A stretch of DNA of 64,000 nt from Actinomycetota bacterium. Its GTDB lineage: Bacteria; Actinomycetota; Thermoleophilia; Solirubrobacterales; Solirubrobacteraceae. The stretch's first letter is position 1. Every line of letters begins with the position of its first letter. Location of the stretch: assembly GCA_009699245.1 (NCBI GenBank), contig WLOQ01000007.1, positions 62,001-126,000 on the forward strand, given 5' to 3'. Position numbers and translations under genes: made by a program. Of this stretch, positions 1 to 64,000 are shown in pieces. The notes beneath the pieces are model-generated. The model saw only the letters and a list, made by a program, of their open reading frames with translations. It did no database searches and had not been told where the DNA came from.

Positions 1-544
1 GTTCCAGACGCTCGGGGACACGCGCCCGAATGGCGCGCACGCGGTTCTCGTCGAGCTTGAGGAACGCGGGCTGCTCGACGCGGTCGTCACGCAGAACATC
101 GACATGCTCCATCGCGCTGCAGGCACGCGCGACCTCATCGAGGTCCACGGCACGATCGAACATGCCTCGTGCCTCTCGTGCGGCGAGCGTCATCCGCTGG
201 CGCAGACGCGGGTGCGGCTCGACGTCGACCCCGAGGGCATCCCGCGCTGCGACTGCGGGCGTCCGCTCAAGCCCGACGTCGTGCTCTTCGGCGAGATGCT
301 GCCCGCCGAGGCGATCGACCGTGCCTTCGAACTCGCCGCGCGGGCCGACCTCCTCCTCTGCATCGGCAGCTCGCTTGAGGTCCACCCGGTCGCGCAGCTG
401 CCCGGCATCACGCTGCGCGCCGGCGGGGAGATCGCGATCGTCACTCAGGGTCCGACGCCGTATGACCACCGGGCGGCTGTGAAGCTCGACGGCGACGTCG
501 TGACGGAGCTCGAGGCGCTCCTCGCGGCGCTCGTCGTACCCTGA
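1..544 (+). CDS. NAD-dependent protein deacylase (sirtuin), 5' part missing at window edge
   Basis: Sirtuins remove acyl groups from lysines using NAD+. The frame is open from the window edge and leaves about 180 C-terminal residues. Visible hallmarks are TQNIDMLH (about residues 30-37 of the visible part), the catalytic histidine in EVHGT (about 49), a zinc-binding CLSC pair and a second pair written CDC rather than the usual CxxC, followed by the family-typical KPDVVLFGE. The NAD-binding start of the Rossmann fold lies outside the window. The stop is 8 bp before the DUF4395 gene, so the two are probably co-transcribed. Family assignment is secure; the substrate cannot be told. Confidence 0.93.
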   Translation, partial: FQTLGDTRPNGAHAVLVELEERGLLDAVVTQNIDMLHRAAGTRDLIEVHGTIEHASCLSCGERHPLAQTRVRLDVDPEGIPRCDCGRPLKPDVVLFGEMLPAEAIDRAFELAARADLLLCIGSSLEVHPVAQLPGITLRAGGEIAIVTQGPTPYDHRAAVKLDGDVVTELEALLAALVVP

Positions 545-552
545 GCAGCGCG

Positions 553-1056
553 ATGGACGATCGGCTCTTCTCCTTCCCGAACCCTGTCAACGAGGTCTCG
601 GCCCGGCTCGTGGCCGGCGGGGTCGTCGTGCTCGCGCTCGCGACGATCGTGTTCGACCTCCCGTGGATGACCGTCGTGATCGCGCTCGGCTTCATCGCGC
701 GCGTGCTCTCCGGCCCGAAGCTCTCACCCCTCGGGCTGCTGGTGACGAAGGTGCTCACGCCGCGACTGCCGTTCGACGAACGCCTCGTTCCCGGCCCACC
801 GAAGCGCTTTGCGCAGGGGATCGGTGTGCTCTTCTCGGTGGCCGCCGCGGTGCTCGCCGTCGGCTTCAACGCCACCACTGCGGCCTACGTCGTGCTCGGG
901 GTCCTTGCGTTCTTCGCCACGCTCGAGTCCGTCCTCGGCGTGTGTGTCGGGTGCAAGGTCTTTGCGCTCCTCATGCGGGTCGGCGTCATCCCCGCCGAGG
1001 TCTGCGAGGCGTGCAACGACATCTCGCTGCGGCGCTCCGCCACGACGGCGTCCTGA
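553..1056 (+). CDS. DUF4395 family membrane protein
   Basis: A 167-residue integral membrane protein that matches the DUF4395 pattern: an N-terminal FPNPVNE-like segment, four hydrophobic segments arranged as two pairs (about residues 18-35, 38-52, 85-103 and 106-124), and a cysteine-rich end with CVGC followed by CEAC. Members often sit near sulfur or redox genes and the paired cysteines suggest thiol chemistry, but no biochemical function is established. It follows the sirtuin gene by 8 bp in the same direction and converges with the gene ending at 1066. ATG start at 553. Confidence 0.85.
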   Translation: MDDRLFSFPNPVNEVSARLVAGGVVVLALATIVFDLPWMTVVIALGFIARVLSGPKLSPLGLLVTKVLTPRLPFDERLVPGPPKRFAQGIGVLFSVAAAVLAVGFNATTAAYVVLGVLAFFATLESVLGVCVGCKVFALLMRVGVIPAEVCEACNDISLRRSATTAS

Positions 1057-1065
1057 ACAATCTGA

Positions 1066-1917
1066 TCAGGCGCAGGCGAGCGCGGCGCGCGAGCGCAGCG
1101 CCGACTCAAGGCGTTCGAGGACGTTGCGCGCTTGTCCGATCTGCGCGTCGTCCAGGCCGCGTTCCAGCGCGCCGTTCGCGAGCGCCCCGGTCGCCTCGCG
1201 CAGGCTGCGCAGTTCGCTGATGCGCGCGTCGATGTCGCCTTGCCCCGCCCAGGGCGCGAACTCCGCCAGCGCGGCCTCAAGGCCGACGCGCAGCTGAAAG
1301 GCCGCCTCCCGCCAGCGTCCCGCGTCGGCGTCCTCGCGGGCGCGCAGCACGAGCACCTCGCATGCGAGGACGACGTCGCGCCCGCCGAGGACGGCGGCGA
1401 GCCGCTGGGTGGGCTCGAGAGCGGTGCGTCCGCGCGCCGTCGGGGCCGGGGGCAGGGTCACGGCGTGATCCCAGCGTCCATCGGCGACGAGGTCACCCGC
1501 GCCGATCCCGACGCGTGTGACTGTCACCCGCGAGCGCGTGAGGGGGACGAGCGCCGGGTCGTCCGCGGCGATCCGGTGGACGCGAATGACGTCGTTCAAC
1601 ACGCCGAGCGCCCGCGTGACATCGGCCTCAAGGTCGCGATCCTCGACGAGCCGCTCGGGGACGCCCCCGACCGAGCGCGCATCGATCAGCGTGGCGCGCG
1701 TCACCGGGACCGGTGCGACGCCCGGCTCTGGGGCCGCGCGCCGCGCGCGCCGCAGCCGTAGGCGTCCGGGCAGTCGCGGTGGGGCTGTGACCGTCGCGAT
1801 GACGAGGATCCAACGCGGCTCGCCGGCGTGTCCGCGGATGACGTAGCGCCCGTCGCCGGGCCCGAGGACCCACGGGGCCTCGACCTGGACAAAGCGAAAA
1901 AGGGGCGATCCGGACAG
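1066..1917 (-). CDS. conserved-looking hypothetical protein, start codon unclear (possibly CTG)
   Basis: I do not recognise this family. The first conventional start is GTG at 1704 (212 residues), but the frame stays open back to a stop at 1969-1971. The extra sequence looks like real protein: it contains GSPLFRFVQVEAPW and GPGDGRYVIRG, then two basic/Pro-rich stretches before residue 1 of the short version. No ATG, GTG or TTG occurs in that upstream part. I place the start provisionally at CTG 1917 because a TANNNT hexamer (TACGGT, plus-strand 1927-1932) lies 9 nt before it, as seen for other genes here. The C-terminal half is helical and Arg/Leu-rich. A sequencing error or a non-canonical start are both possible. 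Confidence 0.55.
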   Translation of the reverse strand: MSGSPLFRFVQVEAPWVLGPGDGRYVIRGHAGEPRWILVIATVTAPPRLPGRLRLRRARRAAPEPGVAPVPVTRATLIDARSVGGVPERLVEDRDLEADVTRALGVLNDVIRVHRIAADDPALVPLTRSRVTVTRVGIGAGDLVADGRWDHAVTLPPAPTARGRTALEPTQRLAAVLGGRDVVLACEVLVLRAREDADAGRWREAAFQLRVGLEAALAEFAPWAGQGDIDARISELRSLREATGALANGALERGLDDAQIGQARNVLERLESALRSRAALACA

Positions 1918-2052
1918 GGTCCGCGGACCGTACCAACGGTTACGGACCAGCCCGCCGATCTCATCCTCTCATTGAGACTGAGGGTTTGGGATGGCCACGG
2001 TGCGGTAGCGTTCAACGACGACGTCTCACTGACTCGACGAGGGGATTCCGGC

Positions 2053-2529
2053 ATGACCGACGAGCAACAGCAGTGCGACGGACTGCGCGAGCGCCTGACC
2101 CGCAGCGGTGAGGAAGCCCTCGGCCGCATCGCTCAGGACCTGCTGGAGAACCCTGTCGTCATCGGCACGATCACGCGCGCCTTTGCGGCCCGCGAGCGGG
2201 CGACGCAGGCGCAGGAGGTCGCGATGAGCGCGCTGAATCTCCCATCGGCGGCCGACCTTGAGCGCCTCACGCGTCGACTGCGGTCGGTCGGCCAGCGGCT
2301 CGAAGGCATCGAGGAGAGCCTCGATCGTCTCGAGGAGCGGATCCAGCGCTCGTCCGGCGGCGCGGTGAGCGAGCGCCTCGACGCCCTCGCCGCCCAGCTC
2401 GCGAACCTCGAGAAGAGCCTCACAAAGCGCCCCGCGGCAAAGCGTCCTGCGGCGAAGAAGCCGGCCGCCCGGGCAGCGAAGCCCGCGGCCCCCGCCACGC
2501 CATCGGCCGAGCCGCCGACCGCGGCCTGA
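2053..2529 (+). CDS. coiled-coil protein with Lys/Ala/Pro-rich tail (phasin-like appearance)
   Basis: A 158-residue soluble protein. After a short N-terminus it has a long amphipathic helix region with heptad-like LERLTRRLRSVGQRLEGIEE and ERLDALAAQLANLEKSL, then a basic histone-H1-like tail with repeated KRPAAK/KKPAA units. This layout resembles granule-associated phasin or DNA-associated coiled-coil proteins of actinomycetes, but that is shape similarity only. The frame is open from 1828, but I choose ATG 2053 because GAGGGG at 2039-2044 gives a ribosome-binding site and the upstream residues are not protein-like. A candidate -10 (TAGCGT, 2007-2012) precedes it. Confidence 0.75.
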   Translation: MTDEQQQCDGLRERLTRSGEEALGRIAQDLLENPVVIGTITRAFAARERATQAQEVAMSALNLPSAADLERLTRRLRSVGQRLEGIEESLDRLEERIQRSSGGAVSERLDALAAQLANLEKSLTKRPAAKRPAAKKPAARAAKPAAPATPSAEPPTAA

Positions 2530-2531
2530 CG

Positions 2532-3221
2532 TCAGACGCCCGCCGCGAGGAGCGCGGCGAAGCCCGCATTCCCGAGCCGCTCGCCGCCGGCCTCCACGGC
2601 CGGCGCATCGAGCGCGTCACTGCCGTCTCGCCCGCGCTCGCGCACGAGGAGCACGCAGCCGATGCGCACGCTGCGCTGCTGCGCCGCGGCGAAGACCGCA
2701 GCGGTCGAGAGATCGACGGCGACCGCGCCATCGATGTCTGGGTGCGGCTCCTCGGGCGCGTGGAAGAGATCGCTGCTCAGAACGATGCCCGCAGCGTCGG
2801 CCTCCTCGCGCAGCGCCGCGAGGATTACGGCGTCGGGTTCGAGCGGCGCGTGGGCGCCCAGCGCGGCACTCGTCCCGTCCCGCGGAATCGCGTGCGTCAC
2901 CGCGAGCAGGTCGCCCGGCGCCGGCCCATGCTCAAGGGCGCTGCATGTGCCGATGCGCACGGCCGTTCGCAGCCCGAGGTCGGCGAGTTCATCGAGCACC
3001 GCCACAGCGCTCGGACCGCCGAGCCCGTGACTCATGATCGTCAGCGGCTCACCGTCAGCGGCGCGGCCGGTGTAGCCCCAGAGCCCACGATTGTGGTTGA
3101 ACATCTTCGGGTCGGCCATCAGGTACTGCGCGAGCAGCAGCGCCCTGCCGGGGTCGCCCGGAAGGAGCGCGCGCGGCGCGAGGACGGCCGTCGGGTGCAC
3201 GATGCGGGTCGGCGACATCAT
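2532..3221 (-). CDS. nucleoside phosphorylase family protein (uridine/purine phosphorylase-like)
   Basis: 229 residues of the PNP/UDP family, which splits nucleosides with phosphate into a base and ribose 1-phosphate. Typical elements are MSHGLGGPSA (about 63-72, phosphate/ribose region) and VRIGTCSAL (about 88-96). The late motif that normally carries a glutamate contacting the ribose hydroxyls (DME-A-A type) reads AVDLSTAAVF at about 168-177, so that Glu is absent and activity or specificity may differ. The ATG at 3221 (a second ATG follows immediately) is 9 nt from a minus-strand TATCCT hexamer. It is divergent from tilS, and its stop faces the coiled-coil gene stop across a TGACGTCA palindrome. 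Confidence 0.82.
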   Translation of the reverse strand: MMSPTRIVHPTAVLAPRALLPGDPGRALLLAQYLMADPKMFNHNRGLWGYTGRAADGEPLTIMSHGLGGPSAVAVLDELADLGLRTAVRIGTCSALEHGPAPGDLLAVTHAIPRDGTSAALGAHAPLEPDAVILAALREEADAAGIVLSSDLFHAPEEPHPDIDGAVAVDLSTAAVFAAAQQRSVRIGCVLLVRERGRDGSDALDAPAVEAGGERLGNAGFAALLAAGV

Positions 3222-3263
3222 CGGGCCGCGAGGATAGGGCGCCTCGCGACGTAGACTCGGACG
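3222..3263. promoter_or_regulatory. divergent leaderless promoter region, phosphorylase-like gene / tilS
   Basis: Only 42 bp separate two divergent start codons. On the plus strand TAGACT at 3252-3257 ends 6 nt before the tilS ATG. On the minus strand TATCCT (plus-strand 3231-3236) ends 9 nt before the other ATG. Neither gene has a Shine-Dalgarno sequence. No -35 box is evident. Promoter assignment is inferred from the recurring pattern in this window. Confidence 0.55.
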
Positions 3264-4235
3264 ATGCCCCAGGCAGCGGAGGCGATGCTCGAGCGGGTCC
3301 GCGCGACCGGGCTTCTGCCGGAGGGCGGGTCGGTCGTCGTCCTGCTCTCCGGGGGGCGCGACTCGGTCTGCCTCCTCGACGCCGCCGTCCGGCTCGCGGG
3401 CTCGGGTGCGGTCGGCGCGCTCCATGTGCACCACGGCCTGCGCGCCGACGCCGATGCCGATGCGGAGCATTGCCGAGCGCTCTGCGCCGCCCTCGGCGTA
3501 GCGCTCACCGTCGAGCATCTGACACCGCCGTCCGTCGGCAATATTCAGGCCTGGGCGCGTGATGCGCGGCATGAGGCCGGCACGCGCGTCGCCGCGTCCG
3601 CGGGCGCGCGGCTCGCCGCCGGCCACACAGTGAGCGACCAGGTCGAGACGATCCTCTACCGCCTGGCGGTCTCGCCCGGCCGCCGTGCGCTGCTCGGCAT
3701 GGCCGACGAGCGTGGGCTGCTGATCAGGCCGCTGCTGCGCGCCGGGCTCACGCGCACGGACACCGCGGCCTGGTGCGACGCGCGCGGGCTGGCCTGGGTC
3801 AATGACGCCTCGAACGAGGCGCCGAAGTACGCACGCAGCCGCGTGCGCGCGGACATCGTGCCCGCGCTGCGCGGCCTCCACCCCGCAGCCGAGGCCAACA
3901 TCCTGCGCACCGCGAGCATGCTGCGCGATGAGGCGCAGGTGCTCGACGGCGTCGTCGACGCCGCGCTCGACGGGGAGGGCCAGATCGCCCTCGAAACGCT
4001 CGCCTCACTGCCGCCCGCCCTCGCGCGACTCGTCGTCCTGCGCCTCGCGGAGGACGCCTGCGGAAGCCTCTGCCCGCGGGCGGCGAGTCGCCTCGACGAC
4101 CTCCTCGCGTTCCGGCACCGGACGGGGCGCGCTGCGCTCGACGTGGGCGAGGGCGCGCGCGCAGTCGTGGAGGATGGCGTCCTGCGCTTCGAGCGGACGC
4201 CGCCGATCGGGCGACTACGCTCCACCGCGCCGTGA
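3264..4235 (+). CDS. tilS: tRNA(Ile)-lysidine synthetase TilS
   Basis: Modifies C34 of the CAU-anticodon tRNA-Ile to lysidine with ATP and lysine, so the tRNA reads AUA. The N-type ATP pyrophosphatase loop SGGRDS is at residues 29-34 of 323; HVHHGLRADADADAE and GHTVSDQVET are the expected following motifs. The length fits a TilS with the catalytic core plus a short C-terminal region. The ATG at 3264 is 6 nt after TAGACT and has no Shine-Dalgarno, suggesting a leaderless mRNA. The stop overlaps the hpt start in a 4-bp GTGA, the common tilS-hpt-ftsH order. Confidence 0.95.
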   Translation: MPQAAEAMLERVRATGLLPEGGSVVVLLSGGRDSVCLLDAAVRLAGSGAVGALHVHHGLRADADADAEHCRALCAALGVALTVEHLTPPSVGNIQAWARDARHEAGTRVAASAGARLAAGHTVSDQVETILYRLAVSPGRRALLGMADERGLLIRPLLRAGLTRTDTAAWCDARGLAWVNDASNEAPKYARSRVRADIVPALRGLHPAAEANILRTASMLRDEAQVLDGVVDAALDGEGQIALETLASLPPALARLVVLRLAEDACGSLCPRAASRLDDLLAFRHRTGRAALDVGEGARAVVEDGVLRFERTPPIGRLRSTAP

Positions 4236-4771
4236 CCGACAACTCCGCACCGCCGATCGGCGCCATTCTCGTTGAACAGGACGACCTGCGCGAGCGGGTG
4301 ATCGCCCTCGGCCGCCAGATCAGCGCCGACTACGAGGGCCGCGACCTCCTGCTCGTCGGCGTGCTCAAGGGCGCGATGCTCTTTCTCTCCGACCTCATGC
4401 GCGAGATCAGCGCCCCGTGCGAGGTCGACTTCATGGCCGTCGCGTCGTACGGCTCGGCGACGGACTCGTCGGGTGTCGTGCGGATCCTCAAGGACCTCGA
4501 CGCGCCGATCGAGGGCCGTGACGTCCTGATCGTCGAGGACATCGTCGACTCCGGCCTCACGCTCCAATATCTCCTGCGCAATCTCGGGGCCCGTGAGCCG
4601 CGCTCGCTCGAGGTCTGCGCGCTGCTGACGAAGCCCGAGCGGCGCAAGGCGGACGTCGCGATTCGCTACACGGGGTTCGAGATCCCCGACCGCTTCGTCA
4701 TCGGGTACGGCCTCGATCACCGCGAGCGCTGGCGAAATCTGCCGTACGTCGCTGAGTTCGCCGGCTCCTGA
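4232..4771 (+). CDS. hpt: hypoxanthine phosphoribosyltransferase
   Basis: Purine salvage enzyme joining hypoxanthine or guanine to PRPP. In 179 residues it shows GVLKGA (about 43-48), the PRPP-binding loop VLIVEDIVDSGLTL (about 98-111) and the Hpt-type C-terminal segment FVIGYGLD with ERWRNLPYV. It starts with GTG inside the tilS stop (GTGA), so translation is coupled. It lies between tilS and ftsH as in many Gram-positive genomes. Confidence 0.96.
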   Translation: MTDNSAPPIGAILVEQDDLRERVIALGRQISADYEGRDLLLVGVLKGAMLFLSDLMREISAPCEVDFMAVASYGSATDSSGVVRILKDLDAPIEGRDVLIVEDIVDSGLTLQYLLRNLGAREPRSLEVCALLTKPERRKADVAIRYTGFEIPDRFVIGYGLDHRERWRNLPYVAEFAGS

Positions 4772-4889
4772 ACCTGGCGCGGTACGGGCCTCCTCGGGCG
4801 CCGAACCTGCGGGTTCGAAGCCCGGCTGCTGGTACGCTCAGATCCTTGACCGGCATGCCCGATCACCCCCGTCGTAGCGCCGTCGCCTG

Positions 4890-6878
<1,989 letters not shown>

Positions 6879-6895
6879 CCGGCCCGCCGGGCCGG
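6879..6895 (+). terminator. GC-rich hairpin after ftsH
   Basis: A perfect 7-bp stem CCGGCCC / GGGCCGG with a 3-nt loop, beginning just after the ftsH stop and ending 12 nt before the folP start. There is no U-tract, so it may be a weak terminator, an attenuator or an mRNA-stabilising stem. Confidence 0.4.
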
Positions 6896-6907
6896 CACGA
6901 CGGAGCA

Positions 6908-7732
6908 GTGCGCCCCGTGACACGTCGTTTCACCGTGATGGGCATCGTGAACGTCACGCCCGACTCGTTCTCGGACGGCGGGTGCTGGCTCGATGCGGGC
7001 GCCGCGATCGCGCACGGTGCGGACCTCGCGCGTGAGGGCGCGGGGATCCTCGACATCGGTGGCGAGTCCACGCGGCCGGGCGCCCAGCCCGTCGCCGCCG
7101 ATGAGGAGCTGCGCCGGGTGATCCCGGTGATCGAGGGTCTCGCCGCCCTGTCTGCGCCGGTCCAGCTGAGCGTCGACACGTCGAAGCTCGCGGTCGCGCA
7201 GGCTGCCCTGGGAGCGGGCGCGTCGCTCGTCAATGACGTCTCCGCGTTCCGTGCCGATCCAGCGCTCGCGGGCCTCGTGGCCGACGCCGACTGCGACTGC
7301 TGCCTCATGCACATGCGCGGCGAGCCGCGCACGATGCAGGACGATCCGCGCTACGACGACGTGGTCGGCGAGGTCGCCGCGTTCCTTGAGGAGCGGGCCG
7401 CGTTCGCGATCGGGGAGGGCGTCGATCCGGCGCGCATCATCGTCGATCCGGGGATCGGCTTCGGCAAGACGACCGCCCACAACGTCGAGCTGCTCCGGCG
7501 GCTCGACGAGATCGTCGCCCTCGGCTTCCCTGTGCTCATCGGCGTCTCACGCAAGTCCTTCCTCAGCGAGCTCACCGGGCGGGCGCAGGTCGGCGACCGC
7601 GTTGCGGCGACGGTGGCGGCGAATGTCCTCGCCTTCGAGCGTGGCGCGTCGCTGTTCCGCGTGCACGATGTCGCGCCCACCATCGATGCCCTGCGCGTCG
7701 TCGTTGGTACGTTGCCGGGCGATGACTGCTGA
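6908..7732 (+). CDS. folP: dihydropteroate synthase
   Basis: Condenses p-aminobenzoate with 6-hydroxymethyl-dihydropterin diphosphate in folate synthesis; target of sulfonamides. Motifs in the 274 residues: MGIVNVTPDSFSDGG near residue 11, DIGGESTRPGA near 49, SVDTSK, NDVSAF, and DPGIGFGKT. The start is taken as GTG 6908; GTG 6917 is also in frame and would remove three residues. It opens a tight cluster folP-folB-thioesterase-folK in which every junction overlaps. Confidence 0.96.
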   Translation: MRPVTRRFTVMGIVNVTPDSFSDGGCWLDAGAAIAHGADLAREGAGILDIGGESTRPGAQPVAADEELRRVIPVIEGLAALSAPVQLSVDTSKLAVAQAALGAGASLVNDVSAFRADPALAGLVADADCDCCLMHMRGEPRTMQDDPRYDDVVGEVAAFLEERAAFAIGEGVDPARIIVDPGIGFGKTTAHNVELLRRLDEIVALGFPVLIGVSRKSFLSELTGRAQVGDRVAATVAANVLAFERGASLFRVHDVAPTIDALRVVVGTLPGDDC

Positions 7733-8186
7733 CGACGACCGCGAGCCCGACGAGCCGTTCGACGACGACGACGATCTCGACGACGACGATTTCGACGTCG
7801 ATGACGAGATCGAGCGGACCGCGGTGACGGTCGAGGTCACCGGCCTCTCGCTCTACACGCACCATGGCGTCACCGAGGCGGAGCGGGAGATCGGCCAGCG
7901 TCTGATCCTCGACCTGCGCTTCGACGCCGGCGCCTGCGACGCGACGGTCACCGACCGGGTCGAGGACACGGTCGACTACGGCCGCGTGTGCGAGGTCGTC
8001 GCCCTGATGGCGCAGCGGCGTTCGTACCGCACGCTCGAGGCGCTCTGCACCACGATCGCCGACCGCCTGCTCGCCGAGTTCGAGACGACGGAGGTCTGGG
8101 TCAAGGCGTCGAAGCCCGAGCCGCCGATCGCACTGCCGGTCGAGTCGGTCTCCGTCGAAGTCTGGCGCACCGGCCGTCCGGACTGA
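7722..8186 (+). CDS. folB: dihydroneopterin aldolase with acidic N-terminal extension
   Basis: Cleaves 7,8-dihydroneopterin to 6-hydroxymethyl-dihydropterin and glycolaldehyde. The catalytic domain starts near residue 35 (VTGLSLYTHHGVTEAEREIGQ) and ends with the family-typical VKASKPEPPI and SVSVEVWR. It is preceded by about 32 residues of which 20 are Asp or Glu, not a normal part of FolB. ATG 7722 overlaps the folP stop by 11 nt; no internal ATG gives a shorter, conventional protein, and the acidic run is in the same frame. The role of the extension is unknown. Confidence 0.9.
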   Translation: MTADDDREPDEPFDDDDDLDDDDFDVDDEIERTAVTVEVTGLSLYTHHGVTEAEREIGQRLILDLRFDAGACDATVTDRVEDTVDYGRVCEVVALMAQRRSYRTLEALCTTIADRLLAEFETTEVWVKASKPEPPIALPVESVSVEVWRTGRPD

Positions 8187-8998
8187 TGAGCCCCGCGTTC
8201 GACACGGCGACCGCCGTGCAGGACGCCGGGGACGGCGGCTGGGCCGCCGAGAGTCACCGTGACTGGGAGACGCCGCTGGGCGCCAACGGCGGCTACCTCG
8301 CCGCGGTCGTGCTGCGCGCCATGGCACGGCAGCTCGACGATCAGGCCTACGAACCCCGCTCGCTCACCGTTCAGTTCCTGCGCTCGCCGCATACGGGCCC
8401 GCTGCGGATCGAGGTCGAGGTCGTCCGGTCCGGCCGCCGCACGGCACAGCTGACGGCGCGCGGCCTGCAGGACGACCGCGTGTGGGGCACGGCGCTTGCG
8501 GTCTTCGGGACAGCGGGAACCGTCGATGAGCGGTTCGGCACCGCGATGCCGCAGATCCCGACCGCCGAGGGGATCGAGCCGCTGCGCCTGCCCGTCGAGT
8601 TCTCACCGATCACGCACCGCGTGGACATGCAGCAGGTCGTCGGCGATGCGCCCTTCAGCGGGTCGACGCAGTCGCGGATCGGCGGTTGGGTGCGCTTCAC
8701 CGAGCCCCAGCCGTTCGATGCCCCAGCGCTCGCGATGCTCGCGGACGCCTGGCTGCCCGCCATCTTCCCGCGCGTGACGGAGCCGCTGTTCGCGCCCACG
8801 CTCGACTACACCGTCCATTTTCGCAACCCACCTGCGGCACGCCGCATCGCGATCGGAGAGTCCGTGCTCGGCATCTTCACCACCGACCATGCCGCCGAGG
8901 GATACGTCGAGGAGGACGGCGAGCTGTGGAGCCGCGACGGCGTCCTGCTCGCCCAGGCGCGCCAGCTCGCGCTGCTCGTCCCCGGGGAGGTGCGATGA
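8186..8998 (+). CDS. thioesterase-like (TesB-type hot-dog) protein
   Basis: A 270-residue protein with the double hot-dog look of TesB-like acyl-CoA thioesterases: WETPLGANGGYLAAVVLRAM and SLTVQFLRSP in the first half, and TLDYTVHFRNPP with a TTDHAAEGYVEEDGELW-type end in the second. Its ATG overlaps the folB stop by 1 nt (TGATG) and its stop overlaps folK by ATGA, so it is inside the folate operon. No folate role is known for this family; it could serve a side reaction or simply share the transcript. Confidence 0.82.
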   Translation: MSPAFDTATAVQDAGDGGWAAESHRDWETPLGANGGYLAAVVLRAMARQLDDQAYEPRSLTVQFLRSPHTGPLRIEVEVVRSGRRTAQLTARGLQDDRVWGTALAVFGTAGTVDERFGTAMPQIPTAEGIEPLRLPVEFSPITHRVDMQQVVGDAPFSGSTQSRIGGWVRFTEPQPFDAPALAMLADAWLPAIFPRVTEPLFAPTLDYTVHFRNPPAARRIAIGESVLGIFTTDHAAEGYVEEDGELWSRDGVLLAQARQLALLVPGEVR

Positions 8999-9504
8999 TC
9001 GGCCACCTGGGCCTCGGATCCAACGTCGGCGATCGCCGCGCCAATCTGCAGGCAGCCGTCGACGCCCTGCCCGCGCACGGCGTCGAAGTGCTCGCGAGCT
9101 CGGCGACGTACGACACCGAGCCGGTCGGGCTGGTGCTCGATCAGCCGGCGTTTCTCAACGCGTGCATCCGCATCGAGACGCAGCTCGGCCCTGAGGCCCT
9201 GCTCGACGCCTGCAAGGCGATCGAGCGCGACCTCGGCCGCGACCTCGAGGGCGGCGTGCGCCACGGACCGCGCCCGATCGACATCGACCTGCTGCTGCTC
9301 GGCGACCTCGACTACGCGAGCAAGCGCCTCGTCCTGCCGCACGAGCAGGTCACCGCGCGGCGCTTCGTCCTGATCCCGCTGCTCGAGCTCGACTTCGAGC
9401 TCGCCACGCCGGATGGCACCCGCCTGAGCGACTGCCTCGCGGTACTCCCGGTGGCGGGCGAGGCGGTCCGCCGCGAAGGCGACCCGCTGACGCTGCCCGG
9501 CTAG
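8995..9504 (+). CDS. folK: 2-amino-4-hydroxy-6-hydroxymethyldihydropteridine pyrophosphokinase
   Basis: Transfers pyrophosphate from ATP to 6-hydroxymethyl-dihydropterin, making the FolP substrate. 169 residues with GLGSNVGDR at the start, the signature RPIDIDLLLLG in the middle and LPHEQVTARRFVLIPL after it. ATG 8995 overlaps the previous stop (ATGA). The stop TAG lies in a CTAG shared with the convergent GST-like gene. Confidence 0.96.
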   Translation: MIGHLGLGSNVGDRRANLQAAVDALPAHGVEVLASSATYDTEPVGLVLDQPAFLNACIRIETQLGPEALLDACKAIERDLGRDLEGGVRHGPRPIDIDLLLLGDLDYASKRLVLPHEQVTARRFVLIPLLELDFELATPDGTRLSDCLAVLPVAGEAVRREGDPLTLPG

Positions 9505-10235
9505 GCCGGGAGGAGATCTGCGGGGATCAGCCCGGTGGGTGCGTCGCCTGCGCGTGACGGGAAGACCTTCAGCGCGAGCGCGCCGGCCGGGCGCGGCTCG
9601 ATCAGCGGCCGTAGATCCCCGAGACACATGAGCAGGCGCAGACTCGCCGCGATCTGCAGATCGGCTGCGTTCGGCGACGCGGCGCCGAGCACGCCGGCGG
9701 CGATCCAGCCGTCGATCCGGTCGAGCAGCGTGAGGAGCGCGCGCAGGTCGGCGCGGTAGGTCGCGTCGGTCGCGCCGTTCATCCGCATCTCAAGGCGCGT
9801 GGCGCCCGGCGCGATGAGCCGCAGCACGGGCAGGGGGAGCGGCGGCAGCTTGCCGCCCTCCTGGAAGCTCGCCATCGCCTCGGGGTGCGCGCGGAAGGTG
9901 GGCCAGAGGACGCGGCGCACGAGCGGCTGGAGCACCTCGTCGCCCCACGCCTCCGCTTCGAGCACCGCGGCGCGCTGGTCGGCATCTGCAGGCAGGAGGG
10001 CGGGCTCAGGGACCAGCTCGTCGAGCCGCCGCAGGATTGCCCGGGAGCCCGAGATCTTCTCGCCGTCGATCGTCATCGCCGGCACGGTGCGTCGGCCGAA
10101 GAGAACCCGCATCACCGGGGCGTGCAGCGGCGGTATGAGCTCGACGATGCGGTAGGAGATCCCCTTGAGCTCGAGCGCGGCCTCCACCGTCGCGCAGGGG
10201 TGAGAGCCGTTGACGCGGTAGAGCCGGACGCTCAT
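9501..10235 (-). CDS. glutathione S-transferase-like protein
   Basis: 244 residues: a thioredoxin-fold N-terminus (MSVRLYRVNGSHPCATVE, with the cis-Pro region TVPAMTIDGEKISGSRAI) followed by an all-helical C-terminal domain, the GST arrangement. Actinomycetes usually use mycothiol instead of glutathione, so the thiol cofactor is uncertain. I start it at ATG 10235, which has TAGAGT (plus-strand 10243-10248) 7 nt upstream; the longer open frame upstream is antisense to coaX. It converges with folK through CTAG. Confidence 0.8.
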   Translation of the reverse strand: MSVRLYRVNGSHPCATVEAALELKGISYRIVELIPPLHAPVMRVLFGRRTVPAMTIDGEKISGSRAILRRLDELVPEPALLPADADQRAAVLEAEAWGDEVLQPLVRRVLWPTFRAHPEAMASFQEGGKLPPLPLPVLRLIAPGATRLEMRMNGATDATYRADLRALLTLLDRIDGWIAAGVLGAASPNAADLQIAASLRLLMCLGDLRPLIEPRPAGALALKVFPSRAGDAPTGLIPADLLPA

Positions 10236-10272
10236 GACGCCGACTCTACCCCCGGGCGCATAGGCTGACGCG
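10236..10272. promoter_or_regulatory. divergent leaderless promoter region, GST-like gene / coaX
   Basis: 37 bp between two divergent starts. TAGGCT at 10261-10266 lies 6 nt before the coaX ATG; on the other strand TAGAGT (10243-10248) lies 7 nt before the GST-like ATG. No ribosome-binding site fits in either gap. Confidence 0.55.
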
Positions 10273-11037
10273 ATGCTTCTTGTCGTCGACGTCGGCAACA
10301 CCCAGACCCACTTCGGCACGTATGAGGGCGATGAGCTCGTCGAGCATTGGCGCTTCGCGTCGGACCGCGAGTCGACCGCCGACGAGCTCGGCGCTGCGCT
10401 GCGCAATCTGCTCGAGCTGCGTGACGTGTCGCTCGCGGATCTCAGCGCGTCGATCGTGTCGAGCACCGTGCCGCAGCTCGAGCCCGAATGGGTCTCGATG
10501 GCGGAGCGCTACCTCGGCCATCGCATGCTCGCCGTCGGCCCAGGGCTGAAGACGGGCATGCCGATCCGCATCGACAATCCGCGCGAGCTCGGCGCCGACC
10601 GGCTCGTCAATGCCGTCGCCGCGCACGACCGTCTCGGCGGCCCGTGCATCTCGGTCGACTTCGGGACGGCCGTGAACTACGACGTGGTCTCGCCGGACGG
10701 GGACTACCTCGGTGGGGTGATCGCGCCGGGCGTCGAGATCTCGCTCGACGCGCTCACATCGCGCGGCGCGAAGCTCCCGCGCATCGACCTCGTGGCGCCG
10801 CGCGCCGCGATCGGCAAGGGGACCGTCGAGGCGATCCGCTCGGGGATCATCTTCGGGTTCGCGGCGCAGGTCGACGGGATGGTCGCCCGCATCCGCGACG
10901 AGCTCGGCGCCGATGCGCCGACGATCGCGACCGGCGGACTCGCGCGGCACATCGTCCCGCACACGCAGACGATCGATGAGATCGACGACTTCCTCACACT
11001 CCGGGGACTGAAGCTCCTCCACGAGCACAACGCGTAG
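10273..11037 (+). CDS. coaX: type III pantothenate kinase
   Basis: First step of coenzyme A synthesis, phosphorylating pantothenate. 254 residues with the ASKHA-fold phosphate motif VVDVGNTQTHFG at 4-15, NPRELGADR for pantothenate binding, DFGTAVNYDVV and GGVIAPGVEI. The ATG at 10273 is 6 nt behind TAGGCT, so the message is probably leaderless. dusB follows after 13 bp. Confidence 0.96.
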   Translation: MLLVVDVGNTQTHFGTYEGDELVEHWRFASDRESTADELGAALRNLLELRDVSLADLSASIVSSTVPQLEPEWVSMAERYLGHRMLAVGPGLKTGMPIRIDNPRELGADRLVNAVAAHDRLGGPCISVDFGTAVNYDVVSPDGDYLGGVIAPGVEISLDALTSRGAKLPRIDLVAPRAAIGKGTVEAIRSGIIFGFAAQVDGMVARIRDELGADAPTIATGGLARHIVPHTQTIDEIDDFLTLRGLKLLHEHNA

Positions 11038-11050
11038 ATACCCTCAGCGC

Positions 11051-12073
11051 GTGGCCCAGGCCCCGCTCAGCGACCCGTTCGACATCGGCGGCGTCGTGAT
11101 CCCCAATCGTGTGCTGCTCGCGCCGCTCGCCGGCATCGGCAATTGGTTCGTGCGCCTGCAGGCGCGCCGCCACGGGGCCGGCATGGCCTACAGCGAGATG
11201 GTGTCGAGCTTCGCCATCCACCATCGCAACGAGAAGACCCTCACGGAGCTGCTGCACATCGATCCGCGCGAGCGGGCCATCGCGCCCGCGGGCCCGGTCG
11301 CGATCCAGCTCTTCGGGCAGGACCCGGAGATCATGCGCTCGGCGGCAGCCACGGCGGCCGAGCGCGGCGCCGACATCATCGACCTGAACATGGGATGTCC
11401 GGTCCCGAAGGTGTTTCGCACGGGAGCCGGAGCTGCGCTGCTGCGCGACCCGGACCTCGCCGTCGCGGTCGCCCGCGCGGCAGCAGAGGGCGGCGGTGTC
11501 CCGGTCACGGTGAAGCTGCGGTCCGGCCTGCGCGCCGGGGACGACAGCGGCGTGGAGCTCGCACGCCGGCTCGTCGAGGACGGCGGCGTCGCTGCGATCG
11601 GCTTCCACCCGCGCTCCGCGCAGGTGCAGCACAAGGGCGTGCCGGACTATGAGCTCGCCGCCCGCCTCGTGGAGGAGCTCCCCGTGCCCGTCGTCCTCTC
11701 GGGCGGCCTGAGCGACGAGCAGCGCGTCTGGGCGGCGTACGAGCAGACCGGCGCGGCCGCGGTGATGCTGGCCCGCGGCCAGCTCGGCGATCCGTGGCTC
11801 TTCGAGCGTGTGCTCGGGCGACGTGAGGGCCCGGCGACGCGCGCGGAGATCGTCGCCGAGCTCGAGTGGATCATGGACTGCGCGATCGAGCATCTCGGCG
11901 TCGATCGCGCCGGGCGCTACCTGCGCAAGTTCTATCCCTGGTACCTCACGCAGTTCGGCTGCTCGAAGGCCGAGCAGCAGGCGTTCCAGGCTGCTGAGGG
12001 TCTCGCGGCGGCGCGCGAACTGCTGCACGCTGTCGCGGTAGCGCGGATCGATCCCGTCGGAGCAGGGGCGTAG
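11051..12073 (+). CDS. dusB: tRNA-dihydrouridine synthase
   Basis: FMN enzyme reducing uridine in tRNA D-loops. 340 residues with the TIM-barrel markers LAPLAGIGN near the start, IIDLNMGCPVPK (catalytic Cys in MGCP), PVTVKLRSG and IGFHPRSAQ. It starts with GTG, 6 nt after TACCCT (11039-11044), which overlaps the coaX stop region. dusB is the closest actinobacterial type, although the exact tRNA position cannot be told from sequence. Confidence 0.93.
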   Translation: MAQAPLSDPFDIGGVVIPNRVLLAPLAGIGNWFVRLQARRHGAGMAYSEMVSSFAIHHRNEKTLTELLHIDPRERAIAPAGPVAIQLFGQDPEIMRSAAATAAERGADIIDLNMGCPVPKVFRTGAGAALLRDPDLAVAVARAAAEGGGVPVTVKLRSGLRAGDDSGVELARRLVEDGGVAAIGFHPRSAQVQHKGVPDYELAARLVEELPVPVVLSGGLSDEQRVWAAYEQTGAAAVMLARGQLGDPWLFERVLGRREGPATRAEIVAELEWIMDCAIEHLGVDRAGRYLRKFYPWYLTQFGCSKAEQQAFQAAEGLAAARELLHAVAVARIDPVGAGA

Positions 12074-12126
12074 CGGCGGCTATACTGCGCGGCCGATCGC
12101 CGGACCTTCCCGGCTTCCGACCAACC

Positions 12127-12609
12127 ATGCCCAGGGACGTCATCCTCACGCCGGAGGGTCTGCAGAAGCTCCAGGACGAGCTCGAGACCCTCACCACCGA
12201 TCGCCGTCGGGAAGTCGCCGAGCGCATCAAGGAGGCTCGCGAGTTCGGTGACATCACCGAGAACTCCGAGTACGACGACGCGAAGAACGAGCAGGCGATG
12301 CTCGAGACCCGCATCGCGCAGCTCGAGGATCGCCTGCGCGCCGCCCAGGTCATCGACGCGAGTCACATCTCGACTGACGTGGTGCAGATCGGCTCGATCG
12401 TCCACGTCAAGGACGAGAAGACGGGCAAGTCCTCGAAGTACACGATCGTCGGGTCGGCCGAGGCCAACCCGGCGGTGAACCGGCTCTCGAACGAGTCCCC
12501 GGTGGGCCATGCGCTGATGGGCAACAAGCGCGGCGCCATCGTCTCGGTTCGCGTGCCCCGTGGTCCTGCGCGCAAGCTCAAGATCACGAAGATCGACGTC
12601 GGCCTCTGA
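12127..12609 (+). CDS. greA: transcription elongation factor GreA
   Basis: Rescues backtracked RNA polymerase by stimulating transcript cleavage. 160 residues: an N-terminal coiled coil (about 10-75) whose tip carries the acidic DITENSEYDDAK, then the FKBP-like C-terminal domain with VGSAEANP and SPVGHALMG. TATACT at 12081-12086 is a likely -10 and would give a leader of about 33 nt. The stop abuts lysS directly. Confidence 0.96.
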   Translation: MPRDVILTPEGLQKLQDELETLTTDRRREVAERIKEAREFGDITENSEYDDAKNEQAMLETRIAQLEDRLRAAQVIDASHISTDVVQIGSIVHVKDEKTGKSSKYTIVGSAEANPAVNRLSNESPVGHALMGNKRGAIVSVRVPRGPARKLKITKIDVGL

Positions 12610-14079
12610 ATGAGCGACGGGGAGCAGGTTTCGGACCTGCTCGCCACCCGGCGGGCGAAGCTCGAGCGCCTGCGGGCGAGCGGCATCGATCCCTTCCCGC
12701 ACGCCTTCCCCGGCGTGCGCGCGTCGGCTGAGGTCCTCGCCGGCTATGAGCACCTCGAGCCGGGCGATGAGTCCGACGATCCGCATCGCGTGGCCGGTCG
12801 CCTCGCCGCCCGCAGGGGCCAAGGGAAGATGGCCTTCCTCGACCTCGTCGACCGCTCTGGGCGCATCCAGCTTCAGGCGCGTGCCGACGTGCTCGGCGAG
12901 GAGCGCATGGCCGCGCTGCTCGAGCTCGACCTCGGCGACCTGATCGGCGTCGATGGAGCGGTGCTGCGGTCCAAGCGCGGCGAGCTGACCCTGCGCGTCG
13001 ACGCCTTCACCGTCCTCGCCAAGTCGCTGCGGCCGCCGCCCGACAAGCACCACGGCCTCACCGACGTTGAGACGCGCATGCGCCGGCGCGAACTCGACCT
13101 CATGTCGAACGCCGACGCCCGCGACGTCTTCGTGACCCGCGCGAAGGCGATCGCGACGCTGCGGCGCCACCTCGACGACCGCGGCTTCATCGAAGTCGAG
13201 ACGCCCGTCCTGCAGCCGCTCTACGGCGGCGCGCTCGCCCGGCCGTTCGTCACGCACCACAACCAGCTCGACCGCGACCTCTACCTGCGCATCGCGCCGG
13301 AGCTCTACCTCAAGCGCTGCATCGTCGGCGGGCTCGAGCGCGTCTACGAGCTCGGCAAGGACTTCCGCAACGAGGGCGTGTCCTTCAAGCACAACCCCGA
13401 GTTCACGATGATCGAGTGGTACGAGGCATACGCCGACTACACCGACGTCATGACGCGCGTCGAGGAGGCGGTCGCGGAGATCGCCGGCGTCTGCGGCGTG
13501 CCCGAGGGGGGACCGAACCTCGCGGCGCCATGGCGCCGCGTCACGCTGCGCGACGCGATCGCCGAGCACGCCGGCGGCCTCGATGTCCTGGCGCACCGCG
13601 ACCGGGACGCGCTCGCCGCCGCGATCGCCGCGGCCCCGGGTGTCGAGCTCGAGACCGACGGCCGCACGTGGCCCCAGCTCGTCGACGACCTGCTCTCCAA
13701 GTACGTCGAGCCGCAGGTCACCGACCCGGTCTTCATAACGGACTACCCGAAGGAGCTCTCGCCCTTCGCCAAGGATCACCGCACGCACGAGGGCCTCGTC
13801 GAGCGGTTCGAGGCCTTCTGCGCCGGTATGGAGATCGCCAACGGCTTCACCGAGCTCAACGATCCTGACGAGCAGCGGCGCCGGTTCGACGATCAGCAGC
13901 GACTCGCGCTCGAGGGCGACGAGGAGGCCCAGCCGTACGACGAGGTCTTCGTCGAGGCGCTCGAGCAGGGGATGCCGCCCACCGGTGGCGTCGGGCTCGG
14001 CATCGACCGCCTCGTGATGGTGCTCACGGGACAGCACTCGATCCGCGAGGTCGTGCTGTTCCCCGCTATGCGCGACTGA
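12610..14079 (+). CDS. lysS: lysyl-tRNA synthetase, class II
   Basis: Charges tRNA-Lys. 489 residues: an OB-fold anticodon-binding domain (about 50-150), class II motif 1 near FIEVETPVLQP, motif 2 GLERVYELGKDFRNEG, and motif 3 GGVGLGIDRLVMVL near the end. The ATG follows the greA TGA without a gap, so greA and lysS are translationally coupled. Confidence 0.97.
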   Translation: MSDGEQVSDLLATRRAKLERLRASGIDPFPHAFPGVRASAEVLAGYEHLEPGDESDDPHRVAGRLAARRGQGKMAFLDLVDRSGRIQLQARADVLGEERMAALLELDLGDLIGVDGAVLRSKRGELTLRVDAFTVLAKSLRPPPDKHHGLTDVETRMRRRELDLMSNADARDVFVTRAKAIATLRRHLDDRGFIEVETPVLQPLYGGALARPFVTHHNQLDRDLYLRIAPELYLKRCIVGGLERVYELGKDFRNEGVSFKHNPEFTMIEWYEAYADYTDVMTRVEEAVAEIAGVCGVPEGGPNLAAPWRRVTLRDAIAEHAGGLDVLAHRDRDALAAAIAAAPGVELETDGRTWPQLVDDLLSKYVEPQVTDPVFITDYPKELSPFAKDHRTHEGLVERFEAFCAGMEIANGFTELNDPDEQRRRFDDQQRLALEGDEEAQPYDEVFVEALEQGMPPTGGVGLGIDRLVMVLTGQHSIREVVLFPAMRD

Positions 14080-14326
14080 GCACAAAACCCCCGCAGAATG
14101 CGGGACGAAGCGGCCAATTCGCCCCATGTTGACCGGCGGGCCGTCCGCTGCCCGTTGGTAGACTCGAAGAGCCGCCGATCACACCGTCCGTTGATCCATC
14201 CAGCCGTCTCGGCCGGTATCTAGGGTTGACGTACGGGAGTTCGGCGACCCGCAGCGCCGTTGTCAGATTCCGGGCCCCAGTACCGACCGACCAGCAGAAG
14301 AGCTTCTTAGGAAGGACAGATTCCAA
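14080..14326 (+). promoter_or_regulatory. lysS-clpC intergenic region with clpC leader
   Basis: 247 bp, the longest gene-free stretch here. It starts with a small hairpin (CCCGCA / TGCGGG, 14090-14104) preceded by an A-run, i.e. shaped as a terminator for leftward transcription although no leftward gene ends here. Candidate clpC promoter elements are TAGACT (14159-14164) and TATCTA (14217-14222), but no pair has normal -35/-10 spacing. A Shine-Dalgarno AGGAAGGA lies about 10 nt before the clpC ATG. Confidence 0.4.
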
Positions 14327-16903
14327 ATGTTCGAGCGATTCACCGAACGAGCCCGCCAGGTGGTCGTCCTCGCCCAGGAAGAGGCCCGGACGCTGAAGCA
14401 CAACTACATCGGCACCGAGCACATCCTGCTCGGGCTGCTGCGTGAGGAGGAGGGGCTCGCCGCGCGGGTCCTCGAGAGCCTCGACATCACCGTCGAGCGC
14501 GTCCGTGCGCAGGTCGTGCGCATCGTCGGCTCCGGCGAGGAGGTCACCTCCGGCCAGATTCCCTTCACGCCGCGCGCGAAGAAGGTCCTCGAGCTCGCCC
14601 TGCGTGAGGCGCTGAGCCTCGGCCACAACTACATCGGCACCGAGCACATCCTGCTCGGCCTCGTGCGCGAGAACGAGGGTGTCGCCGCCCGCATCCTGCT
14701 CGACTTCGACGCGGACTCCGAGAAGATCCGCAACGAGGTCATCCGCATGCTGTCCGGCCCCGGCACGCGCCGGCAGGGCAGCAGCGGGGCCCAGGCCCAG
14801 GGCGGCCCGCAGGCCCAGGCCGCCGGCGAGGGCAAGAAGTCCTCGAAGCTGCTCGACCAGTTCGGCCGCAACCTCACGAAGCTCGCCGCCGAGGGCAAGC
14901 TCGACCCCGTCGTCGGACGCGAGACCGAGATCGAGCGGATCATGCAGATCCTCTCGCGCCGCACGAAGAACAACCCCGTCCTCATCGGCGAGCCGGGCGT
15001 CGGCAAGACCGCCGTCGTCGAGGGCCTCGCGCAGCGCATCACGAACGCCGACGTGCCCGAGCTGCTCAAGGGCAAGCAGATCTACACGCTCGACCTCGCG
15101 GCGCTCGTCGCCGGCTCGAAGTACCGCGGCGAGTTCGAGGAGCGCCTGAAGAAGGTGATGAAGGAGATCACCCAGCGCGGGGACATCATTCTGTTCATCG
15201 ACGAGATCCACAATCTCGTCGGCGCCGGTGCGGCCGAGGGCGCGATCGACGCCGCCTCGATCCTCAAGCCGGCGCTCGCCCGCGGCGAGCTGCAGACGAT
15301 CGGCGCGACGACGCTCGACGAGTACCGCAAGTACCTCGAGCGCGACAGCGCGCTCGAGCGCCGCTTCCAGCAGATCCGCGTCGAGCAGCCGTCGGTCGAC
15401 GAGGCCGTGCAGATCCTCGAGGGGCTGCGTGACCGCTACGAGCAGCACCACAAGATCGAGATCACCGACGAGGCGCTGCGCGCTGCGGCGGAGCTCGCCG
15501 ATCGCTACATCTCCGACCGTCAGCTCCCCGACAAGGCGATCGACCTCATCGATGAGGCCGCCTCGCGGATGCGCATCAAGTCGATGACCTCCCCGCCCGT
15601 GTACCGCGAGCTCGAGGAGAAGATCGAGTCGACGCGGCGCGAGAAGGAGGCTGCGATCGAGAACCAGGAGTTCGAGAAGGCCGCCGCTCTGCGCGACGAC
15701 GAGCGCAAGCTCACGCAGGAGAAGCGCGAGCTCGAGGAGCAGTGGCGCGCCGGCGAGGGCGAGGGCCCCCGTCCGTCGATCGGCGAGGAGGAGATCGCCG
15801 AGATCGTCTCCATGTGGACCGGCATCCCCGTGTTCAAGCTCACCGAGGCGGAGACGGCGAAGCTCATGCGCATGGAGGAGGAGCTCCACAAGCGCGTCAT
15901 CGGGCAGCACGCCGCAGTCGAGGTCATCTCGAAGGCCATCCGTCGCTCACGCGCCGGCCTCAAGGATCCCAAGCGCCCGACCGGCTCGTTCGTCTTCCTC
16001 GGCCCGTCCGGCGTCGGCAAGACCGAGCTCGCTCGCACGCTCGCCGAGTTCCTCTTCGGAGACGAAGACTCGATGGTGCGCATCGACATGTCCGAGTACA
16101 TGGAGAAGCACGCCGTCTCGCGGCTCGTCGGGTCGCCTCCCGGCTACATCGGGTACGACGAGGGCGGCCAGCTCACCGAGGCGGTCCGCCGTCGCCCGTA
16201 CTGCGTGCTGCTCCTCGACGAGATCGAGAAGGCCCACCCGGACGTCTTCAACATCCTCCTCCAGATCCTGGAGGACGGTCGGCTCACCGATTCGCAGGGC
16301 CGCACCGTCGACTTCCGTCACGCGATCGTGATCATGACGTCGAACATCGGAGCGCAGGAGATCGCCCGTAACACGCCGCTCGGCTTCGCCATCAGCGACG
16401 ACGAGACGGGCATCACCTATGACGACATGAAGGCCCGGATCATGGGCGAGCTCAAGAAGGTCTTCCGGCCTGAGTTCCTCAACCGCATCGACGACGTCCT
16501 CGTCTTCCACAAGCTCCAGAAGGACGAGATCAGGATCATCGTCGAGCTCCTGCTGCAGCGCATCCGCGCGTCGCTCGCCGACCGCGAGCTCCAGCTCGAT
16601 CTCACCGAGGAGGCCAAGGACTTCCTCGTCGAGAAGGGGTGGGATCCGGGGATGGGTGCACGGCCGCTGCGCCGCGCGATCCAGCGTTACATCGAGGACC
16701 CACTCGCCGACTTCGTCCTGCGCTCGGAGCTCACGCCCGGGGGCACGGTGCTCGTCGGCATGACGCCGGAGGGTGAGGAGAAGGACGTCGTCCTCTCGAT
16801 CATTCAGCCGGAGAAGGTTCCGGCGGTCGTCGGGGCGCCCGAGGATGCGCCCGAGGACGAGCAGTCGTCCCCGGACGACACCGCGGCCGACCACGAGGGC
16901 TGA
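14327..16903 (+). CDS. clpC: ATP-dependent Clp protease ATPase subunit ClpC
   Basis: Hsp100 unfoldase that feeds ClpP and takes part in protein quality control. 858 residues: two N-terminal Clp repeats (each with [13 protein letters not shown], about 25-37 and 102-114), AAA-1 with GEPGVGKT near 223, a UVR/M domain with a coiled coil around 425-470, and AAA-2 with [11 protein letters not shown] near 563 and [13 protein letters not shown]. The C-terminal tail is acidic and unstructured. A good Shine-Dalgarno precedes ATG 14327. Confidence 0.98.
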
Positions 16904-16920
16904 GCTTCACCGCCGTGCCA

Positions 16921-16947
16921 GGGGGCGGACCCGACCGGGGCGCCCCC
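16921..16947 (+). terminator. hairpin after clpC
   Basis: A perfect 7-bp stem GGGGGCG (16921-16927) / CGCCCCC (16941-16947), loop 13 nt, 18 nt after the clpC stop. No U-tract follows; instead it runs into TAGGCT, the likely -10 of radA. Confidence 0.4.
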
Positions 16948-16962
16948 TAGGCTCGGCGAGCC

Positions 16963-18336
16963 ATGGCCCGCCCAGCGACCGTCCACATCTGCTCGCAGTG
17001 CGGTCACCAGGAGGCCAAGTGGCACGGTCAGTGCCCCGGCTGCAGGGCGTGGAACACGCTCGTCGAAGAGCGGGCGCCTGAACCCGCTGGACGTGGGCGC
17101 GGCCTGCGCGCCGCCGGCGCCGCCGGCACACCGGTGCGTCTGCGCGACCTCGCGGCCGATCAGGCGCCGCGGATCCCGACCGGGATCGGCGAGCTCGATC
17201 GCCTGCTGGGCGGGGGGATCGTGCCCGGGTCGCTCGTCCTGCTCGGCGGGTCGCCGGGCATCGGAAAGTCCACGCTCACGACGATGGCGCTCGGACTGCT
17301 CCAGGGCGCCGGGAGGCGCACGCTCTACATCTCGGGTGAGGAGTCGGCCGCCCAGATCCGGCTGCGCGCCGAGCGGCTCGAGGCGGGCTCGGCTCCGGGC
17401 GCCCTCGACATCCCGATGCTCGCCGAGACCGACCTCGCCACCGTCCTCGCGACCATGGAGGCGGAGCGGCCCGAGGTCTGCGTCGTCGACTCCGTCCAGA
17501 CGCTCGCAGCGGGCGACCTCACGGGAGCCGCCGGCACCGTCGGTCAGGTGCGCGAGGTCGCCGGGCGGATCATGGAGGTCGCCAAGCGCAACGACACCGC
17601 CGTGATCCTCGTCGGCCACGTGACGAAGGACGGCGCCTTGGCGGGCCCGCGGGTCCTCGAGCACCTCGTCGACTGCGTCCTGCAGTTCGAGGGCGAGAAG
17701 GAGCGCACGTACCGCACGCTGCGCGCGCTCAAGAACCGCTTCGGCTCGACCAATGACGTCGGTGTCTTCGAGATGCGCGACGGGGGACTCGTCGAGGTCC
17801 TCGACGCGAGCGCCCGCTTCGTCGCTGAGGCCACGCGCGCGCCCGGCAGCGTCGTCCTCGCGGCTATGGAGGGGTCGCGCCCGCTCCTCGTCGAGGTGCA
17901 GGCGCTCGTATCGCCGAGCGAGCTCGTCCCGCCCCGGCGCGTCTGCGCCGGGATCGATCGCAACCGCCTCGCGCTCGTCCTCGCCGTCCTCGCACGGCAC
18001 GCGGGCGTGGGCACGGGCACCGCCGACGTCTTCGTCAACGTCGTCGGCGGCGTGCGGGTCGACGAGCCCGGCGCCGACCTCGCGATCGCCCTGGCGGTGG
18101 CGAGCGCGGCGCGCGGCGTGCCGCTCGGCGGGGAGGATGCGCGGGTGCCGGCGTGCGCCTTCGGGGAGATCGGCCTGACGGGGGAGCTGCGCACCGTGGC
18201 CCACCACGATCGCCGCACCGACGAGGCCGCGAAGTTCGGCCTGGGCATCGTGATCTCGCCGGATGTCGCGCCGACGCTGCGCGCGGCGCTCACGGCAGCG
18301 CTCGGACGGGCCTCGGGCGCCCGACGCGCAGCCTGA
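16963..18336 (+). CDS. radA: DNA repair protein RadA (Sms)
   Basis: RecA-like ATPase/helicase that helps branch migration in recombination. 457 residues: C4 zinc finger CSQCGHQ and CPGCRAW (Cys 10, 13, 24, 27), Walker A GGSPGIGKS (95-103), the RadA-specific KNRFGSTNDVGVFEM and a C-terminal Lon-protease-like domain. ATG 16963 is 9 nt after TAGGCT (16948-16953). disA follows; RadA is reported to bind and inhibit DisA in other bacteria. Confidence 0.97.
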   Translation: MARPATVHICSQCGHQEAKWHGQCPGCRAWNTLVEERAPEPAGRGRGLRAAGAAGTPVRLRDLAADQAPRIPTGIGELDRLLGGGIVPGSLVLLGGSPGIGKSTLTTMALGLLQGAGRRTLYISGEESAAQIRLRAERLEAGSAPGALDIPMLAETDLATVLATMEAERPEVCVVDSVQTLAAGDLTGAAGTVGQVREVAGRIMEVAKRNDTAVILVGHVTKDGALAGPRVLEHLVDCVLQFEGEKERTYRTLRALKNRFGSTNDVGVFEMRDGGLVEVLDASARFVAEATRAPGSVVLAAMEGSRPLLVEVQALVSPSELVPPRRVCAGIDRNRLALVLAVLARHAGVGTGTADVFVNVVGGVRVDEPGADLAIALAVASAARGVPLGGEDARVPACAFGEIGLTGELRTVAHHDRRTDEAAKFGLGIVISPDVAPTLRAALTAALGRASGARRAA

Positions 18337-18401
18337 CACACCGGTTTCAGGAAGCGGACGGCCGTCCCGCAAACCCTCAAGCTCTGGTAAAGTCCTCCGT
18401 G

Positions 18402-19514
18402 ATGGCGCAACGTAGCGGGGATGAATCACACGACCTTGAAGGTCGTCAGGAACCTCGCCTCGTCAAGTCTCTGGAGATGGTCGCGCCGGGGACGGCACTG
18501 CGCGAGGGCATCGACAGCATCCTGCGCGCCCGCACCGGAGCGCTGATCATCATCGGCGACACGGACGAGCTGAGCTTCCTCTACTCCGGCGGCATCAAGC
18601 TAGATATCGATTATTCGCCGGCATTTCTGTATCAAGTCGCAAAAATGGACGGCGCGATCTGCCTGAGCGCGAACGCGACGAAGCTGTCGATGTGCAACGT
18701 CCAGCTGATGCCGGACCCGACGATCCTGTCGCTCGAGACCGGAACCCGGCACCGCACGGCCGAGCGCGTCAGCAAGCAGACCGATGCGCTCGTGATCGCG
18801 GTCTCCGCCCGTCGCGACGTCGTCTCGCTCTACGTCGACGGCGCGAAGTACATCCTCGAGGACATTCCGACCGTCCTCGCCAAGGCGAACCAGGCGCTCG
18901 CGACGCTCGACAAGTACCGCGCGCGACTCGACCAGGTCTCGACACGGCTCACGGCGCTCGAGTTCGAGGGCGGCGCCACGCTCCACGACGTCCTCACGGT
19001 GCTTCAGCGGTCTGAGCTCGTCACCCGCATGGCGGTCGAGATCGAGCGCTACATCGTCGAGCTCGGCACCGAGGGTCGCCTGATCGAGATGCAGCTCGAG
19101 GAGACGATGGTCGGGACCGCCGCAGACAAGGCCGCGCTCGTGCGCGACTACCTCGTCGTCGACGGTGAGGAGGCGTTCGCCCAGGCGCTCGACCTGCTCG
19201 GCCGACTGCCGCACCAGGACCTGCTCGACTTTGGTCGGCTCGCCGAGATGCTCGGCTACGACCGCAAGCTCAACACGCTCGACTACCCCGTCTCGCCGCG
19301 GGGCTACCGCGTCCTCGGCCGCATTCCGCGACTGCCGAAGATCGCGGTGGCGAGCATCGTCCAGGCGATCGGGGGGCTCGACCAGCTCCTGGCCGCCGGC
19401 GATGGCGAACTCGAGGGGATCGAGGGGGTGGGTGAGCTCCGCGCGAAGGACATTCGCGAGGGCCTGCGCCGACTCCAGGAGATCAACCTCGTGGATCGGT
19501 ACCTGCAGACGTGA
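18402..19514 (+). CDS. disA: DNA integrity scanning protein DisA, diadenylate cyclase
   Basis: Makes the second messenger c-di-AMP from two ATP and reports DNA lesions. 370 residues: the N-terminal DAC domain has MDGAICLS and GTRHRTAER, the two signature motifs; a helical spine follows, then a C-terminal helix-hairpin-helix DNA-binding domain (GIEGVGELRAKDIREGL). The start is ATG 18402 (GTG 18399 is also in frame); TAAAGT at 18388-18393 lies 8 nt upstream. Codons from 18600 to 18647 are strikingly AT-rich compared with the rest of the gene. The product could act on the riboswitch at 42069-42188. Confidence 0.97.
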   Translation: MAQRSGDESHDLEGRQEPRLVKSLEMVAPGTALREGIDSILRARTGALIIIGDTDELSFLYSGGIKLDIDYSPAFLYQVAKMDGAICLSANATKLSMCNVQLMPDPTILSLETGTRHRTAERVSKQTDALVIAVSARRDVVSLYVDGAKYILEDIPTVLAKANQALATLDKYRARLDQVSTRLTALEFEGGATLHDVLTVLQRSELVTRMAVEIERYIVELGTEGRLIEMQLEETMVGTAADKAALVRDYLVVDGEEAFAQALDLLGRLPHQDLLDFGRLAEMLGYDRKLNTLDYPVSPRGYRVLGRIPRLPKIAVASIVQAIGGLDQLLAAGDGELEGIEGVGELRAKDIREGLRRLQEINLVDRYLQT

Positions 19515-19560
19515 TCAACACACGTGCAGAAGGAGCGGCCGACGCCCTCAGGCGCAGCCG

Positions 19561-20145
19561 ATGACGAAGGAGGAGACCATTTCCGAGGAGAAGGACGACC
19601 TCAACCTGGAGGACCTCGAAGTCCGGGTCATCGAGCACATCGAGTTCGAGTGCGGTGACAGCGTGGTGTACCCACACCACGGGGCCGGCAAGGTGCTCAC
19701 GAAGGAATCGAAGGTCATGCTCGGGCAGGAGCGGATCTATCTCACGATCAAGATCCTGCACAACAACATGACCGTGATGGTGCCGTCGGATACGGCGACG
19801 CAGGTCGGTCTGCGCCGCGTCATCGACGAGGAGACCGTCGAGAAGGTGCTGGCGGTGCTCCAGGACGACATCTCGGAGATGCCGAAGAACTGGAACCGGC
19901 GCTTCAAGCACAACCGCGACAAGATCAAGACCGGCGACATCTACGAGCTGGCCGAAGTGGTCCGCAACCTCGCCATCCGTGAGCACCAGAAGGGGCTCTC
20001 GACCGGTGAGAAGCAGATGTTCGTCCGGGCCAAGAAGGTCCTCGCCTCCGAGCTGATGTACGCGCTGGAGATGGATGAGACCGAGGCCGAGGAGCATCTC
20101 GACAACCTGCTCGCCGAGTCGGCGGGCGCCAAGGTCGAGGTCTGA
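19561..20145 (+). CDS. carD: CarD family transcription regulator
   Basis: RNA polymerase-binding protein that stabilises open complexes, especially at promoters with weak -35 elements. 194 residues: a Tudor-like RNA-polymerase interaction domain begins at FECGDSVVYPHHGAGKV (about 30-46) and the helical DNA-binding part contains PKNWNRRFKHN and LSTGEKQMF. The N-terminal 28 residues are acidic and not typical of the family. I start at ATG 19561, although the best Shine-Dalgarno (AGAAGGAG, 19528-19535) is 25 nt upstream. CarD fits the many -10-only promoters of this window. Confidence 0.95.
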   Translation: MTKEETISEEKDDLNLEDLEVRVIEHIEFECGDSVVYPHHGAGKVLTKESKVMLGQERIYLTIKILHNNMTVMVPSDTATQVGLRRVIDEETVEKVLAVLQDDISEMPKNWNRRFKHNRDKIKTGDIYELAEVVRNLAIREHQKGLSTGEKQMFVRAKKVLASELMYALEMDETEAEEHLDNLLAESAGAKVEV

Positions 20146-20159
20146 GCGCAGCTGCGTCC

Positions 20160-20822
20160 ATGGCGGTCGCGCTCGTCGTGGCCGCCGGACGTGGTGAGCG
20201 GCTCGGGTCCGACGGCCCGAAGGCGCTCGTCACGCTGGGCGGCCGTTCCCTGATGGACTGGAGCGTCGCGGCGCTGCGCGCCGTCCCGGCGATCGACCGG
20301 ATCGTCGTCGCCCTGCCTGCGTCGCATCTGGACGCCGCTCCGGACGGCTGTCTGGCCGTCGCCGGTGGCGCCGAGCGCTCGCACTCCGTCCGCGCGGCGC
20401 TCGCCGCGGCAGGTGAGGCGGACGTCGTGCTCGTCCACGACGCGGCGCGCCCGCTGCTGACGCCGGCACTCGCCGCGCGCTGCATCGCGGCGCTCGACGA
20501 GGATGGAGGTTGGGACGCCGCCGTCGCCGCCGCCCCGGTCACCGACACCATCAAGCGGGCGGGAGCTGGACTGGCGGTCGAAGCGACGCTCGACCGTTCC
20601 ACCCTCTGGGCCGTCCAGACGCCGCAGGTGTTCCGGCGCGCGGCGCTCGAGCGCGCGCTCGCCCACAGCGACGCTGAGCTGGCGGCGGCGACCGACGACG
20701 CCATGCTCGTCGAGCGCGACGGCGGCCGCGTGCGGATCGTCGAGGCCTCAGGCGAGAACCTGAAGATCACGACCCCGCGGGATCTCGAACTCGCCGCCCT
20801 GATCCTGCAGCGACGGGCCTGA
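20160..20822 (+). CDS. ispD: 2-C-methyl-D-erythritol 4-phosphate cytidylyltransferase
   Basis: Third step of the MEP isoprenoid pathway, making CDP-ME from CTP. 220 residues with the nucleotidyltransferase motif VVAAGRGERLGSDGPKAL at 6-23, VHDAARPLL and TPQVFRRAAL. It follows carD by 14 bp and belongs to the carD-ispD-PHP-ispF run. Confidence 0.95.
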   Translation: MAVALVVAAGRGERLGSDGPKALVTLGGRSLMDWSVAALRAVPAIDRIVVALPASHLDAAPDGCLAVAGGAERSHSVRAALAAAGEADVVLVHDAARPLLTPALAARCIAALDEDGGWDAAVAAAPVTDTIKRAGAGLAVEATLDRSTLWAVQTPQVFRRAALERALAHSDAELAAATDDAMLVERDGGRVRIVEASGENLKITTPRDLELAALILQRRA

Positions 20823-21674
20823 GTGCTTGAATCAACGCCCGTGCTGACCGACTACCACGTCCATCTGCGCCCCGACGGCCCCGGCAGCGACGCCGCCGAG
20901 TTCTTCACCGCCGAGAACGCGGAGCGCTACCGCGAGGCGGCCGCAGGCCGCGGCATCGCCGAGCTGGGAGTCAGCGAGCACATCTACCGCTTCACCGAGG
21001 CGCTTGAGATCTGGGACGCCCCGCTCTGGCAGGCATGGGCGTTCGACGACGTCGACGCCTACTGCAGCTTCGTGCGCGGTCAGACGGACCTGCGCCTGGG
21101 GATCGAAGCCGACTACATCCCCGGCCGCGAGGACCGGCTCGAGAGCTTCCTCGAGCGTCGCGACTGGGACTACGTCATCGGCTCCATCCACTTCGTCGGG
21201 CAGGGCGCCCTCGACCACCCGGACTACGACATCTGGGGCATGGGGGTGGGGGTCGAGAAGGTCTGGACGACGTACTTCACCTGGCTCGGCGAGGCAGCGC
21301 GCACTGGGCTCTTCGACGTGCTCGCCCATCCCGACCTCGTCAAGCATTGGGGCAGCACCCGCCCGATGCCGGAGGGTGACCTGCGCCGCTTCTACGAGCT
21401 CGCGATGGACGGGATCGCCGAGTCGGGCGTGGCCATCGAGCTCTCGACCGCAGGGCTGCGCAAGCCCGTCGGCGAGCTCTATCCCTCGACCGCCTTCCTG
21501 GAGATGTGCCTCGACGCGGGCTGCCCGGTGAGCCTGTCGAGCGACGCGCACACGCCCGACATCCTCGGGTACGGCTACGACCAGGCGCTCGCGGTGCTCG
21601 CCGAGTGCGGCGTCACCGAGCTCGCCGTCTTCGAGGGGCGCGAGCGGCGCCTGGAGCCGATCGGTCCCTCATGA
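20823..21674 (+). CDS. PHP-domain phosphoesterase (histidinol-phosphatase HisK-like)
   Basis: 283 residues with the four PHP metal motifs: TDYHVHLRP at the start, VSEHIYRF, SIHFVGQGALDHP, and DVLAHPDLVKHWG with a final SLSSDAHTPDILGYG. This pattern is that of histidinol-phosphatase of the PHP type, though other phosphoester substrates are possible. It directly follows ispD (GTG 20823 next to the ispD stop; GTG 20841 is an alternative) and ends in ATGA with ispF, so it sits inside an isoprenoid operon. Confidence 0.85.
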   Translation: MLESTPVLTDYHVHLRPDGPGSDAAEFFTAENAERYREAAAGRGIAELGVSEHIYRFTEALEIWDAPLWQAWAFDDVDAYCSFVRGQTDLRLGIEADYIPGREDRLESFLERRDWDYVIGSIHFVGQGALDHPDYDIWGMGVGVEKVWTTYFTWLGEAARTGLFDVLAHPDLVKHWGSTRPMPEGDLRRFYELAMDGIAESGVAIELSTAGLRKPVGELYPSTAFLEMCLDAGCPVSLSSDAHTPDILGYGYDQALAVLAECGVTELAVFEGRERRLEPIGPS

Positions 21675-22159
21675 GCGGCGTGCGCACCGGGATCGGCTGG
21701 GACACGCATCGGCTCGAGGCGGGCCGCCCGCTGATCCTGGGCGGCGTGGAGATCGAGCATCCAGAGGGCCTCGGACTGGCCGGGCACTCCGACGCCGACG
21801 TGCTCACGCACGCCGTGATCGACGCGCTGCTCGGCGCTGCAGGCCTTGATGACATCGGGACGCATTTCCCCGACACGGACGAGCGCTGGCGCGGCGCCGA
21901 TTCGATTGCGCTGCTCGAGGCGAGTGTCACGCTCGTACGCGCCGCCGGGTTCGCGGTGGGGAACATCGACGCGACGGTCCTGCTGGAGATCCCGAAGCTC
22001 GGCGCGCGCAAGCACGAGATGCGCGATCGGCTCGCCGCCGCCTGCGGCATCGCGCACACGCAGGTCAACGTCAAGGCGACGACCGGCGAGCGCATGGGCT
22101 TCGTCGGGCGCGGCGAGGGCATCGGCGCGCTCGCGATCGCGACGATCAGCGCCGCCTAG
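21671..22159 (+). CDS. ispF: 2-C-methyl-D-erythritol 2,4-cyclodiphosphate synthase
   Basis: MEP pathway zinc enzyme closing the cyclodiphosphate. 162 residues with metal ligands in IGWDTHRL (Asp/His) and LAGHSDADVL (His), and the later FPDTDERWRGADS and TTGERMGFVGRGEG. ATG 21671 overlaps the PHP stop by ATGA. ispD and ispF are separate proteins here, with a PHP gene in between. Confidence 0.96.
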   Translation: MSGVRTGIGWDTHRLEAGRPLILGGVEIEHPEGLGLAGHSDADVLTHAVIDALLGAAGLDDIGTHFPDTDERWRGADSIALLEASVTLVRAAGFAVGNIDATVLLEIPKLGARKHEMRDRLAAACGIAHTQVNVKATTGERMGFVGRGEGIGALAIATISAA

Positions 22160-22197
22160 CCGCCGCCGCGCCGCCGCACTCGCGTACCCTCCGGGCG

Positions 22198-23541
22198 ATG
22201 CGCGCCATCCGCCTGCACGACACCCGCCGCGGCGGCATCGTCCCGCTCGAGCCGCGCGATCCGGGCCGGGTCGCGATCTACGCCTGCGGTCCGACGGTCT
22301 ACAACCGCATCCACATCGGGAACGCGCGCCCCTTCGTCGTCTACTCGCTGCTCAAGCGGTTCCTCGAGCACGAGGGGTACGCCGTGACCTTCGTGGCGAA
22401 CATCACGGACGTCAACGACAAGATCTACGACGCCGCGCGGCCGCTCGGCATCCCGAGCGAGCAGCTGGCGCAGGAGATGGCCGCTGCGTACATCGCCGAC
22501 ACGGATGGCCTCGGCCTCGGGCGCCCCGACCATGAGCCCCTTGCAAGCGCGACGATCGGGCCGATCATCGGGATGATCGCCGCGCTGATCGAGAACGGCA
22601 GCGCATACGCGGTCGACGGCGACGTGTACTTCCGCGTGCGCAGCGACAGCGATTACGGCTGCCTCGCGCACCGCGCGGTCGATGAGATGGACCAGGGCGA
22701 GGGCGTTGAGGGTGCTGCACGCAAGGAGGACCCGCTCGACTTCGCCCTCTGGAAGGCGTGGAAGGAGGGCGAGGACACCGCCTGGGAGGCGCCCTGGGGC
22801 CGTGGCCGACCCGGCTGGCACATCGAGTGCTCGGCCATGGCCGAGGAGCTCCTCGGCGTGGGGCTGGACATCCACGGCGGCGGGAACGACCTCGTCTTCC
22901 CGCACCATGAGAACGAGGCCGCCCAGACACGCATGGCGCGTGGGAGCGAGCTCGCGAACATCTGGATGCACAACGGGATGCTCCAGATGGGCGAGGAGAA
23001 GATGGCCAAGAGCGTCGGCAACATCGCGCTGCTCGCCGACGTGCTCGACCGCTGGGGGCGCGACACGGTCGTTCTCTTCTTCTCCACGGGGCACTACCAC
23101 CAGCCGCTGCGGTTCTCCGACGAGACCCTCGCCGCGGCCGAGGCGAGCGCCCGGCGCATCCGCGAGGCGGGGAGGCGGCTCGTGCCGGGCGCATCCCCAG
23201 AGGACCTCGCGCCGCTGCGTGAGCACTTCCTCGACGCGCTCGCCGATGACTTCCACACACCGCGGGCGCTCGCGGCGCTCTACGAGTGGGTGGCTGAGGC
23301 GAACAGGCGCGAGGAGGTCGGCGACGCCGACCTGCGCCTGATGCTCTGGCTCCTCGGCCTCGAGACGCTGCTCGATGCGCAGGATGACGCCCCCGAGGCC
23401 GCAGTGGCGCTGATGGAGGCCCGCGAGGTCGCGCGCGCGGCGCGCGACTGGCCCGAGGCCGACCGCCTGCGCGACGAGCTCACAGCGCTCGGCTGGCAGG
23501 TGCGCGATTCCGCCGACGGCCCGTCCCTCGTGCGCGCATGA
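22198..23541 (+). CDS. cysS: cysteinyl-tRNA synthetase
   Basis: Class I synthetase. 447 residues with a zinc/ATP start CGPTVYNRIHIGNAR (HIGH written HIGN), GWHIECSAM, HGGGNDLVFPHHENE and the KMSKS loop written KMAKS. ATG 22198 follows TACCCT (22185-22190) by 7 nt, so it may be leaderless. The stop overlaps rlmB by ATGA. I see no feature of the MshC paralogue of mycothiol synthesis, and the order with rlmB supports CysS. Confidence 0.96.
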   Translation: MRAIRLHDTRRGGIVPLEPRDPGRVAIYACGPTVYNRIHIGNARPFVVYSLLKRFLEHEGYAVTFVANITDVNDKIYDAARPLGIPSEQLAQEMAAAYIADTDGLGLGRPDHEPLASATIGPIIGMIAALIENGSAYAVDGDVYFRVRSDSDYGCLAHRAVDEMDQGEGVEGAARKEDPLDFALWKAWKEGEDTAWEAPWGRGRPGWHIECSAMAEELLGVGLDIHGGGNDLVFPHHENEAAQTRMARGSELANIWMHNGMLQMGEEKMAKSVGNIALLADVLDRWGRDTVVLFFSTGHYHQPLRFSDETLAAAEASARRIREAGRRLVPGASPEDLAPLREHFLDALADDFHTPRALAALYEWVAEANRREEVGDADLRLMLWLLGLETLLDAQDDAPEAAVALMEAREVARAARDWPEADRLRDELTALGWQVRDSADGPSLVRA

Positions 23542-24239
23542 TCGTCTACGGGCGCAATGCGGTCCACGAGCTGCTGCGCGCCGGACGCCGGCGCGTCCAC
23601 GAACTGTGGGCCACGAGCGGCGCGGCCCGTGAGCCGTGGCTCAGCGGCCCCGGGGCGCCCCGGGTGACCGTCGCCACCGGTGAGGAGATCGCGCGCATCT
23701 GCGAGTCGGACGGCCACCAGGGCGTCTGTGCCCGGGCCGACGCCTACCACTACGTGGGCCACGCCGAGCTCCTCGCCCGTCCGAACCCGCTGATCGTCGC
23801 CCTCGATGAGATCCAGGATCCGCAGAACCTCGGGGCGATCTGTCGCACGGCTGAAGGCGTCGGCGCCACCGGCGTCGTGATTCCCGAGCGCCGCGCCGCA
23901 GAGGTCACGCCCGCCGTGTGCAAGGCCTCGGCGGGCGCCGTCGAGTGGCTGCCGATCGCGCGGGTGCGCAACCTCGCGGATTTCCTCGGGGAGGCCAAGA
24001 CCGCCGGCGCCTGGTGCTACGGCGCCGCCGCCGGCGACGCCTCGGTCGACTACCTCGAGCCCGACTGGCGCGGCGGGGTCGTGCTCGTGATGGGCGCGGA
24101 GGGGAGCGGCCTGCGACCGCGGGTCGCGGACTCGTGCGATCAGCTCGTGCGCCTGCCGCTGCACGGCAAGCTCGATTCGCTGAACGTCAGCGCCGCGGCA
24201 GCTGCACTTCTGTATGGAATCTTGCAGCGCCGGTCTTGA
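23538..24239 (+). CDS. rlmB: 23S rRNA (guanosine-2'-O)-methyltransferase RlmB (SpoU/TrmH family)
   Basis: Methylates the 2'-hydroxyl of a guanosine in the peptidyl-transferase region of 23S rRNA using SAM in a knotted fold. 233 residues: N-terminal RNA-binding part (YGRNAVHELL), then the SPOUT motifs IQDPQNLGAICRTAEGVGA, LVMGAEGSGLRP and LPLHGKLDSLNVSAAAAALL. It is coupled to cysS, and its TGA overlaps the TTGACA -35 box of the sigH promoter. Confidence 0.95.
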   Translation: MIVYGRNAVHELLRAGRRRVHELWATSGAAREPWLSGPGAPRVTVATGEEIARICESDGHQGVCARADAYHYVGHAELLARPNPLIVALDEIQDPQNLGAICRTAEGVGATGVVIPERRAAEVTPAVCKASAGAVEWLPIARVRNLADFLGEAKTAGAWCYGAAAGDASVDYLEPDWRGGVVLVMGAEGSGLRPRVADSCDQLVRLPLHGKLDSLNVSAAAAALLYGILQRRS

Positions 24240-24264
24240 CAGGGCTCCATAACTGTGCGATAAA
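24236..24264 (+). promoter_or_regulatory. sigH promoter (TTGACA - 17 nt - GATAAA)
   Basis: A perfect -35 TTGACA (24236-24241), 17-nt spacer and GATAAA (24259-24264). It is the best -35/-10 pair I see in the window. Predicted transcription start about 24271, giving a leader of about 124 nt before the sigH GTG. Confidence 0.7.
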
Positions 24265-24273
24265 CCGCGAGTC

Positions 24274-24296
24274 CTGAGGGTCGACCTCAGGTCGAG
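24274..24296 (+). repeat. palindromic 23-nt element, copy A (sigH leader)
   Basis: The first copy of an element repeated 143 bp downstream (19 of 23 bases identical). Its core TCGACCT-C-AGGTCGA (24281-24295) is a perfect inverted repeat, and the overlapping CCTGAGG / CCTCAGG (24273-24291) forms a 7-bp hairpin right at the predicted 5' end of the sigH mRNA. It could be an RNA structure or a protein-binding site. Confidence 0.6.
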
Positions 24297-24394
24297 AAAT
24301 CTATCTTTCTGCGTTCGCAGTTGGCGCCTCGGGAGGAGTGCGCCACTGAGTTCGACCAAACTTTCCCCTGTAAATGGGGAGGAGGTCTGTACTC

Positions 24395-25042
24395 GTGGCT
24401 CGTCTTTCCGCATCGTCTCAGGGTCAACTTCAGGTTGAGGATGGCTACCTCATCGCCCTCGCCAAGCAGGGGGATCCGACGGCGTACGACCGTCTCGTGC
24501 GTCGGTACTACGGCTTCGTGCGCCTGAAGGCCTCGTCGTACTTCCTCGCCGGGGGGGACAGCGAGGACCTCATCCAGGAGGGCCTCGTCGGCCTTTACAA
24601 GGCGATCCGCGACTACCGCACCGATCGCGAGTCGAGCTTCCGCAACTTCGCCGAGCTCTGCATCACGCGGCAGATCATCACGGCGGTCAAGACGGCAACG
24701 CGCAACAAGCACACGCCGTTGAACCAGTACCTCTCGTTCGCATCGACGCCGGCAGGGGCCCTCGATGGCGAGCCGACGCTCGAAGAGGTGATCCCCGGTT
24801 CCCCGATTTACGACCCGGCGAACCAGGTCATCTCCTCGGAGGAACTGCGCTCGCTCGTGGGCTGCCTGTCGACGAGCCTCTCCGAGCTCGAGTCGCGTGT
24901 CCTCTCGCTGTACCTCGACGGACGCTCCTACGAGGGCATCGGCGAGCTGCTCGGCTGCGACACGAAGACCGTCGACAACGCCCTCCAGCGCGTCAAGCGC
25001 AAGGTCGGCGTGCATCTGAACTCTCGCAACATCCTGAACTAG
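24395..25042 (+). CDS. sigH: RNA polymerase sigma factor SigH (Spo0H type)
   Basis: Alternative sigma-70 factor of the SigH/Spo0H group. Region 2 contains GDSEDLIQEGLVGLYKAIRD and FAELCITRQIITAVKTATR, nearly identical in pattern to Bacillus SigH; region 4 contains SELESRVLSLYLDGRSY and DNALQRVKRK. I choose GTG 24395 (215 residues) over ATG 24374 because GGGGAGGAGG (24376-24385) gives a 9-nt spacing. That Shine-Dalgarno can pair with TCCCC at 24364-24368. Position after rlmB is the usual one, but the expected rpmG-secE-nusG genes do not follow. A hairpin ends the gene. Confidence 0.93.
   Translation: MARLSASSQGQLQVEDGYLIALAKQGDPTAYDRLVRRYYGFVRLKASSYFLAGGDSEDLIQEGLVGLYKAIRDYRTDRESSFRNFAELCITRQIITAVKTATRNKHTPLNQYLSFASTPAGALDGEPTLEEVIPGSPIYDPANQVISSEELRSLVGCLSTSLSELESRVLSLYLDGRSYEGIGELLGCDTKTVDNALQRVKRKVGVHLNSRNILN
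24417..24439 (+). repeat. palindromic 23-nt element, copy B (inside sigH start)
   Basis: The second copy, in codons 8-15 of sigH. Core TCAACTT-C-AGGTTGA (24424-24438). Relative to copy A the stem carries a paired change (G-C to A-T), so symmetry is kept. The codons used (TCT, GGT, CAA, CTT, GTT, GAT) are unusual for this genome, suggesting that the nucleotide sequence itself is constrained. Confidence 0.55.
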
Positions 25043-25049
25043 CGTCGCC

Positions 25050-25073
25050 GCGCCCCGAACATCGGCGGGGCGC
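25050..25073 (+). terminator. hairpin terminator after sigH
   Basis: An 8-bp perfect stem GCGCCCCG / CGGGGCGC with an 8-nt loop, 8 nt after the sigH stop. No U-tract, which is usual for GC-rich actinomycetes. Confidence 0.5.
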
Positions 25074-25126
25074 TGCGTCGCGCAGGTGCTGCGGCACGGG
25101 TGCACGGCCGGGTAGGGTCGGCGCTC

Positions 25127-26245
25127 ATGAACGATGAGGACCAGGCCTCGGAAGCCGCCGGGCTCGTCGGACGTCGCAGCTTCCTCGCTGTCGGAGCCGG
25201 TGCGTTCCTCTGCACGATCGGCGGCGAGCGCGTCTCGATCTCCGAGCGCGGGGATGTCGCGAAAGCCGATGCGGCAGCCGCGCGGGTCCCGCGGCCGGCG
25301 TCGCTGGTCGGGGCCGGAGCCGCCCCCGGGACGGACCCGGTCGATCGACTGACGTTCACGACGCCCACGCCTGCGCCGGGCGGGAAGGTCCGCGAGTACT
25401 GGCTCGAGGTCACCGATGCGCTCTGGGACATCGTCCCGTCGCGCCCGCGACGCGACCAGTGGCACGGAATGCCGATCCGGGGCCGGAGCGTCTTCCGCGC
25501 CTTCGTCTACCAGCCGATGACCGCCGGGTTCGCCGGCCCGGCCGGCCCGGCGGCGATTCCCGGACCGACACTCGAATGCGAGGTTGGTGATGTGCTCAAG
25601 GTGCACGTACGCAACGGGCTCTCCGCCCGCTTCGAGCAGGCGATCACGCTCCACCCGCATGGCGTGCGCTACACGCCGGAGTACGACGGCGCCTACATGG
25701 GGGACTTCACGCGGGCTGGCGGCTTCATCGCCCGCGGTGAGGAGTTCACCTACGCCTTCGAGGCGCGCCCGGACTCAGTCGGCGTCTGGCCGTACCACGA
25801 CCACGGCCCCAACCACACGATGAACACGATGCGCGGGCTCTTCGGGGCGATCATCGTCCACGCGAAGGGTGCCCGGCGGCCGGACGTCCAGCAGGTGCTG
25901 TTCCTGCATCAGCTGCTGCCGCCGACGACAGGGCTCGAGCGGGCCTTCCAGTGCATCAATGGACGCGCTTACGCGGGCAACACACCGACGATCCGCGCAC
26001 GCGTCGGACAGGACGTCGCGATCCATGCGATCGGGATGGACAACAACTTCCACGACTTCCACATCCACGGCCATCGCTGGCTGCAGGAGGGAATCGGGCC
26101 GATCACCGACACACCATCGGTGGGCCCGAATGAAACCATCACGGCCCGCTTCACGGAGGACAATCCGGGACGCTGGCTCTACCACTGCCACGTCTTCTCG
26201 CATATGGACGCGGGAATGGCGGGGTGGTATCTCGTCGCACCATGA
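25127..26245 (+). CDS. multicopper oxidase, Tat-exported, laccase/two-domain type
   Basis: 372 residues. An RRSFLAVGAGAF segment (16-27) is a twin-arginine signal. All four copper motifs are present: HPHG (176-179), YHDH (223-226), HDFHIHGH (309-316) and HCHVFSHMDAGM (353-364), giving ligands for a type 1 copper and the trinuclear centre. The length fits a two-domain laccase-like enzyme acting outside the membrane; substrate (metal ion, phenol, nitrite) is unknown. ATG 25127 lies 8 nt after TAGGGT. The next two genes encode an exported beta-helix protein and a cupredoxin, forming a copper-linked operon. Confidence 0.9.
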   Translation: MNDEDQASEAAGLVGRRSFLAVGAGAFLCTIGGERVSISERGDVAKADAAAARVPRPASLVGAGAAPGTDPVDRLTFTTPTPAPGGKVREYWLEVTDALWDIVPSRPRRDQWHGMPIRGRSVFRAFVYQPMTAGFAGPAGPAAIPGPTLECEVGDVLKVHVRNGLSARFEQAITLHPHGVRYTPEYDGAYMGDFTRAGGFIARGEEFTYAFEARPDSVGVWPYHDHGPNHTMNTMRGLFGAIIVHAKGARRPDVQQVLFLHQLLPPTTGLERAFQCINGRAYAGNTPTIRARVGQDVAIHAIGMDNNFHDFHIHGHRWLQEGIGPITDTPSVGPNETITARFTEDNPGRWLYHCHVFSHMDAGMAGWYLVAP

Positions 26246-26277
26246 TCCGCCGGGCCACCCATCAGAGAAGCATTCGC

Positions 26278-27630
26278 ATGACCGCACGCATCCGCACCGT
26301 CGCCTTGGCGGCGGTGATCGCCGCCGTCAGCAGTCTCGCGCTCGGCGGCGTCGCACAGGCCGTGGACTACCCGGCGCCGAAGAACCCGCTCGTTCCTTCC
26401 TCGAAGCCCAAGGGTCCGTTCAGGACGCTCACGGTCTGCACCAAGGGCTGCAAATACACGACCATTCAGCGCGCGGTCAACGCCTCGCGTGCGGGTGACA
26501 CGATCCGGGTGCGCGCCGGGATCTATCGCGAGCGCGTCGTGGTCAAGGGCGCGAAGAAGCGCTTCCTGAAGATCATCGGCGATCCGCGCAAGCCCAGGCG
26601 CGTCGTGCTCAGCGGGCTGCGGTCGAAGCCGCTCACCGTGCCGAGCAACGGCATCGTCGTCAACGGCGCCGACGGGGTCTTGATCAACGGCATCACCGCG
26701 CAGGACTACGGGTCCAACGGCATCTTCGCGGTGAACGTCAACGGGTACACGATCACGAACGTCGTCGCCAAGCGCTGCGGCGTCTACGGCGTCTACGCCT
26801 TCAACTCGGTCGGCGGCTCGATCACGAACGCGACCGCCGCGTGGAACAGCGACTCCGGCTTCTACGTCGGGCAGACGCCGCCGCAGGTCAAGCCGAAGCG
26901 CACGCTGATCCGCAACGTCACCTCGTACGGCAACGTCCTCGGATACTCCGGCACGAACAGCCGCTACGTGACGATCACGAAGAGCCGCTGGTTCAACAAC
27001 GGCCTCGGCATCGTCCCGAACGCGCTCGACTCCGAGAAGTACGCGCCGCCGGAGGACAACGTCATCTCCGATAACGACGTCTACTTCAACAACTGGAACT
27101 ACTACGCGGGGGCGCCGTTCCAGGTGCGCGGCGCGGCGACCGGCGTTCCGTATCCGATCGGCGTGGGCATCCTGCTCTTCGGCGGCCGCCGCACGATCGT
27201 GGAGAACAACCGCGTGTACGGCAACTACCTCCTCGGCGTGGGCATGCTGCCGCAGATCCTGCTCAACCAGAAGGACGCCGTGGACCTCATCGGCAATCAG
27301 ATTCGCGCCAACCGCTACGGGAACTCCGGGAAGAACCCGAACGGCCGCGACATCTTCTACGACGGCTCGGGCATCGATAACTGTGTGGACGGAACCGGGG
27401 CGTCCACGACGCTCCCCGTCGACCGCGGGACATTCGCCTCGTGCCCATTCACCGGGACCAACACCTACAACAAGGCGGCCCAGGACGAGGCCTTCGGGTG
27501 GGCCATCGCGATGATCGGCGTCGATAAGAACCCGGCGCTCGCCGAGGCGGCCTGGATCAAGGGCACGCAGCAGCCGGTCGACGGGCTCTTGCCGATGGAG
27601 CATTGGACCACCGCGATCGGGGCCCGATAG
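26278..27630 (+). CDS. secreted right-handed parallel beta-helix protein
   Basis: 450 residues with a Sec signal peptide ending at VAQA. The body has the repeating Gly/Asn/Val-rich rungs of a pectate-lyase-like or NosD-like beta helix (NGIVVNGADGVLINGITAQ, NGIFAVNVNGYTITNVVAK, GVYGVYAFNSVGGSITNAT), starting with a TIQRAVNASRAGDTI segment common to this fold. No catalytic site can be claimed. ATG 26278 has AGAGAAG 8 nt upstream; ATG 26242 overlaps the oxidase stop (ATGA) and is an alternative. Given its neighbours, a role as a carbohydrate-binding or copper-site assembly protein is only a guess. Confidence 0.8.
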   Translation: MTARIRTVALAAVIAAVSSLALGGVAQAVDYPAPKNPLVPSSKPKGPFRTLTVCTKGCKYTTIQRAVNASRAGDTIRVRAGIYRERVVVKGAKKRFLKIIGDPRKPRRVVLSGLRSKPLTVPSNGIVVNGADGVLINGITAQDYGSNGIFAVNVNGYTITNVVAKRCGVYGVYAFNSVGGSITNATAAWNSDSGFYVGQTPPQVKPKRTLIRNVTSYGNVLGYSGTNSRYVTITKSRWFNNGLGIVPNALDSEKYAPPEDNVISDNDVYFNNWNYYAGAPFQVRGAATGVPYPIGVGILLFGGRRTIVENNRVYGNYLLGVGMLPQILLNQKDAVDLIGNQIRANRYGNSGKNPNGRDIFYDGSGIDNCVDGTGASTTLPVDRGTFASCPFTGTNTYNKAAQDEAFGWAIAMIGVDKNPALAEAAWIKGTQQPVDGLLPMEHWTTAIGAR

Positions 27631-27632
27631 AC

Positions 27633-28037
27633 GTGCGGCTCGGTCGCACCCGCGCCGTCGCGGCACTCGTGGCCTGCGCCGCCCTTGTGGGCGGCGCGGC
27701 TGCGGGCGCCGGCGCGGCGTCGCGTAAGCCGCAGAAGGTCCGGGTCGGCGTCTTCGACAACTACTACAAGGCCGCCAGGTCGCCGGCCGGCAAGCTCACG
27801 GTCAATCGCAATTCGGCCGTCACCTTCGTGTGGGGTGACACCGTGGCGGATGTCCACGACGTGCGCCTCGTCAAGGGGCCGAAGGGCGTCAAGGGCTTCA
27901 CGTCGGACCCGTCGGCCGCCGGCTTTGAGTTCACCAACCGCACGCTGCGCAAGCTCGCGAAGCCGGGGGTCTACAAGTTCATCTGCACGTTCCACGAGAG
28001 CGACGGGATGACCTTCACCCTCACCGTCCGCCGCTAG
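27633..28037 (+). CDS. secreted cupredoxin (blue copper protein)
   Basis: 134 residues with a signal peptide (first ~30 residues) and a plastocyanin-like domain. Type 1 copper ligands are His75 (DVHDV), Cys118, His121 and Met126 in CTFHESDGM. Such proteins carry single electrons, here plausibly from the multicopper oxidase or a membrane donor. GTG 27633 is 2 nt after the beta-helix stop. The stop TAG is part of a CTAG shared with the convergent hemolysin III-like gene. Confidence 0.87.
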   Translation: MRLGRTRAVAALVACAALVGGAAAGAGAASRKPQKVRVGVFDNYYKAARSPAGKLTVNRNSAVTFVWGDTVADVHDVRLVKGPKGVKGFTSDPSAAGFEFTNRTLRKLAKPGVYKFICTFHESDGMTFTLTVRR

Positions 28038-28702
28038 GTGACGAAGGGCAGGACCGCGAAGGCGATCACGGCGTAGTGCGCCGCGGCCGCGCCGGTGACG
28101 AGCGAGTGGAAGAGCTCGTGGTACCCGAAGACCTCGGGGGCGGGGTCCGGTCGCCGTACCGCATAGATGACCGCGCCTGACGCGTAAAGCGCGCCGCCCG
28201 CAGCGATGCCGAGCACCGGGAGCCAGCCGAGCGCCTCGAAGATGTCGGGGACCATGACGAATCCCGCGCCGCCGATCAGCACGTAGACGATCACGTTGAG
28301 CCAGCGCGGCGCGCCGACCCAGAGCAGCGAGAGGACAACGCCCGCAGCCGCGCCGCCCCAGACGATGCACAGCACGGTCGTCGCGAGGCGCCCATCGACC
28401 ACGAGCAGCGCGAAGGGCGTCGTCGACGCGGCGATGAAGACGAAGATCATCGAGTGATCGAGGCGCCGCATCCACGCGCGGGCGCGCGGTCGCCACGTGA
28501 CCCGGTGGTACAAGGCGCTGACGCCGAAGAGCCCGCAGATTCCCGCGGCGTAGATCGCTGCCGCTGTGAGTTCGCGGCCGCTGCCGGCCCGCCAGACGAG
28601 CAGCCCACCGAGGATGAGCGCCGCGAAGAAGGCGTACTCGTGGATCACCCCGCGCATTCGGGGTTTGACGCGTGCGACGGTGGCCTCGAACCCGCGGATC
28701 AT
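28034..28702 (-). CDS. hemolysin III / PAQR family membrane protein
   Basis: 222 residues and seven hydrophobic segments. PAQR-type metal/active-site motifs are visible: SALYHRVTW, RRLDHSMIFVFIAAS and GYHELFHSLV with the three conserved histidines and an Asp. Members of this family are thought to be membrane hydrolases or stress-linked proteins; the name hemolysin III is historical. ATG 28702 has TACAGT (plus-strand 28712-28717) 9 nt upstream. Confidence 0.88.
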   Translation of the reverse strand: MIRGFEATVARVKPRMRGVIHEYAFFAALILGGLLVWRAGSGRELTAAAIYAAGICGLFGVSALYHRVTWRPRARAWMRRLDHSMIFVFIAASTTPFALLVVDGRLATTVLCIVWGGAAAGVVLSLLWVGAPRWLNVIVYVLIGGAGFVMVPDIFEALGWLPVLGIAAGGALYASGAVIYAVRRPDPAPEVFGYHELFHSLVTGAAAAHYAVIAFAVLPFVT

Positions 28703-28799
28703 CGCCTCTTGACTGTACCCCCAGACACGCAGAATGTGACCTCACTGGGTGGGGTGCCGGCGCATCAGCGTCCGAATTGCGACATATCTTCGTAGTCCG

Positions 28800-29498
28800 A
28801 TGATGCTCTCCAGAATCGCCCCGCTGACCGTGGGACTCGCGCTGCTGCTCCTTGCGGCATGCGGTGGGTCGCCCGCGGCCGCCGCGACCTGCTCCGACTA
28901 CCCGAACCAGACCGCCGCCCAGCGCGCGGCGAACACGCACGATGGCGACGGAGACGGGGTCTACTGCGAGAGCCTGCCGTGTCCGTGTTCCAAGGACGCA
29001 GCCGGGACGTCGCCGACAGGTCCCACGGCGCCGACGAAGCCGCAGATCCTCGGGCTCGGGAAGACGATCCGGCTCGCGCCGTGGCGTCGGCGCTACAACT
29101 GCCGCGTTCGCGGGCCGCTGCCGGACGGTGACTGCACGCCCGGGACGCGGTTCGATGGCGCCACGAAGCGGCGCATCTGCACGTCCGGGTACGCCCGGCA
29201 GGTGCGCAACGTCCCGGCGGCCGTCAAGCGCCGGGTGTACGCCATGTATGGGATGTCGACCGGGTTCGACGGCACCAACGGCCAGCTCGATCACCTTGTC
29301 AGCCTCGAGCTGGGGGGCACGAACTCGATGGCCAATCTCTGGCCGCAGGCCGCCTCCCGGTATTTCGGCGCCAAGCAGAAGGACCGCCTCGAGAACCGCC
29401 TGCACGACGAGGTCTGCGCCGGCCGGCTCACACTCCGTCAGGCGCAGCTCAAGGAGGCGCGTGACTGGGTCTCGGCCTATCGCCGCCGCTTCCTCTGA
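28800..29498 (+). CDS. lipoprotein with Excalibur domain and HNH-like nuclease-type domain
   Basis: 232 residues. Lipobox LLAAC with Cys21 predicts a diacylglyceryl anchor. Residues about 30-56 are an Excalibur calcium-binding motif (CSDYPNQTAAQRAAN and DGDGDGVYCESLPC). The C-terminal part holds DHLVSLELGG and NLWPQ, the pattern of HNH-type domains seen in secreted nucleases, with conserved cysteines (CTPGTRFDG, RRICTSGY). A cell-surface nuclease is the best guess; activity is unproven. ATG 28800 (a second ATG follows) lies 9 nt after TATCTT (28785-28790). Confidence 0.78.
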   Translation: MMLSRIAPLTVGLALLLLAACGGSPAAAATCSDYPNQTAAQRAANTHDGDGDGVYCESLPCPCSKDAAGTSPTGPTAPTKPQILGLGKTIRLAPWRRRYNCRVRGPLPDGDCTPGTRFDGATKRRICTSGYARQVRNVPAAVKRRVYAMYGMSTGFDGTNGQLDHLVSLELGGTNSMANLWPQAASRYFGAKQKDRLENRLHDEVCAGRLTLRQAQLKEARDWVSAYRRRFL

Positions 29499-29532
29499 GC
29501 AGGGCGGCGGTGTAACACCCGCTCCGACGATT

Positions 29533-30627
29533 ATGCCGCGCGTCATGTACCGAATCCGCGCAGCACTAGCCCTCGCCGTCGCCCTCGTGGCGGCCGGCTC
29601 CCTCACCTCCACCGCCGTCGCGAAGCCGACCGGCATCTATCCCTCCTGGACGATTACGCCCGCCGACTCGGCGGCGCAGACCCACACCGGCACGATCACG
29701 TTCGGCATCACCGGGATGCCCGATGCGACCTTCACGATCACGAAGCCCGTTGCGAACGCGGATGCCACGAGCGAGCTGCTCAACGCCAGCACCGGTGGCG
29801 ACTGGTTCGGGACGGAGACGCCGTTCGGCGCGATCTTCGGCGCGAGCGGTCCGGCGCAGCCCTTCCAGTACATCGAGGCCTCTGCGGCCGACGAGTCCGT
29901 CACGACCACGATCACCTTCGCGTCGCCCGTCCCCGCAGGCGTGCTCGGGATCGCCGTCGGCGACCTCGATGTCGATGAGGCCGTCTTCACCGGGAAGAAC
30001 GGGTCGACCACGCTGACCGGCGCGCAGCTCCAGGGCAGCGCCGATCCGGTGGGCTTCAACTTCTGCAACGTCACCGCGGATATTCCGACCAACTGCGCTG
30101 TCGTGACGTACCGCATCCCCAGCGCGTCGGCGAGCGGCAGCGTCACGACGTTCGACGTCCCGACGTGGACCGCCGGCAGCAAGAGCGGCACCGCCAAGGG
30201 CACGATGGCCACCTCTGACGGTGCAACGGCATGGCTGCGGCCCAGCACCAAGATCCGCGAGCTGAAGATCGTCTTCCGACGCGCTGACGGCGAGACGGGC
30301 AGGAGCTCCTTCCGCCTCTGGGCGGCGGCGCTCCTCAACAACGTCGCCGGCAAGGTCACGAAGGCCGGGCGCGGCGTCAAGGGCGTCACGGTGAAGCTCT
30401 ACGGGCCCGGGTCCTCTAAGGCCCTCGCCACCACGAAGACCGCGGCCGGCGGCCTCTACGTCTTCCCGGGCATCGCCGCCACCAACGGCTACAAGGTGAA
30501 GATCACGGCGCCCAAGGGCACCACCGCGAGCCCGGCGTCGAAGACGGCGAACATCGCCGTCAACGACGCGCTGACGGTGAACTTCACGCTGCGCAAGAAG
30601 GCGACGACGCCGAAGTTCACGGGCTGA
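29533..30627 (+). CDS. secreted beta-rich protein with Cna-B/carboxypeptidase-regulatory-like domain
   Basis: 364 residues (ATG 29545 is an alternative start, 360 residues). Signal peptide ends near STAVA. The middle is Thr/Ser/Ala-rich beta structure without a family I recognise. The C-terminal ~90 residues resemble an Ig-like CarboxypepD_reg/Cna-B repeat: NNVAGKVTKAGRGVKGVTVKL then AGGLYVFPGI and GYKVKITAPKG. No sortase motif or membrane anchor is visible, so it is probably released or bound non-covalently. Confidence 0.72.
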   Translation: MPRVMYRIRAALALAVALVAAGSLTSTAVAKPTGIYPSWTITPADSAAQTHTGTITFGITGMPDATFTITKPVANADATSELLNASTGGDWFGTETPFGAIFGASGPAQPFQYIEASAADESVTTTITFASPVPAGVLGIAVGDLDVDEAVFTGKNGSTTLTGAQLQGSADPVGFNFCNVTADIPTNCAVVTYRIPSASASGSVTTFDVPTWTAGSKSGTAKGTMATSDGATAWLRPSTKIRELKIVFRRADGETGRSSFRLWAAALLNNVAGKVTKAGRGVKGVTVKLYGPGSSKALATTKTAAGGLYVFPGIAATNGYKVKITAPKGTTASPASKTANIAVNDALTVNFTLRKKATTPKFTG

Positions 30628-30693
30628 CGCCCGACGGAGTGCGCGTGGCCGGGCTGCCCGCCCGGTCGCGCGCCTGCGCGCCGTGCCGCGGTA

Positions 30694-30766
30694 AGCCGGA
30701 GAGGGGACTCGAACCCCTGACCTACCGCTTACAAGGCGGTTGCTCTACCAGCTGAGCTACTCCGGC
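30694..30766 (-). tRNA. tRNA-Thr (anticodon UGU)
   Basis: Full cloverleaf on the minus strand, 73 nt: 7-bp acceptor GCCGGAG / CTCCGGC, D-arm AGCTCAGCTGGTAGAGC, anticodon arm ACCGC-CTTGTAA-GCGGT giving anticodon UGU, and T-arm GGGG-TTCGAGT-CCCC. The CCA end is not encoded. The discriminator base is U. Confidence 0.96.
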
Positions 30767-30831
30767 GCGGGCACGCGCACGCTAGCGCGCAGGGGTGTGC
30801 CGCGCGTCCCGCGCGGACCTTCCCGGAAGGC

Positions 30832-31038
30832 TCAGCGATCGTCGGGCGGTGCGACGGCGGATGCTGACCGCGGCGCCTGGTGCGCCTTGCGGTCGCTCGC
30901 CTCGCGCAGCGCCGCGAGCTCGCGGCGACTTGCGCGGCGGACCTTGAGGCGACCGTCACGGATCTGCGCCTCGATCTCGGCGAGCTTCTCGCTGCGCCGG
31001 TCGTCGGCCTTCTGCTGCGTGGGACTGGGCTTGTTCAT
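30832..31038 (-). CDS. small charged hypothetical protein
   Basis: 68 residues, rich in Arg, Lys, Glu and Ala, mostly helical: QQKADDRRSEKLAEIEAQI then RRASRRELAALREASDRK. No family recognised. It is believable as a gene because AGGAGAGG lies a few nucleotides before its ATG (31038) and codon usage is normal for the window. It sits 65 bp from the tRNA-Thr gene in the same direction. Confidence 0.6.
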   Translation of the reverse strand: MNKPSPTQQKADDRRSEKLAEIEAQIRDGRLKVRRASRRELAALREASDRKAHQAPRSASAVAPPDDR

Positions 31039-31115
31039 GGGCCTCTCCTGTGATGGACGGCGTCGACCCAGTTCAACCCTCCAGCGGCCCTGAAGTTGCG
31101 GCCCGGCGGTCCGTC

Positions 31116-31679
31116 CTACGCGTGCTCGGCGTCCGAGATCTGCGAGGGGTCACCGTGGCCGTTGAGCGAGACGGCGACCGCGATGCCAGCCGCCTCGACG
31201 TCGTCGTGCACGACGGGCGCGGCCACCGGCGCCGGGCCATTGAGCGCGCGCTCGAGTCCGCCGAGCACCGCGCCGAAGAGCAGATGGCGCCAGGTGGCCT
31301 GCGCGAAGGCCGCGCGGCTGCCCCACAGCTGGGGGAACTCGTCGCCCGCAGGATGCAGCTTCGCGACGGCGGCGGTGCTCGGCCACGTCAGCAGGTGCTC
31401 CGCCATGCCCGCGGCCGGACCGCGCAGCCATGCGGGGCCGGGAATCCGCGGCGCGACGTTGGCGTAGACGGCGCCGAACAGGGCCCCGTTGGCCAGGTGC
31501 ATCGCGGTGCCGACGAGGGGCCAGGAGCGTCCGCGGGTGACCGCCTTCCCGAGGAGTTCCGTGTCGTCGTACGCCACGCCGAACCGCTTCATGTCGAGCG
31601 GTTGCTGCGCGGCCCAGACGCCGGCTGCGGCCGCTCCGGCGAGGGCGCCGCGGAGGGTGCGATCGAGTGCGATGGGCAT
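31116..31679 (-). CDS. hypothetical membrane-associated protein
   Basis: 187 residues with several short Ala/Gly-rich hydrophobic segments (RGALAGAAAAGVWAAQQ, MHLANGALFGAVYANVA, HLLFGAVLGGLERAL), suggesting a small integral membrane protein. I do not recognise the family. ATG 31679 is preceded, 6 nt away, by TAGTCT (plus-strand 31686-31691), the leaderless pattern. Divergent from the PlsC-GpsA gene with 57 bp between starts. Confidence 0.7.
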   Translation of the reverse strand: MPIALDRTLRGALAGAAAAGVWAAQQPLDMKRFGVAYDDTELLGKAVTRGRSWPLVGTAMHLANGALFGAVYANVAPRIPGPAWLRGPAAGMAEHLLTWPSTAAVAKLHPAGDEFPQLWGSRAAFAQATWRHLLFGAVLGGLERALNGPAPVAAPVVHDDVEAAGIAVAVSLNGHGDPSQISDAEHA

Positions 31680-31736
31680 GCCCGCAGACTACCCCGCAAC
31701 GTGTAACCGCAGGCGGGGCCGGCGGTATCGGCAGAC

Positions 31737-33395
31737 ATGGACAAGGCCGAACTTCTGCGCCGCGCCGGCGAACGTGGCGTCAACCCCGTCGTCTACCGCC
31801 TTGCCCGTGCCGCGCTGATCCCCTTCTTCAAGGTCTACTTCCGGCTGCACGCGGACGGTCGCGAGCACCTCCCGAAGACCGGTGGCGTGATCTTTGCGCC
31901 GAATCACCGGTCCTTCCTCGACCCCTTCGTGATCGCTGCGTCGCAGCGCCGGCCGGTGTACTTCGTGGCCAAGCGCGAGCTCTTCCGCAAGAGCCGGCTG
32001 CAGGCCTGGTTCCTCAACGCCGTCGGCGCATTCCCCATCGATCGCGGCAGCGGCGACGCGGCATCGATGGACACCGCCAAGGCCATCCTGGCGCGCGGCG
32101 ACTGCGTGATGATCTTTCCCGAGGGCACGCGCGTGCGCCCTGGTCCGCTCGGCCACCCGCGGCGGGGGATGGGCCGGCTCGCGCTCGAGTGCGGCGTTCC
32201 GATCGTCCCGATCGCCGTCCACGGCACCGACGACATCCGCACCGGCTGGAAGATCCGCCCGCACAAGGTCCGCGTGCGCTTCGGCAGCCCGCTGACGTTC
32301 CCGCAGACCGACACCCCGTCACCCGGGCTCGCCAAGACGGTCACCGATCGCGTCTGGCCATGTGTCGAGCTGCAGTGGGAGGCCTACGGCGGGATCGCCC
32401 CGCTGCGGCGCATCGCGGTCATCGGCGCCGGGTCGTGGGGCACGAGCCTCGCGGTCGCGCTTGCGCGCTCCGGCATCGCCGTCGAGCTCGGATGCCGCAC
32501 GGCCGACCAGGCGCGTGTGCTCGCAGAAGCGCGGGAGAACCGCCAGTATCTGCCGGGCGTCGAGCTCCCGCCGGGCGTTGAGGTGCAGCGCGCGCATGAG
32601 ATCGACCCGTCGGGGGTCGACCTCGTCTGCCTCGCGGTCCCGGCGAGCGCGCTGCCGGGCGTGATGGCCGAGATCGGGGACCGGCTCACCGAGCGTTCAA
32701 GCCTCCTCGTCATGTCCAAGGGCCTCGTCGCCCCGGGCGGCGAGCTGCCGACCGCCTTCTGCGCAGCACGCGCGAGCGGGCGCCCCGTGAGCTGCCTCGG
32801 CGGCCCCGCCCACGCTGCCGACGCGCTGACCCACGGCGCATCGATCGTGCTCGCGTCGGCCGACGTGCAGATCCTCGCGCAGCTGCGCCGCGCCTTCGCC
32901 GACGCGCGGTTCGACGTCGAGACCTCGCGCGACGTGCTGGGCGTCGACCTTGCGGGCGTCGCGAAGAACGCCGCCGTCCTCGCCGCCGCGACCGCGGCCG
33001 TGTCGGGCCCCAACGCCTCGGGCTCCGCCGCAGGAAAGGTCTTCTCCGAGGTCGCCGCCTATGCGTCTGCACTCGGAGCCGACCCGCGCAGCTGGTCGGG
33101 GCTCGCAGGGGCCGGCGACCTCGTCGCCTCGGTCGTCGCCGCGGGGGGACGCAATCGCCGGGCCGGCGAGATGCTCGCACGCGGCGTCCCCGCAGGCGAT
33201 GTCCGCCCGGCGCTCGGCCAGGTCGCCGAGGCGCTCGACACGCTGCCGCTGCTCGCAGCGGCGATGCGCCGGGAACGGATCGCGTCGCCCGCCGTGGACG
33301 AGCTCGCGCGCGTCGTCGCAGGTGACGGCACGGCCGCTGCATTCGCGGAACATGTGACGCGACCGCGGCGCATCGTCGGGGCGCGAGTGGTCTAG
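31737..33395 (+). CDS. PlsC-GpsA fusion: acylglycerol-phosphate acyltransferase + glycerol-3-phosphate dehydrogenase
   Basis: One 552-residue frame with two enzymes of glycerophospholipid synthesis. Residues ~1-215 are a 1-acyl-sn-glycerol-3-phosphate acyltransferase: NHRSFLD (56-62, NHx4D) and FPEGTR (127-132). Residues ~223-552 are an NAD(P)-dependent glycerol-3-phosphate dehydrogenase: GAGSWG (230-235), MSKGL (326-330), GGPAHA (355-360), catalytic Lys in AKNAA (410) and GLAGAGDL. The Arg that usually contacts the substrate (RGL-E-like segment) appears as Lys in GKVFSEV (434-439). Linker of about 10 residues, no start codon with a ribosome site in between. Fusion is seen directly; its advantage (substrate supply or membrane placement) is inference. 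Confidence 0.92.
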   Translation: MDKAELLRRAGERGVNPVVYRLARAALIPFFKVYFRLHADGREHLPKTGGVIFAPNHRSFLDPFVIAASQRRPVYFVAKRELFRKSRLQAWFLNAVGAFPIDRGSGDAASMDTAKAILARGDCVMIFPEGTRVRPGPLGHPRRGMGRLALECGVPIVPIAVHGTDDIRTGWKIRPHKVRVRFGSPLTFPQTDTPSPGLAKTVTDRVWPCVELQWEAYGGIAPLRRIAVIGAGSWGTSLAVALARSGIAVELGCRTADQARVLAEARENRQYLPGVELPPGVEVQRAHEIDPSGVDLVCLAVPASALPGVMAEIGDRLTERSSLLVMSKGLVAPGGELPTAFCAARASGRPVSCLGGPAHAADALTHGASIVLASADVQILAQLRRAFADARFDVETSRDVLGVDLAGVAKNAAVLAAATAAVSGPNASGSAAGKVFSEVAAYASALGADPRSWSGLAGAGDLVASVVAAGGRNRRAGEMLARGVPAGDVRPALGQVAEALDTLPLLAAAMRRERIASPAVDELARVVAGDGTAAAFAEHVTRPRRIVGARVV

Positions 33396-33417
33396 GCGCA
33401 GGGGTACGCTGCGATGC

Positions 33418-33948
33418 GTGGACAAACCCGAGCTCGACCGGCGCTTCACGGAGCTCTATCGCGATCACCTGCGCGACGTCTATTCGTACGCCTACTACCG
33501 GGTGGGCAATCACCACGACGCCGAGGACCTCACGGAGCAGACGTTTCTCCAGGCCTACAGGCACTACGAGCGGGCGCTCGCGGAGTCCGACGGACGGCCG
33601 CTGCGCCCGTGGCTCATCCGCATCGCCCACAACCTCGCGGCGAATCTCTACCGCGACCGCTCGCGCAAGCCGCAGACGCCGCTCGATGCGGTCGCCGAGC
33701 CCGAGTCGCTGCACACGACCGAGGGCCTCGTCGCGGGCCGCGAGGAGCTGCGCGAGATCCTCGCCGGGGTCCAGGAGCTGCCAGACGACCGGCGCGAGGC
33801 GTTGATCATGCGCTTCGCCCTCGGGATGGACAACAAGGAGATCGCGCGTGCGCTCGGGCGCACGGATGGCGCCACGAAGGTCCTCATCCATCGTGCGCTG
33901 CGCCAGCTCGAGCAGATCATCCGCGAGCCCCAGCCCGAGGCGGCGTGA
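33418..33948 (+). CDS. ECF-type RNA polymerase sigma factor
   Basis: 176 residues: region 2 with FTELYRDHLRDVYSYAYYRVGN and DAEDLTEQTFLQAY, region 4 with LPDDRREALIMRFALGMDNKEIARALGRTDGA read as a helix-turn-helix. GTG 33418 is 7 nt after TACGCT (33405-33410), so probably leaderless. The next gene, 16 nt downstream, encodes a small membrane protein that could be its anti-sigma factor, but it lacks a recognisable zinc-anti-sigma motif. Confidence 0.9.
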   Translation: MDKPELDRRFTELYRDHLRDVYSYAYYRVGNHHDAEDLTEQTFLQAYRHYERALAESDGRPLRPWLIRIAHNLAANLYRDRSRKPQTPLDAVAEPESLHTTEGLVAGREELREILAGVQELPDDRREALIMRFALGMDNKEIARALGRTDGATKVLIHRALRQLEQIIREPQPEAA

Positions 33949-33964
33949 CCGTGGAGGCCCGAGC

Positions 33965-34318
33965 ATGAGCGTCAATCACGGAGCCGGAGACGTCGAGGGG
34001 CTGCTGCGACTCGCGCTCGCGCCGATCGAGCCGCCCGAGCACCTCGCCGTCCAGCTCGAGCAGACGCTCGAGGCGCTCACCGCCGCCGCTGCCGAGGACC
34101 TCGACTCCTGGGAGCTCGTCGCCCTTCACGACCCGCGCACCTGGCTGAAGCCCGCGACGGCCGTGGCCGTCGGCACGACCGCGGCCGCCGCCCTGGCGCT
34201 CGTGCAGCTGCGCCGCCGGCGCGGCCGCAGGCACGACGGCGACGCGGACCCTGTGCGGTTCGCCGCCGACGCCGCACGCACGATCGCCGATGAGATCTCC
34301 CGGCGCACCAGGCGCTGA
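33965..34318 (+). CDS. small single-pass membrane protein next to ECF sigma
   Basis: 117 residues: a soluble N-terminal helix region (EGLLRLALAPIEPPEHLAVQL), one transmembrane segment (about 68-82) and a basic cytoplasmic or external tail starting RRRRGRRHDGD. Position after an ECF sigma gene suggests an anti-sigma or regulator role; no HxxxCxxC motif is present. GGAGG lies before ATG 33965. The rhomboid gene follows after 4 bp. Confidence 0.72.
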   Translation: MSVNHGAGDVEGLLRLALAPIEPPEHLAVQLEQTLEALTAAAAEDLDSWELVALHDPRTWLKPATAVAVGTTAAAALALVQLRRRRGRRHDGDADPVRFAADAARTIADEISRRTRR

Positions 34319-34322
34319 CGCG

Positions 34323-35153
34323 ATGAGCGAGGCGCAGACGTGTTACCGGCACCCGGGCCGCGAGACGCGCGTGCAGTGCTCCAGCTGCGGGCGTCCGATC
34401 TGCCCCGACTGCATGCAGCCGACGCCGGTCGGCATGCGCTGCCCTGAGTGCGGCGCGCAGAAGACAAAGGTCCGCACGGCCGCGTCGGTCGCCGCCGGCG
34501 CGACCCCGGTCGTGACCTTCGCGATGATCGCGGCCTGCGTCGTCGCCTACCTCGCTGAGGGCGGGATCGGTGTCACGGGCGCCGGGGGCTCACTGGTGCG
34601 CAACTACGCGCTCTGGGGCCCGGCGGTCGAGATCGGTGACTGGTGGCGGCTCGCGACTTACGGCTTTCTTCATGCCGGGCTGCTGCACATCGGCTTCAAC
34701 ATGTTCCTGCTGTTCCTGCTCGGCCGCGAGCTCGAGCCGCAGCTTGGCTCCGGGCGCTTCGCGGCGCTCTATGTCGCAGCGCTGCTCGCCGGTGCCTTCG
34801 GCGCGCTGGTCTTCGACCCGAACGCCGTCACGGTCGGCGCGTCCGGTGCGATCTTCGGGGTCATGGGGGCCGCCGCGGTGATGCTCTGGCGACGGGGGAT
34901 GAATCCGCTCCACACGGATATCGGGATGCTCATCGTCTTCAACCTCGTCCTCGGGTTCGTGATCCCGAACGTGTCGGTCGGCGGCCATATCGGTGGACTC
35001 GTGGGCGGCGCGCTGGCGGGCCTCGGGATCGCCGTGTCGCAAGAGCGCCGCGCGCCGTGGATCGGCTGGCTCGCCTGCGTCGTCGTCGCCGCAGTGGCGG
35101 TCGTCGGCTCGGAACTCGTCGTGCGCAGCGGCGCCGGCGGGCTCGGCCTCTGA
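34323..35153 (+). CDS. rhomboid intramembrane serine protease with N-terminal zinc-binding domain
   Basis: 276 residues. Cys/His-rich N-terminus (Cys 7, 19, 22, 27, 30, 40, 43; CSSCGRPICPDC) looks like a B-box/zinc-ribbon. Then six or seven transmembrane helices with the rhomboid signature: HAGLLHIGFNM (117-127), catalytic Ser174 in GASGAIFG and His222 in GGHIGG. The active site would cleave single-pass membrane proteins within the bilayer; the neighbouring single-pass protein is a candidate substrate by position only. Confidence 0.92.
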   Translation: MSEAQTCYRHPGRETRVQCSSCGRPICPDCMQPTPVGMRCPECGAQKTKVRTAASVAAGATPVVTFAMIAACVVAYLAEGGIGVTGAGGSLVRNYALWGPAVEIGDWWRLATYGFLHAGLLHIGFNMFLLFLLGRELEPQLGSGRFAALYVAALLAGAFGALVFDPNAVTVGASGAIFGVMGAAAVMLWRRGMNPLHTDIGMLIVFNLVLGFVIPNVSVGGHIGGLVGGALAGLGIAVSQERRAPWIGWLACVVVAAVAVVGSELVVRSGAGGLGL

Positions 35154-35163
35154 GCGCGGCGCG

Positions 35164-36054
35164 CTAGAGCTCGACGTGCAGGACGGTGCTCGGCGCGTCC
35201 GGCGTGAGGTCCGGATGCAAGACATGCGCGAGCGTTTCGAGACCGTCGATGAGCCGGGGTCCCGGACGCGAGAACGTCGCGTTCGCGTCGAGCGCGACGA
35301 CGGCACGGGCACCGAGCGCGCGCAGCTCGCCGGCATGCCGCTCGGCCTCCTCGAGGGCATGCGCTGCTCCATAGCCGCACGGCATGACGAGGACGACCTC
35401 GGGGGCCGCCGCTGCGACGGCCTCCCAGGTCGAGCGCTCCGATGGCTCTCCGGCGAAGCCGCAGAGGTCGAGGCCGCCGGCCATCTCGATGAGCTGCGGC
35501 GTCCAGTGACCGGCGGTGAAGACCGGGTCGAGCCACTCGAGCGCCACGGTGCCGACGCGCTCCACGTCCCGCAGCGCGCTTTCGACACGATCGATGCGCT
35601 CGCGCTGGCGGGCGATGAGGTCGAGGGCCTCCGCGCGGGCGCCCGTGGCCTGGGCGAGCGTGCGGATGTCACCCATGGTCTCACCGAGTGTGCTGGGCGC
35701 GAGCGCGACGATCTGGGCGGGCTCCGCGAGCTCCCCCGCGATCGCGACGACATCGTCGGGGCGCACCGCGCAGACCTCGCACAGCGCCTGCGTGACGATG
35801 AGATCGGGCTCCAGGTCGAGCAGCAGCTCGCCATCCAGGGCGTACAGCGGCTCGCCCCGCTCGCTGCGCTCGCGCACGGCGAGGTCGACGGCCGCCGCGC
35901 CCGTGTCGTCGGCGAGCAGCGACCGCGTGAGCTGCGGCAGGTCGCGCGCCTCGGGCGGGAAGTCGCAGGCGTGGCTCACCCCGACGACGCTCTCGCCCAT
36001 GCCCAGCGCGAAGAGGAGCTCGGTGGCATGCGGGACGAGGCTGACGATGCGCAC
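35164..36054 (-). CDS. BtuF-like (cobalamin/iron type) periplasmic-binding-fold protein without signal peptide
   Basis: 296 residues of the Peripla_BP_2 fold: SLVPHATELLFALGMGESVVGVSHACDFP near the start and EPDLIVTQALCEVCAV, with VALEWLDPVFTAGHW midway. Such proteins bind vitamin B12 or Fe-siderophores for an ABC importer, but there is no signal peptide or lipobox and no permease or ATPase next to it, so it may be cytosolic or export is not visible. GTG 36054 is 6 nt after TAGGAT (plus-strand 36061-36066). Confidence 0.85.
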   Translation of the reverse strand: MRIVSLVPHATELLFALGMGESVVGVSHACDFPPEARDLPQLTRSLLADDTGAAAVDLAVRERSERGEPLYALDGELLLDLEPDLIVTQALCEVCAVRPDDVVAIAGELAEPAQIVALAPSTLGETMGDIRTLAQATGARAEALDLIARQRERIDRVESALRDVERVGTVALEWLDPVFTAGHWTPQLIEMAGGLDLCGFAGEPSERSTWEAVAAAAPEVVLVMPCGYGAAHALEEAERHAGELRALGARAVVALDANATFSRPGPRLIDGLETLAHVLHPDLTPDAPSTVLHVEL

Positions 36055-36090
36055 CCGCGGATCCTACGGGTGCGGGCGTAGAATCGTGGC
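36055..36090. promoter_or_regulatory. divergent leaderless promoter region, BtuF-like / phhB
   Basis: Only 36 bp between starts. Plus strand: TAGAAT 36079-36084, then 6 nt, ATG. Minus strand: TAGGAT (36061-36066), then 6 nt, GTG. The two -10 hexamers are 12 bp apart, so two RNA polymerases could hardly bind at once. Confidence 0.6.
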
Positions 36091-36366
36091 ATGCCGCTCG
36101 ACCCATCCGCCGTCGCCGAGCGCCTTGCCGGCAGCCCCTGGACGGTGGCCGGTGATGCGATCGTGCGTGACATCCAGGTCCCGGATTTCCTCGCGGCGAT
36201 CGCCCTGGTGAACCGCGTCGCGCAGATCGCCGAGGAGCTCGACCATCACCCCGACATCCTCGTCCACGAGTGGAACCACGTGCGCCTGACGTTGTCGACG
36301 CACAGTGCGGGCGGCATCACCGAGCTGGACCTCGGGCTGGCTGAGCGGCTGGACGCGCTCGCGTGA
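36091..36366 (+). CDS. phhB: pterin-4a-carbinolamine dehydratase
   Basis: 91 residues of the PCD/DCoH family, recycling tetrahydropterin cofactor. Motif AEELDHHPDILVHEWNHVRL with THSAGGITELD at the end matches the His-His-Pro-Asp signature. No pterin-dependent hydroxylase is in the window; in bacteria the protein is also linked to folate and molybdopterin metabolism. Leaderless promoter to the left. Confidence 0.9.
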   Translation: MPLDPSAVAERLAGSPWTVAGDAIVRDIQVPDFLAAIALVNRVAQIAEELDHHPDILVHEWNHVRLTLSTHSAGGITELDLGLAERLDALA

Positions 36367-36391
36367 GCCCCGCCCGCCCCGCCCGCCCCGC

Positions 36392-37711
36392 ATGACCGCC
36401 TTCCTCCTCATCGCCGTCCTCATCCTCGTGCTCGTCAACGGGTTCTTCGTCGCGGCCGAGTTCTCGCTGGTGCGCGCGAGTCGGCCGCGTCTGCAGGAGG
36501 CCGCCGACGCGGGACTGCGCGGCGCTGCGCGGGCGTACGCCCAGCAGGCGGACCTCAGCCGCTATCTCTCGGCCTGCCAGTTCGGCATCACGCTCGCGTC
36601 GCTCGGGATCGGCTTTCTCGGGGAGCCGGCGATCGCGACGATCTTCGAGCCACTGCTCGGCGGGCCGCTCTCACACGGGGCGGCCGCGGCGATCTCGATC
36701 GCACTCGCCTACATCATCGTCACGACCGTGCATGTCATCGCCGGCGAGCAGGTGCCGAAGATCTTCGCGATCGTCCGCGCAGAGTCGGTGGCCCGTCGCG
36801 TGGCGCGCCCGCTCGGGCTCTTCGAGCTCGCGATGCGCCCCTTCATCCGCAGTCTCGACGGGGCCGCGAACAGCCTCCTGCGGCTGGCGCGCATCGACCC
36901 GAGCGACGTGCACGACGGTGGCAGCGCGGAGGACCTGAAGCTCCTGATCACCCAGGCCAAGGTCGGCGGGGAGCTCGATGAGGGCGAGGCGGGAATGCTC
37001 GCCGGCGTCTTCCACCTCCACGAGCAGCAGGCGCGCCGCGTGATGACGCCGATGCCCGCGGTGATCACGGTGGACGTCGCCGACGACGTCGAGACGGCGC
37101 TCCGTGCGTGCGTGACGAGCGGCCACACCCGGCTCCTCGTCATCGAGGACGACAACGCCGACCGGATCCGCGGCACCGTGCATGCGAACTCGCTCGCACG
37201 CCGCTATATGGCCGACGGCCCGGGGGCGTCGATCGAAGGGCTCGTCAAGCCGGCGCTGATCATCCCGGAGACGAAGCCGCTCGACGACCTGCTGGCCGAC
37301 CTCCAGCGCGAGCGCTCCTCACTCGCCGTCGTCGTCGACGAGTACGGCCGCACCGCGGGCATCGTGACCGTCGAGGACATCGTCGAGGAGGTCGTCGGCG
37401 AGATCGACGACGAGACCGACCCGGCCGGCGGCGCGGTGCGGCGCCTCGCGGACGGCGACTGGTTCGTGCGCGGTCACGTGGCGGCGACCGACCTGATCGA
37501 CCACGGGATCGACATCCCGCTCGACACCGACGCCTACAACTCGGTCGGCGGGCTCGTCTTCGCGGCGCTGGGTCGCCTGCCGAAGCGCGGCGACACCGTC
37601 AAGGTCGACGGCTACTCGATCCGCGTCGAGTCGGTGCGTGAGAACCGCATCGAGGCGGTGCGCATCCGGCCGCGGCCCGCCGGCGGCGGATCGCCTGCCG
37701 AGCCGGCCTGA
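36392..37711 (+). CDS. CNNM/CorC family (DUF21 - CBS pair - CorC_HlyC) membrane protein
   Basis: 439 residues in the standard order: N-terminal DUF21 with about three transmembrane helices (starting LIAVLILVLVNGFFVAAEF), a CBS pair (about 210-330, including VVDEYGRTAGIVTVEDIVEE) and a C-terminal CorC_HlyC transporter-associated domain (YNSVGGLVFAALGRLPKRG). Such proteins take part in Mg2+/Co2+ homeostasis; they are often annotated hemolysin. Two hairpins follow the gene. Confidence 0.92.
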   Translation: MTAFLLIAVLILVLVNGFFVAAEFSLVRASRPRLQEAADAGLRGAARAYAQQADLSRYLSACQFGITLASLGIGFLGEPAIATIFEPLLGGPLSHGAAAAISIALAYIIVTTVHVIAGEQVPKIFAIVRAESVARRVARPLGLFELAMRPFIRSLDGAANSLLRLARIDPSDVHDGGSAEDLKLLITQAKVGGELDEGEAGMLAGVFHLHEQQARRVMTPMPAVITVDVADDVETALRACVTSGHTRLLVIEDDNADRIRGTVHANSLARRYMADGPGASIEGLVKPALIIPETKPLDDLLADLQRERSSLAVVVDEYGRTAGIVTVEDIVEEVVGEIDDETDPAGGAVRRLADGDWFVRGHVAATDLIDHGIDIPLDTDAYNSVGGLVFAALGRLPKRGDTVKVDGYSIRVESVRENRIEAVRIRPRPAGGGSPAEPA

Positions 37712-37722
37712 CCCCAGACGCA

Positions 37723-37749
37723 GATCAGCCCGCTCGCGGCGGGCCGATC
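37723..37749 (+). terminator. strong hairpin after CorC-family gene
   Basis: GATC-A-GCCCGC / GCGGGC-C-GATC, 10 pairs with one A-C mismatch and a 5-nt loop, 11 nt after the stop. In this convergent gap it could act from both sides. Confidence 0.45.
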
Positions 37750-37823
37750 CGGTGCTTCTGGGAGGAAGTGCGAGGTGCGTTCGCAGAAGCATCATCCGCC
37801 CGCATGCTGAACGCTCCCTAAAC

Positions 37824-37840
37824 GGTCCCTTGGACCTTTC
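37824..37840 (+). terminator. hairpin with U-rich tail in convergent gap
   Basis: GGTCC-CTT-GGACC followed by TTTCT, the only stem in this region with a short U-tract on the plus strand. Probably terminates the CorC-family transcript before the convergent enolase-superfamily gene. Confidence 0.5.
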
Positions 37841-37858
37841 TAAGAATTCCGGGGGCGG

Positions 37859-38926
37859 TCAGCCCCAGCGCATGCCGGTCGGGTGCGCGCCGACGGGGAG
37901 CGGGCTCGACGGCAGGCCGTCCGACGGCTCGGGATCGTTGTAGCCGATGGGAGCGACATCGTTGGGGCCGTCCGGGTGGAAGAGCGACGCCAGGAGCTGG
38001 ATGTGTCCGCGCCCGACGCCGAGCTCGAACTGCCCGCCGCCATACATCGCGATGCCGCGCGCCTCACAGGTCTCGTACATGTGGAACAGCTCGCGCAGCG
38101 GACCGAAGCGGCTGGGCTTCACGTTGACCATGCGCGGCGCGAACGGCAGCGCATCGAGGTCGGCGACGCTGTGCATGTTGGCGTCCCAGGTGATGCGCGG
38201 GCGATGCGCACGGAGAGTCGCGTCGGTCTGCGGGGTGAGCCATGGATCCTCCAGCCACGCGTCGGGAAACGCCTCGGCGATCCGCGTGTAGAACTCCGGA
38301 TCAGGTGGTCCGGCCGCGCGCGAATCCTCGTAGAACCCCTTGAGGTCGACGGTGTCCACCGCTCCGGTCGCGGCGAGCGTGGCGATCACCTCGTCGTCCC
38401 ACGCGGGGGTCGGGTCGAGCTTCAACCGCAGTCCCGGATAGCGCTCCAGCAGCGCGGTGACGCGGCGTACATCCGGGGGCGGGGCATCGGGACCCCAGTC
38501 CTCCAGCCGCCGCGAGCAGACGAAGCTCACGGGCCGCGGCTCGCGGGCGATCGTCTCCTGCAGATTGATGCCCGCCTGGTGCAGCGCGAGATCGAGGGCC
38601 GCCGACTCATACGCCCAGATGCGGTAGGGGACCGCGGCCGGAGCGCGCGGCGGCTCGGGCCAGAGATCGAGCTCCTCGACCCGCGCGCAGAAGTCCCCGA
38701 GCGTCCACGCCCCGACGAGGGGCTGCACGGGGCCCGCGTGCTGGAGGGCGATCTGGTCGTCGCCGTCGTAGTCGACGTCCTCGCCGCGGCCCTCATGGCC
38801 GCGCCCGACGAGCACGATCGTCGTCGTGCGCCGCAGGAACCCGGATGACACGTGCGCTTCGGCGGGCTCGAGGTGGTAGCCCTCGACGATCAGTGGGAGC
38901 GCCGCGAGGGTCTCCCAGAGTCTCAT
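37859..38926 (-). CDS. enolase-superfamily enzyme (mandelate racemase / OSBS-like)
   Basis: 355 residues with the superfamily barrel: catalytic Lys region LKLDP (168-172), Asp194 in VDLKG, Glu226/Asp227 in WLEDPWL, Asp248 in WDANMHS and Lys270 in NVKPSRFG, i.e. the metal ligands Asp-Glu-Asp and a general base. Specific substrate is not readable (dipeptide epimerase, muconate cycloisomerase and OSBS are all possible). Its start overlaps the xseB stop by 4 bp, so it belongs to the same leftward operon as exonuclease VII, an unexpected partner. Confidence 0.85.
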   Translation of the reverse strand: MRLWETLAALPLIVEGYHLEPAEAHVSSGFLRRTTTIVLVGRGHEGRGEDVDYDGDDQIALQHAGPVQPLVGAWTLGDFCARVEELDLWPEPPRAPAAVPYRIWAYESAALDLALHQAGINLQETIAREPRPVSFVCSRRLEDWGPDAPPPDVRRVTALLERYPGLRLKLDPTPAWDDEVIATLAATGAVDTVDLKGFYEDSRAAGPPDPEFYTRIAEAFPDAWLEDPWLTPQTDATLRAHRPRITWDANMHSVADLDALPFAPRMVNVKPSRFGPLRELFHMYETCEARGIAMYGGGQFELGVGRGHIQLLASLFHPDGPNDVAPIGYNDPEPSDGLPSSPLPVGAHPTGMRWG

Positions 38927-39174
38927 GTCGACGGTGCCGGGTCGGCCCCCGGTTGGGCGCCCTGCTCGAGGCGGGCGACGAGCTCGTCGAGCTGGAGCTC
39001 CTCGAGCCCGCGGCTGACCGCGTCGAGCTCGCCCGCGCAGTACTCGACGAGACCTCGACCCTCCTTGACGAGGTCGAGCGTCTCGCGCAGACCGGCCTCG
39101 CCTGAGTCGAGCCGCCGGATGATCTCCTCGAGGCGCGCGGTCGCGCTCTCGTACGTGCGTTCAGTCTCGCTCAT
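38923..39174 (-). CDS. xseB: exodeoxyribonuclease VII small subunit
   Basis: 83 residues: the Exo VII small-subunit pattern EEIIRRLDSGEAGLRETLDLVKEG with a second helix containing DELVARLEQ. Stabilises the XseA nuclease. The start overlaps the xseA stop and the stop overlaps the next gene by 4 bp. Confidence 0.95.
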   Translation of the reverse strand: MSETERTYESATARLEEIIRRLDSGEAGLRETLDLVKEGRGLVEYCAGELDAVSRGLEELQLDELVARLEQGAQPGADPAPST

Positions 39175-40493
39175 CGGTCCTCCACGACCTCCACATCGAC
39201 GGATCCATCGGCGAAGTCCACCTGCAGGCGGCCGCTGGTGCGTGCCTGCTCCGCCGTGCTGATGACGGCGCCTGCGCCGTCCGTGACCATGGCATACCCC
39301 CGCTCGAGCACCCGATGCGGGTCATGCGCGGCGAGCGCGAGGGCGGTGCCCTCCAGCGTCCGCCGGCGTGCCGCAGCATCGGCGCCTGCAGCGGCGACCG
39401 CCTTGCGCCGCAGGACCTCGGCGCGCACACCGGTGCTCGCGCGCTCACCCGCCGTCTGGCGTCCCGAGGCGGCGCGGAGCTCGCGCAGCTTCTGGTGCAA
39501 CGTGCGCCGCTCACGCGCGACGTACTCCTGCGGCACCCGTCCGAGGGCGATGAGGTGCCGTGCCCGATCGACCACGGCGATCCGCGCGTGGCGGGCGAGG
39601 GTGGCTCCGGAGCGCGTCAGTGCCGTGTGCGCGGCGGCGATGTCGAGGCCGACGGCCGCCTCGGCCGCGTGGGTCGGCGTCGAGCAGCTCACCGCGGCGA
39701 CATCGTCGATCAGCGTGCGGTCGGTGTGATGGCCGACGCTGGCGATGACAGGTACGCGCAGCAGCGCGACGGTGCGGCAGAGGGTCTCATCACAGAAGGC
39801 GAAGAGGTCGGCGAGCGACCCGCCGCCGCGCGCGACGATGATCGTCTCAACCTCGGGCATCGCCGCGAGATCCTGGAGCGCCGCGGTGATCGCCGGTGCT
39901 GCGCGGCGGTCCTGCACGGGAGCGAAGGCCCAAACCACGCGGCCGGCCCAGCCACGGCGGCGCAGCCCGGCGAGCACGTCGTCGCGCGCCTTGCCGCTCT
40001 CACCGGTGACGATGCCGATCGTGCGCGGGAGCAGCGGGCGGGGGAGCAGCTGCTGCGGCTCGAAGAGACCTTCTGCGGCCAGCCGGCGGCGCAGCTCGGC
40101 GAGCTGGGCGAGGAGATCGCCCTCGCCCGCCACGCGCAATGCCGTGACGTCGAAGGAGAAACCCGGGGATGCCGTGCGGCTCCCGGGGTAGTAGTCGAGG
40201 CCGCCCCCGACGACGACCTGCGCGCCGTCGACGAGGGTGTCAGGCGGCAGGGCGAGCGCGTCGAGCTTCGTGAGCCAGATGGCGCAGGGGAGCGCACCCT
40301 CGGCGTCGCGCAGCTCGAAGTACGCGCGCGCCCGGGCGATCTTGAAGTTCCAGACCTCGCCGTACACCTGCACGCGCTCACGCCCCTGCAGGAACTCCTT
40401 GAGCCCGCGCGCATAGGCGCCGACCGCGTACGGGCCCTTGAGCGTGCTGCCGGCGATGCCCTCGGGGCGGTCGGCCTGCGGCTCGTCGGTCAT
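39171..40493 (-). CDS. xseA: exodeoxyribonuclease VII large subunit
   Basis: Catalytic subunit of the ssDNA exonuclease that trims recombination and mismatch-repair intermediates. 440 residues: N-terminal OB-fold (about 35-120, VYGEVWNFKIARARAYFEL), central domain with EVETIIVARGGGSLADLFAF and VIASVGHHTDRTLIDDV, a long helical segment, and a basic C-terminal part with ALAAHDPHRVLERGYAMVT. A short gap (31 bp) separates it from the 89-residue protein upstream. Confidence 0.96.
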   Translation of the reverse strand: MTDEPQADRPEGIAGSTLKGPYAVGAYARGLKEFLQGRERVQVYGEVWNFKIARARAYFELRDAEGALPCAIWLTKLDALALPPDTLVDGAQVVVGGGLDYYPGSRTASPGFSFDVTALRVAGEGDLLAQLAELRRRLAAEGLFEPQQLLPRPLLPRTIGIVTGESGKARDDVLAGLRRRGWAGRVVWAFAPVQDRRAAPAITAALQDLAAMPEVETIIVARGGGSLADLFAFCDETLCRTVALLRVPVIASVGHHTDRTLIDDVAAVSCSTPTHAAEAAVGLDIAAAHTALTRSGATLARHARIAVVDRARHLIALGRVPQEYVARERRTLHQKLRELRAASGRQTAGERASTGVRAEVLRRKAVAAAGADAAARRRTLEGTALALAAHDPHRVLERGYAMVTDGAGAVISTAEQARTSGRLQVDFADGSVDVEVVEDR

Positions 40494-40524
40494 GCGGCCA
40501 CCATCGCGGCCGCGCCCGACGGAT

Positions 40525-40794
40525 CTACCGGAAGGCCGGGTCGTCGACGGAGCGCAGGGGTGCGAGCCCGGGCTCCGCGCGATGCCCGCGCTGCTCGCCG
40601 GCGAAGCCGAGCGTCTCGAGGCGCGCGATCTCGGCCTCGCCCGCGATGCGCGCCGGATGCTCGGCTGGGAGCGGCGCGATGAGGTGACGCAGACGGCCGC
40701 GCAGCTGCAGCGCGAAGTGGGGGGTCGAGGCGGCCATCAGCGCGCGCACGTTATCGACGGTGACCTGCTCGGCGGGTGATTCTGCGTGGCTCAT
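40525..40794 (-). CDS. hypothetical protein, 89 residues
   Basis: Not recognised. It is helical and Arg/Ala-rich (FALQLRGRLRHLIAPL, IAGEAEIARLETLGFAGE), without cysteines or membrane segments. Believable because its ATG overlaps the stop of the upstream lipoprotein by 4 bp (ATGA) and the codon bias is normal. It lies between a lipoprotein and xseA in a leftward operon. Confidence 0.7.
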   Translation of the reverse strand: MSHAESPAEQVTVDNVRALMAASTPHFALQLRGRLRHLIAPLPAEHPARIAGEAEIARLETLGFAGEQRGHRAEPGLAPLRSVDDPAFR

Positions 40795-41957
40795 CGTGTG
40801 CTCGCTCGGGTCGTGACGCGCTGGATTTCGAGCAGACCGTCGATCGCGGTCTGCGCCCGGAGGCTGACGGCATCATCGTCGCCGATGATCCAGGCACGAT
40901 TGTAAACGCCGCGCACCGGGTCGCTCGAATACCCCGGCTGGATGTCACGCAGATAGGCGTCCAGGCGCGGAGGCAGGCTGCCGTCGTCCGCCGCGAGCAG
41001 GAGCGGCCCGTACGACCCGCGTGCCGCTAGGGCCGCGGAGGCGCCGGCGTCGCCCGGCCGGCGCGGCGAGGCGATCTGCATGCCGTGGCCGGGATCGGAG
41101 ACGCCCCAGCCGAACGCCCGGTCCCGAAAGCGGGCGAATGCGACCGCCGTCCCCTGCGCATCACGACCGGTGATGCGGGTCACGGTTCCCAGCGTGCGCA
41201 GCTCGCGCTCGACCGCACCGGACAGAACGGAGGCCGGTCCGAGGAGGTAGATCCGCGGACGGCCGTGGAGGCGGATGGCTGCGCGCGTGGCCGCCGGCAC
41301 GCTCCTGCGCGTGGCGAAGAGCACCGGGTCACCCGACTTCGCGGCGAGCGCCGCGGCGGGCATCGCAAATGCGGCCTGCTCGCTCGAGACGACCATCACC
41401 GCGGCGCTGCGGCGGCCCGCGATCCGCGCGCGGTAGTCGTCGATCGCCGCGGCGAGGGTGAAGGGATCCGCGCCGGGGAGCGACGTGATGCGCAGCCCAG
41501 GCGGGCCGGCGGCGGCCCCGAGGCGGATCCCCTGGGCGCCGTTGGCGATCGCCGACCCCGGCGGCGCGAGCAGCTTGAGGGCGGCGGCCGTCTCGCTCGG
41601 CAGAGATCCCTGATCGGTGAGCAGCAGCGGCGCGCCGAGCGGGGGTGCCATCAGCACGGCGCCGGCGAGCGCCCCCTGCCAGTCCCGCGCGTCGGCGAGC
41701 ACCACGGTTCCGGCGCGCTGGCCGGGCCCGCCGCCCGGGTAGGCTGCGACCGCGACGGCCGCAGCGGTGCTCGTGGGGGAGGAGGACGGGACGCGGACGG
41801 TGTTCTTCGTCGCGATGTCCGGGAACGAGGGCCTCGCGGGCGCCGCGCCCCCGGCGGTGACGGTCACGCTCCCAGCGGACCCGCCGCCGTCACCGCAGGC
41901 TCCGAGCGCGAGGGCGCAGCAGAGCAGGAGGGCGAGCGCACGTGCGGCTGCCAGCAT
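40791..41957 (-). CDS. lipoprotein with cell-wall-binding repeat 2-type region
   Basis: 388 residues with lipobox LALGAC (Cys21). Residues about 65-300 resemble the CW_binding_2 repeats: two or three units with TVVLADARDWQGALAGAVL, IYLLGPASVLSGAVERELR and similar hydrophobic Asp/Gly turns, used by secreted proteins to bind wall polymers. C-terminal part is less clear. ATG 41957 is 6 nt after TACGCT (plus-strand 41964-41969). It is the first gene of the operon running to the enolase-superfamily gene. Confidence 0.82.
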   Translation of the reverse strand: MLAAARALALLLCCALALGACGDGGGSAGSVTVTAGGAAPARPSFPDIATKNTVRVPSSSPTSTAAAVAVAAYPGGGPGQRAGTVVLADARDWQGALAGAVLMAPPLGAPLLLTDQGSLPSETAAALKLLAPPGSAIANGAQGIRLGAAAGPPGLRITSLPGADPFTLAAAIDDYRARIAGRRSAAVMVVSSEQAAFAMPAAALAAKSGDPVLFATRRSVPAATRAAIRLHGRPRIYLLGPASVLSGAVERELRTLGTVTRITGRDAQGTAVAFARFRDRAFGWGVSDPGHGMQIASPRRPGDAGASAALAARGSYGPLLLAADDGSLPPRLDAYLRDIQPGYSSDPVRGVYNRAWIIGDDDAVSLRAQTAIDGLLEIQRVTTRASTR

Positions 41958-42028
41958 CGGGCGAGCGTAGCGGCGCGGAGAGGCCGCAATCTCCGCGGAT
42001 TCGATGCGGTCGGCGGGAGCGTGGGACC

Positions 42029-42058
42029 TTGGTTCCGTCCGGGGGGCTCCGTTAGGGT
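42029..42058 (+). promoter_or_regulatory. promoter of the riboswitch - NlpC/P60 transcript
   Basis: TTGGTT (42029-42034), 18-nt spacer, TAGGGT (42053-42058). The predicted start near 42065 lies only 3-4 nt before the aptamer helix. Confidence 0.5.
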
Positions 42059-42068
42059 CGCGTCAACA

Positions 42069-42188
42069 ATGCCGAATCTCCGTCCATGCGGAGACCGGGG
42101 GACCCAAGAGTTGGGGCGAGTTCCATGGTGATGTCCATGGGAGGCGCGACTCGTTGAGCGCCAGCCCGTCAGCTAACCCCGGAGGCGT
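42069..42188 (+). ncRNA. c-di-AMP riboswitch (ydaO/yuaA type)
   Basis: The core matches the ydaO consensus closely: GGGGGACCCAA (42097-42107) with TTGGGG (42111-42116), and CCCGTCAGCTAACC (42165-42178) followed by GGAGGCGT. Supporting helices can be drawn: P1 ATGCC / GGCGT (42069-42073 / 42184-42188), TCTCCG / CGGAGA (42077-42094), CCATGG / CCATGG (42123-42140) and GGCGC / GCGCC (42143-42162). Ligand c-di-AMP is made by DisA. In actinomycetes these aptamers commonly control cell-wall hydrolase genes, as here. There is no separate terminator: the helix ends 15 nt before the GTG. Confidence 0.93.
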
Positions 42189-42203
42189 CGAAACGACCCA
42201 TCT

Positions 42204-42941
42204 GTGCTCCGTCGCGCAACGACCCTCTGCACCCTCGCCCTCGGCATCGCCGCGGTGGCTCCGGCCGGGGCATGGGCCGCCTCCGTCAACGGGGCCGCCT
42301 CGCCCGAGACCGGCGCCGGTGCGGTCCAGCCGAAGACGCCGACCGCCAAGCGCAATGCCGGCGCGAAGAAGAAGGTCGCGAAGCAGAAAGTCGCGCGCCC
42401 GAAGGTCGTGAAGCCGGTCGCGCCGCCCGTCAAGCGGTCCGTGATCGCTCAGGGGCAGGGCGTCGTCGGTGGTCAGGCGTTCGGCGAGGAGAACCTCGCC
42501 ACGACGCCGACCGTTCCCGGTGACGTCGCCGTGCTGCTGCCGACCGGGCTCGCAGCGGCGCCTGAGAATGCGCCAATCGAGGTGCAGCGCGCGATCTGGG
42601 CCGCCAACCGGATCGTGGGGAAGCCCTACATCTACGGCGGCGGGCATCGGCGCTTTGAGGACCGGGGCTACGACTGCTCGGGCACCGTGTCGTATGCGCT
42701 GCACGGCGGCGACCTCATCGACACGCCGATGGACTCCTCCGACTACATGCGCTGGGGCCTGCGCGGCCGGGGTGCCTGGATCACCGTGTATACGAATCCG
42801 GGCCATGCATTCGTCGTGATCGCTGGCCTGCGGCTCGACACGAGCGCCGCCGGCGACCCGGAGGGCGGCAAGGGCCCCCGCTGGCGCCCGACGCTGCGCA
42901 GCACCAGCGGGTATCGCGCCCGCCACCTCGGCAACCTCTGA
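42204..42941 (+). CDS. secreted NlpC/P60-type peptidoglycan hydrolase
   Basis: 245 residues: signal peptide (1-25), a Lys/Ala/Pro-rich linker (about 47-79) and a C-terminal NlpC/P60-like domain with catalytic Cys158 in YDCSG and His201 in NPGHAFVVI. This domain cuts peptide links in peptidoglycan. GTG 42204 is the only start that keeps the Arg-Arg signal-peptide n-region. No Shine-Dalgarno lies between the aptamer and the start, but GGAGG at 42181-42185 is within the riboswitch. Expected behaviour: low hydrolase when c-di-AMP is high. Confidence 0.87.
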   Translation: MLRRATTLCTLALGIAAVAPAGAWAASVNGAASPETGAGAVQPKTPTAKRNAGAKKKVAKQKVARPKVVKPVAPPVKRSVIAQGQGVVGGQAFGEENLATTPTVPGDVAVLLPTGLAAAPENAPIEVQRAIWAANRIVGKPYIYGGGHRRFEDRGYDCSGTVSYALHGGDLIDTPMDSSDYMRWGLRGRGAWITVYTNPGHAFVVIAGLRLDTSAAGDPEGGKGPRWRPTLRSTSGYRARHLGNL

Positions 42942-42969
42942 GCCGAGCCGACGGGCGCACAGACCGCGT

Positions 42970-43248
42970 TCAGTCGGGGATCAGGCCTTCGCCGGTGAAG
43001 GCGTGGCGTGATTCTGCGAACGTCGTGTCCGCGGGCGGCAGGATGACGTCCGAGCCGTGCAGCTCGTCGTCGGCGAGCGGCTCGCCCTCGGCGCGGACCA
43101 TGGCGAGCATCACGTCGAGGGCGGTGAGGAATCCGGGCTCGTCGCCGGCCTCCGAAGCCGCGATGACCCCGGCCTCGAGTTCGTTCACACGCTCACGGAC
43201 GTCGTCGGCGAGGCGGTACTGCGCCTCGCCGGAGATGCGGACGATCAT
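42970..43248 (-). CDS. PspA-associated protein PspAA
   Basis: 92 residues that begin MIVRISGEAQYRLADDVRERVNE-like and contain LHGSDVILPPADTTF, the pattern of PspAA, a small partner of PspA in actinomycetes and archaea. Overlaps the pspA stop by 4 bp, so it is translated after it. Confidence 0.85.
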   Translation of the reverse strand: MIVRISGEAQYRLADDVRERVNELEAGVIAASEAGDEPGFLTALDVMLAMVRAEGEPLADDELHGSDVILPPADTTFAESRHAFTGEGLIPD

Positions 43249-44003
43249 GCCTTGCCCTCCTCGCCGGATCGGAGCTCGCCGGCCGGGCCACCGCCCGCAC
43301 CGAGCTCCGCCTTCATCTTCTCGAGCTCGGCGTCGACCGCGCCCGCGCTCGACAGCTCACGCAGCTGGCGGTCGATGTCGTCCTCGCCCTGGCCGAGCGC
43401 GGTGAGGTCCTCGAAGGTCCCGGCCGCCTCGAGCTCGGACACGGCATCCGCGCGCGCCTTCATCTGCTCGGTCTTGTCGACCGCTCGCTGCATCGCGAGC
43501 CCGACATCGGCCATCTCCTCTCCGACGCCGGTCGCGGCCTCGGAGATGCGCACCTGCGCCTCGGCGGCGGAGTACTGCGCCTTGATGACTTCCTTCTTCG
43601 TCCGGAAGGCTTCGATCTTGGCGCGCAGCTTCTTCTCAGACTCGGTGAGCTTCGCCTGCTGGTCCTCGAGCTGGGCGATCTGCTGATCGAGCGTCTGCAG
43701 CTCGGTCTGGAGCCCGTTCTTGCGCTCGAGTGCGACGCGGGCGAGGTCCTCCTGACCCTGCGCGAGGGCCTGTCGCGCCTGCGTGTCGAGCTTGACGACC
43801 TGCTCTTCGAGCTTCGTCGACTGCATCTGGAGGCGCTTCTTCGCCGTGACGACGTCGGCGATGCCCTGCTTGACGTTCTGCAGCGACTCGAGCTGCTTCT
43901 GGTAGCTGTAGTCGAGCGTCTCCGCGGGATCCTCGGCCTTATCCAGGATCTTCGAGACCTTCGCCTTGATGACGGTGGACATGCGTCCGCCGAGTCCGGC
44001 CAT
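43245..44003 (-). CDS. pspA: phage shock protein PspA / IM30 family
   Basis: 252 residues, almost entirely coiled coil, binding and stabilising the inner membrane under envelope stress. Typical segments: KILDKAEDPAETLDYSYQKQ near the start and AEAQVRISEAATGVGEEM in the middle. ATG 44003 is chosen because AAGGAG is 7-8 nt upstream; the internal ATG 8 codons later has none. Divergent from the M23 peptidase gene. Confidence 0.95.
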   Translation of the reverse strand: MAGLGGRMSTVIKAKVSKILDKAEDPAETLDYSYQKQLESLQNVKQGIADVVTAKKRLQMQSTKLEEQVVKLDTQARQALAQGQEDLARVALERKNGLQTELQTLDQQIAQLEDQQAKLTESEKKLRAKIEAFRTKKEVIKAQYSAAEAQVRISEAATGVGEEMADVGLAMQRAVDKTEQMKARADAVSELEAAGTFEDLTALGQGEDDIDRQLRELSSAGAVDAELEKMKAELGAGGGPAGELRSGEEGKA

Positions 44004-44120
44004 CGTCTGCTCCTTCGCTCGTGTTCCGATCGGATCGACCCCGAGCCTACTTCCCCGGCGGCCCGTGTCGCAGGAGACCTTGCAGCGCTGACGCCGCGGC
44101 GGCGTACCGTCGATGACCCC

Positions 44121-45317
44121 ATGCAGATGCGCCTGTCCGCTCGTCTCATCGTTCCCGCGGCCGTCTTCACGGCGGTCCTGCTCCTCTGGGCGATCCTGCC
44201 CATGGGCTCGCGCGGCGCAACATCGGCGGACCTCGGTCAGAAGATCCAGGAGACCGAGGCGAAGATCCAGCAGCGGCAGGGGACCGAGCAGCTGCTCACC
44301 ACGGACATCGCAGCGTGGACGACGAAGATCCGCGCCCTCGAGCGCCGCATCGCGCCGCTCCAGCGTCGGCTGGACGCCGCGCAGGCCGATCTCGACACCG
44401 AACAGGGCCACCTTGACGGCCTGCGCTCCGAGCTGCGCAGCGAGCAGGAGCGCAAGGTGCGCCTGGCCGCGCGACTCGCCGAGGGCCGCACGCAGCTCGC
44501 CGCACGGCTGCGCGAGCGCTACGTCGCCGACGCTCCGGATCTCGTCACCGTGATCCTCTCCTCCGACGGCTTCGCGCAGCTGCTCGAGCGCAGCGAGTTC
44601 CTGCGCCGCATCAACGAGCAGGACCGTCGCATCCTCACGCTCGTCCAGGGTGCGCAGGCGGATGCGACGCGCAACGCCGCGCGGCTCGCCGAGCTCGAGA
44701 CCAGCCAGCGAGTGGTCACGGCGCGCGTCGCCTCCCGCCGCGACCGGGCCGCTGCCGTCACGCAGGAGCTCGTCGACGTCCGCACGAGCTACGACCGCTC
44801 ACATGCCGCGAAGACGGCTGCGCTGCGCAGCGTCAAGGCCGATCGCCACGAGCTCGAGGGCGACCTTTCGAAGATGCGCGCTCAGCAGGCGCGGATCGAG
44901 AGCACGCTCAACGGATCGCCGGATCCGGGTCCGATCCGTGGTGGCCGCGGCGACATGATCTGGCCGGTCAACGGGCCGATCACCTCGCCGTTCTGTGAGA
45001 CCCGCTCGTGGGAGCGCTGCCATCCGGGGATCGACATCGGCGTCGGCGCCGGCACCCCGATCCGCGCGGCGCTCGGCGGGCGCGTCGCACTCGCCGGCCC
45101 GACCGGCGGGTACGGCAACTACACGTGCGTGCAGCACACCGCGTCGCTCTCGACCTGTTACGCCCACCAGTCGCGGATCGGTGTGAGCGTCGGCCAGCAG
45201 GTGTCCAAGGGGCAGGTCATCGGCTACAGCGGCTGCACCGGGTGGTGCTTCGGCGACCACCTGCACTTCGAAGTGCGCGTGAACGGGGCTGTGACGAACC
45301 CCATGAACTACCTGTAG
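44121..45317 (+). CDS. murein hydrolase activator/peptidase, M23 family with coiled coil (EnvC-like)
   Basis: 398 residues: N-terminal membrane/signal segment (about 8-30), two long coiled-coil stretches (about 38-130 and 190-265), and an M23 LytM-type domain at the end with HPGIDIG (zinc) and HLHFEVR. With both zinc motifs intact the domain could be active. ATG 44121 is followed by ATG 44127, which may be the real start. Head of a run M23 - lgt - lysA - hom - thrC - thrB. Confidence 0.9.
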   Translation: MQMRLSARLIVPAAVFTAVLLLWAILPMGSRGATSADLGQKIQETEAKIQQRQGTEQLLTTDIAAWTTKIRALERRIAPLQRRLDAAQADLDTEQGHLDGLRSELRSEQERKVRLAARLAEGRTQLAARLRERYVADAPDLVTVILSSDGFAQLLERSEFLRRINEQDRRILTLVQGAQADATRNAARLAELETSQRVVTARVASRRDRAAAVTQELVDVRTSYDRSHAAKTAALRSVKADRHELEGDLSKMRAQQARIESTLNGSPDPGPIRGGRGDMIWPVNGPITSPFCETRSWERCHPGIDIGVGAGTPIRAALGGRVALAGPTGGYGNYTCVQHTASLSTCYAHQSRIGVSVGQQVSKGQVIGYSGCTGWCFGDHLHFEVRVNGAVTNPMNYL

Positions 45318-45353
45318 CGCCCGTACGCCCTGCGACCTGCGAAGCTCTGGGGC

Positions 45354-46148
45354 ATGCAGCCCGAGATCGTCATCCTCGGCATCTCGGTCAAGACCTTCGG
45401 CCTGATGTTCGCGCTGGGCTTCCTCGCCTCGGCCGCGGTGATCCGGCGCCGGATGGTCGAGATCGGCAAGCCGGCCGACTGGACCTACGGCATGATCTTC
45501 TCGGCGTTCCTCGGGGGACTGATCGGTGCGCGGCTGGCGTGGGTCATCGAGAACCCCGATGAGGTCAACAACGTCGGCGACCTCTTCGGCGGGTCGGGAC
45601 TCGTCTGGTACGGCGGGGTCATAGGCGGAGCGCTCTTCGTCCTCATCTGGGCGCGGCGCCAGGGGTGGGCGAACGCCTCGACCTTCGACATGGCCGCCGT
45701 GCCGCTCGCGCTCGGCAACGCGATCGGCCGGATGGGCTGCCAGCTCTCCGGGGATGGCGACTACGGCAAGGCGTGGAACGGTCCGTGGGCGATGGGATAC
45801 GCCGACGGCACCTCACCGACGGCCCCGGGGGAGACGGTGCACCCGACGCCGATCTACGAATCCATCGCGATGGGCCTCATCGCCTGGGTCCTCTGGACGC
45901 TGCGCGATCGCGTGCGCCCCGGGGCGCTGCTCGCCCTGTGGCTCGTGCTCGCGGGCCTCGAGCGGCTGCTCATCGAGTTCCTGCGCCGCAACCCCGACGA
46001 GGCGCTCGGACTGACGCTGCCACAGCTCCAGTCGGTCGTGATGATCCTGGGCGGCCTGCTCTGGCTGGCGATCGTGCGCCGCAGGCACGGCTCCGTCCTG
46101 CTGCCGGGCACGACGTCCGCAGCGGCCGCGACGCCCGCCGTCGCCTGA
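45354..46148 (+). CDS. lgt: prolipoprotein diacylglyceryl transferase
   Basis: Adds diacylglycerol to lipobox Cys in prolipoproteins, several of which are encoded in this window. 264 residues, seven hydrophobic segments, ending with a Pro/Ala-rich tail. Signature GNAIGRMGCQLSGDGDYG is the GR-G-L-like catalytic loop in the GDGDYG variant. ATG 45354; 36 bp after the M23 gene. Confidence 0.92.
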   Translation: MQPEIVILGISVKTFGLMFALGFLASAAVIRRRMVEIGKPADWTYGMIFSAFLGGLIGARLAWVIENPDEVNNVGDLFGGSGLVWYGGVIGGALFVLIWARRQGWANASTFDMAAVPLALGNAIGRMGCQLSGDGDYGKAWNGPWAMGYADGTSPTAPGETVHPTPIYESIAMGLIAWVLWTLRDRVRPGALLALWLVLAGLERLLIEFLRRNPDEALGLTLPQLQSVVMILGGLLWLAIVRRRHGSVLLPGTTSAAAATPAVA

Positions 46149-46186
46149 GCGCCGCGGTCGCCACGTCGTGCGATGATGCGCCCCGC

Positions 46187-47461
46187 ATGGGGCAGGCGCA
46201 ACAGCTCTCGCATGTCTACCCGCGCGGGAGCCGTGTCGACGACCGGGGCCGCATCGAGGTCGGCGGCTGCGACACCACGGAGCTGGCGCGCGAATTCGGC
46301 ACGCCCGCCTACGTCGTCGTCGAGGACGACATTCGCGCCCGTGCCCATGCGTTCGTCAGCGCCTTCGGCGCGCACACCGACGCGTTCGATGTGATCTTCG
46401 CCTCGAAGGCATTCCCCTGCACCGCCGTCTATCGCCTCCTCTGGGAGGAGGGGATCGGCTGCGACGTCGCCGGGCCGGGCGAGCTCACCCAGGCGCTGGC
46501 CGCCGGTGTGGACCCGGCGCGCATCTATCTCCACGGCAACGCGAAGACGCATGCCGAGATGGCGCAGGCGCTCGCCGCGGGCGTCGGATACGTGATCGTC
46601 GACAACCTGCGCGATCTCGACCTGCTCGAGGAGCTGGCGGGGAGCCGTCCGGGAGCCGCGCCGCAGGCCGCCTTCCTGCGCGTCGCCCCGGGCGTGAGTC
46701 CCGATACGCACCCGGCGATCTCGACCGGCGGCCCCAACACGAAGTTCGGCTTCGACCTGGCCCACGCCCCCGCGGCGCTCGAGCGCGCGGCCGCATCGCC
46801 CGCCATCGACCTGCGCGGCATCCATCTGCACATCGGCTCACAGATCCTCGACACGGCGCCGTTCCGCACGGCGCTCGAGGCGGTGGCGCCGCTCGCCGCG
46901 GGCCTGCCCGAGATCAACTTCGGCGGGGGGCTCGGGGTCGCGTACGGCGCCCACGATGAGCCGCCGTCGATCGAGGCCTACGTCGCCGCGAAGGTCGCTG
47001 CGGTGCGCGACCTGCTCGGTGCGGACGTGCGGATGGTCGACGAGCCGGGGCGCGCGCTCGTCGCGAATTCGACGGTCACGCTCTACGAGGTGCAGTCGGT
47101 CAAGCGCAACGTCGACACGTACGTCGCCGTCGACGGCGGCATGTCGGACAACCTGCGGCCGATGCTCTACAACGCCCGCTACGAGGCGCGGATCAGCGGG
47201 CGCACGGGTGCGGGGACGAGGTGCCATGTCGTCGGCAAGCACTGCGAGTCGGGCGACATCCTCGTCCGCGACGCCGAGCTCGCCGACCCGCAGCCCGGGG
47301 ACATTCTCGTCACGCCGGGCACTGGGGCCTACGGTCATGCGATGGCGAACACCTACAACGGGGCGCTGCGCCCGCCCGTGATCTTCGTGTCCGGCGGCAA
47401 CGCCCGGGTCGTGGTCCGCCGGGAGACCCACGCCGATCTGCTCCTTCGTGATGTCGGCTGA
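46187..47461 (+). CDS. lysA: diaminopimelate decarboxylase
   Basis: Last step of lysine synthesis, PLP dependent. 424 residues: PLP-lysine in VIFASKAFPC (near 69), LRGIHLHIGSQ, GGGLGVAYG, MVDEPGRALVAN and CESGDILVRDAEL near the end. ATG 46187 is chosen over upstream frames. The stop overlaps the hom start by 11 nt, so lysA and hom are coupled. Confidence 0.95.
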   Translation: MGQAQQLSHVYPRGSRVDDRGRIEVGGCDTTELAREFGTPAYVVVEDDIRARAHAFVSAFGAHTDAFDVIFASKAFPCTAVYRLLWEEGIGCDVAGPGELTQALAAGVDPARIYLHGNAKTHAEMAQALAAGVGYVIVDNLRDLDLLEELAGSRPGAAPQAAFLRVAPGVSPDTHPAISTGGPNTKFGFDLAHAPAALERAAASPAIDLRGIHLHIGSQILDTAPFRTALEAVAPLAAGLPEINFGGGLGVAYGAHDEPPSIEAYVAAKVAAVRDLLGADVRMVDEPGRALVANSTVTLYEVQSVKRNVDTYVAVDGGMSDNLRPMLYNARYEARISGRTGAGTRCHVVGKHCESGDILVRDAELADPQPGDILVTPGTGAYGHAMANTYNGALRPPVIFVSGGNARVVVRRETHADLLLRDVG

Positions 47462-48674
47462 CACCTGCACCATCGGCCTGCTCGGCCACGGCACCGTCGG
47501 ATCGGCCTTCGCCGATCTCGTCGCCGCGCGCGCCGACGACATCACGCGGATCACCGGCCGGCGCCCGCAGATCGGCGGGATCCTGACGCGCAGCCTGGGC
47601 GACGCCGACGCGATCCTCGCGGGGTCCGACATCGTCGTGGAGCTCATGGGCGGGGTGGAGACCGCGCGCGACCTCGTCCTGCGAGCGCTGCGCTCCGGCA
47701 CGCCGGTCGTCACGGCCAATAAGCAGCTCGTCAGTCGCCATGGTCCGGAGCTCGCGCAGGCCGCTCGCGAGGGCGGTGTCGCGCTGCGCTACGAGGCTGC
47801 GGTCGCGGGCATCGTGCCGGTCGTCCGTGTGCTCGGCGAATCGCTCGCGGGCGCACAGGTCGACCGCGTGCACGGGATCGTCAACGGCACGACGAACTTC
47901 ATCCTCAGCCAGATGGCCGCCACCGGCGCCACCTACGCCGATGCGCTCCGCGAGGCCCAGGAGCTCGGGTATGCCGAGGCGGACCCGACCGAGGACGTCA
48001 GCGGCGCCGACGCCGCAGCGAAGATGGCGATCCTCGCGCGCCTCGCCTTCGGCCATTGGGTCCATCTCGACGACGTCGTGTTCGAGGGGATCGAGCACGT
48101 CACGGCCGACGACATGGCCTACGCGCGCCAATTCGACCTCGCACTGAAGCTCGTCGGCACCGCCGAGCGCGTCGGCGACGGACTCTCCGTCCGTGTGCAT
48201 CCCGCCTTCCTCCCGGTCGGTCACCCGCTCGCGTCGGTCGACGGCCCGTTCAACGCCGTCACGATCGAGTCGGCGGCGATCACGGAGATCACGCTCTCCG
48301 GGCCCGGCGCCGGCGGTCCGCAGACTGCGAGCGCCGTCCTCGGCGACGTCGTCAGCGCCATGATCGGCGCACCCGGGCCGCCCGAGCCGCACGCGCCCGC
48401 CGTGATCGGCTCCGGGGTCGCCAGCGCCTTCTACGTCCACCTCGAGGTCGCCGACCGGCCCGGGGTGCTCGCCCAGGTCGCCGAGCGCCTCGGCCTGCAG
48501 GGGATCTCCGTCAAGTCGGTGATCCAGGACGGCCTGGGCGAGACTGCGCGCCTCGTGATCGTGACCCATACCGTGTCGGAGCAGGATTTCGCTGCTGCGC
48601 TCGACCTCATCCGTGCCCTCGACGTCGTTCGCGCCGTACGCGCGATCCGCGTCATCGACGAACACTTCTCCTGA
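47451..48674 (+). CDS. hom: homoserine dehydrogenase
   Basis: NAD(P)-dependent reduction of aspartate semialdehyde to homoserine. 407 residues: Rossmann [12 protein letters not shown] near the start, [14 protein letters not shown] in the middle, [12 protein letters not shown], and a C-terminal ACT domain (about 325-400, with [15 protein letters not shown]) that usually mediates threonine feedback. GTG 47448 just before ATG 47451 is in frame; ATG preferred. Confidence 0.95.
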
Positions 48675-48678
48675 TCTG

Positions 48679-49707
48679 ATGCCCGGACTCATCGAGCGCT
48701 ACCGCGACCGCCTGCCCTTCGGCCCCGACGACCCCGTCATCAGCCTCCAGGAGGGATCGACGCCGCTCGTCTACGCCTGCCGGATCTCCGAGCTGGTTGG
48801 CGCGCAGGTGTGGCTCAAGATCGAAGGGGCCAACCCGACCGGGTCGTTCAAGGACCGTGGTATGACCTGCGCGGTTTCCGCCGCCGTGCGCGAGGGCGCG
48901 AGCGCCGTCATCTGCGCGTCGACCGGCAACACGGCGGCGAGCGCCGCCGCATACGCCGCGCGCGCGGGACTGCGCGGCGCCGTGATCGTCCCGGAGGGCA
49001 AGATCGCCACCGGCAAGCTGGCGCAGGCGCTGATGCACGGTGCACGCGTGATCGCGCTGCGCGGCAACTTCGACCAGGCGCTCGAGCTCGTGCGCGAGCT
49101 CGCTGCGAAGCACCCGATCGCGCTCGTCAACTCGGTCAACCCCTTCCGGCTCGAGGGTCAGAAGACCGCGGCCTTCGAGATTCTCGAGGAGATCGGGCCG
49201 ATCGATGCGCTCTGCATCCCGGTCGGCAACGCGGGCAACATCACGGCGTACTGGAAGGGCTTCCAGGAGTGGGAGCCCGGCGCCGCGCTCCCGCAGATGC
49301 GGGGCTTCCAGGCCGCCGGCGCCGCGCCGCTCGTGCACGGCGCGCCGGTCGAACGGCCCGAGACCGTCGCGAGCGCCATCCGGATCGGCAACCCGGCACG
49401 CTGGGAGGAGGCGATGACCGCGATGCGCGATTCGCGCGGCGGTGTCGAGGCGGTCACGGACGCGCAGATTCTCGACGCCTATCGCCTGCTCGCATCAAGC
49501 GAAGGCGTCTTCTGCGAGCCGGCGAGCGCCGCGTCCGTCGCCGGACTGCTCACCTACGGGGCGCCCGAAGGCGCAGAGCGCATCGTCTGCGTCCTCACGG
49601 GCCACGGCCTCAAGGATCCGCAGACGGCGCTCGAGCAGGCCGGGTCGGTCGTTCCCTGTGAGGCCGACCTCGCGTCGGTCGAACGGGCGATCTACGACGG
49701 AGCCTGA
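48679..49707 (+). CDS. thrC: threonine synthase
   Basis: PLP enzyme converting phosphohomoserine to threonine. 342 residues: PLP-lysine in [20 protein letters not shown] for phosphate binding, and [15 protein letters not shown]. The start ATG 48679 is 4 bp after hom; the longer open frame upstream runs over the hom end. The stop overlaps thrB by 1 nt (TGATG). Confidence 0.95.
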
Positions 49708-50561
49708 TGGCCCGGCACGTCGTCGTCCGCGTCCCCGCCTCCTCGGCCAACCTCGGTCCGGGGTTCGACGTGCTCGCGGCCGCGCTCGGGATCCACATGG
49801 AGCTCGAGGTCGTCGAGACGCCCGGGGTCTTCGCGGTCGAGACCGACCTGCAGATCTCGCGCGACCGCCGCAACCTCGCCGTGCGCGGCTTTGAGCGCCT
49901 GCTCGCCCCTGACGACTTCACCTTCCGCATCCGCTCCGAGATCCCGCTGTGCGGCGGGCTCGGCACCAGCGCCGCGGCGTATGTCGCGGGCCTCGTCGCC
50001 GCCGACCATCTGCTCGGCGGGGGGACCACCGATCTCCTCGCGGCGGCCACCGACCTTGAGGGGCACCCCGACAACGTCGCCGCGGCCCTGCTCGGCGGCA
50101 TCGTGATCTGCGTCGACGGCGGCACGGCGGGCATCGCGCCGCCGGAGGGTCTTGAGCTGCTCCTCGCCACGCCGTATGCGGCGGTGCGCACGCGGCAGGC
50201 ACGCGAGGCGCTGCCGGCAGCGGTGCCGATCGAGGAGGCGGTCTTCAACATCGCCCATGCGGCGACGCTGACGCTCGGCCTTGCGACCGGCGACCTCGAC
50301 CTCGTGGCGCGCGGCCTCGCCGACCGTCTGCACCAGGACCGGCGGGCGCATCTCTACCCGCAGTCGCTCGCGCTCGCAGCCCAGGCACGGGCCGCGGGGG
50401 CCCTTGGCGCGACGATCTCCGGCGCCGGTCCGGCGGTGCTCATCTGGGTGCGCAGCGCCCGTGCCGCCGAGGTCTTCGACGCGCTGGTCCCCGCGGTCGC
50501 CGGCTGGGCCGACCTGCGCCGCGTCGCGATCGAGGCCGTCGGCGCGCGCGTCGTCGGCTAG
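49707..50561 (+). CDS. thrB: homoserine kinase
   Basis: GHMP kinase forming phosphohomoserine. 284 residues with RVPASSANLGPGFD at the start, the ATP-loop IPLCGGLGTSAAAYVAGL near 75 and the late TISGAGPAVLIWV. Completes hom-thrC-thrB. The stop TAG shares CTAG with the convergent ParA gene. Confidence 0.95.
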   Translation: MARHVVVRVPASSANLGPGFDVLAAALGIHMELEVVETPGVFAVETDLQISRDRRNLAVRGFERLLAPDDFTFRIRSEIPLCGGLGTSAAAYVAGLVAADHLLGGGTTDLLAAATDLEGHPDNVAAALLGGIVICVDGGTAGIAPPEGLELLLATPYAAVRTRQAREALPAAVPIEEAVFNIAHAATLTLGLATGDLDLVARGLADRLHQDRRAHLYPQSLALAAQARAAGALGATISGAGPAVLIWVRSARAAEVFDALVPAVAGWADLRRVAIEAVGARVVG

Positions 50562-51343
50562 GAGAGGGCGTCGAGTCGCGCGGCCACGTGGAGGCGCGCA
50601 TCATCGAGCTCGAGGCGCCGGAGGATCTCCTCGGCGACGCGCAGGTAGTCCGCTCCGAGGTCGGGGCGGTGCTCGTAGATCGGGACGGCACGTTCGGCCG
50701 ATTCGGCGTAGGCGATCGACTGGCGTACCGTCGTGTCGAAGAGTCGGTCGCCCACGTGTTCGCGCAGCGACTCGAACGCCTCACGGGAATGGACGGTGCG
50801 CATGTCCGCGATGTTGAAGAGCACGCCGAGCCACTGGAGCCCGGGGTTGAGGCTGTCGCGCGCGAGCTCGATCACCTCGAGCGCCTGCTCGACGCCCTGG
50901 AGCGCGAAGTACTGCGCCTCGCTGCTCAGCAGCGCGTGGTCGGCGGCGACGAGCGCGTTGACGGTCAGCAGGCCGAGGGCCGGCGGACAGTCGATGATGA
51001 TCAGGTCGTAGGCGTCCGCGACGTCGGCCAGCGCGCGGCGCAGCGTGAGCTCGCGGCCCATCCGTCCGGCGAGCGTGAGCTCCGCCTCGGCGAGGGAGAG
51101 ATTCGCGGGGATGACGCCGTCGTGGGTCGCCGCCGCAGCGCTCGCGCGGCCGCTGAGCACGTCGCCGATCGTCGGGTCGGCCTCTGGATCGACGTCGAAG
51201 TAGTCGGAGAGATTGCCCTGTGGATCGAGGTCGACGGCGAGGACCTGCAGCCCGGCGTCACGAAAGGCCGCCGTGAGATGGCGCACGGTCGTCGTCTTGC
51301 CCGTACCGCCCTTCTGCGAGAGCACCGCGATCGTCTGCGCCAT
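50558..51343 (-). CDS. ParA family ATPase (chromosome-partition type)
   Basis: 261 residues: deviant Walker A KGGTGKTTT (11-19), VLAVDLDPQGNLSDYF (Walker A' type) and DLIIIDCPPALGLLTVNAL (Walker B). A ParB is not in the window, and the typical gidB/parAB neighbourhood of the origin is missing, so it may act with the FHA protein or in protein positioning. The start is inside the FHA frame: the two genes share 86 bp in different frames. Confidence 0.9.
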   Translation of the reverse strand: MAQTIAVLSQKGGTGKTTTVRHLTAAFRDAGLQVLAVDLDPQGNLSDYFDVDPEADPTIGDVLSGRASAAAATHDGVIPANLSLAEAELTLAGRMGRELTLRRALADVADAYDLIIIDCPPALGLLTVNALVAADHALLSSEAQYFALQGVEQALEVIELARDSLNPGLQWLGVLFNIADMRTVHSREAFESLREHVGDRLFDTTVRQSIAYAESAERAVPIYEHRPDLGADYLRVAEEILRRLELDDARLHVAARLDALS

Positions 51344-51908
51344 CGACGGGAAGTCTACGCCGGGTCGCCACCGTCTCCACGTAGTGCAGGCGGTGACACC
51401 CGACGGCGATCTCGTCGCCGTCGCGCAGCTGCCGCCATTCGATGCGGCGCCCGTTGACGAACACGCCGTTGAGGCTGCGGTCGTCGAGGACGCGCAGCCC
51501 GTCGGGTTGCCGGACGATCAGGGCGTGCCGCCGCGAGACGGTCGGATCGTCGAAGCGCACGTCGGCCGCGAGGCTGCGGCCGATGCGGGTCCACTCACGG
51601 CTGACGAGGTGCACGGCGGGGGTGACGCCGTCGTCCTCGCGCTCGAACACGAGGTAGGACCCCGGGTGCGCCAGGTCGTCGGCGACACTGCGCAGGAGCG
51701 CTGAGCGGGCTGGGTCGGGCGGTGGCGGGGGGATCCGCACCATCGTCAGCGCGGACGCGAACATCGACGCGCGGCTGAAGTGCAGCCCGCCGCACCCGGG
51801 GCACGCGTCAGGCAGCGCATCCTGCCGCACCAGCGTCATGAGATACCCGCAGTCATCGCAGCGGAACGATCCGGTCTCCGCCATCGTGCCTGAGAGATCG
51901 TCGTCCAT
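51258..51908 (-). CDS. FHA-domain protein with N-terminal zinc ribbon
   Basis: 216 residues. N-terminal C4 zinc ribbon (CDDCGYL and CPGCGGLH), a Pro-rich link, then an FHA domain (about 97-178) with TRIGRSLAADVRFDDPTVSRRHA and LNGVFVNGRR, which binds phosphothreonine. The tail after HRLHYVETV (about 36 residues) is basic and overlaps the ParA start region in another frame. ATG 51908 has GGGGAGG upstream. Kinase partner unknown. Confidence 0.85.
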   Translation of the reverse strand: MDDDLSGTMAETGSFRCDDCGYLMTLVRQDALPDACPGCGGLHFSRASMFASALTMVRIPPPPPDPARSALLRSVADDLAHPGSYLVFEREDDGVTPAVHLVSREWTRIGRSLAADVRFDDPTVSRRHALIVRQPDGLRVLDDRSLNGVFVNGRRIEWRQLRDGDEIAVGCHRLHYVETVATRRRLPVDGADDRGALAEGRYGQDDDRAPSHGGLS

Positions 51909-52059
51909 GGGATCGGCCTCCCCGTCGCTCGTGGCCCGCAAACCCGAGTGCGGGCGTCTCTGGTGTCGAAGGGTACTCCTACGTACCAAATGTCACAAAC
52001 AGAAATCGGGTGGGTCGGTCGCCGCTTTGCATCGCGGGGGAGCGGGAAGGACGGAGCCG

Positions 52060-52332
52060 ATGCGCGGCGAACCACGAACGATGCTCCGTGACACGACGCT
52101 GTCCACCCCGGAACTCGAGTGGCGGCGGCTCCCCCGCGCCGAGGCGCAGGATCACTGCACCTGCGGCGGCTGCGGACGTCGGCCGCTGATCGGCGAGACC
52201 GTGCATCAGTTCGGCACGAAGGTCGTGTGCGATCTCTGCCGCCATCGCCGGCGCCAGTCCCCCGACTCGAGCCATCGCGTGCGCCATGCCGAGTTCGGCG
52301 CGAGCGTGCGGATCTTGTCGAAGGCCGCCTGA
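52060..52332 (+). CDS. small zinc-finger-like hypothetical protein
   Basis: 90 residues, function unknown. Contains CTCGGCGRRP and CDLCRHRRR, four-plus cysteines spaced for one zinc site. GGAAGG 9 nt before ATG 52060 supports this start; ATG 52081 is possible. Upstream it is divergent from the FHA gene. Confidence 0.68.
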   Translation: MRGEPRTMLRDTTLSTPELEWRRLPRAEAQDHCTCGGCGRRPLIGETVHQFGTKVVCDLCRHRRRQSPDSSHRVRHAEFGASVRILSKAA

Positions 52333-52378
52333 GCCGCACCGGCCAGTCGACGGCCGCACGGATAGACTCCGCCCGCGC

Positions 52379-52903
52379 ATGCAGCCCTTCACCGTCGAGA
52401 GAACGGTCGCCCGGCCGCGCGAGGACGTCTTCACCTACCTCAGCGACGCCGCGAACCACCCGGAGTTCACCGACCACTTCCTGCGCGATTGGCGCATGAC
52501 GCGCGAGGAGACGACAGGCGTCGGCGCCGGTGGGCGCTTCAAGGGGAAGCTCCCGTTCGCCCGCTTCCCATGGGGTGACTGGACGATCGTCGAACTCGAT
52601 CCGCCGCTCACGATCGTGCTCCAGGGCCGCACCGGCAAGTTCAACCGCATCCGCACGCTCACGCTCATCGAACTGCGCGAGGCCGGCGCGGGCCGCACCC
52701 GCGTGCTCGTCACGATCGAGACCCAGCCGGTGTACCCGAGCGATCGATTCCTCGAGTCCCTCGGCCAGCGCTCGGCGCTCAGGCGCCATTGGAAGCGCGC
52801 GCTGCGGCGCCTCCAGCTCATCCTCGAAGAGGACCGCGGACGGGGCGAGCGCGCCACGATCGCCGGCGGTCCGCGCAAGCCCGCGTCGCGCCTGTCCGCC
52901 TGA
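52379..52903 (+). CDS. SRPBCC (START-like) family protein
   Basis: 174 residues: MQPFTVERTVARPREDVFTYLSDAANHPEF at the start is the typical beginning of polyketide-cyclase/START folds, followed by a beta-rich core and a C-terminal helix (LRRLQLILEEDRG). Could bind a hydrophobic ligand. ATG 52379 is 10 nt after TAGACT (52363-52368). Confidence 0.78.
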   Translation: MQPFTVERTVARPREDVFTYLSDAANHPEFTDHFLRDWRMTREETTGVGAGGRFKGKLPFARFPWGDWTIVELDPPLTIVLQGRTGKFNRIRTLTLIELREAGAGRTRVLVTIETQPVYPSDRFLESLGQRSALRRHWKRALRRLQLILEEDRGRGERATIAGGPRKPASRLSA

Positions 52904-52944
52904 CGGCGCTCCTTCGGACCCATCGCATAGACTCCACCACCGTC

Positions 52945-53505
52945 ATGAAGCGTCTTCCTCTGCTCCTCGCCCTTGCCGTCGCGGCCGTCACGCTCGCCGC
53001 CTGCGGTGCCAACACCCCCAAGACGGTGACGCAGGGAGAGTCTGAGGCGATCTACGTGACCCTCGGCCCGATGCAGTACCAGGTCCAGGTCTCGCGCCAG
53101 CTCAACCAGTACGAGGTCGGCGACCGCGCACTGCTCGCGGGCGTGGCCGAGGCCGAGAAGACGCTCGGGACCGACGACATCTGGTTCGGTGTCTGGGTCC
53201 GGATCTTCAACGGCACCGACGCCGACCATCCGGCTGCCGATCAGTTCAAGATCGTTGACACCAAGGGCGCCGAGTACGAGCCGGTGACGGTCAGCGAGGA
53301 CAACGCCTTCGCCTACCAGCCGACGACGGTGCGCGCGAACGACGACTACCCGCAGCCGGGCAGCGCCGGCGCCGAGTCACCGACGACCGGTGCGCTCCTC
53401 CTCTTCAAGCTTCCGCGCCAGGCGCTGGACTTCCGTCCGCTCGAGCTCGAGTTCTCGAACTCCCAGATTCCCGGCGCGACGTCGACGGTCCGCCTCGACG
53501 TCTGA
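52945..53505 (+). CDS. lipoprotein of unknown function
   Basis: 186 residues with lipobox TLAAC (near residue 20). The rest is beta-rich with YVTLGPMQYQVQVSRQLN and FGVWVRIFNG, somewhat like DUF4352/immunoglobulin-type secreted proteins, but I cannot name it. TAGACT (52928-52933) lies 11 nt before ATG 52945. Confidence 0.75.
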   Translation: MKRLPLLLALAVAAVTLAACGANTPKTVTQGESEAIYVTLGPMQYQVQVSRQLNQYEVGDRALLAGVAEAEKTLGTDDIWFGVWVRIFNGTDADHPAADQFKIVDTKGAEYEPVTVSEDNAFAYQPTTVRANDDYPQPGSAGAESPTTGALLLFKLPRQALDFRPLELEFSNSQIPGATSTVRLDV

Positions 53506-53512
53506 TCGGGCG

Positions 53513-55291
53513 TCAGTCGCGCCGCAGGCCCGCTTGAAGGATCAGGCGTGCAGCGGGGGCGGCGGTGTCCTTGCTGGCGCCCGCGTTGCCCAGCAGGACG
53601 CCGACGACGATGCGCGGCTTCGTGCGGCCGCCGGCCGGGGCGAAGGCGACGAACCACGCATCGGTGTCCTCCGGGTTCACCGTCGTGTCGCCGGCCTTGC
53701 GTGAGCGCAGCTCGGCGGTGCCGGTCTTCCCGGCGACGGACACGCGCGGAAGTGCCGCCGCATAGCCCGTGCCGGAGCGCACGACGGCGAGCATCATGCG
53801 CTCGATCTGGCGTGCGACGCGCTCAGGGATGACGCGCCGGCCCCTGCGTCCGCGGGCGCGCTGCTCGCGGTCGTAGCTCAAGGTGAGCGGGGCGCGCACG
53901 CCGCGCCGCGCAATGATTCCTGCGGTCTCCGCCATCTGGAGCGTCGTCGCCTCGACCTGTCCCTGGCCGATCGAGGCCGATCCGACGGCGAGGTCGTCGG
54001 TGAGCGCAGCGGCGGGGAACCGGCTCGTCGCAGCGATCGGGAGCGCCGGGGGCCGGTTGAAGCCGAACGCCTCAGCAGCCGCCACCATGCGCCGCGCGCC
54101 GAGCTCGATCCCGAGCGGTGCGAAGACGGAGTTGCAGGAGGCGGCGAACGCCTGCACGAGCGTCCCGCCGCAGAGCTCCCCGGCCGCGTTCGCGATCGGG
54201 GTCCCGCGGACGTCCGCGGCCGTGGCGAACGCGTAGGAGGACGTTGGCGTCGCCGTGCGCGCCTGGAGCGCGGCCGCGGCCGTGATGATCTTGAAGGTCG
54301 ATCCGGGCGGCTGGACGAGCGAGAACGCGGCACCGGCGTACGCGAGCACCGCCCCGGTACGCGGGTCGAGTGCCACGGCGCCGCCATAGCGGCCTGCGAG
54401 CGCCGCGATCGCAGCACGCTCGACCGGCGGCGAGATCGTCGTCTTCACGGTCGCCCCGGGCCGACCGACCGAGCGGACGATCGTCCTGCCACCGGCGATC
54501 AGCGTGCCTGCCGGGATGCCGGTCAGCTGCGCGTCGAAAAGGCGTTCGAGCCCGCTGACGCCCACACTCGCGTCGGCCGGGACGCCGAGCGAGGTCGCCC
54601 GAACCTGGTCCTCGGGCGGGATCGGGCCGAGGCGCCCGACGACCTGGCCTGCGACGTCGGGAACCGGCGAGCTGCGATCCGCGCCCTGAGCGAGCACCGT
54701 CGCGTCACGCGCGAGCAGCGTTCCCCGAGCGAGGAGGCGCGTGCGGCGCTCGAGTTCCTCGCCGGGGCGCAGACCGGGGAAGACGAGGTGGGGCTGCCAG
54801 GCGATGCGCGGGCCGTTGGGCGTGTCCTCGATCGGCAGCACCACGCTCCCGCGAACGGTGCCGAAGAGCCGCGTGCGAATGGCGACCGGCAGCAGCCACG
54901 TGTCTCCCTGGGCCTGCGGTTCGCCCGTGAGCTGCACGCCTCGCGCCCCTGCCGATGCGATGGCGAGTGCCCCGCGATGCGCCCGGGCGAATTCGAGGAG
55001 GGGAACCCGCGACTTCGCGGCCGGCGAGAGCTGCGCATGCATCTGCGCCCAGTCGCCCTTGGCCCACCCTGCGGCGTACGCGTCGACCACAGCACGCCGG
55101 GAGTCGGGGCCGCCGCCGGAGGCCACGACGATGATCATGATCACGAAGAAGGCCGCGACGAGCGAGCCTGCTGCGGCGATGCGACGCCGGCGCGCAACCG
55201 CGGCCGACGGACGGCCATGTGAGGCGCGAGCATTGGGGGTCGGCGCAGCCACGGTGGCCTGGAGACTAGACCGCGCCCGCGCCGCTGCCAT
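53513..55291 (-). CDS. penicillin-binding protein (transpeptidase) with NTF2-like N-terminal domain
   Basis: 592 residues: a cytoplasmic basic segment, one membrane helix (about 42-58), an MecA-N/NTF2-like domain (about 63-175) and a transpeptidase domain with STFK (331-334), SCN (385-387) and KTG (522-524). All three active-site motifs are intact. It is a class B type PBP, cross-linking peptidoglycan. The NTF2-type domain occurs in MecA-like PBPs. The start is ATG 55291. Confidence 0.93.
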   Translation of the reverse strand: MAAARARSSLQATVAAPTPNARASHGRPSAAVARRRRIAAAGSLVAAFFVIMIIVVASGGGPDSRRAVVDAYAAGWAKGDWAQMHAQLSPAAKSRVPLLEFARAHRGALAIASAGARGVQLTGEPQAQGDTWLLPVAIRTRLFGTVRGSVVLPIEDTPNGPRIAWQPHLVFPGLRPGEELERRTRLLARGTLLARDATVLAQGADRSSPVPDVAGQVVGRLGPIPPEDQVRATSLGVPADASVGVSGLERLFDAQLTGIPAGTLIAGGRTIVRSVGRPGATVKTTISPPVERAAIAALAGRYGGAVALDPRTGAVLAYAGAAFSLVQPPGSTFKIITAAAALQARTATPTSSYAFATAADVRGTPIANAAGELCGGTLVQAFAASCNSVFAPLGIELGARRMVAAAEAFGFNRPPALPIAATSRFPAAALTDDLAVGSASIGQGQVEATTLQMAETAGIIARRGVRAPLTLSYDREQRARGRRGRRVIPERVARQIERMMLAVVRSGTGYAAALPRVSVAGKTGTAELRSRKAGDTTVNPEDTDAWFVAFAPAGGRTKPRIVVGVLLGNAGASKDTAAPAARLILQAGLRRD

Positions 55292-55375
55292 GCCGGTTAC
55301 GAGGGTGTTGCAGGACCGCGCACGACCGGTGGGCCGGTGCGGCGGGGAATCGGCTGGGCGCTATGGTGCCGCGCG

Positions 55376-57649
55376 ATGGGAAAGACCCTCCTCATTGCTG
55401 AGAAGCCCTCCGTCGGTCAGGACCTCGCCAAGGTCTTGCCGGGCCCGTTCAGCAAGCACACCGGCCGCGCCGACAAGACGGCACGCTGGCTCGAGGGTCC
55501 GGAGCACATCATCACATGGGCCGTCGGGCACCTCGTCGGGCTCGCCGATCCGGACGAGTACGACGAGAAGTTCGCCAAGTGGCGGATGGCCGACTTGCCG
55601 ATCGTCCCGCCGAAGTTCAAGCTCGTCGTGCGCGACGAGCGGTCCAAGAAGCAGATGGACGTCGTCAAGAAGCTCCTGCGCAGCGATGAGGTCGACCGCG
55701 TGGTCAACGCCTGCGACGCCGGCCGCGAGGGTGAGCTGATCTTCGCGTACCTCTACGAGAAGGCCGGGTGCACCAAGCCGGTCGACCGCCTCTGGCTCAG
55801 CTCGATGACCGAGACGGCGATGCGCCAAGCGCTCGACTCGATCTTCCCCGCGGAGGAGAAGCAGCTCCTGGAGGCCGCGGCACGCTCGCGCTCGGAGTCC
55901 GACTGGATCGTCGGCATGAATGCGACGCGCGCCGCCACCATCCGCCTGCGCTCGTCGTTCGACGGTGCCGTCTCGCTCGGCCGCGTCCAGACGCCGACGC
56001 TCGCGATCCTCACGCGCCGCGAGGAGGAGATCCGCGCGTTCGTTCCGGAGAAGTACTGGCTCGTGGACGCCTCGTTCGTCGCCGATGGTGAGCGCGCCTA
56101 CAAGGGACGGTTCAACAAGGACATGGCGGCCCGCCTGAAGACGAAGCTCACCGCAGCGCAGGACGCGGAGGCGATCGTTGCTGCTGTCAGCGGTCAGACG
56201 GGCGAGATCACGAAGCTCGAGAAGAAGCACAAGACCGATCAGTCGCAGCTGCTCTACAACCTCACGGCGCTCCAGCGCGAGGCGAACACGCGCTTCGGCT
56301 TCTCGGCCAAGCGCACGCTCGCCGCCGCGCAGCGCTGCTACGACGAGCACAAGGCACTCACGTATCCGCGAACCGACTCGCGCTTCCTCCCGACCGATCA
56401 GATCGACCAGATCAAGCCCACGGCCGCAGCGGTCGGCGTGCATCCCGAGTACGCGGCGGCCGCCGCGTACGTCCAGAGCCTAGATCTGCTGCCGCTCGGG
56501 CGCGTCGTGAACGACGAGAAGGTCGGCGACCACCACGCCATCATCCCGACGAACGCCGCGCACAAGGTCGAGAAGATGGGCGACGACGATCGCCGCATCT
56601 ACGACCTCGTCGTCCGCCGGTTCCTCGCCATCTTCCACCCGGATGCCGAGTTCGAGAACACGACGGTCGAGACGACGGTCGGCGAGTACATCTTCCGCAC
56701 GAGCGGCAAGATCCTGATCGTCCCGGGCTGGCGCGGCGTCTACGGCGAGCTCCCCGAGGGCGAGGGCGACGACGACGAGAAGGACGAAGGCAAGGACCAG
56801 AACCTTCCGCGTCTCGAGCAGGGCGAGCAGGCGCTCGTCGCGGCCGTCGCGCTGTCCGAGAAGGAGACTCAGCCGCCGCGGCGCTACTCCGACGCCTCGC
56901 TGCTCGGAGCCATGGAGGGCGCGAGCAAGCTCGTCGACGACGAGGAGCTGCGCGAGGCGATGACCGAGTCGGGCATCGGCACGCCGGCGACGCGCGCCTC
57001 GATCATCGAGCGCCTGATCGACGTCGGCTACGTCGAGCGCGACGGCAGGGCGCTCGTCCCGACCGAGAAGGGGATGAACGTCATCCGGCTGCTCGGCGAC
57101 CACCCCCTCACGCAGCCGAATCTCACGGGCGAATGGGAGCAGCGGCTCGGGCGCATCGAGGCCGGCGAGGAGTCACGTGACGCCTTCATGAGCGACATCG
57201 CGGCGTTTGCTCGCGAGACGATCGACATGCTCGACACGACGCTGAAGGACGTGCGGATCCCCCGCGCGAACCTCGGCCCCTGCCCCGTCTGCGGCCAGGA
57301 CATCGTCGAGAACCGCAAGGGATACTCGTGCTGGTCGCGTGAGGATCCGGGCTGCGGGTTCGTGATCTGGAAGGCCAAGGCAGGCAAGCAGATGGCCCCC
57401 GCCATCGCACGCGAACTCATCCAGACCGGACGCACCGAGCGTGCCGTCACCGGCTTCCGCGGCCGCACGGGCCGCCCGTTCCGCGCCCGGCTCGCGCTCG
57501 TCCAGAACGACGAAGGCCGCTGGCGCGTCGAGTTCGACGAGCCGTGGGCGAAGGAGGGGGCCAAGGCCCCTGAGACGGACGAGGCCGAGCAGGCGGTCGC
57601 GGCCGCAACGGCGGTCGACGCGCCGTCTGACGGCGCCGCGGCCGCTTAG
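55376..57649 (+). CDS. topB: DNA topoisomerase III
   Basis: 757 residues, type IA topoisomerase. TOPRIM acidic motif CDAGREGE (113-120), catalytic Tyr330 in YPRTDSR, and KPSVGQDLAKVL-type start that distinguishes TopB from TopA. A C-terminal zinc-like part has CPVCGQ and later Cys residues; an Ala-rich tail follows. ATG 55376 lies 8 nt after TATGGT (55362-55367). It leads into AddB/AddA-like genes. Confidence 0.93.
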   Translation: MGKTLLIAEKPSVGQDLAKVLPGPFSKHTGRADKTARWLEGPEHIITWAVGHLVGLADPDEYDEKFAKWRMADLPIVPPKFKLVVRDERSKKQMDVVKKLLRSDEVDRVVNACDAGREGELIFAYLYEKAGCTKPVDRLWLSSMTETAMRQALDSIFPAEEKQLLEAAARSRSESDWIVGMNATRAATIRLRSSFDGAVSLGRVQTPTLAILTRREEEIRAFVPEKYWLVDASFVADGERAYKGRFNKDMAARLKTKLTAAQDAEAIVAAVSGQTGEITKLEKKHKTDQSQLLYNLTALQREANTRFGFSAKRTLAAAQRCYDEHKALTYPRTDSRFLPTDQIDQIKPTAAAVGVHPEYAAAAAYVQSLDLLPLGRVVNDEKVGDHHAIIPTNAAHKVEKMGDDDRRIYDLVVRRFLAIFHPDAEFENTTVETTVGEYIFRTSGKILIVPGWRGVYGELPEGEGDDDEKDEGKDQNLPRLEQGEQALVAAVALSEKETQPPRRYSDASLLGAMEGASKLVDDEELREAMTESGIGTPATRASIIERLIDVGYVERDGRALVPTEKGMNVIRLLGDHPLTQPNLTGEWEQRLGRIEAGEESRDAFMSDIAAFARETIDMLDTTLKDVRIPRANLGPCPVCGQDIVENRKGYSCWSREDPGCGFVIWKAKAGKQMAPAIARELIQTGRTERAVTGFRGRTGRPFRARLALVQNDEGRWRVEFDEPWAKEGAKAPETDEAEQAVAAATAVDAPSDGAAAA

Positions 57650-57682
57650 CCCGCACAGCCCTCCTGTCAGATCTGCCGCAGC

Positions 57683-60637
57683 GTGCGCGACCCTAAGCGG
57701 GCCGTGTCACTCGAACTTCTCACCGGGCCCGCGAATGCACAGAAGGCCGGCGCGGTCCTCGATCGCGTCCGCGCCTTTGCGGACGCCGGGGTCGACCCGA
57801 TGCTCGTCGTCCCGACCGCCCCGGACGCCGTCGCCTACCGGCGCGAACTCGCAGCCGACGGCCGCGTCTTCGGACTCACCGTCGTGACCTTCGCCGAGCT
57901 GCGACGCGAGCTCGCGGCACGGGCCGGGACGTCCGCAGACGGGGCCGGCCGCGTCACGCGGGAGCGCATCGCTGCGGGCGTGGCGGCCGCGACGCGGCTC
58001 GAGTCGCTCGCCGATGCGGCGTCCACGGCGGGGTTCGCGTCGGCTTTCACGGCGCTCTGCGACGAGCTCGGCGAGCATCGGATCGGGCCGGGGCTCTGGC
58101 ACACCGCCATGCGCGCATGGGCGGCTGCCAGCCCGGAGCGCGAGGCGTACGCGCTCGAGCTCGCGCAGCTCTACGGCGCGTATCGCGACCGCCTCACGGC
58201 CTTCGGCGGCGACCCGTCCGAGCTCACGCACCGCGCCGTCTCCGTGTTGCTCGAAGAGCCGCGCCGCTGGGGCGAGCGACCGGTCCTCTTCTATGGATTC
58301 GACGACCTCACGCCGATCGAGCTCGACACCGTCAAGGCGCTCGGGCGGATCGCTCCCGTGACGGTGTCGCTCCCCTTTGAGGAAGGTCGCGACGATCTCT
58401 ATCGCTCCCGGGCACGGGCTTTCGGGGATCTCGCGGCGGTGGCGGACCGCCATGAGCGCCTGCCGGCGCTCGCCGAGCATTACGCCGCCGCGTCGCGCTC
58501 GGCGCTCCATCACCTTGAGCGTGCGCTCTTCGAGCCGCCGGGCGAGCGCCCCGATCCCGGCGACGCGGTCGGGCTGCTCGATGGCGGCGGCGAGCGCGCC
58601 GAGCTCGAGCTGCTCGCGGAGGAGGTTCGCCTGATGATCGCGGGCGGCATCGCGCCCGAAGACATCGCGGTGGCCCTGCGGGATGCAGAGTCCGTCGGTC
58701 CGCTGCTCGAACGCGTCTTCACGCAGGCGGGTGTGTCGATCGCCCTCGAGCGCCGGGTACCGCTCGGCCATACGGCACTCGGCCGCGCGCTCATCGCGAT
58801 GCTGCGCGCCGCGCTGCCGACCGGGACGGCCGCCGACTTCCTCGTCTGGCTGCGCCTGCCCGGGCGGCTCGACAAGCCGCAACTCGCCGACGAGCTCGAG
58901 GCGCGCGTGCGGCGGGAGGGGCTCGCTTCGGCTGCCCAGGCGCACGCGGCGTGGAAGGATCTCGCGCACTATGCGTACGAGCAGCTCGACGAGCTGGCGG
59001 CTCTCGCGGATCGCCCCGCGCGCCTCTACGACCGGCTCGCGTACCACGCACAGCTGCTGCTCGTGACGCCGTGGAGGGAGCAGGCGGCACTGCTCTCGCC
59101 TGCCGGTGAGGCCGACGCCCGCGCACTCGAAGTGGCGCGTGGCACGCTCGCTGAGCTCGCGGCGCTGGCGCGCGCCGATCCGACGCTCGCGCCGACGCCG
59201 GCCGAGCTCGTCGATCTGCTCGACGCACAGGAGGTGCGCGTCGGACGCGCACCTGGTCCAGGCCTCGTCACCGTCGCGCGCCCGCTGCGCCTGCGTGCCC
59301 GGCGGATGCGCGTCCTCCTGCTCGGTCGGCTGCAAGAGGGGATCTTCCCCTCGCCGGGGAGCCCCGATCCGTTCCTCGGCGACGCCGAGCGGCTCGCCGT
59401 CAATGCCGCCGGAGGGTTGCGATTGCGGCTCGGCGAGGATCGACTCGACGCCGAGCGCTGGCTGCTCTACTCGGCGATCTCGCGCCCGACCGAGCGGCTC
59501 GTGCTCTCCTCCCACCGCGGCGATGATGACGGTGAGCCGAGCGTGCGTTCACTGTTCGTCGACGACATCCTCGAGTGCTTCGCGCCGGAGCTCGCTGAGC
59601 GGGCGACGTGGCGCCCGCTCGGGCAGATCGGCTTCGCCCGGAGCGGCGATGGCGAGGGCGGTGGCGCGGTCCAGCAGCGCCTGGCAGCTGCGCTCGCACA
59701 GCCCGGGCGCTCGCTCGAGCCGCAGCTCGGTCCGCTCACCGACGAGGCGGTCCTCGAGCACATCGCCGCGCGCGACGCATGGGGTGCTCGCCTGATCGAG
59801 CAGTGGCACAGCTGCCCGTCCGAGTGGTTCGTCGACTGGCTGCTGCGGCCCGAGGAGCTCGAGCCTGAGTCGATGTACCTCGTGCGCGGCGGTCTCCAGC
59901 ACAGCATCCTCCAGCGCGTCTTCGAGGCGCTCGATGGCCCGCTCGGCCCAGCCAACGTCGATGCGGCGTGCGCCCTCGCGCGGCGCGAGGTGGCACGGGA
60001 GGCGCCGACGGCGCGCCTCGTCACGCTCGAGCAGTACAACGCGACGCTCCTGCGCCGGGTGGAGGCCGACATCGTGCGGTACCTGCGCGCGGCGGCGCAG
60101 TCCGAGACCAGCTACCGGCCCGATCTCTTCGAGCTCTCCTTCGGGACACGCGACGGCGCGCCCGCCGTCGAGCTCGCGCCGGGTGTGCGCGTGACCGGGC
60201 GCATCGACCGCATCGACCGCTCACCCACCGACGACACCGTGATCATCGTGGACTACAAGGGACGCACGCGCGACCCGACCCACGCCCAGGCGCGCTGGGT
60301 GAGCGACGGGGTGCTGCAAGCGGGGATCTATGCCCTCGCGGTCCCACAGCTCGTCGAGGGCGTGCGGGTCGCCGGGGCGCTCTACCAGCCGATCGGCGCG
60401 GCCAAGGACCAGCGCCCGCGCGGCTTCGTCGAGCAGGGAGCGGACCCGGACAGGACCGACATCGTGCGCAACGACCGGGTCGATGCCGACGGTGCAACCG
60501 CGCTCCTCGACGGCGTCGCACAGCTCGTCGCCGCGGCGGTCGGCGAAATGCGCGGGGGACAGGTGGTCTCGCGGCCGGCGACCTGCGCAAACGGTCGTGG
60601 CTGCGCGAATCCCGCGATCTGTCGGTGCGACCCGTGA
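57683..60637 (+). CDS. AddB-like helicase/nuclease subunit
   Basis: 984 residues. The N-terminus has a helicase-like fold but the Walker A position reads GPANAQKAG rather than GxxGxGKT, so ATP binding is doubtful. Residues about 840-860 (VTGRIDRIDR and VIIVDYKGRT) carry a PD-(D/E)xK nuclease core. A first Cys in SCPSEWF (near 710) and CANGRGCANPAIC at the end match the four-cysteine Fe-S cluster of AddB. GTG 57683, or GTG 57704, is the start. The stop overlaps the partner gene by 4 bp. Confidence 0.82.
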   Translation: MRDPKRAVSLELLTGPANAQKAGAVLDRVRAFADAGVDPMLVVPTAPDAVAYRRELAADGRVFGLTVVTFAELRRELAARAGTSADGAGRVTRERIAAGVAAATRLESLADAASTAGFASAFTALCDELGEHRIGPGLWHTAMRAWAAASPEREAYALELAQLYGAYRDRLTAFGGDPSELTHRAVSVLLEEPRRWGERPVLFYGFDDLTPIELDTVKALGRIAPVTVSLPFEEGRDDLYRSRARAFGDLAAVADRHERLPALAEHYAAASRSALHHLERALFEPPGERPDPGDAVGLLDGGGERAELELLAEEVRLMIAGGIAPEDIAVALRDAESVGPLLERVFTQAGVSIALERRVPLGHTALGRALIAMLRAALPTGTAADFLVWLRLPGRLDKPQLADELEARVRREGLASAAQAHAAWKDLAHYAYEQLDELAALADRPARLYDRLAYHAQLLLVTPWREQAALLSPAGEADARALEVARGTLAELAALARADPTLAPTPAELVDLLDAQEVRVGRAPGPGLVTVARPLRLRARRMRVLLLGRLQEGIFPSPGSPDPFLGDAERLAVNAAGGLRLRLGEDRLDAERWLLYSAISRPTERLVLSSHRGDDDGEPSVRSLFVDDILECFAPELAERATWRPLGQIGFARSGDGEGGGAVQQRLAAALAQPGRSLEPQLGPLTDEAVLEHIAARDAWGARLIEQWHSCPSEWFVDWLLRPEELEPESMYLVRGGLQHSILQRVFEALDGPLGPANVDAACALARREVAREAPTARLVTLEQYNATLLRRVEADIVRYLRAAAQSETSYRPDLFELSFGTRDGAPAVELAPGVRVTGRIDRIDRSPTDDTVIIVDYKGRTRDPTHAQARWVSDGVLQAGIYALAVPQLVEGVRVAGALYQPIGAAKDQRPRGFVEQGADPDRTDIVRNDRVDADGATALLDGVAQLVAAAVGEMRGGQVVSRPATCANGRGCANPAICRCDP

Positions 60638-63600
60638 GCCCGCTCGATCGTTCGCTGCTCGAAGCCGCCGACGGCGCGGTGCTCGGCCGCGGCGGCACGC
60701 GCCTGCGCCCAGAGCAGGCCGCCGTGGTGCTCGACCGGGATGGCCCGCTGATGGTCGCGGCGAACGCGGGGTCGGGCAAGACGACCGTCCTCGTCGAGCG
60801 CTTCGTGCGCCACGTCGTCGAGGACGGCATCGACCCGCGCTCGATCCTCACGATCACCTTCACGCGGCGCGCCGCCGGCGAGCTGCGCCACCGCATCCGC
60901 GAGCGTCTGCTCGAACTCGGATGCGACGCGCAGGCGCGCCGGCTCGAGGGCGCGTGGATCTCGACGATCGACGGCTTCTGCAGCCGCGTCCTGCGCTCGC
61001 ATGCGGTGCTGGCAGGCCTCGATCCGCGGGCCGACATTCTGGCCCCCGCCGAGCTCGAGCTCCTCGCGCAAGCGGCATGGGAGGAGGCGCTCGGTGGGCT
61101 CATGGGCGAGCCGGGCGTGCTCGACCTTCTCGATCGGCTCGGGTACGAGGACCTCTTCGGCCTCGTCCGCGGCCTGCACGATGAGCTGCGCAGCGCCGGC
61201 GAACGCGAGCCGCGCCTGCCGCTCCCCGAGCCGGCCGGCGACGCGGACCGCCTGCTGCAGCCGGCGCTCGTCGGTCTCGACGCGCTCCTTGCGGCCTTCG
61301 CCACCGCGTTCGCGGGCCAGAAGCAGGCGTGCCACGGCCTCGACTATCCGGACCTCGCCGTCGGGACGCGCGACCTCTTCCTGAACCATCCCGCGGTCGC
61401 ACAGGGGTACGCCGAGCGACTCGAGCGTGTGATGGTCGATGAGTTCCAGGACACGAACCGCCTCCAGGTCGAGCTGTTCGCGGCGCTCGGTCAGCCGCAG
61501 GTCTTCTTTGTGGGCGACCGCCTCCAATCGATCTATGGCTTCCGCCACGCCGACGTCGGCGGCTTCGAGCGCGAATGGGAGCGGTTCGGCGCCGAGGGGC
61601 GCGCGCGGGAGCTCACGACGAACTTCCGCTCGCGGCCGGAGATTCTCGAACTCATCAATGCGGCGTTCGGTGCCGCGCATGACCGCTACACCGCGCTGAC
61701 GCCGGGCCGCGAGAGCGCCGGGCATGGCGCCGTCGAAGTGCTGCTGTCGGATGCCAAGGCGTGGTCGAAGGTTCCGGCCGACGACCCCTTGATGCTCGGC
61801 GTCGCAGCAGACATGCCGCCGCGCGGGATCACCGCGGTACGGCTCGAGGCGCGACTCGTCGCGCAGCGGATCGCCGAGCTCGTCGCCGCCGGCCGGGCGC
61901 CCGGCGAGATCGTCGTGCTCCTGCGTGCCACGACGCACATGGCGACGTTCGAGCGAGCGATCGAACTCGCCGGCGTCCCAGCAATCGCGGTCGCCGGCAC
62001 CGGCTGGTGGGACCGCCGCGAGGTGCATGACGTGTTGAACCTCGTCAGCGTCGTGGCGAACCCTCGCGATGAGTCCGCCGTGCTCGGCGTGCTCGCGGGC
62101 CCGGTCGCGCGTCTCTCGAGCGACGATCTGGCGCTTCTGGCACTCGAACGTCGTGCCCGGAGGATCGCGCTCTGGGACGCCGTCGCCTGCGTGGCGATCG
62201 GCGATCACGACGGACTCCTCAGCCGGGTCAGCGAGACGGCGCGGGTCCACCTGACATCGCTGCACGCCCTCGTCCAGCGAGAGCGCGACGGCGCCGTCTG
62301 GTCTGCCCCCGCCGAGCTCATCGAGCGGCTCGTCGCGGACACCGGTTTCGACGTGCACATCCTGCGCGGGCCGGACGGCGCGCGGCGCATGGCGAATGTG
62401 CGCAAGCTCGCTCGGATCGCCGACGATTTCGGTGGTCGTACCGGTGGTGACCTGCGCGCGTTCATCGATCACGTCGCCGTCGAGCGCGGGACGGCGCGAC
62501 GCACGCCGGATGCGCCGCTCGACGCCGGCGACGATGACGTCGTCCGCGTCATGACCGTGCACGGCGCGAAGGGCCTCGAGTTCCCCGTCGTGGTGTTCGC
62601 CGACGTCGGACGTCAGGGCCAGGGCGGCGCTGGGCCCGTCCTCGTGCGCGATGGCAAGGTGGGCCTCAAGCTGCGCCGCGCCGATGGGGAGGACGCGGAT
62701 GTGGGATTCGCGTACGACGAGCTCGCCGCCGAGCACGAGACGCGCGAGGTCGAGGAGGAGCGCCGGATCGCGCACGTCGCGGTCACGCGTGCCGAGGAGC
62801 TCCTCATCATCAGCGGGACCTTCGATGGAGAGAAGGGGTGGGGAGATGCCGGTCTGCGCAAGCCCGCGCTCGCCTGGATGGGCCCCGGGATCTTCGGCGA
62901 CGGCACACCGCGCAGCGGGCGTCACACGGTCGGCGACGTGCCCGTCACCGTCACGGTCAGCGAGCCGCTGTCGGGCGCGCTGCGCATCGCGCCCGCTCCG
63001 CCCATCCCGCCGCCCACGCCGGCCGACCCGGCGCCGGATGTGCCGCACGCCGCCCTGGTCGCGCCTCCTGCGCCGCCCGCCACGCTGAGCTACTCCTCCC
63101 TGAGTGATTACCGGCGCTGCGCCTACGGGTGGTATCTGCGCCGGACGCTCGGGCTGCCGCGGATCGAGCCGCCGAAGGGCGGCGCAGGCACGCTCGCGCG
63201 CCGGCGCGGCACCATTGCCCATGGCGTGCTCGAACGGGCCGACCTCACGCCGAGGGCTCCCGCACCGACGCCGCAGGACGTCATCAGCGCCGCACAGGCG
63301 GCCGGTGTCGCGCTCGACGGCATCGACGTCGATGAGCAGCTGAAGCTGGCAGCGACCTTTCTCGGGGGTTCGCTGCGCACGCGCGCCGCAGCTGGAACCC
63401 GCCTGCGCCGCGAGGCGCGGTTCGCCGTCGAGCTCGCCGCCGCCGGTCCGCAGGCGCCACTCCTCGGCGGATTCATCGACCTCATCGTCGATGAGCCGGG
63501 CGGGGGCGCCCTCGTCATCGACTACAAGACCGACCACGTCGCGGCGGACTCGGACCTTGAGGGGCTCGTCGCCCGCGACTACGCCGATCAGCGGGCGCTG

Positions 63601-63873
63601 TACGCCCTCGCGGCACTGCGCGGCGGTGCGCAGACCGTCGAGGTCGTCCACCTCTACCTCGAACACGGCGGTGCTGCGTCGGCGACCTACGCCGCGGCGG
63701 ACATCCCGGCGCTCGAGGAGCGCCTCGCCGCGTCGGCCCGGCCGCTCCTCGCCGGCGAGTTCCCGGTCGCTGCCGAGCCGCACGCTGCGCTCTGCGGGGA
63801 GTGCCCGGGGCGCCTGGGGCTCTGCTCGTGGGGTCAGGACATGACGTCCAGACCGGCTCCCGTCCGGCGCTAG
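60634..63873 (+). CDS. AddA/UvrD-like helicase-nuclease
   Basis: 1079 residues: SF1 helicase motifs Walker A ANAGSGKTT (43-51), VDEFQDTN (267-274), GDRLQSIYGFR, LTTNFRSRPEIL, VMTVHGAKGLEFPVVVFAD and HVAVTRAEELLII; a PD-(D/E)xK nuclease near 950-966 (LIVDEPGGGALVIDYKTD) and Cys at 829 and 1053-1063, again an Fe-S type arrangement. GTG 60634 overlaps AddB by GTGA. Likely does double-strand break end processing together with it. The final TAG shares CTAG with the convergent gene. Confidence 0.9.
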   Translation: MSPLDRSLLEAADGAVLGRGGTRLRPEQAAVVLDRDGPLMVAANAGSGKTTVLVERFVRHVVEDGIDPRSILTITFTRRAAGELRHRIRERLLELGCDAQARRLEGAWISTIDGFCSRVLRSHAVLAGLDPRADILAPAELELLAQAAWEEALGGLMGEPGVLDLLDRLGYEDLFGLVRGLHDELRSAGEREPRLPLPEPAGDADRLLQPALVGLDALLAAFATAFAGQKQACHGLDYPDLAVGTRDLFLNHPAVAQGYAERLERVMVDEFQDTNRLQVELFAALGQPQVFFVGDRLQSIYGFRHADVGGFEREWERFGAEGRARELTTNFRSRPEILELINAAFGAAHDRYTALTPGRESAGHGAVEVLLSDAKAWSKVPADDPLMLGVAADMPPRGITAVRLEARLVAQRIAELVAAGRAPGEIVVLLRATTHMATFERAIELAGVPAIAVAGTGWWDRREVHDVLNLVSVVANPRDESAVLGVLAGPVARLSSDDLALLALERRARRIALWDAVACVAIGDHDGLLSRVSETARVHLTSLHALVQRERDGAVWSAPAELIERLVADTGFDVHILRGPDGARRMANVRKLARIADDFGGRTGGDLRAFIDHVAVERGTARRTPDAPLDAGDDDVVRVMTVHGAKGLEFPVVVFADVGRQGQGGAGPVLVRDGKVGLKLRRADGEDADVGFAYDELAAEHETREVEEERRIAHVAVTRAEELLIISGTFDGEKGWGDAGLRKPALAWMGPGIFGDGTPRSGRHTVGDVPVTVTVSEPLSGALRIAPAPPIPPPTPADPAPDVPHAALVAPPAPPATLSYSSLSDYRRCAYGWYLRRTLGLPRIEPPKGGAGTLARRRGTIAHGVLERADLTPRAPAPTPQDVISAAQAAGVALDGIDVDEQLKLAATFLGGSLRTRAAAGTRLRREARFAVELAAAGPQAPLLGGFIDLIVDEPGGGALVIDYKTDHVAADSDLEGLVARDYADQRALYALAALRGGAQTVEVVHLYLEHGGAASATYAAADIPALEERLAASARPLLAGEFPVAAEPHAALCGECPGRLGLCSWGQDMTSRPAPVRR

Positions 63874-64000
63874 GCGTCCGGCGGAGGGCTGGTCGGCCCA
63901 CCGGCTGCCGCACGGCGTCCACGCTGGAGGTCGAGCTCGACGCCGAAGAGGAACGCCAGCGACAGCAGGTAGAGCCAGATCAGCAGGAGAATGATCGCCG
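63870..64000 (-). CDS. YihY/BrkB family membrane protein, C-terminal end only
   Basis: Only the last ~43 residues are in the window: IWLYLLSLAFLFGVELDLQ, then a Pro/Gly/Ala-rich tail. The final hydrophobic segment with FGVEL is typical of YihY/BrkB proteins. Weak because of length; family is inferred from this end only. Confidence 0.6.
   Translation of the reverse strand, partial: AIILLLIWLYLLSLAFLFGVELDLQRGRRAAAGGPTSPPPDA

What the first reader, a model, noticed from the sequence alone, without database searches (positions are those of the whole stretch)
42029..42230. c-di-AMP riboswitch that ends at the start codon of an NlpC/P60 hydrolase
The ydaO-type aptamer (42069-42188) is nearly the whole leader. 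The likely promoter starts transcription 3-4 nt before its first helix, and its last helix ends 15 nt before the GTG, with no room for a terminator and no Shine-Dalgarno outside the aptamer. GGAGG (42181-42185) is inside it. So ligand binding may block ribosome entry directly, unlike the terminator type known from Streptomyces and Bacillus. DisA, the c-di-AMP synthase, is 24 kb away. Inference: c-di-AMP, which DisA lowers after DNA damage, gates cell-wall cutting.
Basis: partly seen in the sequence, partly recalled or inferred. Interest (0 to 1): 0.75.

Follow-up and report, generated by a model that had tools for sequence, protein, structure and literature searches.

The report
c-di-AMP riboswitch abutting nlpC start
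A genuine c-di-AMP-sensing RNA switch sits right at the start of a cell-wall-cutting enzyme gene and most likely stops ribosomes from starting; this kind of switch is already known from a relative, but comparing many genomes shows what it blocks with, and that here the usual ribosome-binding sequence is missing.

Summary
Window 42060-42202 (+) matches Rfam RF00379 at 70.1 bits (cut-off 38, E 3e-14). P1 ends at 42187, 16 nt before the GTG of a divergent NlpC/P60 gene. No terminator was found, and no Shine-Dalgarno (SD) lies after P1. DisA (18504-18842) is the only diadenylate cyclase in the genome.

A translational OFF switch is the best reading, but the layout is not unusual: in sampled Actinomycetota, Streptomyces-like ones included, most copies put the start codon within about 35 nt of the aptamer core. 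Translational control of nlpC by c-di-AMP was reported in Corynebacterium glutamicum (PMC9960051). GGAGG is a by-product of the aptamer consensus, not conserved in orthologs.

The better-supported blocker is the known ydaO loop-tail pseudoknot. In Solirubrobacterales its 3' strand is normally the SD (loop CUCUUUC with GAAAGAG), and the strands covary. In the window's genus the SD has become CGAACGA and the loop UCGUUC: pairing kept, SD lost. In the window itself only five in-register pairs remain, and a local hairpin competes. How initiation is blocked there is inferred, not shown.

New member of a known kind; interest 0.4.

The parts
42029..42034 (+). TTGGTT, -35-like hexamer (weak), 18 nt before the -10
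   Evidence: sequence; inference
42053..42058 (+). TAGGGT, -10-like hexamer; start of transcription inferred about 42064-42066
   Evidence: TANNNT at this distance from P1 in 53/79 copies vs 4.2 shuffled; position in window
42070..42187 (+). c-di-AMP (ydaO-class) aptamer, P1 to P1; Rfam span 42060-42202
   Evidence: RF00379, 70.1 bits, E 3.2e-14
42070..42073 (+). P1 5' strand UGCC
   Evidence: cmscan alignment
42184..42187 (+). P1 3' strand GGCG
   Evidence: cmscan alignment
42143..42162 (+). last aptamer hairpin, stem GGCGC/GCGCC, loop 42148-42157 GACUCGUUGA
   Evidence: alignment and fold
42151..42155 (+). pseudoknot loop strand UCGUU
   Evidence: in register with the covarying pseudoknot of relatives
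42192..42196 (+). pseudoknot tail strand AACGA (position of the SD in most relatives)
42181..42185 (+). GGAGG spanning the P2/P1 3' strands; by-product of the aptamer consensus, not conserved among orthologs
42184..42199 (+). possible competing hairpin GG(C)GUCG-AAA-CGACCC, -4.4 kcal/mol, excludes P1 and the pseudoknot
   Evidence: found only in the window sequence (an analogous hairpin is inferred in L035/L064)
42204..42941 (+). nlpC-like gene, secreted divergent NlpC/P60 peptidase (245 aa, GTG start)
   Evidence: ORF; ortholog starts and signal peptides; PF00877 sub-threshold in 13/13 orthologs; fold match
18504..18842 (+). DAC domain of DisA, the only c-di-AMP synthase found in the genome
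   Evidence: PF02457, E 2.7e-27

Best explanation
This is a c-di-AMP (ydaO-class) riboswitch that turns translation of a secreted NlpC/P60 wall peptidase off. RNA polymerase starts just before P1, so the 5' leader is almost only aptamer. When c-di-AMP binds, P1 and the loop-tail pseudoknot close; in most relatives the pseudoknot's 3' strand is the SD itself. In the window's genus that strand has lost its SD character (CGAACGA) but the loop has changed to match it, so the structure still lies over the 16-nt stretch where the 30S subunit must land before the GTG. Without ligand, P1 and the pseudoknot open and ribosomes can start. Shown by computation: the aptamer, the layout, no terminator, the covarying pseudoknot in the family. 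Inferred: ligand binding, translation as the controlled step, start of transcription, GTG as start, and that the weak five-pair pseudoknot of the window (or P1 plus the adjacent hairpin) is enough to block.
For: RF00379 70.1 bits. Promoter at a fixed distance before P1. No terminator, 16 nt between P1 and GTG. Relatives keep the start codon 12-30 nt after the core. Pseudoknot: 93.7% of cells paired vs 83.8% shuffled (0/500), covariation score 0.331 vs 0.169, slid registers 48-63% paired; own loop matches own tail better than swapped tails, 5.9 vs 4.9 bp over 141 copies and 5.1 vs 3.9 in the 65 loops without CUCUUU; loop CGUU and tail AACG change together in 4.1 of 5 independent pairs, never apart in the other direction. 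Same pairing readable in the crystallised ydaO RNA (PMC5393176). Precedent: C. glutamicum nlpC riboswitch changes reporter protein without changing mRNA (PMC9960051). One DAC in the genome.
Against: The window's own pseudoknot is the weakest of its clade (5 bp, -5.4 kcal/mol) and its close relative L035 appears to have lost it. S. coelicolor rpfA, with a similar layout, is reported to terminate transcription in vitro (PMC10117811). No expression or binding data. The leader's fold is not unusually stable (z -0.74).
Confidence: 0.68

Rival explanations
1. Transcription attenuation without a canonical terminator, as reported for S. coelicolor rpfA: ligand-bound aptamer makes RNA polymerase stop, and the closeness to the start codon is incidental.
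For: S. coelicolor rpfA leader lacks a canonical terminator yet ligand causes termination in vitro (PMC9960051 discussion, PMC10117811).
Against: No U-run or terminator here; the SD as pseudoknot strand in relatives makes sense for translation, not for termination; C. glutamicum nlpC mRNA did not change.
Confidence: 0.15
2. One reading: GGAGG (42181-42185) is the SD and is masked directly by P2/P1; a hairpin GUCG-AAA-CGAC could shorten the 18-nt distance to about 7 nt.
For: GGAGG binds anti-SD at -9.5 kcal/mol; hairpin predicted; four Patulibacter-like relatives have GGAGG 8-14 nt before ATG and no other SD.
Against: GGAGG present in 3 of 10 window-type copies only; base x is G in 27/133 copies, many with another SD; hairpin not conserved; 18 nt is too long for ordinary SD use.
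Confidence: 0.15
3. A decaying switch: in the window and L035 the pseudoknot has eroded, and the aptamer may bind ligand but control the gene weakly or not at all.
For: 5 bp left in the window, 4 bp at most in L035, tail SD lost.
Against: Aptamer core fully conserved and 70 bits; five in-register WC pairs kept; other genus members keep 6-7 compensated pairs.
Confidence: 0.12

Closest known systems
C. glutamicum nlpC (cg2402) c-di-AMP riboswitch (PMC9960051)
   Same: Same aptamer class, same kind of target (NlpC/P60 wall peptidase), no terminator, control reported at translation, DisA as synthase.
   Different: C. glutamicum nlpC has a GGAG ribosome site and its pseudoknot was only suggested; the window-type copies lack an SD and show compensated pseudoknot strands.
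B. subtilis ydaO/kimA and crystallised Thermoanaerobacter ydaO RNAs (RF00379; 4QLM)
   Same: Aptamer fold and loop-tail pseudoknot (CUCCUUC with GAAGGAG readable in the crystallised sequence, PMC5393176).
   Different: ydaO/kimA uses a terminator downstream and controls a K+ importer; here the gene starts at once and encodes a wall hydrolase.
S. coelicolor rpfA riboswitch (PMC10117811)
   Same: Actinobacterial cell-wall hydrolase leader with the same class of aptamer; Streptomyces-like copies examined here also have the start codon about 30 nt after the core.
   Different: Reported to act on transcription.

Membership tests
RF00379 c-di-AMP riboswitch | Covariance-model match above the curated score | tested here: met
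   70.1 bits vs 38
RF00379 c-di-AMP riboswitch | Conserved junction and core nucleotides (CCGAAUC, GGGGGACCC, GUCAGCUAACC) | tested here: met
   alignment of 44 copies
RF00379 c-di-AMP riboswitch | Loop-tail pseudoknot of the solved structures | tested here: inconclusive
   covaries strongly in relatives; window keeps 5 in-register pairs, L035 has lost it
RF00379 c-di-AMP riboswitch | Binds c-di-AMP | not testable with these tools
   needs in-line probing or equivalent
Translational (ribosome-occluding) riboswitch | No terminator; structure covers the initiation region | tested here: met
Translational (ribosome-occluding) riboswitch | Sequestered SD | tested here: not met
   no SD after P1 in the window; GGAGG inside the aptamer is 18 nt away and not conserved
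Translational (ribosome-occluding) riboswitch | Protein changes with ligand while mRNA does not | not testable with these tools
   reporter assay needed
NlpC/P60 peptidase | Pfam PF00877 above gathering score | tested here: not met
   18.5 bits vs 23; but 13 of 13 orthologs hit below or near threshold, best E 2e-4
NlpC/P60 peptidase | Fold and catalytic Cys/His | tested here: met
   C158 and H201 invariant in 38 sequences; model matches C. difficile autolysin Acd24020, Cg1735, RipB, MepS at probability 1.00

The most novel reading that the evidence does not exclude
A c-di-AMP riboswitch that blocks initiation without a Shine-Dalgarno: the pseudoknot's 3' strand drifted away from SD function while the loop co-evolved to keep pairing, so the pseudoknot itself (not SD masking) closes the ribosome landing site. 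The genus copies do not form one clade of the gene tree (p-AU 0.006), so this may have happened more than once.
Probability: 0.4. Interest if true: 0.55.

Novelty: new member of a known kind. Interest (0 to 1): 0.4.

Why it matters
How actinobacterial c-di-AMP riboswitches act has been argued both ways (termination in Streptomyces, translation in Corynebacterium). The comparative result gives a concrete, testable expression platform: the aptamer's own pseudoknot strand is the Shine-Dalgarno in most Solirubrobacterales copies, and swapping loop and tail bases should abolish and restore control. The window-type copies separate two things that are normally fused, pseudoknot closure and SD masking, and so could show which one stops the ribosome. 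All four copies in this small genome precede wall proteins, so c-di-AMP appears to be tied mainly to wall cutting in this lineage.

Tried and rejected
GGAGG as dedicated SD: rejected as the general explanation. Terminator: none found; the same scanner also found none in two long-leader copies (L147, L150), so it gives no positive control. Single-sequence structure prediction of NlpC failed (pLDDT 35); the alignment-based one worked. 16S rRNA of the genome is missing from the assembly, so its anti-SD was assumed to be the usual CACCUCCUUUCU. Minimum-free-energy folding of the leader is not better than shuffles and cannot show pseudoknots. Single origin of the CGAACGA type in the genus: rejected by the AU test, but on only 129 columns and with a group chosen after the sequences had been seen. 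The primary papers of 2010-2015 on ydaO were not held in the library. SD usage across the rest of the genome was not measured.

Full report
What is there. The only cis-regulatory RNA that Rfam finds in the window is a c-di-AMP riboswitch aptamer at 42060-42202 on the + strand, 70.1 bits against a curated cut-off of 38, E 3.2e-14, complete over the model. P1 pairs 42070-42073 with 42184-42187. The next gene starts with GTG at 42204, 16 nt after P1.

The gene. The 245-aa product is below the Pfam cut-off for NLPC_P60 (18.5 vs 23 bits), but all 13 orthologs scanned hit that family and no other consistently. An alignment-based AlphaFold model (pLDDT above 90 over the domain) matches NlpC/P60 peptidases in the PDB, among them C. 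difficile autolysin Acd24020, C. glutamicum Cg1735, M. tuberculosis RipB and E. coli MepS. Cys158 and His201 are invariant in 38 relatives. The N-terminus reads as a signal peptide, in the window and in the orthologs, directly from the proposed start codons, which supports GTG 42204.

The genome. It is a 1.95-Mb assembly whose named relatives are Solirubrobacteraceae metagenome genomes. It holds four RF00379 copies, and all four precede secreted wall proteins: one RlpA-like with a peptidoglycan-binding domain, two peptidoglycan-binding plus NlpC-like, and the window gene. All 61 relatives searched carry the family, with 1 to 12 copies. One diadenylate cyclase domain exists, in DisA at window 18504-18842.

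Promoter. Aligned on the first base of P1, 53 of 79 non-identical copies have TANNNT 13-19 nt upstream, against 4.2 in shuffles. The window has TAGGGT there.

Layout in relatives. Among 80 named loci encoding relatives of this protein, nearly all that have the aptamer place the start codon 12-30 nt after the conserved core CCCGUCAGCUAACCCCG. In copies from across the phylum, including Streptomyces-like 8-10 Mb genomes, most also start 20-35 nt after the core, while about six have long leaders. So 'no room for a terminator' is the usual actinobacterial layout of the wall-hydrolase copies and not a peculiarity of this window.

Pseudoknot. The loop of the last aptamer hairpin reads CUCUUUC in most Solirubrobacterales copies, and the stretch just after P1 reads GAAAGAG, which is also the SD. 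The pairing covaries: 93.7% of cells pair against 83.8% in shuffles (0 of 500), with the covariation score doubled, and slid registers fall to 48-63%. Over 141 copies a loop fits its own tail better than another copy's tail (5.9 vs 4.9 bp); among the 65 loops without CUCUUU the figures are 5.1 vs 3.9, and none of 300 shuffles reached 4.4. This is not a new structural element: the crystallised ydaO sequence printed in PMC5393176 contains CUCCUUC and GAAGGAG in the same places, and that paper mentions the pseudoknot. A review files ydaO among riboswitches whose docked expression platform hides the ribosome site (PMC10907184), and the C. glutamicum paper suggested a CUCC-GGAG pseudoknot (PMC9960051). 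What is added here is covariation evidence, on a wide set, that the SD is the pseudoknot strand.

The window's own version. In the window's genus the tail is CGAACGA, with no SD (anti-SD energy -0.3 to -3.8 kcal/mol, against -8.6 to -12.5 elsewhere), and the loop has changed to UCGUUC. Loop CGUU and tail AACG change together in about four of five independent pairs on the gene tree and never in opposite directions (five pairs are too few for significance at 0.05). The genus copies are not one clade of the gene tree (p-AU 0.006), though only 129 columns were available and the group was named after the sequences had been seen. In the window itself five pairs remain, UCGUU 42151-42155 with AACGA 42192-42196, exactly in register but weak (-5.4 kcal/mol). 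A hairpin at 42184-42199 (-4.4 kcal/mol) excludes both P1 and the pseudoknot. The close relative L035 has lost the pseudoknot and can form a different local hairpin at the same place (inspection and 52 sequences). These last two points rest on two sequences and are leads only.

It comes from CCCCG-x-AGGC with x = G. x is G in 27 of 133 copies, including many that have a normal SD downstream. Among ten window-type copies three have it. In the window it lies 18 nt from the start. It is therefore unlikely to be the conserved ribosome site.

Mechanism. Most likely ligand closes P1 and the pseudoknot over the landing site of the 30S subunit, so that the peptidase is made only when c-di-AMP is low. 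Ligand binding, the level of control and the direction (OFF) are inferred from the class and from C. glutamicum. The proposed link to DNA damage through DisA was not tested and is not needed.

Verdict. A well-formed new member of a known kind (translational c-di-AMP riboswitch before an nlpC gene), with an interesting local twist: pairing kept while the SD is lost.

Noticed in passing
upstream of aptamers, e.g. L098, L104, L110, L121, L124, L127 about 40 nt before P1; own-genome L004 at -50: A palindrome TGCA-N8-TGCA (often TGCAA-N6-TTGCA) overlaps the -35 region in 19 of 106 copies against 0.09 in shuffles: a likely operator of a CRP-like or other dimeric regulator. The window copy lacks it.
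   Followed up: partly
L071, L077, L078, L079: Patulibacter-like copies have dropped the pseudoknot strands and the tail; ATG follows P1 by 7-13 nt and GGAGG inside the aptamer is the only possible SD.
   Followed up: partly
L113, L114, L120, L123, L126, L128, L131-L133, L135, L138, L139, L142: Close relatives of this peptidase occur in records named Verrucomicrobia, Chthoniobacterales or Spartobacteria, without the riboswitch core: gene transfer without the switch, or mis-binned contigs.
   Followed up: no
L067, L073: Two records titled Bifidobacterium breve carry typical Solirubrobacteraceae sequences and are probably misnamed metagenome genomes.
   Followed up: no
own genome, L001-L004: All four c-di-AMP riboswitches of this genome precede secreted wall proteins; none precedes a transporter. 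The L004 copy also lacks an SD and a pseudoknot.
   Followed up: partly
window 16963-19514: A RadA-like gene directly precedes disA, as in other actinobacteria (read from the translations, no family search done).
   Followed up: no
L144, L145, L147, L150, L152, L154: A minority of actinobacterial copies have their gene 144-284 nt after the core, so a different expression platform is likely; the simple scanner found no terminator in the two tested.
   Followed up: partly
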